Shown here: positions 1 to 41,601 of the stretch, piece after piece
Position numbering within the stretch: the first letter of the stretch is position 1
How the letters are laid out: each line of letters begins with the position of its first letter
From: a virus
Strand: one strand, 5' to 3'
IMG/VR virus record: IMGVR_UViG_3300037137_002010
Span: 1 to 41,601 of that record
Length of the DNA: 41,601 nt
The notes under the pieces: model-generated
What the model was told of the DNA's origin: nothing
The model's input: the letters and a program-made list of their open reading frames with translations, nothing else
Databases searched by the model: none
Made by a program: the position numbers and the translations under genes

Positions 1-133
1 AAGCACTGGCCCAAGCACTGGCCCAAGCACTGGCCCAAGCACTGGCCCAAGCACTGGCCCAAGCACTGGCCCAAGCACTGGCCCAAGCACTGGCCCAAGC
101 ACTGGCCCAAGCACTGGCCCAAGCACTGGCCCA
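1..133 (+). repeat. 12-bp tandem repeat array, left contig end
   Basis: Eleven perfect head-to-tail copies of aagcactggccc, then a partial copy (aagcact) running into a run of eight C. The same unit fills the last 98 bases of the window. In the frame that starts at base 2 each unit encodes Ser-Thr-Gly-Pro, and this frame continues without a stop into the coding region ending at 718. The unit is in phase with translation, so copy number can change without a frameshift. It lies in the linker of a replication-initiator-like protein, so it may also act as iterons of an in-gene origin (inference). Confidence 0.95.
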
Positions 134-718
134 AGCACTCCCCCCCCACTGCCTATGCCAAAGTCGGGTTTGGGTGGAGCCATAAGAGGAGAGGAGAGGA
201 GACAAGAGGGTACAGAACCCCCTATAAGCCCCCCAAGGGGGGCAGTGAAGCTCGGGCAGGTTGATCGTCTGTTCCACCAGCTCGAACTGATCTACGAGGC
301 ATATCCGCGCAAGGTCGGGCGACCGAATGCGCTGCGGGCGATCTACAAAGCGGTCACCAAGTACGGCGTCGATCGCATCCTCGATCGCACGAAGGCGTAT
401 GCGTTGGCCAGGGCTGGCGAGGAGCCGGGTTTCACGCCATATCCGGCCGTCTGGTTCAACCAGGAGCGATTCGAGGACGATCCGTCGACCTGGAAATCGA
501 ACGGCGGTGCGGTCAGGGGTGGAAATTCCGAGTTGAGCCACCGGCTGCAAATCGAGACCGAACAGAAAAACTTGCGCGTGCTGGTCAATGAGTCGCCGGC
601 AAATCCGGAGAGCGTGTTTTATCAGCCGGGGATTGACGGTGAGGAGGTTGAAAAGTTGAAAAAAATGCGCCGGCGCATGACGGAGATAACGAGGGAACTC
701 GCGAGAGTGAAATCATAA
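1..718 (+). CDS. Replication initiator/helicase-loader-like protein, C-terminal part (continues from 41157-41601)
   Basis: The frame is open from base 2: eleven STGP repeats, a Pro-rich stretch from a C8 tract, a basic linker, then a domain at about 286-500 with the motif YEAYPRKVG and a downstream [14 protein letters not shown]. This domain is typical of the C-terminal part of phage replication proteins that load helicase (lambda O / DnaT-like and replisome-organiser proteins with an N-terminal winged helix). The N-terminal half is at the other contig end, in the same frame. An internal ATG at 155 could start a shorter form, but it lacks the N-terminal domain. The DnaB-type helicase gene follows 5 bases after the stop, which fits a loader/helicase pair. 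The joined protein would be about 386 residues with the 19 repeats visible here. The true repeat number is unknown. Confidence 0.8.
140..243 (+). other. C8 tract, polypurine run and GC hairpin beside the repeat array
   Basis: Inside the replication gene, directly after the 12-bp repeats, are a C8 tract (140-147), a nearly pure purine run (184-210, aagaggagaggagagg and on), and a perfect 7-bp inverted repeat with a 2-base loop (gcccccc 228-234, ggggggc 237-243). These elements encode only a low-complexity linker. Together with the repeats they resemble the architecture of an origin embedded in an initiator gene, as in lambda O, but no AT-rich unwinding element is obvious. A slip in the C8 tract would shift the frame of the C-terminal domain. 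Confidence 0.5.
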
Positions 719-723
719 CCAAT

Positions 724-2184
724 ATGCAAAACGATAATGTAGACCGGCTGCCACCGCACTCGATGGAGGCGGAGCAGGGCGTGATTGGCTGCTGCCTGAT
801 GGACGCCGCGGAGGCGGTATCGATTTGTGTTGAGAAGTTCAAGGGCGGCGGCGCGGTGTTCTATGATCTGCGTCATCAGAAACTATTCGACCTGATGTCG
901 AAGATGGTCGAGGAGAATATTCCGATCGACATGGTGACGCTGCCGCAGCGCCTGAAGGAGTCGGGCGAACTCGAGGCGGTCGGGGGCATGAGTTACCTGC
1001 TGTTGTTGCCGGAGCAGGTGCCGTCGGCGGCCAACCTGCCCTACTACCTCGAAATCGTTTGGGAGAAAGCGCTGGCCCGGCGGATGGTGCGGATGTGCGC
1101 GCAGATGATCAGCCGACTGTACCATCCGGAGGTTGAGTTGGCGTCACTGAGCCAGGTGCTGGACCAGACCGAGCGGGAGTTGCTCGATCTATCGGCTGAT
1201 CGCACAGGCGCGGCCGAGATTAGCATCAAAGAGGTCATGAAACGGACCACGGATGCGATCGAGGAGTATCATCGGGGTCATGGGCAGATGCGCGGGATCC
1301 CGACCGGGTTCGAGTATCTGGACAAGATGATCTGCGGCCTGGGACCGAGCCAGTTGGTGGTGCTAGCGGCGCGCCCAGGCGTAGGGAAGACATCACTGGC
1401 GATGAATATCGCCGAGTATGCGGCGGTGGATAAGGGTATTTCGGTAGGCGTGTTCTCGCTTGAGATGTCCACGGAAGAACTGGGCTCACGGCTGGCGTTT
1501 CAGCGCGCGCAGTCCGATTACCAACGTTATCGCACGGGTTTCCTGCTCAACGAAGACATTGTAAAACTGACAGTGGCCATTCCGCAGATCTCGAGGGCGA
1601 CGATGTGGATTGACGACTCAGCGGATGCCACGGTGATGGAGTTGCGCGCTAAGGCCCGGCGATTGCAGCGTCAGCACGGCACGAAACTGCTAATCATCGA
1701 TTACCTACAACTGATTCGTGGGGTAAACCGCTACAGCAATCGGGAAGCCGAAGTGGCGGATATCAGCCGGGGCCTGAAGGGACTGGCCAAGGAACTCAAA
1801 ATCCCGGTGCTGGTGCTGGCACAACTCAATCGGGACCTGGAAAAGGAACGGAATCGAATGCCGCGATTAAGCGATTTGCGCGAATCGGGCGCAGTCGAGC
1901 AAGACGCCGACGTGGTGATGATGCTCTACGAACCGCGGTTGACGGAGGAGCAGGCAGAGGCCATCGGGAAGGATTGGTCGCAGAACGAACGGCCCATCAA
2001 TCTGTTGGTGGCCAAGCAACGCAACGGGCCGACGGGCAACGTGGAACTCATGTTTCGCAAGAGCTGCATGAAATTCCTCGATCGGCATCGGCCGGGGAAG
2101 CCGGCGGTGTCCGTGCCGGCGGCAAAAAGTGAACAAGACCCAAACTGGCCCGATCCGCCGGAGCAGGACTTGCCATTGGATTGA
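724..2184 (+). CDS. dnaB: Replicative DNA helicase, DnaB family
   Basis: At 486 residues this is full length for DnaB. An N-terminal helical domain (about residues 10-110, starting PPHSMEAEQGVIG) is followed by a RecA-type motor. Walker A AARPGVGKTS is near residue 215, the FSLEMS motif near 245, Walker B LLIIDYLQL near 322, and the arginine-finger region LRESGAVEQDADVV near 385. It unwinds DNA at the phage fork as a hexamer, probably loaded by the product of the gene just upstream. The ATG is not preceded by a clear Shine-Dalgarno. The stop is 5 bases upstream of the next ATG, so it is probably in an operon with its neighbours. Confidence 0.97.
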   Translation: MQNDNVDRLPPHSMEAEQGVIGCCLMDAAEAVSICVEKFKGGGAVFYDLRHQKLFDLMSKMVEENIPIDMVTLPQRLKESGELEAVGGMSYLLLLPEQVPSAANLPYYLEIVWEKALARRMVRMCAQMISRLYHPEVELASLSQVLDQTERELLDLSADRTGAAEISIKEVMKRTTDAIEEYHRGHGQMRGIPTGFEYLDKMICGLGPSQLVVLAARPGVGKTSLAMNIAEYAAVDKGISVGVFSLEMSTEELGSRLAFQRAQSDYQRYRTGFLLNEDIVKLTVAIPQISRATMWIDDSADATVMELRAKARRLQRQHGTKLLIIDYLQLIRGVNRYSNREAEVADISRGLKGLAKELKIPVLVLAQLNRDLEKERNRMPRLSDLRESGAVEQDADVVMMLYEPRLTEEQAEAIGKDWSQNERPINLLVAKQRNGPTGNVELMFRKSCMKFLDRHRPGKPAVSVPAAKSEQDPNWPDPPEQDLPLD

Positions 2185-2187
2185 CCC

Positions 2188-2460
2188 ATGGAACCGCTGC
2201 CAACAACGCAGGAAACCAGCAGCGACATCGTCCGCGAGATCATGGCGGCGGAACGGCGGATGATATATGTGCCGAGTAATCCGGTGTCAGCAATCACGGT
2301 AGCGGTTCCGCTTCCAGTCTCGTTAACGCAAATCAAATCAAAACCTATGGAAAACGTAAAACAGAACGCAATGAAATCGTATTGGGCGCGAATGACGCCC
2401 GAACAACGCAGCGCGGAAATTGTACCGGAATTTGAAGTCGGCAATTTTGGAGAGCTTTAA
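2188..2460 (+). CDS. Hypothetical protein, 90 residues
   Basis: I do not recognise this protein. The frame starts 3 bases after the helicase stop. An alternative start at 2347 (MENVKQ) follows an A-rich leader of the kind seen before other genes here and would leave 37 residues containing the phrase MKSYWARMTPEQRSAEI. That kind of WARMTPEQR segment occurs in small phage and bacterial proteins of unknown role. There are no membrane segments. The longer start is possible because of the tight spacing. The shorter form is an equal alternative. Confidence 0.5.
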   Translation: MEPLPTTQETSSDIVREIMAAERRMIYVPSNPVSAITVAVPLPVSLTQIKSKPMENVKQNAMKSYWARMTPEQRSAEIVPEFEVGNFGEL

Positions 2461-2488
2461 TGCGTGGAAACCAGAAACAAAAAATACT

Positions 2489-2851
2489 ATGGAAAAAACA
2501 ATAAACAACACGTTTGAACTGACCTTGCGCGAGATGCGCGCGGGCCAGGTGGTGTCCGACCTGTCCGATGAACTCGGCAAGGTGATCGAAGCCGTGCGGG
2601 CCACCGGCAAGCCCGGTGAACTCCAATTGCGGATCAAAGTCCGACCGGCCTCGAAGGGCGACATCGCCACGGTGCTGGTCGAAGACAAGATCGACTCGAA
2701 ACTGCCGCGGCCGGAACGGGCGCAAACCATCTTCTTTACCACGGATGGCAACGGCCTGCAACGGCAGGACCCACGTCAGACGGAAATGGAATTGCGGGTG
2801 GTGGTGGGGAATAGCTCGCTCAGCAACCTTCGATCCGCGACTGCCAGTTAA
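2489..2851 (+). CDS. Hypothetical early protein, 120 residues
   Basis: The ATG at 2489 (MEKTINNTFELTLREMRAG) is chosen over the more upstream 2420 because the upstream part overlaps the previous gene and the leader before 2489 is A-rich. The protein is a mixed alpha/beta sequence without Cys. It contains GELQLRIKVRPASKGDI and an alternation of short strands ending TEMELRVVV. Proteins of this kind often sit beside DUF2303 genes in phage early operons, which is the gene that follows 37 bases later. I assign no biochemical function. Neighbours suggest early expression. Confidence 0.75.
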   Translation: MEKTINNTFELTLREMRAGQVVSDLSDELGKVIEAVRATGKPGELQLRIKVRPASKGDIATVLVEDKIDSKLPRPERAQTIFFTTDGNGLQRQDPRQTEMELRVVVGNSSLSNLRSATAS

Positions 2852-2888
2852 GCCAAACACATCGGAAACCTTAAATCAAAATTCGAAT

Positions 2889-3725
2889 ATGGACCAAAAC
2901 GAAATACAGACCGCCATCGAGGCGGGCCAATTGCTGGGCGATCCGAAGGAACTAGGCTCCTCATGCATCCCGTATGCACTCGTGCCGAACACTGCTCGGT
3001 TGCAATCACTCGAGGAATTCCTGCAGCGACCAACCAGCATTCGTCAGACCGTGACCGCGTCCGAGTTGTCCGGTTTCGTGGAGTATGTCAACCGGTTCAA
3101 GGTGGCGGAGACGATCATCTTTGCCAGAGTGCTGGTCGGACCGGGGTCTCGGCATGACGTCTTGTTTCAGGCGGTATTCGATTACCACGCGATGTCTAAG
3201 GACCAAGTGACACCGTGTCCCAACTGGGCGCGCCATCAAGCGAAATATTCCCCAATCACAACGCCTGAGTGGCGGCGCTGGTCTGACCTGAACGGGCATC
3301 CGCTGGAGCAGGAAGCCTTCGCGGCCTTCATTGAGGAAAACGGCTTGAATATCGTGGAGCCGACTGGCGCCCAAATGCTCGAATTGGCGCAAAGTCTCGA
3401 AGCCACAAAATCCGTGGCGTTCAAGAGCGGGGTGCGCTTGGATAACGGCGCGGTGCAACTGCGGTATGAAGAAACTATCACCGCCAAGGCCGGAGAAAAG
3501 GGACAATTGGAGATCCCTACGCTCATCCTGCTGGGCCTGAGACTGTTTCAGGGCGGTCCCGCCTATCGCGTGGCGGCGCGGCTCAAATACCGGATCAAGG
3601 ACACCAAACTGGTGATGTGGTACGAGATCCTTTATCCCGAAGTGGTGATTCTCGACGCGTGCAATGCGTTGGTCGATGCCATCAAGGAGAAAACCGAGAT
3701 CGATCCGATCCTGGCGAGTATTTAA
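2889..3725 (+). CDS. DUF2303 (YfdQ-like) family protein
   Basis: At 278 residues this is the usual length of the DUF2303/YfdQ family. Visible family traits are an N-terminal EIQTAIEAGQ segment, an F(V)EYVNRFK helix, VFDYHA, PNWARHQA (the family's H-A stretch), W..W, and a C-terminal alpha/beta part including LILLGLRLFQGGPAY. Members occur in phage and prophage early regions. Their function is not established. The start at 2889 follows an A-rich leader and removes 91 out-of-family residues from the longest open frame. It stands between replication and packaging genes, in the same direction. Confidence 0.85.
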   Translation: MDQNEIQTAIEAGQLLGDPKELGSSCIPYALVPNTARLQSLEEFLQRPTSIRQTVTASELSGFVEYVNRFKVAETIIFARVLVGPGSRHDVLFQAVFDYHAMSKDQVTPCPNWARHQAKYSPITTPEWRRWSDLNGHPLEQEAFAAFIEENGLNIVEPTGAQMLELAQSLEATKSVAFKSGVRLDNGAVQLRYEETITAKAGEKGQLEIPTLILLGLRLFQGGPAYRVAARLKYRIKDTKLVMWYEILYPEVVILDACNALVDAIKEKTEIDPILASI

Positions 3726-3743
3726 CTCGAGACAAGCGCCACC

Positions 3744-5009
3744 ATGGACACGAGCCTGCAAAAACTTTTGGTGCCGCATCCGGTCTACCGGTTGCCGGCG
3801 ACGCAAGAGGAGGCGCGCGTGTTGATGCAGTCGGTGGGCGGGGCGCCAGGATTCGTGGAGTGGGCGAAGAAACGTTTTGACCTGATCCAGGCCGAGAAGG
3901 TGGATCCGCTGCGGTATGGACACGAGTTAGCGCCGATCTGGAAAGACGCGCGGGAGTTGCTCGAGCGCGGGAATGACCTGCTGATCCTGGGCGGCAATCG
4001 GTCGGGCAAGACCGAGTTCGGGGCGAAGTTTGCCAACGAAATCATCGAGCGGAAGGCGTCGGCGAACGCGTGGTGTTTCCAGTCGAACGAAAGGGCGTCG
4101 ATCGAGCGGTTGCAGCCGTATGTGAACCATTACCTGCCGGCGGAGCAGCGGGACTTGGGCAAGATCGGAAAGATCACGTATATCAAGTATAATTTGGCGA
4201 ATGGGTTCAGCGAGGGTCGGTTTGTGAAACCGAATGGGAGTTTCTGCCGGTTCATGAACTATGAGATGGACCCGAGGTCCCTCGAGGGCGCCGAATTGGA
4301 CATTGCGTGGTGCGACGAGATGGTGCCGCCGGACGTATTGGATACGCTGCGGTTTCGGTTGGTAACGCGCGGGGGTAAGTTGATTGTGACATTCACGCCG
4401 CTCGAGGGTTATTCGGTGAGTGTGAAGCAATACCTCGAAGGCGCGCGGGTGATCAAGAGCTTGCCGGCGCCGTTGTTGCCCCAAGACAAGGTGCTGGTGT
4501 CCGGGTGTCCCAAGGGACAGATGCCATACATTCTCGAATGCGCCAAGCCGGGCCGGTTCGTGATCTGCTTCTTCACGGAGTGCAATCCGTGGGCGGGTTA
4601 CGACAACCTAGTGAAACAACTCTCGGGCGCGACGGAGTCGGACATCAAGTGCCGGGCGTATGGGTGGCCGACTAAGATGATCGCCGGGGCGTTCCCGAAG
4701 TTCGGGGACGTGAATATTGTGCCGGACAGCGAAGTGCCGTCCGATGGGACGAATTATCTGCTAGTGGACCCGCATGGGGCGCGGAACTGGTTCATGGTCT
4801 GGGTGCGAGTCACCAATGACGATCCGGCGCGGTATTTCGTGTATCGCGAGTGGCCGGGGATCGAGCTGGGCGAATGGGCGTTGCCGGCGGAGAAGGCGGA
4901 TGGCAAGGAAGGGCCGGGCCAACGGGCGGATGCCGGCCGGGGCGTGGTGGGGTACAAGAGGCTGATACTGGAACTGGAAAAGGCGGATGAACAGGAGGTA
5001 GCAGAGTGA
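3744..5009 (+). CDS. terL: Terminase large subunit, N-terminal part (ATPase and start of nuclease domain)
   Basis: This is the packaging motor that drives DNA into the prohead through the portal. The ATPase domain has Walker A GGNRSGKTE (about residues 82-90), Walker B LDIAWCDE (about 185-192) and a coupling motif region near TFTPLEGYS. The nuclease domain begins with LLVDPHG (Asp near 340) and then stops. The frame ends at TGA 5007-5009, inside the left arm of a palindromic repeat. The rest of the nuclease domain follows at 5096-5533. The 421 residues alone lack the downstream acidic motifs, so packaging needs the second part too. The start lies 18 bases after the DUF2303 stop. Genome-coordinate mapping of the gap would confirm that it is real rather than an assembly artefact. 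Confidence 0.93.
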   Translation: MDTSLQKLLVPHPVYRLPATQEEARVLMQSVGGAPGFVEWAKKRFDLIQAEKVDPLRYGHELAPIWKDARELLERGNDLLILGGNRSGKTEFGAKFANEIIERKASANAWCFQSNERASIERLQPYVNHYLPAEQRDLGKIGKITYIKYNLANGFSEGRFVKPNGSFCRFMNYEMDPRSLEGAELDIAWCDEMVPPDVLDTLRFRLVTRGGKLIVTFTPLEGYSVSVKQYLEGARVIKSLPAPLLPQDKVLVSGCPKGQMPYILECAKPGRFVICFFTECNPWAGYDNLVKQLSGATESDIKCRAYGWPTKMIAGAFPKFGDVNIVPDSEVPSDGTNYLLVDPHGARNWFMVWVRVTNDDPARYFVYREWPGIELGEWALPAEKADGKEGPGQRADAGRGVVGYKRLILELEKADEQEVAE

Positions 5010-5086
5010 GCAGAGAAAACCAAAACACCAAGAGCGCGAAGAACGCAAAGGAACGGAATTTCTCTGCGATCTCTGCTGCCTCCTGT
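4991..5086. repeat. Imperfect palindrome interrupting the terminase gene (REP/MITE-like)
   Basis: Two 28-base arms (4991-5018 and 5059-5086) are inverted copies matching at 24 of 28 positions, separated by 40 bases. The arms carry acaggagg / cctcctgt at the outside and cagagaaa / tttctctg at the inside. The sequence style (caaaacaccaag, tttctctgcg) resembles small dispersed intergenic palindromes of some environmental bacteria, not phage coding DNA. It splits the terminase into two open frames. No other copy is evident in this window. It is too short to be a self-splicing intron or an intein. Confidence 0.8.
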
Positions 5087-5095
5087 GAGAATTGA
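5006..5095 (+). CDS. Bridging mini-ORF inside the terminase interruption, 29 residues
   Basis: A GTG at 5006 overlaps the stop of the first terminase part (GTGA) and is preceded at the right distance by AGGAGGT in the palindrome arm. Its 29-codon frame ends at TGA 5093-5095, directly abutting the ATG of the second terminase part (TGAATG). The peptide is polar and shows no known domain. Its likely role, if translated, is only to carry ribosomes to the downstream start by termination-reinitiation. Translation is inference. Confidence 0.35.
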   Translation: MSRENQNTKSAKNAKERNFSAISAASCEN

Positions 5096-5533
5096 ATGAA
5101 CCTCACACCTGAACACATCACGGCGCGGATCATCGATCCGCGGGCGGGCTCGAACAAGGTGCCGGGCATCGACGAGGGCACGACGCTGATCGAGATGCTC
5201 GAGGAAGAGCAAATCGGCGCGGACGGCAAGGTGTCGGGACCTTCGATGGTGTTCGAGGCGGCGCCGGGGGCCAAGGTGGATGAAGGCACCACGCTGATCA
5301 ACGATTTGCTGGATTATAACCAGGAAAAGCCGGTGACGGTCGAGAACTGCCCGCATCTCTACGTGGCGGCGTCCTGCCAGAATACGATCTACGCGCTCCG
5401 GACCTGGACTGGCGCGGATGGCGAGAAGGGGGCCACCAAAGACCCGGTGGACTGTCTCAAGTGCGGGCTGAAGTATGGACTCGAATATGTGGGCGAGCAG
5501 TTCGTGATGGCGCGTAATGGAAGAGGATTCTGA
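5096..5533 (+). CDS. terL: Terminase large subunit, C-terminal nuclease part
   Basis: This 145-residue frame is the missing end of the terminase nuclease domain. Visible motifs are IIDPRAGS (about residues 12-19), DEGTTLI twice, INDLLDYN, LYVAASCQNTIYALRTW and GATKDPVDCL near residue 115, the order seen at the C-terminus of many podovirus-type large terminases. The conserved acidic residues of this part would complete the active site begun by LLVDPHG in the upstream frame. It has its own ATG, but no good Shine-Dalgarno lies just upstream. It probably depends on coupling through the mini-ORF. The stop overlaps the next gene's ATG (TGATG). Confidence 0.85.
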   Translation: MNLTPEHITARIIDPRAGSNKVPGIDEGTTLIEMLEEEQIGADGKVSGPSMVFEAAPGAKVDEGTTLINDLLDYNQEKPVTVENCPHLYVAASCQNTIYALRTWTGADGEKGATKDPVDCLKCGLKYGLEYVGEQFVMARNGRGF

Positions 5534-5733
5534 TGAGTGCCAAAGAGGAATATGACCGATTGCCGTTGCTCATGCGCGAGGGACAGCTCCGATCCTTCAC
5601 CGGCCTCAGCCGGCGGGCGGTGCGGAATTTGCGCGAGAACGGCCAGTTAGGCACCATCAAGATCGGCATTCAGGTCAGATACCTCAAAACGTCGTTATTC
5701 AAAATAGTCATAACAAAAGAAACTCAATCATGA
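5533..5733 (+). CDS. Small helix-turn-helix protein (excisionase/MerR-type fold)
   Basis: The 66 residues contain GQLRSFTGLSRRAVRNLRENGQL, the pattern of the HTH_17 winged helix used by excisionases and small phage regulators, followed by a short hydrophobic tail. Start and stop both overlap neighbours (TGATG with the terminase part, ATGA with the portal), so it is translated with packaging genes. Its place between terminase and portal is unusual for a regulator. Autoregulation or a structural DNA-binding role are both possible. The domain call is fair and the role unknown. Confidence 0.7.
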   Translation: MSAKEEYDRLPLLMREGQLRSFTGLSRRAVRNLRENGQLGTIKIGIQVRYLKTSLFKIVITKETQS

Positions 5734-7880
5734 ACGAACAAAACATTGAACAGGGAACTGACATCAAGCTGACGGAATTGCTGGCTGAGTATGAATCGGC
5801 GGTGGCCAGCGGGACGGCGGTAAACTCGGTCGCACTCGACGAACAGCGCCGGCTGATGTTGTGGGACCATCAGAGCGAGGACGGCCGTAAATGGGATGAG
5901 GACAGCGAGTCGGGCGAGGTCCTGCCCTGGAACGGCGCCGCCGATACCCGGGTGCCGTTGATCGACGAGGTCATCCAGGAACGCGTGGCGGTGCGCTGTG
6001 CGGCCGCGCGACGCGCCCAGGTGCAGGTCTCGGGCGTGGAGTTGGGCGATGCTGAGGCGACGGCCGCGGTGCGCCGGGCCTTGATCTGGTTGACCAGCGG
6101 GAAACTGCGCCGGCGCCTCAACGTCGAGCGCCAGTTAGCCGGCAATTACACGGACGAATTCGGCTGGTGCGTGGTCTATGTGGGCTGGTGCCGTCAGCTC
6201 ACGAAGTACCGTCGGGACATCACGCTCGAGATGCTGGTCCAGTGGTGCGCGCAGTTGCCGCCGGACAATCCCATCAGCCAATTGCCGGTGATGATCCAGG
6301 ATCCGGTTATGGAAGAGAGCGCGATTGCGACGATCCAAGTTTTGTATGGGCTATATGCCCAACAGGAAACGACCGGATTACATGCGTTGGAGTTGCAGCC
6401 CCTCACGAAAGCCGCGGCGCGCAAGATGATCACCGAGTTGCAGCGCGATGGCCGGACATCCATCGTACTGCCCAAAGTAGCCGTCAACGAACCGCGACCG
6501 ATAGCGCTGCGGCCTTATGTGGACGTGTTATTGGCTCAAGGTTCGACGGATATCCAGTCGGCGCGCTCGATCTTTTGGCGTCAGATGCTGACCGAGGCCG
6601 ATATCAAGGATCTGGCCTTGGCGGAAGATTGGGATGAGGCGTGGGTGGATGCAGCCGTAAAACAGAAAGGCAAGAGCGCGGCGGTGGATGTGCTCTCGAT
6701 TCAGAGCGGGCGCGCCCTGGACATGTTTGCCGACGATAAACGCGTGGAAGTCGTCTATGGTTTCCGGCGCACAGTCGATGACGATGGCGTGCCGCAGATC
6801 TGGTGTACGGTGTTTTGTCCGCAGGTCAAGGGACCGGGCAAGGCAGATCTGGTGGCGAAACACGTGCTGATCGATTATGGCCATGGCCAGTATCCGTTCG
6901 TTGACATGGCGCGCGAGCATCGCAACCGCAACATTCACGAGTCGCGTTCGGTGCCGGCGGTGGCGTACACCTGGCAACTCGAAGAGAAAGCCCAGCGCGA
7001 TGCACTGTTCAACCGGTCCGAATGGGACACCCTGCCACCGATCGAAGTTACTAAGTTGATGGGTATCAAAGTGCGGCTCGGGCCGGCCGCCTTGGTTCCG
7101 ACTTCGCGGGCGCAAGGCATCAAGGCCATCGAACTCTCGAGCCGGCCACCGTCGCTTGGGCTTGAGATGATCCGGCTGGTGCAGCAGCGCACGGACAACT
7201 ACTTCGGCCGCCCGAGCAACGACGTGCCGGCGTATCGCGCCCAAATCATGCAAGAGTTGATGGTGGCGGATTTCCTCGATGACTGGTCGATCATCTTGCT
7301 GATGATGCTGGCGCTCCAGGTCCAGTATGACCCGCAGAAACTGACGCGCGTCCTGGGCCGCCCTTGGCCGGCCAATCTTACGCCGGAAATCATCATGGAA
7401 CAGGTGGACGTGCTGATGGCGTTCGACGTGAAGGAAATCGATCCTGAATTTCTGCTCAAGAAAATGGACATCATCAGCCAGAGTGTCATTCCCGAGGACA
7501 CTGCTGGTGTGATTGATCGGGCCAAACTCACCCAAGCGAAACTGCGCTGGCTGGATCCGGCCCTGGCCGATGACCTGGTGATGGACCAGGAAGGCGCCCA
7601 GGCCAAGATGTGGAGCCAGGTCATGCAAACCGTGGGCATGGCCGCGTTGGGCAACGAGGCGCAATACACCCAGAACGATCCCACCGCCCAAACGAAACTG
7701 CAATACGTGCAGCAGATCGTGACGGCCAATCCAAAATACCAAATGCTGCTGCAAAAGGATCCGGACTTCCAGGAGCTCATGAAAAAGTACGTTGCCAACT
7801 TGATGCAGAGCATCAACCAGCAAGAGAACAAAATGGTCGGCCGGATCGGAGTGAAACCGCGGCAAATGTCGCAAGTCTAG
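5730..7880 (+). CDS. Portal (head-to-tail connector) protein
   Basis: At 716 residues this is the length of P22-type portals. It follows the terminase and precedes scaffold-like and capsid genes. The N-terminal part (VLPWNGAADTRVPLIDEVIQE) and the middle with HRNRNIHESRSVPA and WDTLPPI are typical of portals in podovirus-type prophages. The C-terminal 100 residues (MLLQKDPDFQELMKKYV, then Gln-rich) look like the helical barrel. It would form the dodecameric ring at one capsid vertex through which DNA is packaged and ejected. The ATG overlaps the stop of the HTH gene (ATGA). No catalytic motif is expected. The call rests on length, position and local sequence flavour. Confidence 0.88.
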   Translation: MNEQNIEQGTDIKLTELLAEYESAVASGTAVNSVALDEQRRLMLWDHQSEDGRKWDEDSESGEVLPWNGAADTRVPLIDEVIQERVAVRCAAARRAQVQVSGVELGDAEATAAVRRALIWLTSGKLRRRLNVERQLAGNYTDEFGWCVVYVGWCRQLTKYRRDITLEMLVQWCAQLPPDNPISQLPVMIQDPVMEESAIATIQVLYGLYAQQETTGLHALELQPLTKAAARKMITELQRDGRTSIVLPKVAVNEPRPIALRPYVDVLLAQGSTDIQSARSIFWRQMLTEADIKDLALAEDWDEAWVDAAVKQKGKSAAVDVLSIQSGRALDMFADDKRVEVVYGFRRTVDDDGVPQIWCTVFCPQVKGPGKADLVAKHVLIDYGHGQYPFVDMAREHRNRNIHESRSVPAVAYTWQLEEKAQRDALFNRSEWDTLPPIEVTKLMGIKVRLGPAALVPTSRAQGIKAIELSSRPPSLGLEMIRLVQQRTDNYFGRPSNDVPAYRAQIMQELMVADFLDDWSIILLMMLALQVQYDPQKLTRVLGRPWPANLTPEIIMEQVDVLMAFDVKEIDPEFLLKKMDIISQSVIPEDTAGVIDRAKLTQAKLRWLDPALADDLVMDQEGAQAKMWSQVMQTVGMAALGNEAQYTQNDPTAQTKLQYVQQIVTANPKYQMLLQKDPDFQELMKKYVANLMQSINQQENKMVGRIGVKPRQMSQV

Positions 7881-7883
7881 CAA

Positions 7884-8174
7884 ATGTTACGAATTATGAA
7901 CGAAGAACAAGTCAAGCAAACCCTGAAGGGCCTGAATGCGCGCGGGACAATTGCCCGGGCATTCCTGGCGGTGTTGGATCAACACATCGAGACCTGGCGC
8001 ACCGGTGCGATCGCGCCGACGCCGCCCAACCGCGATTACAGCGCCGGCGCGGCTTACGGCCTCGAACTTACCCGCAGCGCCATCATTGACATGCTATCGC
8101 CCGGCGAGGCTGATGAATCGTCGCTGCTGACCAAGCCGCCGGTGAAGGTGAGTTGGTGGAAAAAATGTTTCTGA
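7884..8174 (+). CDS. Hypothetical protein, 96 residues
   Basis: I do not recognise this protein. Starts are possible at 7884 (MLRIMNEEQ) or at 7896 (MNEEQVKQT), the second after a short A-rich stretch. It is a soluble, mainly helical protein: a helix around IARAFLAVLDQHIETW, a Pro-rich turn, and a C-terminal VSWWKKCF. It is 3 bases from the portal stop, so it is co-transcribed with it. Position fits a small morphogenesis or assembly protein. No evidence goes beyond that. Confidence 0.75.
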   Translation: MLRIMNEEQVKQTLKGLNARGTIARAFLAVLDQHIETWRTGAIAPTPPNRDYSAGAAYGLELTRSAIIDMLSPGEADESSLLTKPPVKVSWWKKCF

Positions 8175-8211
8175 AAGAAAGTGTAATAACCATCAAAACT
8201 GAAAGGCACAT

Positions 8212-8499
8212 ATGATCGAAGGACTCAAAACTATAATCTCCGGACCTGAACTCGCGCAACTCTGCGAAAACAAAGCGCTATATCACGAAGGCCGCGTGAG
8301 CGCCTTGTCCACGGCAAAATCGGCAATGTCGGAATCCGATCCGGGTCTGACGGGCGCGCAGACAGTCATCGACGGCCACAACGCGAAAGTGACCGAGTTC
8401 CGATTCATCGGCTCTTACATCAAGCCGACTGAAGCCTACCTGCTCAGTTATGACGACCTGCTCAAGTTGGGAGTCGCAGGTGTGGTTGCCGAGGGCTAA
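8212..8499 (+). CDS. Hypothetical protein at the left edge of the cassette array, 95 residues
   Basis: The ATG at 8212 is preceded by gaaaggcacat, a reasonable Shine-Dalgarno. The protein has a helical N-terminal half (ELAQLCENKALYHEGRVSAL) and a strand-rich C-terminal half (EFRFIGSYIKPTEAYLL). I do not recognise it. Its TAA stop (8497-8499) lies inside the 7-bp box GGCTAAC at the left edge of the cassette array. A cut GGCTAA^C leaves the whole gene intact, so it was probably a native phage gene present before the cassettes arrived. Confidence 0.78.
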   Translation: MIEGLKTIISGPELAQLCENKALYHEGRVSALSTAKSAMSESDPGLTGAQTVIDGHNAKVTEFRFIGSYIKPTEAYLLSYDDLLKLGVAGVVAEG

Positions 8500-8598
8500 C
8501 GAAAAGCTGAGCGACTGACATGAGCGCGCCGATGACATCCGATTGCAACCAAGACGCTGCCCGCGCTCATGGCAGTTCGCTCCAGCGTCTTGTTAGCC
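8494..8598 (-). repeat. attC-like site 1
   Basis: Outer boxes GGCTAAC (8494-8500) and GTTAGCC (8592-8598). Inner boxes gctgagcga and tcgctccagc pair with one bulged C and one bulged T. The start codon of the cytosine methyltransferase (8520) lies in the loop. The left box also holds the stop of the preceding native gene. The interior is almost identical to site 11. Confidence 0.88.
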
Positions 8599-9263
8599 GC
8601 CGTCCCCGTGCTCTGGACCTGTTTTGCTGTGCGGGCGGGGCGAGCATGGGGCTGCAACGCGCCGGATTCGATGTGACCGGAATGGACATCGCGCACCAAC
8701 CGCGATACCCGTTCGCGTTCGTCCAAGGCGATGCGCTCAAAGCTGACCTGTCCGGCTTCGATTTCGTGTGGGCGTCGCCTCCGTGCCAGCGATACACGCG
8801 AGCACAGAACGCCGCCAAGAATGCCGACGCTCATCCCGACCTTGTGGCGCCAATGCGAGCCAAGCTCGAAGCATGGGGTGGACTGTGGATCATGGAAAAT
8901 GTAGTCGGAGCTCCGCTGCGTAATCCGGCCACGGTATGCGGCCTGGCTCTCGGGCTTAAGGTAAAACGGCACCGGCTCTTTGAGAGCAACGTCCTGCTGA
9001 TGGTGCCACCGTGCCCGAGCCACGACCAAGACTACTACGTAATCTTCGGACACGAGGTGCGCAATCGGCGCCACGGGCAAGCCGCTGGCCGAAAGAACAA
9101 AATCGCCGAAGGCCGCAAGGCGATGGGTATAAACTGGATGACACGCGGCGAACTCTCCGAGGCAATCCCGCCGGCCTATTCGGAGTTCTTGGGGCGTCAG
9201 ATACTCGCGGCGCTCAAGGCGGCTAACGACCGAACTGAGCGACCGGCGCTCCCAACGATATGA
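8520..9263 (+). CDS. DNA (cytosine-5) methyltransferase, cassette 1
   Basis: The 247 residues carry the C5-methyltransferase motifs in order: LDLFCCAGGASMG (motif I, S-adenosylmethionine site, about residues 33-45), SPPCQR (motif IV with the catalytic Cys, about 87-92), WIMENV (motif VI, about 123-128), HRLFES (motif VIII), and AIPPAYSEFLGRQIL (motifs IX-X) near the end. It is short for the family but complete, as in phage orphan methyltransferases. It would methylate phage DNA and so help evade host restriction. The first 26 residues (through GSSLQRLV) and the last dozen (after AANDRTERP) are encoded by attC sites, not by the enzyme fold. The ATG at 8520 is needed because no later start precedes motif I. 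The stop overlaps the next start (ATGA). Confidence 0.95.
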   Translation: MSAPMTSDCNQDAARAHGSSLQRLVSRRPRALDLFCCAGGASMGLQRAGFDVTGMDIAHQPRYPFAFVQGDALKADLSGFDFVWASPPCQRYTRAQNAAKNADAHPDLVAPMRAKLEAWGGLWIMENVVGAPLRNPATVCGLALGLKVKRHRLFESNVLLMVPPCPSHDQDYYVIFGHEVRNRRHGQAAGRKNKIAEGRKAMGINWMTRGELSEAIPPAYSEFLGRQILAALKAANDRTERPALPTI

Positions 9264-9311
9264 CTACACCGAAGACGCCCGCGCCGGTTCGCTCCAGTGA
9301 GCTTGTTGTGC
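9221..9311 (-). repeat. attC-like site 2
   Basis: Outer boxes GGCTAAC (9221-9227) and GTTGTGC (9305-9311). The two do not match each other but match the far boxes of their own cassettes. Inner boxes actgagcga and tcgctccagt keep the bulged C, and stem gaccggcgc/gcgccggttc follows. The loop holds the ATGA overlap at 9260-9263. Confidence 0.87.
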
Positions 9312-9487
9312 ATTGGCTCGCAGGTGAACCGCCGTGGACGCTGATAGCGTGCAACACCAAAGGTCAAGAACGCTGCGTGATGACACGAGCCGGCTGGAAG
9401 GCGACGTGCAAGCTGTGCCGGCGGCACTACGAAGATACGAAGCGGCGTTTGCACAACGCAGAACTGAGCGACAGCCGCCCTCTATGA
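9260..9487 (+). CDS. Small Cys-containing protein, cassette 2 (75 residues)
   Basis: I do not recognise this protein. The core is HWLAGEPPWTLIACNTKGQE followed by WKATCKLCRRHYED. The CKLC pair with upstream Cys and downstream His could bind zinc. The N-terminal PAPVRSSELV and the C-terminal HNAELSDSRPL are encoded by the flanking attC sites. It starts at the ATGA overlap with the methyltransferase and ends at an ATGA overlap with the next gene. No membrane segment is present. Confidence 0.75.
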   Translation: MTTPKTPAPVRSSELVVHWLAGEPPWTLIACNTKGQERCVMTRAGWKATCKLCRRHYEDTKRRLHNAELSDSRPL

Positions 9488-9543
9488 CTACCGAACTACC
9501 AACGACGTGCGAGGCGGCTGTTCGCTCCAGTGACTTGTTAGGC
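9451..9543 (-). repeat. attC-like site 3
   Basis: Outer boxes GCACAAC (9451-9457) and GTTAGGC (9537-9543). GCACAAC is the exact complement of GTTGTGC at the start of the same cassette, a rare box variant shared only by this pair. Inner boxes actgagcga/tcgctccagt, stem cagccgcc/ggcggctg. The loop holds ATGA 9484-9487. Confidence 0.87.
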
Positions 9544-9819
9544 CCATTGACGTATCAGCCTGAAATCTGGCGCGTCGAAAAGGACACCATCTACGCCGCA
9601 ATCCCAGCCGTGGAATCGGGACTCGAATACGCACGGGAATGCCTCGCAACTCACGAAACGAATCTCGGCATGACAACGCTGAAAAACAAGACGTGGGCCG
9701 AGACGATGGAGAAAGACATCCGCCACATGGAGCGCACGCTGGAAATGCTGCGAGCGTGTGGGCCTAACGTCCGGGATGAGCTACCGCCGCCCGGACAGAA
9801 AGGAATAAATGCAACCTGA
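9484..9819 (+). CDS. Hypothetical protein, cassette 3 (111 residues)
   Basis: The start at 9484 overlaps the previous stop. After an attC-encoded leader (EAAVRSSDLLGP) comes a helical protein: YAAIPAVESGLEYARECLATHE, then KNKTWAETMEKDIRHMERTLEML, rich in charged residues and likely two to three helices. I do not recognise the family. The C-terminal tail after CGPNVRDE is encoded by site 4. It is the only cassette gene in which the outer box G is read as the third codon base. It overlaps the start of the next gene by 11 bases. Confidence 0.72.
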   Translation: MTTELPTTCEAAVRSSDLLGPLTYQPEIWRVEKDTIYAAIPAVESGLEYARECLATHETNLGMTTLKNKTWAETMEKDIRHMERTLEMLRACGPNVRDELPPPGQKGINAT

Positions 9820-9893
9820 CGCTCAAAACTCTCAGCAACCGCCCGACGAAGCCCAAAGCTGGGCGGCGGTTAGCTCCATCCCGCTTGTTCGGC
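9762..9893 (-). repeat. attC-like site 4 (longest)
   Basis: Outer boxes GCCTAAC (9762-9768) and GTTCGGC (9887-9893). Inner boxes gatgagcta and tagctccatc differ from the usual pair at both ends but still pair, again with one extra C. A long stem ccgccgccc/gggcggcgg follows. The larger loop carries the next start codon at 9809. Confidence 0.87.
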
Positions 9894-10090
9894 CAGTCCG
9901 TTGCTGGTTCTGCAATCAGCAGATGCACTATGCCGGAGACCCTAGACATGAACCCGAAGTGCGTGTGGAAGTCCACACCGACGCGAAAATCATGCGGTGC
10001 TTCAGCGAGTTCTACGCTCATGTGCGCTGCTGGTCTGCCGCGATTGCGCCGAACGACCAAGCTGAGGCGCGGCGAGAAAGAAAGTCATGA
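9809..10090 (+). CDS. Small Cys/His-rich protein, cassette 4 (93 residues)
   Basis: The core RCWFCNQQMHY with later RCFSEFYAHVRCW gives a CxxC plus His/Cys arrangement that could hold a zinc ion. I cannot name the family. The leader MQPDAQNSQQPPDEAQSW and AAVSSIPLVRP come from attC site 4, and the tail after IAPNDQAEARR from site 5. The preceding ggaataa may act as a Shine-Dalgarno (aggaataaATG). The stop overlaps the MazG-like gene's start (ATGA 10087-10090). Confidence 0.75.
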   Translation: MQPDAQNSQQPPDEAQSWAAVSSIPLVRPVRCWFCNQQMHYAGDPRHEPEVRVEVHTDAKIMRCFSEFYAHVRCWSAAIAPNDQAEARRERKS

Positions 10091-10139
10091 TTGAAACCAA
10101 GACCCAACCCGAGCCGTTGCCTCCAGCGACTGGTTCGGT
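10048..10139 (-). repeat. attC-like site 5
   Basis: Outer boxes GCCGAAC (10048-10054) and GTTCGGT (10133-10139). Inner boxes gctgaggc and gcctccagc: the change from the usual gagcg to gaggc is matched on the other arm (cgctc to gcctc), keeping the bulged C. The stem after the inner box is less perfect than in the others. Confidence 0.84.
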
Positions 10140-10395
10140 TGCCCTGTCGAACATCCTCTTTGAGCGGCGAAGGCAGGACAGCAAATGGGGCGTGCAGAAC
10201 CACGACATGGAGAAGTGGCTCGTCATCCTGCAAGAGGAGTGCGGGGAAGCGGCCGAAGCCGCACTCGACAATGACGGATGGAAATACCGTGACGAGATGG
10301 TACACGTTTCCGCCGTCGCACTGGCCGCAGTGGAATGCTTTGACCGACGCTTTCCAAGTTCACCGAACGTCCGAACTGAGCGACCCGGCCCATGA
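10087..10395 (+). CDS. MazG-like nucleotide pyrophosphohydrolase, cassette 5
   Basis: The 102 residues match the short phage MazG-like proteins: FERRRQDSKWG and HDMEKWLVILQEECGEAAEAAL, carrying the Glu-rich EExxE magnesium-binding helix (about residues 47-61), then YRDEMVHVSAVALAAVE, which supplies the second acidic helix. Such enzymes hydrolyse (d)NTPs to monophosphates. In phages they are thought to alter nucleotide or alarmone pools. The fold needs dimers or tetramers. The first 17 or so residues are attC leader and the tail PNVRTERPGP is attC-encoded. The stop overlaps the next start (ATGA). Confidence 0.85.
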   Translation: MIETKTQPEPLPPATGSVALSNILFERRRQDSKWGVQNHDMEKWLVILQEECGEAAEAALDNDGWKYRDEMVHVSAVALAAVECFDRRFPSSPNVRTERPGP

Positions 10396-10455
10396 AGACT
10401 CCCGAATTGCAACCGAGACGCGATGGCCGGGTTCGCTCCAGTGAGCTTGTTGGGC
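10362..10455 (-). repeat. attC-like site 6
   Basis: Outer boxes ACCGAAC (10362-10368) and GTTGGGC (10449-10455). Inner boxes actgagcga/tcgctccagt with bulged C, stem cccggcc/ggccggg with a bulged T between. The loop holds ATGA 10392-10395. Confidence 0.87.
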
Positions 10456-10682
10456 TGCCGTGGATCAATGTCCTGAAAATCAGCGCATCCGAAAGCGTCC
10501 ACATATCGGGAAACAGCGCGAAAATCTGGATACAATGGAACAAAGGTGAAAAGCGATACGACTTCGAGATGGCCGGAGAAGCTGCCGGGCAACTGTGCAA
10601 CTGCATCCTGGCTCAAATGCGTAAAGGACTCCCGAAGAAATATCCATACGTGAAGCAGCCCAACGACCAAGCTCACACATGA
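10392..10682 (+). CDS. Hypothetical protein, cassette 6 (96 residues)
   Basis: After the leader MKTPELQPRRDGRVRSSELV, the body is strand-rich (INVLKISASESVHISGNSAKIWIQWN, broken here for length: the repeats of Ser and Ile suggest a small beta fold), then GEKRYDFEMAGEA and a helix leading to ILAQMRKGLPKKYP. I do not recognise the family. The tail PNDQAHT is encoded by attC site 7. It is linked to both neighbours by ATGA overlaps. Confidence 0.72.
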   Translation: MKTPELQPRRDGRVRSSELVGLPWINVLKISASESVHISGNSAKIWIQWNKGEKRYDFEMAGEAAGQLCNCILAQMRKGLPKKYPYVKQPNDQAHT

Positions 10683-10755
10683 GGGCCGCCAACCAAACTC
10701 CCGAATCGCTCCCGAGCCCGGCGCGGCCCTCATTGTGTGCAGCGCCTTGTTCGGC
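10658..10755 (-). repeat. attC-like site 7 (divergent inner boxes)
   Basis: Outer boxes GCCCAAC (10658-10664) and GTTCGGC (10749-10755). Inner boxes gctcacac and gtgtgcagc are unlike the common gctgagcg pair, yet pair with each other with the same single bulged C. Stem atgagggccgc/gcggccctcat follows. The start codon ATG 10679 is in the stem itself. Confidence 0.86.
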
Positions 10756-10894
10756 AATTCGCATCGGACAGTTCCGTGTGAGCAAGCTCGGAGCCGGAAA
10801 ATGCTGGATAGCAAATAGCGATGGAGAAGGCATGGAAACGTCCGAAGCAAAACTAGCCGAGCATATAGGCGACTACTTCAAACGGGAGTTTTGA
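10679..10894 (+). CDS. Hypothetical protein, cassette 7 (71 residues)
   Basis: The attC-encoded leader runs to about residue 26 (through LCAAPCSA). The body then reads IGQFRVSKLGAGKCWI, a small strand pair, followed by GEGMETSEAKLAEHIGDYFKREF, an amphipathic helix. Very short proteins with a GEGMETSE...YFK pattern occur in phage and cassette regions, with unknown role. The stop is before the attC box, so this gene has no attC-encoded tail. The next start is 37 bases downstream. Confidence 0.7.
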   Translation: MRAANQTPESLPSPARPSLCAAPCSAIRIGQFRVSKLGAGKCWIANSDGEGMETSEAKLAEHIGDYFKREF

Positions 10895-10895
10895 C

Positions 10896-11002
10896 GCCGA
10901 ACGATAGAGGTCAGGCACGGCGCGACAACCAATGACTATGGAAAACACGACAGACACAAAACTACCAGCGAGCCCGCCGTTGCCTGCACCGGCTGGTTCG
11001 GG
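10896..11002 (-). repeat. attC-like site 8 (divergent inner boxes)
   Basis: Outer boxes GCCGAAC (10896-10902) and GTTCGGG (10996-11002). Inner boxes ggtcaggca and tgcctgcacc are another non-standard but mutually complementary pair with the same bulged C. Stem cggcg/cgccg and a longer loop carry the ATG at 10932. Confidence 0.86.
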
Positions 11003-11183
11003 GCGACGGCGACGATGCCAATGGCTCGTGGAACTGAAAGGATGGCGCGACTGCGGCAGGCTGGCCACGCACATCCGAAGCGACTGCGGCCTGGCGTACT
11101 GTGCCGACCATGCGCGCCTGATGCTGCCATATACCACATTCCAAACCATTGCCCCGAACGAAAAGGTGAGCGATGGCCTCTGA
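10932..11183 (+). CDS. Small Cys/His-rich protein, cassette 8 (83 residues)
   Basis: A Pro-rich leader (LPASPPLPAPAGSG) leads into RRRRCQWLVELKGWRDCG, then SDCGLAYCADHARL. Four Cys and two His in this order suggest a small zinc-binding knuckle. I cannot name the family. The ATG could be 10932 or 10938 in the same frame. The tail APNEKVSDGL is encoded by site 9. The end overlaps the next gene's start by 11 bases. Confidence 0.74.
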   Translation: MTMENTTDTKLPASPPLPAPAGSGRRRRCQWLVELKGWRDCGRLATHIRSDCGLAYCADHARLMLPYTTFQTIAPNEKVSDGL

Positions 11184-11239
11184 AAACTCTCGAATTGTGA
11201 GCGGCGTTGAAGGCCATTCGCTCGACCGCCTGGTTCGGT
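11153..11239 (-). repeat. attC-like site 9 (shortest)
   Basis: Outer boxes CCCGAAC (11153-11159) and GTTCGGT (11233-11239). CCCGAAC pairs exactly with GTTCGGG at the start of the same cassette. Inner boxes ggtgagcga/tcgctcgacc keep one bulge, but here it is G rather than C. Stem tggcc/ggcca follows. The loop carries ATG 11173. Confidence 0.86.
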
Positions 11240-11445
11240 GGATTCCCGTCGCGGAGAAACTGCCGGAGGGGGATGAAGTCCTATACTGGGACGGCGAGCA
11301 AGTCAGCACGTTCTTCCCATGCACAGGAGACACTCCCGAAAATGAGGCGGCGGCGCGATGTGCGTCCTTCGGGATCACGCACTGGATGCCAATGCCAATT
11401 CCACCGAACGACCAAGCTGAGCGACTGCCGGCCCAAAAACTATGA
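11173..11445 (+). CDS. DUF551 domain protein, cassette 9
   Basis: The 90 residues contain the DUF551 signature: RWIPVAEKLPEGDEVLYWDG near residues 22-42 and ITHWMPMPIPP near the end, with the conserved Trp-His-Trp pattern. DUF551 proteins are common in phages and prophages; their function is not established. The leader MASENSRIVSGVEGHSLDRLV is attC-derived, and the tail PNDQAERLPAQKL comes from site 10. The natural DUF551 ending (MPIPP) lies right at the cassette edge, so the tail is an addition. The stop overlaps the next start (ATGA). Confidence 0.9.
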   Translation: MASENSRIVSGVEGHSLDRLVRWIPVAEKLPEGDEVLYWDGEQVSTFFPCTGDTPENEAAARCASFGITHWMPMPIPPNDQAERLPAQKL

Positions 11446-11493
11446 ATACAACTGAGACGCAATCCGGCAGTTCGCTCCAGCGCCTTGTTCGGC
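11403..11493 (-). repeat. attC-like site 10
   Basis: Outer boxes ACCGAAC (11403-11409) and GTTCGGC (11487-11493). Inner boxes gctgagcga/tcgctccagc with bulged C, stem ctgccgg/ccggcag with bulged T. The loop holds ATGA 11442-11445. Confidence 0.88.
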
Positions 11494-11726
11494 GTTGGTA
11501 CGTCACGACCAACTGCGGAATGGCTGCGAAGGGAGACAACGGCGATAACCCGCCGTGGCTCGGGCGGTGCTGGGGATTCTGGCTTCCGCGCCTTCGGTGG
11601 AACGGCGGCAAGCACTGGCGGGGCGAGTGCTGCGACGTGACCGCCCAATGGCTCTGCTTTTGGTGGGGCTTCACAATATGGCCGCACGCGAAACCAACGC
11701 CGCCGAACGAAAAGCTGAGCGACTGA
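11442..11726 (+). CDS. Trp/Cys-rich hypothetical protein, cassette 10 (94 residues)
   Basis: Eleven Trp and several Cys in a short protein: RRWYVTTNCGM, PPWLGRCWGFWLP, KHWRGECCD, WLCFWWGFTIWP. The hydrophobic C-terminal part could touch a membrane or form a disulfide/zinc-stabilised fold. I do not recognise it. The leader GSSLQRLV and the tail PPNEKLSD are attC-encoded. The stop is 1 base before the next ATG (TGACATG arrangement with the second methyltransferase). Confidence 0.72.
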   Translation: MNTTETQSGSSLQRLVRRWYVTTNCGMAAKGDNGDNPPWLGRCWGFWLPRLRWNGGKHWRGECCDVTAQWLCFWWGFTIWPHAKPTPPNEKLSD

Positions 11727-11806
11727 CATGAGCGCGCCAACGACATCCGATTCCAACCAAGACGCTGCCCGCGCTCATGGCAGTTCGCTCCAGCGTCTGG
11801 TTGGGC
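11702..11806 (-). repeat. attC-like site 11
   Basis: Outer boxes GCCGAAC (11702-11708) and GTTGGGC (11800-11806). The interior, from the first C to the last spacer, is nearly identical to site 1 (three differences in about 90 bases). Both sites open a DNA methyltransferase gene. Inner boxes gctgagcga/tcgctccagc with bulged C. The loop carries ATG 11728. Confidence 0.88.
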
Positions 11807-12441
11807 GTCATTCCACGGCGACTCTCATACTGGGCGACTCTGAAACGATGGACAGAATCGAAGCCGATGCGCTCGTGACTGACCCGCCGTATGGCCACGG
11901 CTACAAATCAAACGGCTGCTGCCTCGTGAAGAAAGGTAACTGGCAACCGACGCAAGGCCCGAAGCCTCTCGAATGGAATGAGCAGCCGTTCGACCCGGCG
12001 CGATGGCTGAACTACCCGACCGTAATCCTGTGGGGTGCGAACCACTACGCGAGCCGCCTGCCAGACTCTCCTGCGTGGTATGTCTGGGACAAGCGCGACG
12101 GCGTGGGCGAAAACAATCTCTCGGACTGCGAACTCGCATGGTGCAACGTCGGCGGCAGCGCACGGCTGAAACGTCACCTGTGGATGGGACTATGCCGCGA
12201 CTCTGAAATCGGAAGCCACCTGCACCCGACGCAAAAGCCGGTGGTCGTGATGGCGTGGGCAATGGAGAGGGCGAAAATCAAGAAAGGCGCAACCGTGCTA
12301 GACCCATACATGGGCAGCGGGACAACCGGAATCGCGGCAATCCGCCTCGGCATGAATTTCATCGGCATCGAACGGGATGCCGAATACTACAAACTGGCGT
12401 GCGACCGTATCGCGCACGAACTGGATGGCGCGTTGCTATGA
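11728..12441 (+). CDS. DNA methyltransferase, N6-adenine/N4-cytosine type, cassette 11
   Basis: The 237 residues contain the catalytic DPPYGHGY (about residues 52-59) before the S-adenosylmethionine motif DPYMGSGTTGIAA (about 192-204). This order places it in the beta-type amino-methyltransferases, with TQKPVVVM preceding motif I as usual. The final IGIERDAEYYKLAC is a standard ending. It would modify adenine or cytosine N4 in phage DNA, probably as an orphan anti-restriction enzyme; no nuclease partner is adjacent. The first 25 residues (to SSLQRLV) are nearly the same as in the cassette 1 methyltransferase because both come from near-identical attC DNA. The stop precedes the last outer box. 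Confidence 0.95.
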   Translation: MSAPTTSDSNQDAARAHGSSLQRLVGRHSTATLILGDSETMDRIEADALVTDPPYGHGYKSNGCCLVKKGNWQPTQGPKPLEWNEQPFDPARWLNYPTVILWGANHYASRLPDSPAWYVWDKRDGVGENNLSDCELAWCNVGGSARLKRHLWMGLCRDSEIGSHLHPTQKPVVVMAWAMERAKIKKGATVLDPYMGSGTTGIAAIRLGMNFIGIERDAEYYKLACDRIAHELDGALL

Positions 12442-12442
12442 C

Positions 12443-12449
12443 GCCCAAC
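12443..12449 (-). other. Right boundary box of the cassette array (attI-like or secondary site)
   Basis: GCCCAAC here is the exact complement of GTTGGGC at 11800, so it closes cassette 11. No inner box or partner follows. On the minus strand the sequence reads atctgcgtGTTGGGC, that is, a lone GTT core without fold-back arms. This is how an attI or a secondary integration site would look in the inferred minus-strand orientation. Joining 8499 to 12449 would restore the native sequence. Confidence 0.6.
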
Positions 12450-12490
12450 ACGCAGATATGCAACTCTGATCGGATGCCTGGGGATCATAA

Positions 12491-12829
12491 ATGACTTACC
12501 TAGAGAGACATAGAATCGCAGTTGCCCGTAAACGCGGACAGATGATGGCGTGGGCGCGGTGGAAATTGGATCGGGAGAGGCGAGAGAGGCTGGCGGCGAT
12601 CGCGCCGGAGCGGTATCCGGGCCGGATCATGCGCCGGATTGTGGTGATTGACGAGGAACGGGACGTGCGCGAAACGGTCATTTTCGAGTCAGATTCGGAG
12701 CGGGAAGCGCGTCGAAAGGTGAGGAAGGTGATGGAGTTTTCAGGAGATGGCATGATAAAAAAGTGTCCCAATCGGTCCCAATCGGTCCCAATGCGTACAG
12801 ATCGCACAATATCCGCTAGGCAAGATTGA
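12491..12829 (+). CDS. Hypothetical basic protein, 112 residues
   Basis: I do not recognise this protein. It is Arg-rich and probably helical (HRIAVARKRGQMMAWARWKLDR), with a short strand segment RRIVVIDEERDVRETVIF and another charged helix. The end comes from a threefold repeat of tcccaatcgg (12766-12793). It lies just right of the cassette array and would be the natural downstream neighbour of the gene at 8212 before the array was acquired. It is plausibly a small assembly factor. Confidence 0.65.
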   Translation: MTYLERHRIAVARKRGQMMAWARWKLDRERRERLAAIAPERYPGRIMRRIVVIDEERDVRETVIFESDSEREARRKVRKVMEFSGDGMIKKCPNRSQSVPMRTDRTISARQD

Positions 12830-12844
12830 GGAAAAGGCTTAGGT

Positions 12845-12875
12845 GATCTCCGAATGACGAAATTATTCGGAGATC
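12845..12875 (+). promoter_or_regulatory. Perfect hairpin sequestering the Shine-Dalgarno of the scaffold-like gene
   Basis: Arms gatctccgaat (12845-12855) and attcggagatc (12865-12875) form 11 perfect base pairs with a 9-base loop. The 3' arm contains cggaga, the only Shine-Dalgarno for the ATG at 12880, paired with tctccg. Translation would need the hairpin to be opened by ribosomes, a protein or temperature. A DNA-level operator for a dimeric repressor is an alternative. Confidence 0.7.
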
Positions 12876-12879
12876 GCTT

Positions 12880-13980
12880 ATGAGTCAGCAGATCACAACT
12901 CCAGTTGGGTCCACGGCGCCCGCTAAGCCCGCGCAGCCGACCGGTTCCGGTCAGGCCACGAATCCACCACCGTCAAAAGCTCCCAACTTGGCGGATATCA
13001 TGGAAGGCATTCTGGGAGATGATGCCGGCGAGCAAACAGCTCCATCGCCGGAACCAGGGCAAGAAGGGGAAGGGCAGAAGACGGAAGGTGAAGACCAAGT
13101 GGCCGAGAGCGAAGGGCAAGAGCAAGAGCAAGAGCAAGAGCAAGGGCAAGAGCAAGGGGCAGAGGGCGAAGGGCAAGACGAAGTGGAAGAGCGGAAAGGA
13201 TGGTCAGCGAGTGTTCAACGCAAAGTTGACAAGCTGACGAAACGGTTGCGCACAGCCGAGGATGAACTCGAAAGCGAACGGCAACGCGCTCAGTCGCTCG
13301 AAGAGCGGCTCGAGCAATCCGGCGCGCCACCGAAGAACCAGGTGCCTAGCACCGGTCTGGCGAATTTATCCGCTCAAGCACTCAACGATATCGAAGCCAG
13401 TGCCCGGACGTTGATCCAGTCGATTCCGTATTATCTCAAGGGCAAAGCCAGCGCGGCGCAGCAAGCGGCGGTGGAAAGATACGCCCAGGCGCAGGGGCTC
13501 GATAATGACGGGCTCGAGTTGCGTCGAGACGAATTGATCGAATTGGTAGGGCAATGGATGCCGCAACGGCGCCAGGAACTCGCCAAGGATGCCGAGACGG
13601 CCGCTCAATTCAAGACGGAAGAGACGAAGTTCAATGTCCAAGCCGAGCAGATCTTTCCCTTTTGGAAGGATCGCGCTTCGGAGGATTACGATCTCGCCCA
13701 GAAAGTGCTCAAGACCATGCCGGAGATCAAGCGTCTGCCGCATTGGCGGATCGTGGCCGGCACGTATCTCTTGGGTCTGAAACAACTCCAAGCCATCGCC
13801 AAGGCCAGGGGTCCGACCAGCGCACCGCCGACATCGCTTCCGCCCAAAACACCCGTTCGAGCCAGTGGACAGGCAGTGCCGCGTGACGGCAAGGGGAACG
13901 CCCAACGCAATGCGCTCGCGAATGCGGCGCGCAGGGGCGATCCCAAAGCCATAACCGCCTACCTGGAACGCGAGCTGTAA
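12880..13980 (+). CDS. Scaffold-like head assembly protein
   Basis: The 366 residues are strongly charged and helical: an acidic, low-complexity N-terminal half with Gln-Glu repeats (about residues 82-95, from gagcaa codon repeats), then a coiled coil (VQRKVDKLTKRLRTAEDELE and on, about residues 112-150) and a C-terminal helical part. It directly precedes the major capsid gene, the usual place of the scaffold that guides prohead assembly and then leaves. No protease motif is visible. The call rests on composition and place. The start is set by the hairpin-embedded Shine-Dalgarno. Confidence 0.72.
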   Translation: MSQQITTPVGSTAPAKPAQPTGSGQATNPPPSKAPNLADIMEGILGDDAGEQTAPSPEPGQEGEGQKTEGEDQVAESEGQEQEQEQEQGQEQGAEGEGQDEVEERKGWSASVQRKVDKLTKRLRTAEDELESERQRAQSLEERLEQSGAPPKNQVPSTGLANLSAQALNDIEASARTLIQSIPYYLKGKASAAQQAAVERYAQAQGLDNDGLELRRDELIELVGQWMPQRRQELAKDAETAAQFKTEETKFNVQAEQIFPFWKDRASEDYDLAQKVLKTMPEIKRLPHWRIVAGTYLLGLKQLQAIAKARGPTSAPPTSLPPKTPVRASGQAVPRDGKGNAQRNALANAARRGDPKAITAYLEREL

Positions 13981-14007
13981 AACGCAGTTTGAGAGAAAGG
14001 CAGAATC

Positions 14008-15003
14008 ATGCCAGGATTAACTGAAACCCGCCAAGTCGGCGCTCGCGAAGATTTAGCGGACTTTATCGCCATACTCGACGTGCGGGACACGCCGTTTATG
14101 TCCGCCGTCGAAAAGGGACCGGAACCTACCAACACACTCATGCAATGGGAAGCGGACATTTATGCCGATCCCAAAACCACGGGCACGGTGGATGGCCAGG
14201 ACGTTCTGAACTTCGAGAATGCCGCGGAAGGCCGGCAGAAACTCTATAACCACGTGCAGATCTTCCGGCGCACCGCCAAGGTTTCGCGACTGGCGAATGA
14301 CGTGAACACCGTTCCCGGCGGGAAAAAGGAACTGGCCATCGCCATCCAGAAGAAACTGGTGGAGATCAAGCGCGACATGGAATCGGCGTTTCTGAGCGCA
14401 AATGCGGCCCAGGACGACAGTGGTATTCTCCCGCATCAGACTCGAGGGATGCTGAGTTGGGCGACAGTAACCGGCTCACAGCCGGCATATCTGCCGACGC
14501 CGGCGGCGTTTTGTCCAGCTTCGGGCCAGGTCACGGCCACCGCTGCGGCGAGTTTGGTCGAGACGGACATTCAAACTCTGCTGAAGGCCATCTACGACAA
14601 TTGCGGGATGGCGGGTGATTACGTACTGTTTTGCGGATCGACGTTGCGCCGGGCGTTTACCGACTTCACCCGTTTCGGCCAGTTCGCGAGCACCAACACG
14701 TCGCGCATTGCGCGCATGTTTACGGCGAGTGAAAGCGACACCAAAGTCAGCGCCACCACGGCCATATTCGAGGGCGATTACGGCACGATCGAACTCATGT
14801 CGTGTCCGTTCATCGGTTGGAGCACGGCCGCCAAGCTCGATGCCGGGCTGTTAGTTGATATGAACCGCGTCAAATTGCGGTCGAACAAACCGCCGGCAGT
14901 CGAGAAACTGCCGGATCTAGGCGGCGGCCCGCGCATCCTCATCGAGGCGGTGATGGGTCTCCAGGTGGATAACCCGAAGGGCCTCGGCAAGTTCTATCCG
15001 TAA
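14008..15003 (+). CDS. Major capsid protein (DUF5309 / SU10-type, HK97 fold)
   Basis: The 331 residues show features of SU10-type capsid proteins: LADFIAILDVRDTPFMSAVEKG near the N-terminus, MQWEADIYADP, the long helix region KKELAIAIQKKLVEIKRDME (about residues 110-130), FLS, TRGML, and a C-terminal domain ending RILIEAVMGLQVDNPKGLGK. It would form the icosahedral shell. There is a good Shine-Dalgarno (gagagaaagg). A 9-bp hairpin follows the stop, as often found after highly expressed capsid genes. The strongest support is the region around TPFMSA and its position after the scaffold-like gene. Confidence 0.9.
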   Translation: MPGLTETRQVGAREDLADFIAILDVRDTPFMSAVEKGPEPTNTLMQWEADIYADPKTTGTVDGQDVLNFENAAEGRQKLYNHVQIFRRTAKVSRLANDVNTVPGGKKELAIAIQKKLVEIKRDMESAFLSANAAQDDSGILPHQTRGMLSWATVTGSQPAYLPTPAAFCPASGQVTATAAASLVETDIQTLLKAIYDNCGMAGDYVLFCGSTLRRAFTDFTRFGQFASTNTSRIARMFTASESDTKVSATTAIFEGDYGTIELMSCPFIGWSTAAKLDAGLLVDMNRVKLRSNKPPAVEKLPDLGGGPRILIEAVMGLQVDNPKGLGKFYP

Positions 15004-15021
15004 ACCGTGATGGATCAAATT

Positions 15022-15043
15022 GGGCGCGAGATGGCTCGCGCCC
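15022..15043 (+). terminator. Hairpin after the capsid gene
   Basis: A perfect 9-bp stem (gggcgcgag / ctcgcgccc) with a 4-base loop lies 18 bases after the capsid stop. There is no T-run, so it is more likely a transcript-stabilising or attenuating structure than a full intrinsic terminator. Confidence 0.6.
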
Positions 15044-15070
15044 GCACAACAACTTCAACAAAAATATTCT

Positions 15071-15514
15071 ATGGTAACTACTCTGTTCAGTTATGAAGAA
15101 ATGGCCGCTAATGGGGGATTCACCCACCGGGTCGATATCACCTTTGCGGATTTTGCCACCACGGGCGCTCTCACGTTAGCCATTCCGCTATCGGCTAATT
15201 TGGCGAATCTGGGTTGCTTTCGAGTAGCAGCGCGGGTCAAGACCGCGTTTGTCGGTTGCGCGACGTTGGCTATTACGGTCGGGGATGGCAACGCGGTGGC
15301 TCGCTACCTGGCCAGTGCGGACATGAAGGCGGTGGCCGGCACTTGGTACGCCATCAACACGGCGACTACGTGTCCGTTTGTAATCGTCGGCGCCACGGCC
15401 GACACGGTGGATGTGGTGTTCACCGCCACCACCAACAACCTGAACGTGCTGAGCGCCGGGGCCTGCGAGATTTACCTGTGCCTGGTGGACTTCAATAAGT
15501 TGATGCTCCCGTAA
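15071..15514 (+). CDS. Probable head decoration/accessory structural protein, 147 residues
   Basis: The start at 15071 (MVTTLFSYEEMAANGG) is preferred to 15020 because the upstream part overlaps the hairpin after the capsid gene. The protein is almost all beta strand with Ala/Thr/Val repeats and no charged clusters (TFADFATTGALTLAIPLSAN and on), typical of capsid decoration or small virion beta-barrels. I do not recognise a named family. An A-rich leader replaces a Shine-Dalgarno. The next gene product looks similar in style, so the two may form one structural unit. Confidence 0.75.
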   Translation: MVTTLFSYEEMAANGGFTHRVDITFADFATTGALTLAIPLSANLANLGCFRVAARVKTAFVGCATLAITVGDGNAVARYLASADMKAVAGTWYAINTATTCPFVIVGATADTVDVVFTATTNNLNVLSAGACEIYLCLVDFNKLMLP

Positions 15515-15530
15515 TCGGTACAACCACACG

Positions 15531-15557
15531 GCCGGAGGCCGTCAGGTCTCCGGCTTT
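15531..15557 (+). terminator. Terminator-like hairpin between two virion genes
   Basis: Arms gccggag (15531-15537) and ctccggc (15548-15554) with a 10-base loop are followed by ttt. The stem is GC-rich but the T-run is short, so it may only attenuate. It leads directly into a good Shine-Dalgarno (aaaggaaatt) for the gene at 15571. Confidence 0.55.
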
Positions 15558-15570
15558 ATCAAAGGAAATT

Positions 15571-15909
15571 ATGGGTGCAGTTACTATTCGATCCGAGATC
15601 GCCAAGTTGCCATTCGCAACTCCGTATTCCCTGATCAAAACCGTGGCGGCTACGGGGACGCCCGAACTCGTCAGCGCAATCTCGCTGCCATTCACGCAAG
15701 CCATATTCGTAGGGAACAAGGCGGCCCGCACCGCCAACACGGGTATTGTGTATTTGGGAGTCCAGGCCACTGATGACGCCCAGTTCGTGGCCATCGGCAT
15801 CGGGGCAACGCTGACCATTACGGCGCCGGTTGGCCAGAAGTTGAATCTTAACCAGTTTTACCTGGATGTGGCCACCGCCGCGGACGGCGTGTGCGTGATG
15901 TTTTGGTGA
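15571..15909 (+). CDS. Small virion protein, 112 residues
   Basis: A strand-rich, Thr/Ala-rich protein with FATPYSLIKTVAATGTPELV and VGQKLNLNQFYLDV. The pattern (strands separated by Gly/Thr turns, VFVGNKAARTANTGIVYLG-like) is typical of small phage beta proteins attached to capsids or tails. I cannot name a family. Clear Shine-Dalgarno (aaaggaaatt) upstream. It is between two hairpin-bearing gaps, suggesting separate control of its dosage. Confidence 0.75.
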   Translation: MGAVTIRSEIAKLPFATPYSLIKTVAATGTPELVSAISLPFTQAIFVGNKAARTANTGIVYLGVQATDDAQFVAIGIGATLTITAPVGQKLNLNQFYLDVATAADGVCVMFW

Positions 15910-15961
15910 GGCCTTGCAGGCCGGGCCAATATCGGCCAAGGCCCTGCGGGCCGGGCCAATA
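15909..15961 (+). repeat. Two 23-bp GC-rich direct repeats, each self-complementary
   Basis: Copies at 15909-15931 and 15939-15961 differ at two positions. Each holds a small palindrome (ggcc...ggcc; the second has ggccc tgc gggcc) and ends gggccaata. They fill the gap between two virion genes. Possible roles are transcript processing or protein binding. I see no further copies nearby. Confidence 0.7.
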
Positions 15962-15977
15962 ACCAGGAAAGAAGGCT

Positions 15978-16298
15978 ATGCTGTTTCAATTCAACGGAAT
16001 GTCCGAGAGCGAGATCAAGGACCTCGAGATCGAGATGCGCCGGGGTTGGGAGATGGAACGGGTCAAAGCCGCCATTGCGCAGCGCCAGGTGGCGAAAGCC
16101 ATGCCAGAAGCGCGGGCGATGAATGGCCTGGGCCGGCTCCGGATGCAACTGGACCCGCTGGTGCACCTGTGGTGGCGGATTCGCGAGGGGCCGCAGGTGT
16201 TCAAGGACAAAACCTTCAAACGACTCTTCGAGCGGGACAACCCTGAAGTAAAGGTGCGCTGTCACGGCACCAAAACAATGATTGGATATGGCTCATGA
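15978..16298 (+). CDS. Hypothetical virion-region protein, 106 residues
   Basis: A helical, charged protein: SESEIKDLEIEMRRGWEMERVK and a second helix, then LDPLVHLWWRIREGPQVFKDKTF. A small alpha protein with conserved-looking WW and a basic end fits an assembly or adaptor role, but I do not recognise it. The stop overlaps the next gene's start (ATGA at 16295-16298), indicating translational coupling to the adaptor-like gene. An upstream ggaaagaagg serves as Shine-Dalgarno. Confidence 0.75.
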   Translation: MLFQFNGMSESEIKDLEIEMRRGWEMERVKAAIAQRQVAKAMPEARAMNGLGRLRMQLDPLVHLWWRIREGPQVFKDKTFKRLFERDNPEVKVRCHGTKTMIGYGS

Positions 16299-17320
16299 CC
16301 AATGTGCATTACTCGAAGGTTTTGGGCTCGCTCGCCGGTCTTTTGGGAGTTACCCTCGATGAACTGAGCGCGGAGGAATTCGCGAAGTTGCAGGTTTTCC
16401 TGCGCTCGCGGTTGCTCGGGGTTTGGCATCGGGAGACATGGCCGGAATTGGTCCAGACCGAGAAACGCTTCTTTCGGGCTGATTGGTCAGCGGCAATCAC
16501 CTACAACTTGATCGAGGAGGTTTATTATCCGCCCACGCAGAAGTATTACCTGTGCCTGCTCAGCTCGCTCGCGGTAACGCCGGCGGACGTGAACGGGGTA
16601 AAGTCCGCTTACTGGGCTGAATGCGCGACCGCCTATAGCGGCGATGCCTGGGTCACAGGCACGACCTATGCCGCCGGGGCCCAGCGGTATTACGCGGTCA
16701 CCGGCGAGGTCTACGAATGCCACACGGCCCACACCGCGAGCGGCACCTTGACGCCTAACGCCGTGGGAGCCAATGCGCGCTGGGGCCTGCTGGTTCCTTT
16801 CATCCGTTCCGTTGCTTTTGATCAGACCGGCAAGACGCCGATCGGATTGCCGGTGGCTGCCTATGCGCGGGATCCACGGGTGAACCGCAACGAAAAGGAA
16901 ATCGAATGGGAATTGAACGATCTTGGCCTTTGTGTATGGTCGGGAACCTTTGTCTGGCTCAAGTTCATGGCGGTGCCATCGAGCCTGCATGGCAATGTCT
17001 GGGACGCCACGGCAATCTATGCCGTGGATGAACAGGTCTATTTCCAGGTCGGTCAGATCGGCAATATCTACAAGTGTTTGACGACCACCGCGGCCGGCGA
17101 AAGTCCCGTGACCACGGCAGTCAAGTGGCAGGTCGTGCCTATCCCGGACCGGTTTGATACCTACCTGATCAAAGCCGCCTATGCCGATTGGCTGCGGATG
17201 GACGGCCAGGCCGAAAAGGCCAATGCGCAGGAACGCGCCGGTGAAATAGAAATCCAGATTCAGATCGACAAGATCCTGGGCGTGCAGGGACAAATGCCGC
17301 GGATCACCTGGAGGCGTTGA
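16295..17320 (+). CDS. Head-tail adaptor-like protein with inserted carbohydrate-binding-like modules
   Basis: The N-terminal 80 residues (ELSAEEFAKLQVFLRSRL...WHRETWPEL) and the C-terminal helices (DTYLIKAAYADWLRMDGQAEKA...) resemble adaptor proteins that dock under the portal in T7-like virions. Between them are two segments with the pattern W...YA.G..V....G..Y.C....(about residues 110-165 and 230-275), which look like the small aromatic-rich fold of type 3 chitin-binding modules. These may project from the tail and touch cell-surface sugars. The adaptor call rests on order and the helical ends. The module call rests on spacing of Trp, Tyr and Cys. Confidence 0.68.
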   Translation: MTNVHYSKVLGSLAGLLGVTLDELSAEEFAKLQVFLRSRLLGVWHRETWPELVQTEKRFFRADWSAAITYNLIEEVYYPPTQKYYLCLLSSLAVTPADVNGVKSAYWAECATAYSGDAWVTGTTYAAGAQRYYAVTGEVYECHTAHTASGTLTPNAVGANARWGLLVPFIRSVAFDQTGKTPIGLPVAAYARDPRVNRNEKEIEWELNDLGLCVWSGTFVWLKFMAVPSSLHGNVWDATAIYAVDEQVYFQVGQIGNIYKCLTTTAAGESPVTTAVKWQVVPIPDRFDTYLIKAAYADWLRMDGQAEKANAQERAGEIEIQIQIDKILGVQGQMPRITWRR

Positions 17321-17335
17321 CCGAATAGTCCAACT

Positions 17336-17692
17336 ATGAATGAGCAACCACAGACCAAGTCAGAGGTCACTGGGAGCGTCACGGATTTCGCAATAGCTAC
17401 TACCATTGTGAAATTAGCCCAAATTTCACTACCAATTGTCCTCGCCGCCCTTATTCCGTGGGGGTCATGGGTAACATACAAAGTCATCGCAATTGACGAG
17501 TGGAAGAATATCGGTCCACGTTTTACCGCAAGTGACGCGGCCGCCATGGAAACACGCGTTAAAGCTGAATCGTCATTGTTGTATGTCAAGGTGGGAGAAC
17601 TGGCTTCCAAGTTGGATACGTTGAATAACCTGGCGGTGGAACTAAAAGTCATGGTTAAAACTCACGTTGACCTACCAGCGAATAGGCCATAA
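17336..17692 (+). CDS. Membrane protein, holin-like candidate, 118 residues
   Basis: One hydrophobic segment, LAQISLPIVLAALIPWGSW (about residues 27-46), follows a polar N-terminus and precedes a long amphipathic helix (YVKVGELASKLDTLNNLAVEL). One membrane span plus a coiled coil resembles phage holins or accessory lysis proteins that occur between adaptor and tail genes. There is no direct evidence of pore function. The ATG at 17336 is 16 bases after the previous stop. Confidence 0.55.
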   Translation: MNEQPQTKSEVTGSVTDFAIATTIVKLAQISLPIVLAALIPWGSWVTYKVIAIDEWKNIGPRFTASDAAAMETRVKAESSLLYVKVGELASKLDTLNNLAVELKVMVKTHVDLPANRP

Positions 17693-17703
17693 CCAAAGTC
17701 AAC

Positions 17704-18555
17704 ATGCGCACAATTCTACGAGCCAACTGCTGTGTTCTGGTTGTGGTTTGTGGTGTGCTGCCATTCACCGGCTGTTCCCTCTTCTCGCCGAATCGCGCCC
17801 AGAACCAGAAAGCCGCAGCCCTCGTCACCAAAGCCGAGGTCAAGGCCGATAAGGCGGCCCAGACCCTCGATCGCGCGACGGATGGCGCCCAAGAGCAGGC
17901 GCGCGAGAACAACTCGGGTATCGTCGAATCCCTGGCGCTGCCGGCGCATGACACTAACCATCTCTATGCTCGGAACTGCTTCATCGCCTACGATCTGGCC
18001 CGCGCCAACGAGGGGCTGCTGGGGCCCCCGCAGGTGTCCCTGCCCATCGCCGACTGGCTGATGTCGATGAACAGTACCAACCTGCAAGCTCGGGCCCGGG
18101 CCGAGGCGGCCCTGCAAATCCAACTGGGCGAGTCTCAATCCGCGCGTAAAGCCCGCGACGCCGCCCGCGCTGCCCTCCAGGCGCGCGAAGAGGCGCTAAG
18201 CGCGGCCAAGTCGAGGGCGCTGGCCCTCGAGGCCGCCAATGCCAGCCTGGGAGCGTCCCTGGCCGATTGGATTCACCGCTTCTGGCTGATGGTTTACGCG
18301 CTCATTGCGCTGGTCGTGCTGTCCATCTTGGCGGGCGTGGTTTGGAAGATTGTCCAAGTGGTCTATCCCCCGCTGGCCATCGGGGGCGTGGGTATGCAGT
18401 TGGTGAAGGGCATTCAGGCGGGCAAGGAGGCCATCAGCGAAATTCCCGGTATCACCGCCGCGCTGGCTCGGGAAATCCGGGACGTGCTCAACCTGCACCT
18501 CGAGGCCAAGCAAACCCCGTCGGTGGCCGCGGATATCAAACAGGTGAAATTATGA
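17704..18555 (+). CDS. Lipoprotein-type membrane protein with coiled coil and C-terminal membrane span
   Basis: The N-terminus has a basic start, a hydrophobic core and a lipobox-like FTGC with Cys at residue 24, which suggests lipid attachment. A long Ala/Arg/Glu-rich coiled coil (about residues 120-180) leads to a second hydrophobic segment, LMVYALIALVVLSILAGVVW (about 196-215), then a helix with HLEAKQTP. A lipid anchor plus a membrane span could bridge outer and inner membrane, similar in logic to spanins, and the gene follows the holin-like frame. No sequence family is recognised, so the lysis role is inference. Confidence 0.6.
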   Translation: MRTILRANCCVLVVVCGVLPFTGCSLFSPNRAQNQKAAALVTKAEVKADKAAQTLDRATDGAQEQARENNSGIVESLALPAHDTNHLYARNCFIAYDLARANEGLLGPPQVSLPIADWLMSMNSTNLQARARAEAALQIQLGESQSARKARDAARAALQAREEALSAAKSRALALEAANASLGASLADWIHRFWLMVYALIALVVLSILAGVVWKIVQVVYPPLAIGGVGMQLVKGIQAGKEAISEIPGITAALAREIRDVLNLHLEAKQTPSVAADIKQVKL

Positions 18556-18584
18556 AGTTCAATATCAAGGAAAGGTGCTTCTAA

Positions 18585-18902
18585 GTGGAAGGCGTCTACA
18601 AATTGCTGGGCATCGGTATCCTGCCAATGGTGCGCGGTCAATTGTATCTGTGCCCGACGCGGACCCGGACGGTGGTCAAGACCATCAGTCTGGTGAACGT
18701 GTCCGGAATGGATGTGACGCTGAATCTGTACGTGAATGCGGGTAATCCGCGCCGGATCGCCGGCATGGACCTGAAATTACGCGCCGGCCAATACGCGCAG
18801 GACCTTGGCGAATATGCGATCGAAGCCGGCCAGGCCATCGAGGGCGACGCCAGCCGGACGGATGCCATCGAGTATCTCATCAGCGGAATCGAGTACCACT
18901 AA
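18585..18902 (+). CDS. Small beta-rich tail protein, 105 residues
   Basis: The reading frame starts with GTG 18585; ATG 18628 (MVRGQLYL) is a strong alternative and would give 91 residues. The sequence (TVVKTISLVNVSGMDVTLNLYV, then LKLRAGQYAQDLGEYAIEAGQ) is all strands and turns, as in small phage fibre-attachment or tail-spike base proteins. A 10-codon frame (18552-18584) lies just upstream and could be a leader. The stop overlaps the next ATG (TAATG). Confidence 0.7.
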   Translation: MEGVYKLLGIGILPMVRGQLYLCPTRTRTVVKTISLVNVSGMDVTLNLYVNAGNPRRIAGMDLKLRAGQYAQDLGEYAIEAGQAIEGDASRTDAIEYLISGIEYH

Positions 18903-19135
18903 TGATCATCTACGACCCTAACGGCCAACCGGCCCAGACGGATCCGGGTTACGAGCACCGGCAGGTTGTGCCCGAGCGGACGTGGCTGGTGAACCATCGG
19001 CGCGGGTATCGGCCGGCGGGGATCACCGTATGGATCGCGGATAAGGAGGCGCTGGTAGAGATCGCGCATATTGATGATGACAGTCTGATGTTGAAATTTA
19101 ATTCGGCGGAAACAGGCGTCTGTAAAGTGAAGTGA
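18902..19135 (+). CDS. Short fibre-associated protein, 77 residues
   Basis: Contains TWLVNHRRGYRPAGITVWIADKEA and VEIAHIDDDSLMLKFNSAETG, the strand pattern seen at the start of many phage tail-fibre proteins (W.(I/V)NH.(L/R)G..P...V). Here it is a free 77-residue protein rather than the head of a longer fibre, suggesting it attaches to the large fibre gene that follows 4 bases downstream. The start overlaps the stop of the preceding frame by one base. Confidence 0.72.
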   Translation: MIIYDPNGQPAQTDPGYEHRQVVPERTWLVNHRRGYRPAGITVWIADKEALVEIAHIDDDSLMLKFNSAETGVCKVK

Positions 19136-19139
19136 CGTT

Positions 19140-21566
19140 ATGGGATACTTTTCATACTCCGACCTTGACCTGAACCGGAATCAGTTGCTTAACCTCCGGC
19201 TCGAGAATCGCGCATCGAGCTTCTCGAGCCCGCTGGATGGCATGCTCTACTTCGATTCCCAGGGCGGCTCGCGTCGCATCCGGTACGTGATGGAGCAGAC
19301 CGCCACGCCCGATGCCGCCAAATACCAGTATATACCGCGGCAAGACCTGACGGAGACGATCAGCGGTTTATGGACATTCAGTCGCAGCACAAACGCGCCG
19401 TTTGCGGTGATCTCGGGCTCGGCTAAGGTTACCTACCTGGACGCGGACATGCTGGACGGGCGCCATTCGTCCGCCGTCAATGATGCGAATACCGTTGCGC
19501 TCCGGGATGCCAATGGGCGGTTGCAATTCAGCGATCCGTCGGCGGACCTGGACGGGGTCCCTTACCTGTTCATGCGCAACTATGTGGCGGGTCTGGTGTC
19601 GCGCCGGGAAGCGTGCCGAGTCGTCGCCACCACCGTCCTAGCCGCCACGCGCTCGAGCAACACACTCACCGCCAACGCCAACGGCTCGATTAATACCGCT
19701 GGCATCGATGGAATTACAAATCTCGCCGTTAACGATCGGGTTTTGGTGGTGGCGCAAACCGCGGGACAGGACAACGGCATTTACGCCATATCCAACCTTG
19801 GAAGCGCTGGCAGCCCATGGGTGATGCAACGTTCGGCGGATTGCGATACGTCAGCCGAAGTGGTGAATGGATTATGGACAGTGATCACGGACGGCACGAA
19901 TTACAAGGGCACGGAGTGGCTGCTGATGACCGCCGATCCAATTACCCTCAATACGACGGTGCTGGTCTGGTTTCAGATTGGGGCCTCCACCAGCGCGATC
20001 GCCGGCAACGGACTGGTTCGAGTAGGGAATACCTATCACGTAGCACAAAGCGCAGCTTATACCGCCAATAGCCTGCTATACGCCAACGCCTCGAGCACTC
20101 TGGCCTTTGTGTCGAATAACACAAGCGGGAACCGGACATTCTTGATGCAGGTCAGCAGCGGCGTTCCGACCTGGGACAGTCTGTATGTGGGGGACATTCC
20201 GACACTCGGTATCACCAAGATGTCGATGAACACCAACCGGTTGCTGGGTCGCACCACGGTTAGCACCGGTGCGGTGGAAGAGATCACGCCGAGCGCGGCT
20301 AATTTGACCTTCACCGGATTGGCCTTGAATACGATCCAGGACATCGGTACCGGATCGACGCCGCAATTTGCGCGGATAGGACTGGGCCAGGTTGCCGATG
20401 GGGCCTTCTCGCTTTGGCTGAAGACATCGGCGAACGGCTCCGCGTTCGGGCTCGTGGGGCGTACCAGTTCGAATGACACGGGCATCCATTTCTATAGTGC
20501 CAACGGCTCGACGTTGAACGCCTACTTTTGGAGTAAACCTGCCAACTTTGAGATCAACGCCACCGCCGTCGGCATTTGCACAGCCAACGCCGCGGCAAAA
20601 CTGTCGATCAATGGCGGGCTCAATGTCGGGGGTGACGCCGATCCGGGCGACAACAACTTATTTGTCACTGGCACCAGTGAATTAACCGGCACGGTAACGG
20701 TGACCACTTTGACAGCGTCCCAGTGGGTGAAAACGAACGGGAGTAAGCAACTCGTGTCGGTCCTCAACCTGGCGATTGGCGACATGCAAATGTCCAGCGC
20801 CAGACTGTTGGGCCGCACCACGGGCAGCACGGGAGCGGTCGAGGAAATCACGCCGGGAACAAGCCTCACTTTCTCGGCCCAGGCGCTCAACACAATCCAG
20901 GACATCCGAACGACAGCCACGCCGTCGTTTACACGTTTGGGTTTAGGAAACAGCGCGGACGGGAACCATCCTTTATATGTTCGGACCGCCGTTAGTGGCT
21001 ATGGCATTTGGCTCGACGGAAACGGTTACTTTCCACAGTTGAAGATGGGCAGCGGTGCGGGATCCGGACGAAACTGGGGCTTGGTCGTCGATGCAGTGGC
21101 TTGGGGCGCTTTAGAATTTAAGATCTCAAACGCGGCCCAGGGAGATCCTTATTCCGCTGGCGCATCAAAATTGACAATTACCAGCGATGGCAAATGCACA
21201 CATTACGGCGGTGTAAATCTCGACACCTTGACCGCCAGCCTGTTGGTCGCCACCGATGCCTCCAAAAACCTGGTATCCGTGGCCGCTGGAACCTATTCCC
21301 GACGGTACGCAGGCACGTTCACGGGCACACAATACAATGCTTCGGGTTACCAGAATATGCAACACAGCCTGGGGACCGAGGACGTGTTGGTCCAGGTCTT
21401 TCGGACCAAGGACGAAGCCGGGTCCGCCGATACCACGCATCAGACCATTTTGTGCGATGTCCACCGCGGCAGTAACTCGAACTCGGAGGATACCAGTTAC
21501 ATCCATATTCACTTTGGCAATGCACCGAACAATAACGAGGAATTCCGGGTCCTCGTGCTTGGCTGA
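19140..21566 (+). CDS. Tail fibre protein (808 residues)
   Basis: The N-terminal section (GYFSYSDLDLNRNQLLNLRLEN) is a typical attachment start. Residues about 157-283 form a repeat module beginning CRVVATTVLAATRSSN and ending ITLNTTVLVWFQ, a module common in phage fibres and present again in the gene at 23239. A second internal duplication places NRLLGRTT.STGAVEEITP near residue 366 and again near residue 554. The C-terminal third (GTYSRRYAGTFTGTQYN..., IHIHFGNAPNNNEEFRVLVLG) is a beta-rich end domain for host recognition. It would form a trimer. The stop overlaps the next start (TGATG). Confidence 0.85.
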   Translation: MGYFSYSDLDLNRNQLLNLRLENRASSFSSPLDGMLYFDSQGGSRRIRYVMEQTATPDAAKYQYIPRQDLTETISGLWTFSRSTNAPFAVISGSAKVTYLDADMLDGRHSSAVNDANTVALRDANGRLQFSDPSADLDGVPYLFMRNYVAGLVSRREACRVVATTVLAATRSSNTLTANANGSINTAGIDGITNLAVNDRVLVVAQTAGQDNGIYAISNLGSAGSPWVMQRSADCDTSAEVVNGLWTVITDGTNYKGTEWLLMTADPITLNTTVLVWFQIGASTSAIAGNGLVRVGNTYHVAQSAAYTANSLLYANASSTLAFVSNNTSGNRTFLMQVSSGVPTWDSLYVGDIPTLGITKMSMNTNRLLGRTTVSTGAVEEITPSAANLTFTGLALNTIQDIGTGSTPQFARIGLGQVADGAFSLWLKTSANGSAFGLVGRTSSNDTGIHFYSANGSTLNAYFWSKPANFEINATAVGICTANAAAKLSINGGLNVGGDADPGDNNLFVTGTSELTGTVTVTTLTASQWVKTNGSKQLVSVLNLAIGDMQMSSARLLGRTTGSTGAVEEITPGTSLTFSAQALNTIQDIRTTATPSFTRLGLGNSADGNHPLYVRTAVSGYGIWLDGNGYFPQLKMGSGAGSGRNWGLVVDAVAWGALEFKISNAAQGDPYSAGASKLTITSDGKCTHYGGVNLDTLTASLLVATDASKNLVSVAAGTYSRRYAGTFTGTQYNASGYQNMQHSLGTEDVLVQVFRTKDEAGSADTTHQTILCDVHRGSNSNSEDTSYIHIHFGNAPNNNEEFRVLVLG

Positions 21567-22453
21567 TGAAAAGTTACGAACATCCTGACGTGCTCGGCGC
21601 CCAACGGATTCTCCGGCCCAACTCGACTGACCTGGCGCTTTCCGCCCTGGTGTCGGGCGACGCGTATAGCCGCTGGACACTCGATGCCGCGGGCAAAATG
21701 TCGTGGGGACCGGGAAACGCGGCAACTGACGTAACACTCGAGCGCTACTGGGACGGTGCCAACGCCTGGCTAAAGGCATCGCCACGGTTCACTGTGGGGG
21801 ACCTGGCCATCACCACGCTCAATGTGGGGAACAATGCGCTATCGATCAATGTGAGCGGCCAGGTGACCGCTGGGACGTGGTTGGGGTCCGCTGTTGGCGC
21901 ACTTTATGGCGGGACCGGCCAGACCGGCGTGACGACTGGCGATCTGCTCTACGGGTCGGCAACCAATACCTGGAACAGGCGAGCCGCGACAACTAACGGT
22001 TACGTTCTGACCCTGAGTGGGGGAATTCCTGTTTGGGCTGGCCCCGGAGCATTAACCTTGCTCCAGTGCAAAGTCTCCAACATTTGGACGGTCGACCAGG
22101 CGGGTGCTCAAACGATCGATGTGGGCCTGGACGGTGTAATATTCACCATATCATGTTCCGACTGTTCCAACACCATTCTGATCGATCAAATTCGGGGTGG
22201 GCTATACGATGGTGGTTTGGTTGATGGCAGAATTATTTACCTCGTGGATAACCTCTGGGCAACATCCCACTACGCTGGAGTTGTTGTGAATTCTTCCAGA
22301 GGATCTCTCACCGATGCTTGGAGAATCCGATACCATCTTGGTCAGAATGAAGATGGCAATGATAACCTGATCGTACTCGGAGGTGCCAAGGGGTTTTATT
22401 ACGATGCAATCCGCCACCGCTGGCTAACGCTCGAGTGGAATGGCATAAGCTAA
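21566..22453 (+). CDS. Second tail fibre/receptor-binding protein (295 residues)
   Basis: Contains the widespread fibre motif VGALYGGTGQTGVTTGDLLYG (about residues 110-130; split here only by wording), preceded by GTWLGSAV and followed by strand-rich, low-charge sequence. The C-terminal 110 residues (VSNIWTVDQAGAQTIDVG..., ending RHRWLTLEWNGIS) look like a separate receptor-binding tip. The gene overlaps the large fibre gene by one base, so the two are probably made in fixed ratio. Trimerisation is likely from family knowledge. Confidence 0.8.
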   Translation: MKSYEHPDVLGAQRILRPNSTDLALSALVSGDAYSRWTLDAAGKMSWGPGNAATDVTLERYWDGANAWLKASPRFTVGDLAITTLNVGNNALSINVSGQVTAGTWLGSAVGALYGGTGQTGVTTGDLLYGSATNTWNRRAATTNGYVLTLSGGIPVWAGPGALTLLQCKVSNIWTVDQAGAQTIDVGLDGVIFTISCSDCSNTILIDQIRGGLYDGGLVDGRIIYLVDNLWATSHYAGVVVNSSRGSLTDAWRIRYHLGQNEDGNDNLIVLGGAKGFYYDAIRHRWLTLEWNGIS

Positions 22454-22459
22454 AAAGAC

Positions 22460-22873
22460 ATGAAAATCACAAACCTACAACTTCTCGAACTGCAACGCGC
22501 CATCCAGCACTTGTCCCAGGTGAACAAAGATGGCGGATTCCCGATCTACGACCTGGGCTACAAATTCAACATGGCCATGGCCATGGCCATGCTCAAAATG
22601 AAGGTTCCCTTGGAAACCTTCGAGGGTAAAGCGGCTAAGATGCGCCAGGAAATAGTGGCCTTGCGGGCCGCGGCGGATAACGAAAAGTCGCCACCGGAAA
22701 AGCGGGATGATGCCCTGGCGCGGACCGCGGTGGTCGAGGTTGAATGGAGAGCGTTGCTCGCCGAGACAGTAGATGTGGACCTGCCGACGCCGGTGGCGGG
22801 CGGCGATATCCAGTGCAAGGGGATGACGCCCACGCCGGAGATCCTGGCGATGTTATCGCCGCTATTCGCCTGA
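22460..22873 (+). CDS. Hypothetical helical protein, 137 residues
   Basis: A helical protein with a short microrepeat: atggcc three times gives MAMAMAM (about residues 36-42). The rest is QLLELQRAIQHLSQV, helices with KAAKMRQEIVALRAAADNE, and a C-terminal segment TPTPEILAMLSPLFA. I do not recognise it. It has an A-rich start (taaaaagacATG). Position between fibre genes and the tail-nozzle gene suggests a chaperone or small tail component. Confidence 0.72.
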   Translation: MKITNLQLLELQRAIQHLSQVNKDGGFPIYDLGYKFNMAMAMAMLKMKVPLETFEGKAAKMRQEIVALRAAADNEKSPPEKRDDALARTAVVEVEWRALLAETVDVDLPTPVAGGDIQCKGMTPTPEILAMLSPLFA

Positions 22874-22876
22874 GGT

Positions 22877-23242
22877 ATGCCAACCGTCGACGAATTATTG
22901 TACGAGTCCGAAGTCAAAAACGCCACGTTGCAGAGCGCCAACGATGTCCTCGATGACGCCCTGGAGAAAACCCAGGCGGCGGCCGCGTATTGGCGCAAGA
23001 TCGCGATGGGCCAGCAACTCTTTATCAGCCAGATGCGGGCGGAATGTTCGAGGTTGCGCACCTTGCGCCTGCGAGTCGCCACGGGCGAGTTGGCCGATCG
23101 GGTGGACATGGAGCGAGAACTCGGGGCGCAAAAGGAATTCCTGCCGGCCTCGAGCGATGACTGGGGCAAAATCGTGACTGAACTCAAGGACCTGGCGGTT
23201 ACGTCGCCTGAACTGGCCGCCGTGGTGGACAAATTCGCATGA
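22877..23242 (+). CDS. Hypothetical coiled-coil protein, 121 residues
   Basis: Nearly all helix: ELLYESEVKNATLQSANDVL, then Ala-rich helix AAAYWRKIAMGQQLFISQMRA, then a Leu/Arg heptad pattern. A small coiled-coil protein in this place may act as an assembly factor for the nozzle or fibre. It is 3 bases after the previous stop and overlaps the next start (ATGA 23239-23242), so it is translated together with the tail-nozzle-like gene. No named family. Confidence 0.72.
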   Translation: MPTVDELLYESEVKNATLQSANDVLDDALEKTQAAAAYWRKIAMGQQLFISQMRAECSRLRTLRLRVATGELADRVDMERELGAQKEFLPASSDDWGKIVTELKDLAVTSPELAAVVDKFA

Positions 23243-25368
23243 ACCGCTACCGCACCACGTTTCCGCTCGATGAACCGGGTATCCCGGATGGCGACCAGGC
23301 GTTCCTTGGGGTAAACGAGCGACTGGCACCGATCCAACTCTCGGCGGGTTACGTGGCACATGCGCGCAATTGCCGGTTCAACCGGGGAATCATCGAACCG
23401 CGCAAAGGCGTGGTAAAGTTGGCCTGGTCCAACCTGATCGGCCAGGCGGACGATATTGTTCCATGGGGAACAATTTACGGTGCCGGCACCTTTGCGGATC
23501 CGGACGATCGCGAGTGGATCCTGGTGGCGACACCCAATGCCGTCTTCGCCACGCACGAGGGGCGCAGCTCGACATCTGTGCCGTTGCCGGCGGGGACCAT
23601 GATCAACACGCCCGTCGAATTCGTCCAGGCCATGGGCGATATGATCCTGTTTCGCGGTCCGGACTTGCCGCAACTGCGCATGACCTCCGTTATGGATGGA
23701 TTCACCGCCGTCCAACAACAGACCAATGTGGTGTCCGGGCCCGGAACGGAGAACCCTTGGGACGGCACGTTCTCGATCCCTTGGGCCGCGACGGCGCTGT
23801 TTCTCCAGAATCGGTTGCTGATTCCCTACGAACGGGACCTGGTGGCGATAAGCGATTACCTGAATTATACCCGGTATCAGCCCCAGGTGGCGGTGTTCAG
23901 AATCAACCAAGGAAGCCCGGACGCGCTGGTGGCCCTGGCAAAATTCAACGATACCACCGTGGTCTGCCTGAAATCAGACAGCATTTACGTGGTGACCGGC
24001 GTTAGTGGGGATCTCAGTACGGCGGCCCTCGACGAAATCACCCGCGCCTACGGCTGCAAAGCGCGACGCAGCATCGTGGCGGTGGGGACGGACCTGTGGT
24101 TTCTGGCCGATGGCCGCGGGGTAGCCTCGATCCAGCAGACCTCGACCAACAAGCTCCAGGCGGTGGACCTGCCCGTGAGCGAGGCCATCCAGCCGACCAT
24201 TGGCCGAATCAATTGGCGCTGCGCCGGTAATGCGTGCGCGGCCTATTGGGACAACCGGTATTATCTGAGCGTGCCGCTCGATGACTCGACGAAAAATAAT
24301 GCGGTGCTGGTTTACGATTTCCTGAATCGGGCCTGGGCGGGCTACGACGACGCCACCGCGACCTATCCGCTGCGCGTGGTGGCTTGGCTGGTGCATACCT
24401 ATGCCGGAGCGCGGCGCTTATTCGCGGTCACCGATGACGGCTACCTGAACCTGTGGGAAGAAGGCACGGCCGATATGTTGTCGGCAGGCAGCGTCATCGC
24501 CGAGGTGCCCATCCAGATGGAAGTCCGATCGCGCGGTTACGCCGTGGGTATCCGGGATCGAAAGCGGTGGAAAGAGGCGCGGGCAGACCTGAACACCTGG
24601 GCGCCGCGGTACAGCCTCACGGCCATTGTCGATGGGTGCCAGCAGATCGCGCTGCGGACCAACCGGACCCGGTCGCGCACGCTCTACGATAAACCGTTCA
24701 ATCGCATGCCGTGGAACGCGACCAATGCGAATGATGACCATGCCGTCAACGATCGCGGCGATTATTCGCTGAGCCCGGAAGCGCTGCCGATCACGCTCAC
24801 CACGCAGCACACCGCGTGTCGTGTGGCCACCACGGCGGGCCTGGCCGCCACGCGCACCGGCAATGTGCTGACGGCGTCCGCGAATGGTTTGCTCAATACC
24901 GCGGGCATCGACACCGTCAAGACGTTGCTGGTAAACGATCGGGTGTTGGTCAAGGACCAGGCGACGGCGGCCGACAATGGCATCTACACCATCACCAACC
25001 TGGGCGCCGCCGGCGCGCCTTGGGTAATGACCCGAGCCACGGATGCGGACGCGAGCGCCGAGGTGATTCAAGGAATCTGGGTGATGATCACCGCCGGCCG
25101 GATCAATATCGGGCTGTTATGCGCCTTGACCACCGCGAATGTGATCACGCTCAACACGACCGGGTTAACCTGGGAATTTCCCAGTCTCGATCCCTGCATA
25201 AACGGCCTCGCCGCCGATCGTAATGCCTCGACACCGGACCGTCGTCGCATCGGGGCCACGGGCGGTTATGTCCAGCTCGAACTAACCAGCGACCAGGGCC
25301 GCGTCGAAGTGACCACCCTCAGCGTATCGGCCAGTCCGGGGCCGCGCACCGGAAAGAAAGAAGTTTGA
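23239..25368 (+). CDS. Tail nozzle-like beta-propeller protein with fused fibre module
   Basis: Residues about 1-480 resemble podovirus tail nozzle/tubular B proteins: GYVAHARNCRFNRGIIEPRKG near the start, LFLQNRLLIPYERDLVAISD, LKSDSIYVVTG, YGCKARRSIVAVGTDLWFLADGRG, and NNAVLVYDFLNRAW. These are blades of a propeller that forms the tail channel end. Residues about 524-650 (CRVATTAGLAATRTGN ... ITLNTTGLTWEF) are a copy of the fibre module in the gene at 19140. Such a fusion could anchor the nozzle to fibres. The length (709) fits a nozzle plus one module. Confidence 0.82.
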   Translation: MNRYRTTFPLDEPGIPDGDQAFLGVNERLAPIQLSAGYVAHARNCRFNRGIIEPRKGVVKLAWSNLIGQADDIVPWGTIYGAGTFADPDDREWILVATPNAVFATHEGRSSTSVPLPAGTMINTPVEFVQAMGDMILFRGPDLPQLRMTSVMDGFTAVQQQTNVVSGPGTENPWDGTFSIPWAATALFLQNRLLIPYERDLVAISDYLNYTRYQPQVAVFRINQGSPDALVALAKFNDTTVVCLKSDSIYVVTGVSGDLSTAALDEITRAYGCKARRSIVAVGTDLWFLADGRGVASIQQTSTNKLQAVDLPVSEAIQPTIGRINWRCAGNACAAYWDNRYYLSVPLDDSTKNNAVLVYDFLNRAWAGYDDATATYPLRVVAWLVHTYAGARRLFAVTDDGYLNLWEEGTADMLSAGSVIAEVPIQMEVRSRGYAVGIRDRKRWKEARADLNTWAPRYSLTAIVDGCQQIALRTNRTRSRTLYDKPFNRMPWNATNANDDHAVNDRGDYSLSPEALPITLTTQHTACRVATTAGLAATRTGNVLTASANGLLNTAGIDTVKTLLVNDRVLVKDQATAADNGIYTITNLGAAGAPWVMTRATDADASAEVIQGIWVMITAGRINIGLLCALTTANVITLNTTGLTWEFPSLDPCINGLAADRNASTPDRRRIGATGGYVQLELTSDQGRVEVTTLSVSASPGPRTGKKEV

Positions 25369-25371
25369 CCT

Positions 25372-26727
25372 ATGCTAACAATCACCTTGGCACCGGGATA
25401 TACCTGGCCCGCCGGCTCGAAAATTGACCTGGCAAAACTGCGACTGACCGCCGCGCCCACCGTCCAAGTCGGCGGCGCGATCGGCTGGGCCGACCTCGCG
25501 GATAATGGCACGTCCACAACCAAGCTCATGAGCCAACCATGGATGTGGGCAACCGGCGATTCTGGCGTGAATGCCATGTCGTTGACCCTGACCAATCCGG
25601 CCACGGCCCTGGTGAACGGATTGACCATTGCCTTCCGCGCGGCCTCGACCAAGACCAGCGCGGCGACGATTAACCTCGATGGCCTCGGCGTTGTTGGAGT
25701 CTATCGGTCCGACGGACGGAGCCTGTTGCCATACGACATCGTTGGGGGACAGGTGGTGGTTGTAAAGCTCAACACGGACGTGTTTATCAACAAGGGCTGG
25801 CTCCTGATGTCCGCCGCCGCCGAACCGCCTTTGCATTACGCCGTGGCGGTCAAAAATGGAGCTAACTACGAACTGGACCTCGGCCTCACGTCTCCGGCCT
25901 ATTACACGGGAATGACCGTTCGCTTCCGCATACAGGCGGCCGACGGAAACGGCGCCGCGCCGAAACTGAAAATTGGCAACCTGAACGCCGTCGAGATCAA
26001 GAGCGCCCTGGGCGCCGGTCTGCTCAGTGGCGAGTTGCCCGGCGGCTCGACGGTAACCGTAATGCACGACGGCACCAATTTCATCGTCCAGAGTCCGGCT
26101 GACGAGGATGATTACGCGGCGGAATCCGGGGCGGTGGACGCTCTTGCCGTCATCATCCCGCGCGTGAAAGCCTTGGTGGATGGATTGCGGATCCGGTTTA
26201 AGGCGAGCCACTCGACCACCGCCGGGGGCTCGACCCTGGCGGTCAGCGGTCTGACGGCCAAAGCCCTGGTCCGGTTCAATCTCCAGCCTACCCGGCTCGG
26301 GACCATTGAAGCCGGCAAATGGTATTCCGCGACGTTCGATGCCACGGCCAATCCCCAGCAATGGGTGCTGGATCCGATTATTACCACCTACCAAAGCACT
26401 GAGTTGGCGTTGCCCGGTCCCGGCGGCACGGCGCGCCTGGATGTTAGTCATGCATTGGGCGGATTACCCGACTGGTCAGGTTGGTACTTGGTCTGCACGA
26501 CGGGTGACCTGGGTTACAGCGCCGGCTGGCGAGTGAACCTGCATGACGCGTATGTCTTGGACGGCGGAATGGGATATAGTTGGCGCTCGGCCCATAACGA
26601 CACCACACTGTCCCTGGTGATTCAGATAGCCTATTTCTATGTGTGCAGATACGACACCAAGGCAACGACCCAGATCACCAACACCGGCAACTGGCGCATC
26701 ATCGCCAAGGCGGGAAGAACGGAATAG
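25372..26727 (+). CDS. Tail fibre-like/receptor-interacting protein (451 residues)
   Basis: The start resembles fibre-attachment beginnings: ITLAPGYTWPAGSKIDLAKL and APTVQVGGAIG. The central part has two similar blocks (LTNPATALVNGLTIAFRAASTKTSAATINLDGLG and later IIPRVKALVDGLRIRFKASHSTTAGGSTLAVSGL; quoted in pieces of the repeat: NGLTIAFRA / DGLRIRFKA), a pattern of repeated beta modules in phage fibres. The C-terminal 100 residues form a different, aromatic-rich tip. It follows the nozzle gene by 3 bases. A surface-recognition role is inferred. Confidence 0.75.
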   Translation: MLTITLAPGYTWPAGSKIDLAKLRLTAAPTVQVGGAIGWADLADNGTSTTKLMSQPWMWATGDSGVNAMSLTLTNPATALVNGLTIAFRAASTKTSAATINLDGLGVVGVYRSDGRSLLPYDIVGGQVVVVKLNTDVFINKGWLLMSAAAEPPLHYAVAVKNGANYELDLGLTSPAYYTGMTVRFRIQAADGNGAAPKLKIGNLNAVEIKSALGAGLLSGELPGGSTVTVMHDGTNFIVQSPADEDDYAAESGAVDALAVIIPRVKALVDGLRIRFKASHSTTAGGSTLAVSGLTAKALVRFNLQPTRLGTIEAGKWYSATFDATANPQQWVLDPIITTYQSTELALPGPGGTARLDVSHALGGLPDWSGWYLVCTTGDLGYSAGWRVNLHDAYVLDGGMGYSWRSAHNDTTLSLVIQIAYFYVCRYDTKATTQITNTGNWRIIAKAGRTE

Positions 26728-26730
26728 GGA

Positions 26731-27210
26731 ATGATCACCATCCAACAGGATCAAGACCTAAACCGCTTGGCCGTACTGGCCAACGATCCCGACTGCCGCG
26801 AGTGGTCGTGCCCGTCGCTCGAACCGGTCACCGCCGAGCAATTGGCCGGTGGTTTCGCAAAACGGCAATGGGAGGCGCACTACGTCAAGGTGGATGGTCA
26901 ACCTGCGGGCGGTTATGTGGTGATCCTCGACGGCACATCAGCGGAATTGCACTGCATGTTGATCGGTCCCGGTCGCGGCAAAGTTGCCCTGCGTCTGGTG
27001 CGCGATCTTGTTCGAAACCTGACCAATCGAGGTCTGACAGAACTGACCACACTCATACCGCATAATAACCGGATGGCGGGCGCGATGGCGGCCGTAGGCG
27101 GCTTCAAGCGCACGGGCCGGAAGGTGATCGAGAAAATGCTGGGTAAAGACTGTAAATGCGATGAGGAGGCAATAAACCTCCAGGAACGAAAGGAAATGTT
27201 ATGCCATTAG
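26731..27210 (+). CDS. GNAT-fold acetyltransferase-like protein (internal virion protein type)
   Basis: The 159 residues show the GNAT outline: strands with YVKVDGQPAGGYVVILDG and AELHCMLIGPGRGKVALRLV (the glycine-rich turn where acetyl-CoA would sit), then NNRMAGAMAAVGGFKRTGR near the end. Similar acetyltransferase-like proteins sit before the ejection proteins in T7-like phages, where they are virion proteins. Whether it is an active enzyme is uncertain. The end overlaps the next gene by 10 bases. Confidence 0.7.
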   Translation: MITIQQDQDLNRLAVLANDPDCREWSCPSLEPVTAEQLAGGFAKRQWEAHYVKVDGQPAGGYVVILDGTSAELHCMLIGPGRGKVALRLVRDLVRNLTNRGLTELTTLIPHNNRMAGAMAAVGGFKRTGRKVIEKMLGKDCKCDEEAINLQERKEMLCH

Positions 27211-28238
27211 CAGCAATCGGGGCCATCGCGGGTATTGCGTCGGCGGGTGTGGGTATAGCGGGAGCTACAGGCGCTTTCTCGCCGGATGCTCCCGAGCAAA
27301 GGAGCGCCGCCCAGGAAAGCTACGACACGTTAATGGCGCAAATTCGAGCGGCGCCCGACGTGTACAAATCCGAAGCCGAGTATCGGCCAAAATACACGGC
27401 CCTCCAGAGCCAGTTGACCCGCCAGTCATTGCTGGGAGATGCAAATGGCAAGGGGCTCCTGGACCTGTATGAGAATTACGTGACACCGGCTCAAAGTCGC
27501 ATGCAGGCGGCGACCCAAGGGGCACAGAGGACCTCCGATATCGCCGATGTGACCCGGCTCGGGCCAGAGGCCATGGCGGCCATGCGCTCGGTGGATCCGG
27601 CCCGGGCGGCGCTTCTCGACAGTTTGACCAGCCAGGCCCAGGACGAATTGAGTCTCGGCACCAATCTGGATCCGAGCATGTCGCGATTGATCCAGCAGAG
27701 CGTGCGCTCCGGCCAGTCGGCGCGCGGATTCGGCTACAGCCCCACCGATGTGTTCCAAGAGGTATTGGCTACGGGCCAGTTCGGTCAGAACCTGCGCAAC
27801 CAACGGCGGACTTTTGCCTCGAGCGTGGTGAACCAGCGCGGCCAGGCGTACGGCGATCCGTTCTTGCAAATCCTGGGCCGGCCTTCGACCACCTCCGGTC
27901 CGCAGAGTTACGGCGCCCAGGGGCAATCGGCCTCGAGCACTACGCCGCAATTGTTCGATCCGTTCTCCCAGTACGGACAGAACCTCAACTCGCAGAATTA
28001 CTCGGCCCAACAACAGGCGGCTATGGCCGCATACAACACCCGGATGGCGGGCATCGGTGGCGGTTTGAGCGCGTTGGGCAGCATCACGGGAGCCTTGGGC
28101 AAATACGGCACCGACAGCGCCGGAACCCCGTCCATGCCGACCACCACTTTCGGGATTCAAGATGGCGGATCACCCTTCGTCGATTACGGTTCGGATCCGT
28201 TCGCCATGTACGGCGGAATGTCCGGTCAAGTGTTTTAG
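27201..28238 (+). CDS. Ejection/internal virion protein (345 residues)
   Basis: The N-terminus is a Gly/Ala zipper membrane-type segment (PLAAIGAIAGIASAGVGIAG), followed by a helical body and a Gln/Gly/Ser-rich C-terminal region (YGAQGQSASSTTPQLFDP). This architecture is usual for podovirus proteins ejected into the cell envelope to form the trans-envelope channel. Shine-Dalgarno gaaaggaaatgtt upstream. No enzymatic motif is seen. It is one of three consecutive ejection-type genes ending in the 1864-residue protein. Confidence 0.72.
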   Translation: MPLAAIGAIAGIASAGVGIAGATGAFSPDAPEQRSAAQESYDTLMAQIRAAPDVYKSEAEYRPKYTALQSQLTRQSLLGDANGKGLLDLYENYVTPAQSRMQAATQGAQRTSDIADVTRLGPEAMAAMRSVDPARAALLDSLTSQAQDELSLGTNLDPSMSRLIQQSVRSGQSARGFGYSPTDVFQEVLATGQFGQNLRNQRRTFASSVVNQRGQAYGDPFLQILGRPSTTSGPQSYGAQGQSASSTTPQLFDPFSQYGQNLNSQNYSAQQQAAMAAYNTRMAGIGGGLSALGSITGALGKYGTDSAGTPSMPTTTFGIQDGGSPFVDYGSDPFAMYGGMSGQVF

Positions 28239-28249
28239 AAAGGACAATT

Positions 28250-29458
28250 ATGGCAGACTATCGCGGAGATCAGTATTTGTTCCAGGGCCTGCAGGGTCTA
28301 GGCCAGGGCGCCGCCAAGAACATCGAGGAGCACCAGGCCGAGAAACAGCGCGTCCTGGATAATGCCAAGATTTCGGACATGGTCTTCAAGGTGAATCCCG
28401 AACTATTACAGAGTTTGGGAATGCCGCCCGAGGATTACCAGTCGCTCAGTGCCCGGGATCGGACCAACCTCGCCGGGGGTGTGTTACAAGCCATGGGTTA
28501 CAAACGCGGCCAGGCCGACGAGCGGCGCAAGGCGGACCTGGCGGCGGCGCAGATCGGGTCGTATCGAGCCAGTACGGCGCGTTCGAATTATCTGACGCAG
28601 GAAGCCCAAAAGGATGCGGCGGGCGAGGAAGCTTTCAATTCTGGCCTGGCCATTCTATCCTCCGGAGCCCTCGGGTTGGGGGATGTGGTTGACCCCACTT
28701 CGAATGCCAACATCGTCAATGGTCTGAGAGCTCCTCCGGCGGGCCCCACAATCCTGGGCTTGAACTGGATGCCCAGGCAAATCAATCAGAATGATGTGCT
28801 GAATGTTGGGGCGGCTACCGGTCAACTAGGCAGGCCTGGCGTGGATAACCTCATCAGCACTTTGGGGAGAAATTCTGCCGAGAGCCGCAACCGAATGCCG
28901 GCGGTAACCACGCTGGGCGGCAAGCAGGTTGTCTATTCTCCCGAGGGCGGCCAGTTCCAGATCCTGAATCCAGATATGGTCGGCGCGGCGGACGAAGCCC
29001 AACCGGTGACGGATGCGACGACGGGCCAGGTAATCGGCCATAATATCCGCACGCCGAATGGCTGGAAGTTCCAGCGCCTGACAGCGCCAACGCAAACACG
29101 AGTGCCATTCGAGTTGCAAAAGGCGCTGACGGATCCGCTGACTACGATCAGGACCTACCAGCGAAAACTGGGCCAGAAAGACATCAAGCCCGCCGAGCGT
29201 CAACGATATCAAGACAACGTAATCGATCAACAGAACACGGCGAGGGACACGTTGGACACCTATCGCGAGTTGGGAGCCATAGACGATGCGCAGCACGCGG
29301 CATTGCTGAGCCAATACGGCCTGGGATCGGCTCCGGCGGCGGCGCCGGCGCCTCAGACAAGGTCCGTGCGGATGCGGAGCCCCTCGGGCAAGGTGGGAAC
29401 GGTTCCGGCCGCCCAGGTGAAGGATGCGATCGCGGCGGGTTATCAGCTGCTACAATGA
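28250..29458 (+). CDS. Ejection-type virion protein (402 residues)
   Basis: The N-terminal quarter is helical and Gln/Arg-rich (YLFQGLQGLGQGAAKNIEEH...), the middle is loop-rich, and the C-terminal 45 residues (VRMRSPSGKVGTVPAAQVKD, then AAGYQLLQ) match a short motif found at the ends of many phage virion proteins. Good Shine-Dalgarno (aaaggacaatt). Together with the neighbours it probably forms the internal core and DNA ejection apparatus. The stop overlaps the start of the next gene (ATGA 29455-29458). Confidence 0.72.
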   Translation: MADYRGDQYLFQGLQGLGQGAAKNIEEHQAEKQRVLDNAKISDMVFKVNPELLQSLGMPPEDYQSLSARDRTNLAGGVLQAMGYKRGQADERRKADLAAAQIGSYRASTARSNYLTQEAQKDAAGEEAFNSGLAILSSGALGLGDVVDPTSNANIVNGLRAPPAGPTILGLNWMPRQINQNDVLNVGAATGQLGRPGVDNLISTLGRNSAESRNRMPAVTTLGGKQVVYSPEGGQFQILNPDMVGAADEAQPVTDATTGQVIGHNIRTPNGWKFQRLTAPTQTRVPFELQKALTDPLTTIRTYQRKLGQKDIKPAERQRYQDNVIDQQNTARDTLDTYRELGAIDDAQHAALLSQYGLGSAPAAAPAPQTRSVRMRSPSGKVGTVPAAQVKDAIAAGYQLLQ

Positions 29459-32400
29459 GCCAGACCGTTGATTTTGTCGAGGATCCTCCGGCGAGTGCGC
29501 CGCCGGCGATTGACTTCGTGGAGGAACCTCAAGCTGCTGGCCAGGTCGATTTCCAGCCCGATCCGGCGCCCGGCGGCATTGGCAATGCGCTAGCATCCGC
29601 CGGCAAGCATGTTTATGAGTCGGTGGCCCGGCCGCTTGGCTGGGCGGTGGACGTGGCGCGGGGTCTCGAGGTGGACGTGGCCGCCGGCAACATCCTGCCG
29701 GAGCCGGGGAGGCTGATTCCGAGGTTGGATAACACGGCTGCCGCCGCGATGGGACAGCCATTGCCGGACGCCAACAAAACGCCATACACCGCCATGCTGT
29801 CCAAGGGCCAGGTGTTGACGCCGATTCCAACTGTGACGGGCGCAGAGGTACAAAGTTCGATTCCGGGGATGCCCAAACCCGTGGCAGAAGTGGTAGCTGG
29901 TTTGCAGCAAGGCGTGGCTGACCTGGCCAATTTCTTCACCACGGACGTCGGAGTGGCCACGTTGGGCACGGCTGGGGCGCCGCTGGCGGTGCAACGCGCG
30001 GTGGCGGCCGGCTTTGCCGTCCAGATGGCCAAGGATTATCCCCAGCAATTTGCGCAGACGGTTGACGCCTATCGCAAGGGCGACCTCGAGGGCGCGGTGC
30101 GTAACACTGTCGGGACGGTGGCGACGCCCTTGTTCGTGGCAGGCACGGCTGGTCATGCGCTCGGATTGAAACGCCCAGTTCCAGGAATGGTGGCGGAAGA
30201 CAAGGCGGACCTGGCGGCCGATATACCGGCGAAAGTTGCTGACGAAGGAATCCTCGGCGAGCCGGCGAAACCATCCGAATTCGCTGAGGGCCGTCCAATG
30301 GCAGCGCAACCGTCTTCGGATCTGATGGGCGCTTTGGAGAAAACCGAGACCCAAGGGATCGATTTCAAGCCGGAAGAGGCGTCGCCGGCGCCGGTGGTGG
30401 TGGAACCTGGCTTGGTGAAGGGATCCAAGGCCGATGTCTGGGCCGACCAGGTGATTCAAGATGCTCAAGGGCGAGTTTCGGCTGGCGTCGATCCGGAGTT
30501 GATGTCGGCCTATGCGGTCAAAGGGGCGGCGCTGATCGAGCAAGGTGTCAGCGGCGCGCGGGAGTGGGCGGATCGGATGGTGGCGGAGTTTGGTCCGGAA
30601 ATCAAACCATTCCTGGCCTCGGTGCGTCAAACCTCCGATACGGGATTTCAGACGGCGTTGGATAGTTGGGTGGGCCGGCCGTTGCGGGATATCGGGGATG
30701 CGTTCCCGGCTGATTCTTACAAGCCGGATCTGGCGGATGTGAAATTTCCGAATGCGGAAATTGTTCGCCGATCGTACGAAACATACCAGAGCTGGCCGGA
30801 GACCGTCACGGCGGCGGATGGGACCAGGGTCCGGATGCACGTTCCCGAGAATGGTTTAGAGTCTGCCCGTGTGCGCCATTTGATATTCGACAACACGTCC
30901 AAAGTGATGGACCGGACAAAGGCAGAATGGCTGCCGATGGTGCCGCAAACCTTGGGAAATGCGGCTGTACGGTTAGTTGATCCAGAATCTGGCAACCGAA
31001 TTTATGTGCGGGCCTATGGTGACGGCTCAAAACACATGGTGGTGGTCTCTCCAGACGGATCGGTGCAAGGACAGGTCGCTTTCAAGGGGGGATTGATCAC
31101 CCAGTTTCCATTCCCCAAACCTGGTAGACAATCGGGAATGAATGTGGAGTGGGTAAGGAACGGGCTCAGGCAACCTCAGGGGATTCCTGATCCGACGCCG
31201 ACTGGCTCAACGCGCCCTGACACTCGCCAATCGGAATTCCAGGGTCAATCTACCACGTCCATTCTGGCTGTCAACCCCATTGATCAGGCCAAAGCGGAGC
31301 TAAAGCAGGCATGGAACGATCAGCAAAAGCTGGGAATCCAGCCCGATCCCATGGCGCCTTACCGGGTTTATACCGCGTTGGGCAAACTGGCGGTGGCCTA
31401 TGCGCGCCAGGGCGTGAAGACGGCCGCGGACTTCGCCGAGCGCCTCGGGGTGCGCCTCACCAAGGCGGTGCAGCAAGCCTGGGATGACGCCGTTGGCGGT
31501 GTCACGCGCAAAGGACCGGAGGATCTGCCGGCGGGCGTGCTCGATGATGTGGCGAGCATTGGAGCCGCGGTGCGCGCCTTCCCGGACAAGGTGGATGTGT
31601 CGGGTGACCTGTCGCAGGAAATCAAGACCGGGATAACCACCAGGCTGTACGAGCCGCGCTCCAACGAAACCGATGCTCAGACCGCCGAACGGGTGATTGC
31701 CGAACGGGGCATCGATACCGCGATTGTCGGTTGGAAGGATAAGGGCTCGGAAATGCCGGGCGCAGTGCGGACCACCTTGGGTCTGCTGTTGATCAAGAAG
31801 CTGGGGGATGTGGAGCGGACGGCCCGCGCGGCTGGCAATAGGATGATGGCCGATGAATCGGTGGCCAGAGCCGTGGATCTGATTGATCACGTCACGCAAC
31901 GCTCGACCGACCTGGGGCAGTCGCTGCAGGCAATGTCCATGTGGGCACGACTTACGCCGGCCGGGCACTTGCGGAATTACCAAAGGATCATCCGTGACGC
32001 CGGCGACCGGGTGCTGGCCACGGTCAAGCCCGCGCTCGATACGATCAAGGATCGGCTCCGCCAGGTGAATCAAACCGCCGTCGATGAAACCGTGCGCGAT
32101 CCCCGCGTGCAGGATACGGCGCGCCAAGCCATCGATGGCACGGTCAAGGATAGCGCGGACACCAAAAAGACCATAAAGGATGAGATTGTTGATCGGTGGT
32201 CTAAATCGCCGGATGCAGCGCATCGCGTGGCGGCCGATCACTTCCAGGGTCGCGATGCCGGCACGACGTTGCCTGAGAAAATAAGGAAGAGTACCGGCGT
32301 GAAGGAGAGCGAAGCGCAACGGTTGGCCAAAACTCTCACCGCGGAATATTTGAAGGAAACCGAGGCGACCAGGGCTAGGTTGGCCTCCAAGATTCAACGC

Positions 32401-35049
32401 CAGCGCGATCACGAACAGCAACTGCGCCAGTCGCAAAGCGTATGGACGCGGGAGAAACAGAGCGTCAGCAATCGCCTGGTGGCCGCGGCTAAAGACCGGC
32501 TGGCGAGCCGATCGGCGCCGGAAGCGCAGCCAGCCTTGCAGGTGTTTGGCTCGAGGTTGGCGGCGAGACTGCGTCAGCAGTTGCTTGCGACGATGCCTGA
32601 GCGGGCGCGCGGTCTGGCCAAGCTGAGCGATATTGAGTTGCTGCGCGAGGCGGCCACGAATGCCGAGAAATACCAAGAGGCATGGTCGCTGGCCCAGCAG
32701 GATCTGCGCTTTGCCTTTCGGGATAACCCGGATGCGCTGAGGACTTTGGACGTTTCCCTGGGCAAGGTGGCTCCGGAATTGTTCGAAGAAGGTGTGGTCG
32801 ATCGGGTGCTGCGCCAGCAGATTAAGGCGGCCAGGCTGAACCTGGGCCGCGTGGTGAGGGATCACTACTCGAAGGTCGAAGCCACGTCCAGGACTCTGGC
32901 GGCAAAACTTGTGGCTGATGCCGGGATGGCCGGAGAGCCTGCCCAACGATTGGCCTCCGTCTTCGAGTCGCGATTTAAGGCCCTGGCCACCGAGCGCAAG
33001 AAGGCCGAACTGGCCAAGTTGGTGCTGCCGGCCAGGATCAAGACCGGCGTCCGGTCCCCGCTCCACCAAAAGCTGATCGAGTTATCGAACTTGGGGGCGT
33101 TTTCCGAGGAGCAATTCTATAACGCGGTGCGCGAGAAACTTGGTTTGCCGCAGTACGACAAGGCTGTGGCGGCTGAAATCGTGCGCCGGGCAAATGATCT
33201 GCAACGGCTTCCGGAGGGCTTCCGGCAGCAGCGAGCGGTTATCGGGCTGATGGATTACATCTCGAAACAGAAGGGGCTCCGGTGGTGGGAACTGGCCATG
33301 CCGTTCTGGTACTCCAACGCGCTCAGCGGCCCAACAACGCACATTCTCAATACGGTATCGAACTTTTACAACACGACCGCGAATGTGGGAATCGAAGTCG
33401 GCAAAGCCATCGCCCGCGGTGACGCCGGCGCCATTCCGCGGATCGTTACCAGCCTGGCGGAGGGATTTCAGAAGGGCGGACTCGAGGCGGCTGCAGTTCT
33501 GCAGACAGGCATCCTGACCGGGAGTCGGATGGACAAGTTACAGGGTAGCCGTGGCTTGGAGTTGAAGCAATTCACCGGTGTTGCGTGGCCATTAAACGCC
33601 TGGAAGTACGTGACCCGGTCTATGTCGGCTGCCGATCTGTTGTTCTTCAAGCCGGCCGAAGAAATGCGGATGGCGATGACGGCCCGGCGGTTGGCCATCC
33701 AAGAAGGTCTGCGCGGCGAACAGCTCACGCGGAAGACGGCGGATGTGATGGGCAATATGGATGGCCAGAGAGCCGCGGCCGCCACCCGGGCATCCGCGGA
33801 GGGTTTGACGGGTCTGGATTACCGGCGCCGGGTAGGCGAGATATTGGAGCAGGGCCGCCCCGAGGCTATGCGCGAGGATGCCCGACAATATGCGTTGCGG
33901 GTCACCTTTAACGAGGATCCGTATGGCGTGCTGGGGGCGATCGCATCCGGTCTGAACCAGATCAGCACCCAGGTCCCCGCCCTCAGATTGGTCTGGCCGT
34001 TCACCAAGATTGTGGCAAACGTCACCAACGAGAGCCTCAACTATTTCCCGCCCGTTGGCGCTTTTCGGGCGATCTGGGGACAGTGGAAGGGCGAACTCGA
34101 GGGTAAACCTGTCACAAATCCCGAGGTGCTCTACGACCAGTGGGCCAAGGTGGCCATATCGACGATTGGCATCACGGCCCTGGCCGCCCTGGCCGCGAGC
34201 CAAAGCGATCAGGAAAATCCTCGGTTTGCCATCAGTGGATCCGGGCCGGGATCTCCGGATCAACGTCGCCAGCTCCGGGCCACCGGCTGGATTCCCTACA
34301 CCATCAAGGTGGGCGACCGCTACCTCAGCTATGCGCAGACGCCCCTGGCCATTCCGATGGCTGTCCTGGGAAATTACCTGGATGCTCTGAAATACCGCAA
34401 GCTGGACCAACGCGACGCCTTAAACCGGGTGGCCTATGCCCTGAGCTATTCCGGAAAGGTAATCACTGAACAGAGTTTTCTGAACGGCCTGGCCGGCATC
34501 TTCGACTTCATCCAGCGGGACTCGACCAAGTCCCCGGTGGATCGCGGGCTGCAAGCAGCCGTGCGCGCCGGCCAAACGTTTGTCGTGCCCAACCTGTTGT
34601 CGCAAATCGATCGCCTGTTCGATCCCACCCTCTACGATTCGAAAGGGGTCGAGGCAGCTCTGACGGCCAATATGCCTTTCGTGCGCCGACTCAACAAGCC
34701 AGCGCTCAACGTGCTGGGCGAACCGGTGCTGTCTCCGTTGCTGGTCCGGTTTGCCGGCAAGGAACTCGCGGATCCCATCTGGCGGATGATCGCCGAGAAA
34801 CAAGCTTGGATCACTATGCCGGCTCGGGACCAGGTCATTGGGACTCAGAGCAAGGGGCCCGACTTCTACCGCATGATGACGCCGGACGAATTCTACGAGT
34901 TCATCCACGACAGCGGCGAGCGGATCCGCGACCGTCTGGAAAGTCGAATCGACATCATCCGCGACATGGAACCTGATCAAGCCAAGCGTGAGGTCCAACG
35001 CATTTCCGAAGAGGAACACACACGAGCCAAGAAGTTGTTCCGGCCATGA
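29455..35049 (+). CDS. Very large internal virion (polyvalent-type) protein, 1864 residues
   Basis: This is the longest gene. The N-terminus has repeated short acidic motifs (VDFVEDPP, IDFVEEPQ), typical of large phage polyvalent proteins. Residues about 310-385 are a helical module (ADVWADQVIQDAQGR). Residues about 420-560 (VKFPNAEIVRRSYETYQSW ... YGDGSKHMVVVSPDG) resemble the phage versions of barnase/EndoU-like small nuclease folds. A long coiled-coil middle is followed by WWELAMPFWYSNALSGPTTH near residue 1280, a segment shared by many such proteins. A hydrophobic stretch (ISTIGITALAALAAS) is near residue 1570. It would be packed in the capsid and ejected first. I see no lytic transglycosylase motif. 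Confidence 0.82.
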   Translation: MSQTVDFVEDPPASAPPAIDFVEEPQAAGQVDFQPDPAPGGIGNALASAGKHVYESVARPLGWAVDVARGLEVDVAAGNILPEPGRLIPRLDNTAAAAMGQPLPDANKTPYTAMLSKGQVLTPIPTVTGAEVQSSIPGMPKPVAEVVAGLQQGVADLANFFTTDVGVATLGTAGAPLAVQRAVAAGFAVQMAKDYPQQFAQTVDAYRKGDLEGAVRNTVGTVATPLFVAGTAGHALGLKRPVPGMVAEDKADLAADIPAKVADEGILGEPAKPSEFAEGRPMAAQPSSDLMGALEKTETQGIDFKPEEASPAPVVVEPGLVKGSKADVWADQVIQDAQGRVSAGVDPELMSAYAVKGAALIEQGVSGAREWADRMVAEFGPEIKPFLASVRQTSDTGFQTALDSWVGRPLRDIGDAFPADSYKPDLADVKFPNAEIVRRSYETYQSWPETVTAADGTRVRMHVPENGLESARVRHLIFDNTSKVMDRTKAEWLPMVPQTLGNAAVRLVDPESGNRIYVRAYGDGSKHMVVVSPDGSVQGQVAFKGGLITQFPFPKPGRQSGMNVEWVRNGLRQPQGIPDPTPTGSTRPDTRQSEFQGQSTTSILAVNPIDQAKAELKQAWNDQQKLGIQPDPMAPYRVYTALGKLAVAYARQGVKTAADFAERLGVRLTKAVQQAWDDAVGGVTRKGPEDLPAGVLDDVASIGAAVRAFPDKVDVSGDLSQEIKTGITTRLYEPRSNETDAQTAERVIAERGIDTAIVGWKDKGSEMPGAVRTTLGLLLIKKLGDVERTARAAGNRMMADESVARAVDLIDHVTQRSTDLGQSLQAMSMWARLTPAGHLRNYQRIIRDAGDRVLATVKPALDTIKDRLRQVNQTAVDETVRDPRVQDTARQAIDGTVKDSADTKKTIKDEIVDRWSKSPDAAHRVAADHFQGRDAGTTLPEKIRKSTGVKESEAQRLAKTLTAEYLKETEATRARLASKIQRQRDHEQQLRQSQSVWTREKQSVSNRLVAAAKDRLASRSAPEAQPALQVFGSRLAARLRQQLLATMPERARGLAKLSDIELLREAATNAEKYQEAWSLAQQDLRFAFRDNPDALRTLDVSLGKVAPELFEEGVVDRVLRQQIKAARLNLGRVVRDHYSKVEATSRTLAAKLVADAGMAGEPAQRLASVFESRFKALATERKKAELAKLVLPARIKTGVRSPLHQKLIELSNLGAFSEEQFYNAVREKLGLPQYDKAVAAEIVRRANDLQRLPEGFRQQRAVIGLMDYISKQKGLRWWELAMPFWYSNALSGPTTHILNTVSNFYNTTANVGIEVGKAIARGDAGAIPRIVTSLAEGFQKGGLEAAAVLQTGILTGSRMDKLQGSRGLELKQFTGVAWPLNAWKYVTRSMSAADLLFFKPAEEMRMAMTARRLAIQEGLRGEQLTRKTADVMGNMDGQRAAAATRASAEGLTGLDYRRRVGEILEQGRPEAMREDARQYALRVTFNEDPYGVLGAIASGLNQISTQVPALRLVWPFTKIVANVTNESLNYFPPVGAFRAIWGQWKGELEGKPVTNPEVLYDQWAKVAISTIGITALAALAASQSDQENPRFAISGSGPGSPDQRRQLRATGWIPYTIKVGDRYLSYAQTPLAIPMAVLGNYLDALKYRKLDQRDALNRVAYALSYSGKVITEQSFLNGLAGIFDFIQRDSTKSPVDRGLQAAVRAGQTFVVPNLLSQIDRLFDPTLYDSKGVEAALTANMPFVRRLNKPALNVLGEPVLSPLLVRFAGKELADPIWRMIAEKQAWITMPARDQVIGTQSKGPDFYRMMTPDEFYEFIHDSGERIRDRLESRIDIIRDMEPDQAKREVQRISEEEHTRAKKLFRP

Positions 35050-35299
35050 ATTCGAGGCTTAAAATGATACAACAGAGGATACATTGTGATTTTTAACTTC
35101 TGTAAGTGGCGCATCCGTTCGGAGTTGAACCGAAAACCTTCTGATCCGTAGGCTGTCTGCGCTAGGAAGTCCACATAATACCACAGGAATCTATTAACGT
35201 GTTAAACGACTTAATAGCAACGTGTTTAGAAGCGTTTTAAACATGACCGTGATGTGTGAGAGTGTGATAAAATGTTAGGAAGATGATTATCATGTGGAT
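35050..35299. other. Non-coding region with attP between convergent genes
   Basis: No gene fits here. The region holds the 45-bp tRNA-like attP core (35107-35151) and, to its right, AT-rich sequence with related words acgtgttaaac, acgtgttta and gttttaaac (about 35197-35245) that may be arm sites for the integrase. The ejection gene ends on its left and the integrase gene on its right; no strong terminator is visible. Confidence 0.75.
35107..35151 (-). other. attP core: 3' part of a tRNA-Arg(ACG) gene
   Basis: Read on the minus strand, the 45 bases run from the anticodon loop CTACGGA through the anticodon stem half TCAGA, a five-base variable loop, a T-arm with stem TTCGG/CCGAA and loop TTCAACT, the acceptor strand CGGATGC, G and CCA. 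The 5' half of the tRNA is absent, so this is not a tRNA gene. It is the usual identity segment by which a phage restores the 3' end of its target tRNA on integration. The integrase gene ends 149 bases away. Confidence 0.85.
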
Positions 35300-36526
35300 T
35301 CAATGATTCACGCCAATGGCCAACCATTTGGACCAAGCGCAGGGAATGTCGCTCGCGGGATCGGGCCTGAAATCGAGCTTTTGGCTTCCGAACCATCCGG
35401 GCTCGCTGCGGCCGTACACCCGCTCCACCAGGCCAACGCCCGAGCGATGCCCGAGCCGTTTCGAAATTTCGCTGTCGTCGATGCCTAGGGAACGTAGCGC
35501 ACGGACGTGAAACGCGCGCAGACCGTGACTGGTCCGATGAGGTAAATCGAGCATTGGGCAGGCGCGGACCAGGGCGTGCCCGAGGCTGTGCAGGTCCACG
35601 GGCTCCTGGGGATTGCGTCCCGGGAGATACCATGGACTCGCCGGGAACCGATCATCGTGCCAGCGCCGTAGAGCCGTTAGCATTTCGCGGAGGGCTGAAT
35701 GTCCAGGCGCGGCCTCCAAAAGCACGTAGGGGAAAATCCCGAGCTCACAGGGGTATGATCCACCCTTTGAGCGATTAACGTAGAGGCTTGTCTCATCCTG
35801 GTAACCGGGTTGGCCTGTGGCGCCGACCTTAGCGGCGTCCCATCGCAATCGCAGAACCTCGCTGGTCCGACAGCCGGTCAAGGCCTCAAGCAGGAGCTGC
35901 CACCCGAGAACCTCGCCGCGGGGATCCTCCATGATGTGGTTGGCGAGCATGTGGAGTTCGTCGTCAGACTCGGGCATCACGGTATTGCAGTGTCGCACCT
36001 CGGCGCCGACACGGTAAGTCGGCCGGCCGGCGGCCAGCGGATTGCAGCGGCAGTAGTCGGCTCGCGTGGCCCAGGTCAAAAGACTGCTGAGGGTGCAAAG
36101 CTCAATCTCGACGGTCCGATGCCCGGCGCCGCGGGTCACCTGGCCAACGCGCGCGTCGTGGTAGCGGTCGCAGGCGCCCATGGTGATCTGGTCGGGCTCC
36201 ATCGCTCCCCAGAACGGTGTGAGGGTGTCGAGGTTCCGCAGACACGCGCTGAGTGCCAGGCCCGTGCGTGGCTGGCGTTTGCGATCGGGACAGCCGTCGT
36301 CACGGTAGCGCTGGATCAGGGACGCGATCGTCACCGGCGGCGCGAATGGATCCGGACACAGTCGCATCCGGGCCCGGGCGTGATCGCTCTTCTTGCGGGC
36401 GATCTCCTCTCGAGCCGCGCGGATGGCGATGGCCTGCAACCGGCGTTTGGTCCGCCGGCCGAAGATTCTGAACTCACCGTACAGCCGGCCGTTGTGCTCG
36501 TACAGGCACTGCCCGAGGGGTTTCAT
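35300..36526 (-). CDS. int: Tyrosine recombinase, phage integrase
   Basis: The 408 residues have the catalytic set of tyrosine recombinases: Arg in LTGCRTSEVLRLRW (Arg220), HGLR (His334, Arg337), LGHR (His360, Arg361) and the nucleophile in ERVYG (Tyr371), followed by a 37-residue extension. A phage-type arm-binding N-terminus (QCLYEHNGRLYGEFRI) is present. It would integrate the genome at a tRNA-Arg gene via the adjacent attP. The IntI-specific insertion between the two C-terminal boxes is absent, so it is not an integron integrase and is unlikely to move the cassettes at 8.5-12.4 kb. The start overlaps the lipoprotein stop by one base. Confidence 0.93.
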   Translation of the reverse strand: MKPLGQCLYEHNGRLYGEFRIFGRRTKRRLQAIAIRAAREEIARKKSDHARARMRLCPDPFAPPVTIASLIQRYRDDGCPDRKRQPRTGLALSACLRNLDTLTPFWGAMEPDQITMGACDRYHDARVGQVTRGAGHRTVEIELCTLSSLLTWATRADYCRCNPLAAGRPTYRVGAEVRHCNTVMPESDDELHMLANHIMEDPRGEVLGWQLLLEALTGCRTSEVLRLRWDAAKVGATGQPGYQDETSLYVNRSKGGSYPCELGIFPYVLLEAAPGHSALREMLTALRRWHDDRFPASPWYLPGRNPQEPVDLHSLGHALVRACPMLDLPHRTSHGLRAFHVRALRSLGIDDSEISKRLGHRSGVGLVERVYGRSEPGWFGSQKLDFRPDPASDIPCAWSKWLAIGVNH

Positions 36527-36960
36527 TAGCGTTGTCTAATTTCGATGATTTTGTCAGGGGCTGGCGGCCAGTCGTTGGGTTGCCCCCACTGTACCAGCAC
36601 GTCCTGGTAGAAATAAAACCACAGCGTTTGACGCACTGATCGGGCCTGCGGGCTACCAAAGCCCACCCAGAAGTTTTGACGGTTGATGTCCTGCTGGGTG
36701 ACGAACTTTTGGACACGTACAATCTCGTAAGCGGTTTGTGATCCACGTTGAGCGCGCACATATGAATCGGGAAAGGCCGCGCGAAAATCAGCCAGGCTCG
36801 TGCCGGGCTGGATCTTGTCCAACCGCCCGGCGAGCGATTCCTGCGCGGATGGCACATCCTCGGGACCATCCACCAGCGACGCGTTCTTTGGCGCCGTGGC
36901 GCAGCCGCCCAGAATTCCAAGGATCAGCAGATGGAAAAGTGATAAAATAGTGCGTTCCAT
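36526..36960 (-). CDS. Small outer-membrane lipoprotein, BamE/SmpA-like fold
   Basis: A signal peptide with hydrophobic core and lipobox LGGC (Cys20) opens a 144-residue protein. The mature part contains IQPGTSLADFRAAFPDSYV, then a strand-rich section (TLWFYFYQDVLVQWGQP). A short helix after a G[M/T]S-type turn followed by strands is the layout of BamE/SmpA domains. It is co-transcribed with the integrase and upstream RHH gene, so it is probably expressed in the lysogen. A role in blocking related phages at the surface is a reasonable guess, known for other prophage lipoproteins. Confidence 0.75.
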   Translation of the reverse strand: MERTILSLFHLLILGILGGCATAPKNASLVDGPEDVPSAQESLAGRLDKIQPGTSLADFRAAFPDSYVRAQRGSQTAYEIVRVQKFVTQQDINRQNFWVGFGSPQARSVRQTLWFYFYQDVLVQWGQPNDWPPAPDKIIEIRQR

Positions 36961-36963
36961 GGA

Positions 36964-37164
36964 TTACCTTTTGATGAAGCCGCGTCGATTCTCCCTTGGG
37001 GATTCGTTGAGCTCCACCGAGGAAGCGGTAGCACCCACTATATCCTGTTTGATTAGTCCCTGAACGTACTGCGAGAAATTGGGACATTTCAGGGGGCCGA
37101 GGCGGCGCCGAACAACCTCATCATACATTTGCTCCGGTAGCGATATCGATGTTCTTTTATTCAT
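36964..37164 (-). CDS. Ribbon-helix-helix regulator, minus strand (66 residues)
   Basis: Starting at the ATG 37164-37162, the protein begins MNKRTSISLPEQMYDEVVRR, a classical RHH (CopG/Arc type) N-terminal strand with a following helix pair (CPNFSQYVQGLIKQDI). The longer frame from 37203 would begin upstream of the predicted promoter, so the shorter start is preferred. It is the first gene of the lipoprotein-integrase operon and faces another RHH gene across a promoter region. A role as lysogeny repressor or antirepressor is likely but unproven. Confidence 0.82.
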   Translation of the reverse strand: MNKRTSISLPEQMYDEVVRRRLGPLKCPNFSQYVQGLIKQDIVGATASSVELNESPRENRRGFIKR

Positions 37165-37261
37165 ACCGGGTAGGAACATATCACACCAATTATTGCCGGT
37201 CAAAATAATTAGAGATTTCGTTTGACGGTTTATGAGGATGTGTTACTAATGATGAAAGCGT
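37165..37261. promoter_or_regulatory. Divergent promoters and operator of the lysogeny switch
   Basis: Plus strand: TTGACG (37222-37227), 16 bases, TACTAA (37244-37249), with the start codon at 37262. Minus strand: TTGACC (37203-37198), 17 bases, TATGTT (37180-37175), with the start codon at 37164. Both imply leaders of only about 4-7 bases, so the mRNAs would be nearly leaderless. An inverted repeat AATTATT / AATAATT (37188-37194, 37204-37210) covers the minus-strand -35 and is a candidate RHH operator. Confidence 0.65.
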
Positions 37262-37477
37262 ATGAATATGTGTGTTCGAAAGTCCGTATCCCTGCCTTTG
37301 GAGTTCATTGATCGGGTACAGCCGCGATTGCGGGATCAGCAGCGCACCTTTTCAAATTACCTCCAAAACCTGATCCGAATCGACCTGGAAAAGGATCAGT
37401 CCGCGAATCCCCCACAAGAGAATTGTTCGCGCCCGGGCTGTCCCCAAGCCGCCGGTGAAAACTCGGAGGTCAAATGA
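37262..37477 (+). CDS. Ribbon-helix-helix regulator, plus strand (71 residues)
   Basis: MNMCVRKSVSLPLEFIDRVQ matches the RHH strand and first helix, and RTFSNYLQNLIRIDLEKD the second helix. The remaining C-terminal 30 residues are disordered, with Cys residues. It is transcribed away from the other RHH gene and heads the early plus-strand operon. The pair probably forms the decision switch in place of the usual CI/Cro proteins. The start codon lies at the expected place for a near-leaderless transcript. The stop overlaps the next ATG (ATGA). Confidence 0.82.
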   Translation: MNMCVRKSVSLPLEFIDRVQPRLRDQQRTFSNYLQNLIRIDLEKDQSANPPQENCSRPGCPQAAGENSEVK

Positions 37478-37734
37478 AGATCACGATTATTGTGGAGCCG
37501 GACGGTCCAATTCCGCTTCGAGCCATCGGCGCGTGTGCTCAAGCTCTTCGGGAGTATATTGCAGCCCAACAAGTATCCAATCAGAATTCCCCGCGTTCCA
37601 CCGATGAAAATACGAATCCCAGTTATGGTGAATCATTTCCTGGACGGTCTAAACGTGAAAAGCCTGCTAGTTCTCACTCCAAAGCAAAACCCAGTAGCCC
37701 ATCAAGTCCGGTGAAGTCTTCATTTCGTCATTAA
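37474..37734 (+). CDS. Hypothetical early protein, 86 residues
   Basis: The start overlaps the RHH gene (ATGA). The first 35 residues (MKITIIVEPDGPIPLRAIGA) form a strand-helix unit, followed by a Ser/Pro/Lys-rich disordered tail. I do not recognise it. Overlap suggests it acts with the regulator or is simply translated with it. The tail looks dispensable. Confidence 0.6.
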   Translation: MKITIIVEPDGPIPLRAIGACAQALREYIAAQQVSNQNSPRSTDENTNPSYGESFPGRSKREKPASSHSKAKPSSPSSPVKSSFRH

Positions 37735-37760
37735 AGCAAACTTAAACCCAATAATCAAGC

Positions 37761-37871
37761 ATGAAAACCATCGCCCGACTCTTCCGCGTCCTATTTCCCC
37801 ACCGCAACCGCCGCGGCCACCGGCTGGCCTGCTGGCTCGTTTTTCACCGCGCGATCCGGAGGATGGCGTGA
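37761..37871 (+). CDS. Arginine-rich small protein, 36 residues
   Basis: An ATG at 37761 opens a 36-codon frame (MKTIARLFRVLFPHRNRRGH and on) ending in an overlap with the next GTG start (GTGA). It is basic, with several Trp/Phe/Leu residues. Such small proteins are common in phage early operons. The start follows an A-rich run. Reality is supported mainly by the coupled stop/start. Confidence 0.5.
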   Translation: MKTIARLFRVLFPHRNRRGHRLACWLVFHRAIRRMA

Positions 37872-38107
37872 AAACCCTCGATGAACGCGTTGCGGCCCTC
37901 GAGCAGCAGGCCCAGGCGAGGGATCAGGTTGCTTGCCCATATCTAACACGCCACCAGGCCGCGGCTTTTTTGCAGGTGTCTCTTTCGTCGATCAATAATG
38001 CCCTGGCCGCCGGTCGGTTGCCCAAACGAATGTTCGCCGGCTCGGTGCGCATTCTCCGGTCCGACTTGGAATCCGCAATGAAGGTCGTGGACACCGTCGC
38101 TGCCTGA
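37868..38107 (+). CDS. Excisionase-type helix-turn-helix protein (79 residues)
   Basis: GTG start overlapping the preceding stop. Residues about 25-65 (YLTRHQAAAFLQVSLSSINNAL, GRLPKRMFAGSVRILRSDLE) are the HTH_17/excisionase winged helix. A short coiled N-terminal helix (MKTLDERVAALEQQAQ) precedes it. Being in the early operon near the integrase, it could be the directionality factor that favours excision, or a transcription regulator. The domain is clear, the role inferred. Confidence 0.75.
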   Translation: MKTLDERVAALEQQAQARDQVACPYLTRHQAAAFLQVSLSSINNALAAGRLPKRMFAGSVRILRSDLESAMKVVDTVAA

Positions 38108-38120
38108 TTTTTTGATTTTC

Positions 38121-38747
38121 ATGGAATCCCTCCTCCAACAGCAAGAGCAAAGCGAGCTATTCGATCCACGGGAACTGCCCGCGGGCATGGACCTGCTGCT
38201 GCCGCATGACGTGCAGGTTCAGCGGTTCACTGCCGAGCATGTTGCCCGCAATCAACAGCGATACCTGGAGATCGCGAGTGCGATCGCTGAGGGTCTGAGT
38301 GTCCGCACCATCGCCCGAGCCTACCGCGTCTCATCACACACGGTCCAGCGCATCCGCGAGCGCGAGCCCGAGCTGATAGCAACGGATAAACAAAGGTTGG
38401 CCCGTCTGATGCGCCAGGCTGCTCGCCAATCGGTTGAGGGTTACCTCGAGAAGTTGGAGGTCGGCCTCGTTACTCCAGGAGTCCTACCCATTGCGGCGGG
38501 GATTTTCACGGACAAAAGCCTGCTGCTCGAGGGGGAAGCCACCAGCCGCGTCGAGCATGTCCACATCGACGTCACGCCGGAGCAGGTCAACGGATGGATG
38601 TCGAGCCTGCCGGCGGCCCAGGTGATCGACGTCACGCCTGCACCGCCGGCCGCCCAGATTGGGGACCTGGCGCCGGAGCGGAGTGAGTCAATTTCGTCCC
38701 CAAAAGGGGGCCAAGTGATACAACCAGTGATACAAAGCCAACCATGA
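38121..38747 (+). CDS. Helix-turn-helix protein, possibly terminase small subunit-like
   Basis: The ATG at 38121 (MESLLQQQEQSELF) is preferred over the TTG at 38112. Residues about 50-80 (YLEIASAIAEGLSVRTIARAYRVSSHTVQRI) are a resolvase-type HTH. It continues with QRLARLMRQAARQSVEGYLEKL and GIFTDKSLLLEGEATSRVEHV, a helix pattern seen in phage DNA-recognition proteins including small-terminase-like ones. The C-terminal tail is Pro/Ala-rich and disordered. No other small terminase candidate is obvious, but its distance from the large subunit is unusual, so an early regulator is equally possible. Confidence 0.65.
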   Translation: MESLLQQQEQSELFDPRELPAGMDLLLPHDVQVQRFTAEHVARNQQRYLEIASAIAEGLSVRTIARAYRVSSHTVQRIREREPELIATDKQRLARLMRQAARQSVEGYLEKLEVGLVTPGVLPIAAGIFTDKSLLLEGEATSRVEHVHIDVTPEQVNGWMSSLPAAQVIDVTPAPPAAQIGDLAPERSESISSPKGGQVIQPVIQSQP

Positions 38748-38935
38748 ATACACCCAACACATTGCAAGCCAAGCGCTTGCCAGTCAAGCCGTCTGATTTG
38801 AAATCAGATGGGAGCAATCCCGAGGGTCAAAACCAGAGGGACCAGGTCGAGCGGATCCGGGTTGGTAGGTGGGATGCAACCGGGTTCTGTCCGATGATCC
38901 GACGGCTGGGACCTGGTCGAGTGGTCGCCGGGTGA
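38744..38935 (+). CDS. Possible small protein, 63 residues
   Basis: Starts with an ATGA overlap to the previous gene. The sequence is polar (QAKRLPVKPSDLKSDGSNPE) and partly encoded by a tRNA-Ser-like segment (38792-38829), which argues against a conserved protein. It ends just before the G-rich region. It is kept only because of the coupled start. Confidence 0.3.
   Translation: MNTPNTLQAKRLPVKPSDLKSDGSNPEGQNQRDQVERIRVGRWDATGFCPMIRRLGPGRVVAG
38792..38829 (+). other. tRNA-Ser(TGA)-like fragment
   Basis: An anticodon arm TCTGA-TTTGAAA-TCAGA (anticodon TGA) is followed by a long variable arm with stem ggga/tccc and gagggt, as in the middle of a serine tRNA. The expected T-loop and the 5' half are missing or degenerate. 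It may be a remnant of past integration or recombination at a tRNA gene, or a chance match. Confidence 0.4.
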
Positions 38936-39029
38936 CGGCCGCCCGGCCGCCGAGAGGGGGGGGGGGGGCGCGGCGAGCGCGGGGGGGGCCTCGACCATGA
39001 TGGGTTAGAGGTCGGAGAAATTTTCGGCA
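38936..39029. other. Short G-tract intergenic region
   Basis: A G13 run (38956-38968) and a G8 run (38981-38988) in very GC-rich sequence lie between inverted ggtcgag (about 38916-38922) and ctcgacc (38990-38996). This could form a G-quadruplex or long hairpin and block transcription. Homopolymers of this length are also prone to sequencing error and slippage. Confidence 0.5.
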
Positions 39030-39149
39030 ATGAGTTTTGAACCATTTAGGACCGCGGTGTGGTGCGTCCGGGAGATCCGGCGTCGCTTTCACGCGCCTCC
39101 GGGTGCCGCGTGGTTGGTGAATCAGAGCGGTCCTATTCGAGCCTTATGA
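39030..39149 (+). CDS. Small early protein, 39 residues
   Basis: The ATG at 39030 follows ggagaaatttt, a usable Shine-Dalgarno. The product MSFEPFRTAVWCVREIRRRF and on is basic with several Trp. The stop overlaps the next ATG (ATGA 39146-39149). It is too short for a family call, but coupled starts on both sides of this run of small genes support it. Confidence 0.55.
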   Translation: MSFEPFRTAVWCVREIRRRFHAPPGAAWLVNQSGPIRAL

Positions 39150-39271
39150 AATACAAAAGAATCATGCGTGGTCTTCGGGTAATTGGCCGGCGATGGATCG
39201 GTCCGAGGGGAAAGTTCATGTTTAGAACCGGCAAACGCCTGGCGCAGTTGGCGTGGGAAAGGGCGCGATGA
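39146..39271 (+). CDS. Small basic protein, 41 residues
   Basis: Starts and ends in ATGA overlaps. The sequence MKYKRIMRGLRVIGRRWIGP, then FMFRTGKRLAQLAWERAR, is strongly basic and likely helical, suggesting nucleic-acid or membrane contact. I do not recognise it. The chain of ATGA overlaps from 39030 to 39271 marks a single operon. Confidence 0.6.
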   Translation: MKYKRIMRGLRVIGRRWIGPRGKFMFRTGKRLAQLAWERAR

Positions 39272-39918
39272 GCGATTTGGTCTTGAACCTGCAAAAAAAA
39301 CCCACCGTCGGGCCAGGGGCAACCCTGGCAGCCGATATTCCCCACGCTTCTGAGTCTTCAGGCGCCAGCGAGCATTCCCCCCGTTTGCCTACTGGCGCTG
39401 AATTAACGGAGTTCAAGACCGCCCAAGGGGCGCCGGCGCGCCCCGAGGATTTTACACACTTTGAAAGCGTGCTGGCGTCGCGGATGGGGGTCAACCGCGA
39501 AATTCTACGTGAAAAAAGGAAGGCGGCGACCGAGGGCGAGCATTGGTCTTGGGTTGGTGGCAATCGGGTGTGCTGGTCGGAGGCGGGTTTGGTTTGGCTG
39601 GAGAACGCGCTACGGGCCCCTAGGAACGATCGGGGAGTAGACCCCTCTCCTGAGTCGTCAACGGCGGGAAACGAGCAGGGCGCCCACGCAGCGCTCGCGA
39701 AACCGGCCCAAAAAACGGCGGTGCGACAATTTTCCGTCGTACGAACCTTCCTCAGCAACCCGAGGATTGTGTTGGCCACGGATGGTTTGAACATGGTGCG
39801 CGTCCGGGTGCGGAACAGCGCCGGTTTTGTGAAAGATATGCTGATCCCGTGCCGGCCGGTGCATGACGACGTGTGGGAGATAGCGCGGCCATGTCCGCGT
39901 TGGCGTGGGAAGTGGTGA
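39268..39918 (+). CDS. Hypothetical early protein, 216 residues
   Basis: The start at 39268 overlaps the previous stop. The body has ARPEDFTHFESVLASRMGVN, then a helix with REKRKAATEGEHWSWVGGN and RVCWSEAGLVWLENAL. This EHW.W......WSE.GL..L pattern looks like a small winged-helix or HTH unit. The last 80 residues are strand-rich (VVRTFLSNPRIVLATDGLNM, then VRVRNSAGF) and finish with several Trp and Arg. It may bind DNA early in infection. Family not recognised. Confidence 0.68.
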   Translation: MSDLVLNLQKKPTVGPGATLAADIPHASESSGASEHSPRLPTGAELTEFKTAQGAPARPEDFTHFESVLASRMGVNREILREKRKAATEGEHWSWVGGNRVCWSEAGLVWLENALRAPRNDRGVDPSPESSTAGNEQGAHAALAKPAQKTAVRQFSVVRTFLSNPRIVLATDGLNMVRVRVRNSAGFVKDMLIPCRPVHDDVWEIARPCPRWRGKW

Positions 39919-40048
39919 CGAATTTTGGCGGGTTGGCCACAGGGCTTCAAGCAACGAAAGACAAATGAAAAATTAGGCAACCCCAAAAGAATCGGCCTTG
40001 GTCGCACTCGGATGAGTGCGTTTGGGCTGCCCGCCAGATCATGGAAGT

Positions 40049-40294
40049 ATGGAAAACAGGGAATGGCGTCGGATTCGCTTCGGCATGGTGGTGATGCTGA
40101 CCGAGGAAGTGCCGATCCGCTTGAGGTGGAAATGGAAAACGATTTGGAAACAAAACCGGGAAAAGCTGTGTCTCCAATCTCCACGGGGGAAGAATTGGGA
40201 GTTCAAACTCCATCATCGGGCGTGGCTTCGGCCGTTCGACCCGGGCTCGGTCAGCAAGTGCAGATCGTCCGTGGTGGCAACAACCAACCAATGA
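40049..40294 (+). CDS. Small basic Trp-rich protein, 81 residues
   Basis: The frame ends in an ATGA overlap with the DHH gene, which is the pattern of real genes in this operon. The product (MENREWRRIRFGMVVMLTEE, then RLRWKWKTIWKQNREK) is strongly basic with many Trp, suggesting a nucleic-acid-binding role. The alternative long frame across this stretch in phase with the DHH gene (from 39925) looks non-native. The bases 39919-40048 hold only a possible 25-codon frame at 39890-39967. Confidence 0.45.
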   Translation: MENREWRRIRFGMVVMLTEEVPIRLRWKWKTIWKQNREKLCLQSPRGKNWEFKLHHRAWLRPFDPGSVSKCRSSVVATTNQ

Positions 40295-41136
40295 AAACCT
40301 ATGTTCTTTACCACGCGAATTGCGCGGACGGATTCGGCGCTGCGTTTGCGGCCTGGATGAAATTCTCCGACCAGGCGGTATATATCCCGTGCAGTTACGG
40401 GTCACCGCCGCCGCCGATGAAAAAGGGCAGCCGGATCTTTATCCTGGACTTCAGTTACCCGCGGGCAATGCTCGAGGAACTGGGGCGCGACTTCGCCGTC
40501 CAACTCGTGGTGTTGGATCATCACGTCACGGCCCAGGCGGACTTAGAGGGCTTTCCAGGGTGTCACTTCGACATGAACAAGAGCGGGGCGGTGATGGCGT
40601 GGGAGTATTTCTGGCCCGACAAGCCGGTGCCTATATTCCTCCTATACCTTCAGGATCGGGACCTCTGGAAATGGGCGCTTCCTTTATCGCGCGAGTTTTC
40701 CTTGGCTTTGCGCTGTTATCCCTTCAATTTTGATAGCTGGCGGTGCCTGATGAACCGCACCTGGGAACTACAACAGGAAGGAGCAATCTGCCGGCGCCTG
40801 GTGGACAGCCAAGTCGAAATCATGGTTCAGAATTATGGCCTGGCCTTGTTTGATTTGGCTCGCGCGCGAATCCATTTTGTTCCACCCGGTACCACGCCAA
40901 TGGTGGGAACGGACCAAGCTGTCGCACCGGCCGTCAACGCCAGTATTTTAATCTCCGAAATTGGCGAAAAACTGCTCGAACTTAGGCCGGACGCCCTATT
41001 CAGTGCCGTTTTCTTCTACCACGGGGATGGCAAACGCCAGTGGAGTCTGCGATCGCAACCGGGGTTTGATTGTTCGGTGATCGCCCGGCAGTTTGGGGGT
41101 GGCGGCCACAGGCAGGCCGCGGGATTTGTGATGTAA
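40291..41136 (+). CDS. DHH/DHHA1 family phosphoesterase
   Basis: The 281 residues contain YHANCADGFGAAFAAW (motif with the metal Asp, residues 7-22), ILDFSYP near 50, LDHHVT near 75 (the DHH signature), FDMNKSGAVMAWEYFWP, YLQDRDLWKW, and the DHHA1 ending GGGGHRQAAGF. These proteins are metal-dependent phosphodiesterases acting on short nucleic acids or nucleotides; phage members are common but their substrate is usually unknown. It precedes the replication initiator by 20 bases. A nucleotide-recycling or signal-degrading role is possible (inference). The longest open frame starts much further upstream, but MKTYVLYHA is the family's natural start. Confidence 0.92.
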   Translation: MKTYVLYHANCADGFGAAFAAWMKFSDQAVYIPCSYGSPPPPMKKGSRIFILDFSYPRAMLEELGRDFAVQLVVLDHHVTAQADLEGFPGCHFDMNKSGAVMAWEYFWPDKPVPIFLLYLQDRDLWKWALPLSREFSLALRCYPFNFDSWRCLMNRTWELQQEGAICRRLVDSQVEIMVQNYGLALFDLARARIHFVPPGTTPMVGTDQAVAPAVNASILISEIGEKLLELRPDALFSAVFFYHGDGKRQWSLRSQPGFDCSVIARQFGGGGHRQAAGFVM

Positions 41137-41156
41137 ATATTCTATCCCAAAAACCC

Positions 41157-41601
41157 ATGATCGTCCAACCACACATCTTTTCTCATCCAAAATTTGGCCT
41201 GTTCCGGCGCCGGGTGGGGATCGGGGCCATGCACTACCTGATCCGCCTTTGGGCCTTCTGCCAGGATGATCAGCGAGGCCAGTATCTGGGCATACTCAGC
41301 CCAGATTATATCGAAGCGGTATGCGAGTGGGACGGGGAAACTGGCGTTTTGTGGGCGGCATTGACGGAGCGAAGTTGTCCAGGGAAAACCGGATTCATCG
41401 AATTGCATGAGGACGGATCATCTATTGTCCATGACTGGGACGAAGTCAACAAATATCTGATTCGAAACTGGAAAAACGGCAAAGACCGCCAGCTAAAATC
41501 AGCAAGCACTGGCCCAAGCACTGGCCCAAGCACTGGCCCAAGCACTGGCCCAAGCACTGGCCCAAGCACTGGCCCAAGCACTGGCCCAAGCACTGGCCCA
41601 A
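41157..41601 (+). CDS. Replication initiator/helicase-loader-like protein, N-terminal part (continues at 1-718)
   Basis: The ATG at 41157 opens a frame that runs off the contig. The first 110 residues (HPKFGLFRRRVGIGAMHYLIRLWAF, YLGILSPDYIEAVCEWDGETG, TGFIELHEDGSSIVHDW) follow the winged-helix N-terminus of phage replisome-organiser proteins, in which a short helix pattern with LW and GFI lies before the linker. Eight STGP repeats then reach the end. No good Shine-Dalgarno precedes the start (cccaaaaaccc). Joining at the two shared bases aa leaves an unbroken frame with the left contig end. Confidence 0.75.
   Translation, partial: MIVQPHIFSHPKFGLFRRRVGIGAMHYLIRLWAFCQDDQRGQYLGILSPDYIEAVCEWDGETGVLWAALTERSCPGKTGFIELHEDGSSIVHDWDEVNKYLIRNWKNGKDRQLKSASTGPSTGPSTGPSTGPSTGPSTGPSTGPSTGP
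41504..41601 (+). repeat. 12-bp tandem repeat array, right contig end
   Basis: Eight perfect copies of aagcactggccc plus the two bases aa. Overlapping these two bases with the start of the window continues the period exactly, so at least 19 copies would be in one array. In an assembly from short reads the true number cannot be read off. The two ends would also pass as a 98-bp direct terminal repeat, although they are low-complexity. Confidence 0.95.

Follow-up and report, generated by a model that had tools for sequence, protein, structure and literature searches.

A large-terminase gene divided by a palindromic repeat in a phage of probable Verrucomicrobiota hosts, and its possible expression as two coupled chains

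The large-terminase gene of the phage described here is cut in two by a near-palindrome at positions 4991-5086 of the window, the window being the whole stretch of DNA analysed (41,601 nucleotides, IMG/VR record IMGVR_UViG_3300037137_002010). The most likely reading, held with moderate confidence from sequence, is that coupled translation yields a working terminase made of two chains. The hosts of the virus are probably Verrucomicrobiota bacteria. The two parts of the gene and their conserved acidic residues are located as follows:

3744-5009, plus strand: TerL-N, 421 aa, with the ATPase domain and the first half of the RNase H nuclease domain
4767-4769, plus strand: codon of D342, the conserved Asp of the first nuclease strand, on chain 1 (invariant column; strand 338-346 of the structure modelled for an intact relative)
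5096-5533, plus strand: TerL-C, 145 aa, with the second half of the nuclease domain
5135-5137, plus strand: codon of D14 of TerL-C, in the IDPRAG motif at the end of strand 4 (near-invariant column)
5441-5452, plus strand: codons of D116-D119 of TerL-C, KDPVD motif (near-invariant columns)

Judged by its motifs and predicted fold, the gene is a large terminase (TerL) cut inside its nuclease domain. TerL-N matches Terminase_6N (E 6.5e-8, residues 80-232) and PHROG 2 (terminase large subunit), and it has the Walker-type motifs of a TerL ATPase domain, with conserved GGNRSGKTE and WCDE. The RNase H-like nuclease is recognised by a fold match and by its conserved Asp columns, which are here distributed over two chains. 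Almost nothing is missing from the split terminase, because a terminase profile of 591 positions is covered by TerL-N at 14-456 and by TerL-C at 459-588. Near-invariant columns are kept at 99 of 123 positions in TerL-N and at 30 of 33 in TerL-C, which is 63% identical to the intact terminase L004. No second terminase was seen among the window proteins scanned. The original prediction was that active-site residues may lie on different chains, and conserved acidic residues are indeed found on both pieces: D342 on chain 1, and the IDPRAG Asp together with the KDPVD Asps on chain 2. Considering the fold and what is known of terminase nucleases, these residues would be the metal-binding or catalytic acids.

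Relatives were gathered from viral contigs by scanning with TerL-C and with a TerL-N profile, giving 160 loci. In about 136 of them the tested ATPase and nuclease motifs stand in a single uninterrupted frame, the remaining loci being cut by contig ends or differing in a motif, and only one of the 160, a second strain of the phage (the sister contig), was found split at the site of the window. Closer uninterrupted relatives were sought; apart from the sister contig, those in viral contigs do not exceed about 51% identity for part 1 and 63% for part 2, and none closer was found in 388 + 373 sampled genomes. The stretch from the GRG motif to IDPRA measures 29 residues in 144 of the 146 relatives measured; in the window it contains about 125 extra nt, which is not a multiple of three and shifts the frame:

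4986-5110, plus strand: net inserted stretch, approximate (125 nt), with ends uncertain by several nt and the loop length of the relatives taken as fixed

In the structure model of an intact relative (mean pLDDT 81, pTM 0.59), the cut corresponds to residues 414-417, a loop between helix 402-413 and strand 418-423, which is the fourth strand. A PDB sequence search found nothing and a fold search was used instead; it matched D6E, Sf6 gp2, T4 gp17 and the P22 nuclease domain, with whole-chain TM-scores that are modest because the two domains are mobile, as expected. These terminases share the ATPase and RNase H nuclease fold with the intact relative and are single chains, whereas the nuclease domain of the window is spread over two. 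Alignment with intact relatives had been proposed as the way to the exact insertion point; it placed the site in this loop, but the excess of about 125 nt goes beyond the 96-nt palindrome alone.

The palindrome and the translation signals associated with it are the following:

4991-5018, plus strand: left arm of the palindrome, 28 nt
4994-5000, plus strand: AGGAGGT, the Shine-Dalgarno (SD) site of the bridge, in the left arm (predicted duplex; pairs with the right arm in the folded RNA)
5006-5009, plus strand: GTGA, in which the bridge start GTG (5006-5008) overlaps the TerL-N stop (GAG-TGA), by direct reading
5006-5095, plus strand: bridge ORF of 29 codons, with its stop TGA at 5093-5095
5059-5086, plus strand: right arm of the palindrome, 28 nt
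5093-5098, plus strand: TGAATG, in which the bridge stop abuts the TerL-C start ATG at 5096, by direct reading

The 28-bp-arm palindrome interrupting the nuclease domain, the GTGA overlap, the 29-codon bridge, the AGGAGGT of the left arm and the TGAATG junction had all been predicted, and each was read base for base in its expected place. The arms are complementary at 24 of 28 positions and are separated by a 40-nt spacer; the best 28-nt arms in 60 shuffles of the region do not surpass 18 of 28. The DNA fold of the region has a z of -6.2, and no shuffle among 200 was equally stable. The SD/anti-SD duplex of the bridge (-11.1 kcal/mol) is the strongest of the 24 starts tested in the window phage, where the next best reaches -6.6 kcal/mol and the TerL-C start -2.7. 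The predicted RNA fold pairs the whole SD of the bridge with the right arm and leaves TGAATG mostly free. The sequence traits of translational coupling are consequently present, that is, overlapping or abutting stop and start codons together with an SD sequestered in the predicted fold.

The bridge and TerL-C share one reading frame, and a -1 shift plus readthrough of the TGA at 5093 would fuse them. A full-length protein could then be obtained by recoding, either through such a frameshift with stop readthrough, through translational bypassing of the hairpin or through RNA excision. Nevertheless, this is very improbable: two independent events would be required, no slippery heptamer is read at the TerL-N stop, and an Rfam scan of the window at the gathering threshold returned no family, neither a self-splicing intron nor a recoding element. 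A homing endonuclease insert was also considered and rejected, the insert holding only the 29-codon ORF.

The sister contig (IMGVR_UViG_3300032516_005066) is 96.5% identical in DNA over window 3744-8515 and is split identically. The sole difference inside the element is a change of 5006 from G to A, by which the bridge start GTG becomes ATG, the overlap reads ATGA in place of GTGA and the TerL-N stop is kept. Palindromes are prone to mis-assembly, but an assembly or sequencing artefact is scarcely credible here because this second contig has the same split: the two contigs differ at 3.5% of positions and agree on the element and on both junctions, and the element sequence fits an independent family model.

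Neither half has a stop, a frameshift or a lost conserved acid in either strain, and neither of the contrary outcomes that had been envisaged, reads with an uninterrupted gene or relatives with both parts degenerate, was encountered. Between the window and the sister contig, dS of part 1 is 0.291 and dN is 0.028. On the other hand, there are zero differences over 5007-5968, and this tract was probably exchanged recently, because it contains no differences while dS in part 1 is 0.29. If so, the low dN/dS of part 1 may predate the split, and its value as proof of selection after the split is weakened by the difference-free tract. At window 4974-5007, a synonymous divergence of 29% drops to none at the element, as if at a recombination breakpoint.

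The main rival explanation is that the terminase was inactivated by the insertion, in which case the contigs would represent either defective prophages or alleles that died recently, and the signals for coupling would be coincidental to the sequence or usual context of the element. The identical tract agrees with this, as the allele could be recent, and so does the single-chain terminase normal in the roughly 136 relatives with both motifs in one frame; moreover, both copies could be declining prophages because the phage has an integrase gene. Death of the gene is nonetheless considered rather doubtful, since both halves are undamaged in two strains and the remaining genes of the window are long intact ORFs.

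The palindrome is a member of a repeat family. With a covariance model derived from 15 copies other than that of the window, window 4986-5091 scores 60.1 bits (E about 1e-13); outside the window and the sister contig, the 335 kb searched contained a single match, of 16.5 bits, which is at chance level. The exact right-arm pattern was found in three contigs over 84,980 genomes, all of them from Verrucomicrobiota, and family copies (E up to 0.001) occur in 94 of 388 sampled Verrucomicrobiota genomes, the copy counts per genome being lower bounds. The canonical ends of the family are (TT)GAACAGGAGG...CCTCCTGTTC(AA), its length is 52-140 bp, and related sub-families include ACAGAAG and AACCACGGAG. 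A purely host-derived repeat was rejected: the family resides in phages too, since portal, terminase or tail genes are present on three copy-rich contigs (3 to 7 copies each), and two further sequence patterns retrieved more viral contigs with copies. Thus the search of bacterial genomes that had been proposed for finding the source of the palindrome led to a repeat family of Verrucomicrobiota that is also phage-resident. In the phage contigs many copies lie at gene junctions, the upstream stop often being no more than 25 nt away.

Regarding its classification, the element has the terminal inverted repeats of a MITE (24 of 28 positions paired in the arms, conserved ends). A target-site duplication cannot be taken as proof of a MITE: ATGAAC flanks the window copy, and other copies inspected by eye have no consistent duplication. 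Membership of the REPs of GTAG/CGTC type was discarded as well, as the element has no GTAG or CGTC end tag and is not a tagged stem-loop of 20-40 bp. No description of the family was found in a limited open-licence literature, including a search by consensus sequence.

The usual position of these elements at gene junctions allows the reverse order: a small frame-shifting duplication, for example, would have split the gene, and the repeat would have settled at the new boundary afterwards. Such a history is compatible with a two-chain enzyme or with a dead gene. About 29 of the 125 inserted nt, unaccounted for by the 96-nt palindrome, and the ATGAAC at both insert borders (4987-4992 and 5096-5101) would also agree with it. 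However, no intermediate split without the element was found among the relatives, and the only relative split at this site, the sister, carries the element, so that this order of events is regarded as unlikely.

The stop/start coupling layout foreseen for the window does exist, and unrelated phages show it again at gene junctions that carry the element. At L139 (13908-14000) the upstream gene ends in ATGA, and a 30-codon ORF runs across the element, with its stop at most 5 nt from the next start; L290 has the same ending, a 29-codon ORF spanning the element and a stop equally close to the next start. The window has the same layout as these two junctions, but inside a gene, and the bridges of L139 and L290 start just before the element, unlike that of the window. 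Bridges of this kind are not automatic because only two of 90 copy-orientations, one of them the window, have an SD-like motif in the element with a start 3-12 nt on and an open frame, which speaks against the coincidence assumed in the dead-gene explanation.

Two further terminase homologues are divided. In G218 (L229), a Verrucomicrobiota genome, about 200 nt of repeats, which contain several stops, separate the ATPase part of the homologue from its nuclease part, and the start signals of the nuclease part are AGGAGG, 7 nt and GTG. In G019 (L226, reverse strand, 2088-2580), a small ORF (MKTIAKMVNGNYLVEV...) stands between the two terminase parts, each of which has its own start signals. Splitting therefore recurs at different places in this terminase family. 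The splitting repeats of L229 (2296-2500 and 3340-3530, prophage-like) are of several types (ACCACGGATTACACGGAT, GAACGTCGAACGTCGAACGTT, GATTAGGATTAGG), and the next intergenic space is filled with similar repeats.

According to the two-chain reading, the large-terminase gene of this lineage contains a palindromic repeat that is shared by Verrucomicrobiota and phages (net insertion of about 125 nt) and that would have turned one gene into three coupled cistrons, namely TerL-N, the 29-codon bridge and TerL-C. In the naked mRNA the repeat would fold and bury the AGGAGG of the bridge. On reaching the TerL-N stop, a ribosome would occupy the left arm, open the hairpin and free the SD, and it could then re-initiate at the GTG (ATG in the sister phage) that overlaps this stop. 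Unmasking of a hairpin-hidden SD by the ribosome is the usual logic of translational coupling. Once the bridge stop is reached, re-initiation would take place at the abutting ATG of TerL-C, and the two chains would reassemble into one active terminase with nuclease acids from both. Several lines of evidence argue for this scheme: i) the same split in a second strain, whose sole change in the element would improve the bridge start, ii) the loop position of the cut, the retained terminase profile and the absence of another terminase among the scanned window proteins, iii) the sequestered SD, strongest of those compared, the same bridges at unrelated junctions and the two further split terminases of Verrucomicrobiota, iv) by analogy, the split phage enzymes with full activity that are on record (PMC2988022). 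Against it stand the low dN/dS of part 1, which may predate the split, and the inserted nucleotides outside the palindrome. If both halves are made and assembled, an essential motor protein can be cut between its catalytic residues and still work, and a dispersed repeat with its own restart signals could convert a lethal insertion into a gene split, which would be a concrete and testable way for repeats to generate gene boundaries.

Neither the splitting of genes by inserts nor translational coupling is new. The nrdA gene of phage Aeh1 is split by insertion of mobE and gene 43 of phage 25 is split as 43A/43B, the products reassembling into active enzyme, and gene 43 of phage 44RR is split by an intercistronic untranslated sequence without endonuclease (PMC2988022). 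As in the window, an insert divides a key phage enzyme into two chains; the insert of the window, however, is a dispersed palindromic repeat with its own SD and a 29-codon coupling ORF, and the enzyme is the packaging terminase. Short palindromic repeats inside genes have also been described, both as REPs of the verrucomicrobium Opitutus terrae (many cases) and other bacteria and as RPE elements of Rickettsia (PMC3733652). Those intragenic repeats measure 20-40 bp, carry a GTAG or CGTC tag and reportedly form an in-frame part of a single ORF (PMC3733652), whereas the window element exceeds that length, has no such tag and divides its gene into coupled ORFs. The RU-1/2/3 repeats of enterobacteria are small and mobile, contain ORFs and are read in frame with genes; they differ from the window element in sequence and hosts, and the linking of gene halves by stop and start codons is unreported for them (PMC2759123, PMC2229807). 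The limited open-licence literature searched yielded no palindromic repeat that supplies a coupling ORF within an essential phage gene.

A broader proposal, put forward tentatively, is that this family of palindromes serves in Verrucomicrobiota phages as a general translation module, which would couple the neighbours of a junction through an SD hairpin and an ORF of 29-30 codons or be read as a signal peptide, and which here would have made a terminase nuclease of two chains completed in trans. Translation of the family in phages also appears to take several other forms. In phage contigs the repeat supplies, in frame, the N-terminus of the gene that follows, which resembles a Sec signal peptide, the left arm encoding Arg/Lys/Gln and the right arm Leu/Phe/Cys (e.g. 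MKKNQSRSNRSKQRQQRPKGNFLLLCSLCYLLFNCFGLPARAQ). Of 13 phage copies with a frame open through them, 6 have a signal-peptide-like score, versus 36 of 2000 random placements. These copies are:

L137, 3991-4088, 4581-4652 and 8797-8875: signal-peptide-like copies
L139, 9466-9525: signal-peptide-like copy
L141, 8934-8994 and 10942-11011: signal-peptide-like copies
L286, 2332-2396: signal-peptide-like copy, by eye

Elsewhere in the phage record, an integron-like gene-cassette array was observed (window 8500-11815; L142 5660-6810), with about 10 attC-like right halves, compared with 4 in the sister contig. It consists of imperfect hairpins with GTTCGGC/GTTAGGC ends, small ORFs between them and two DNA methyltransferase genes, and the cassettes seem to differ between strains because homology with the sister contig stops at 8515, the first attC-like site. 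The two ends of the contig (window 1-139 and 41503-41601) share one 12-bp tandem array, (AAGCACTGGCCC)n; the record therefore probably represents a whole circular map that was opened within a coding tandem repeat.
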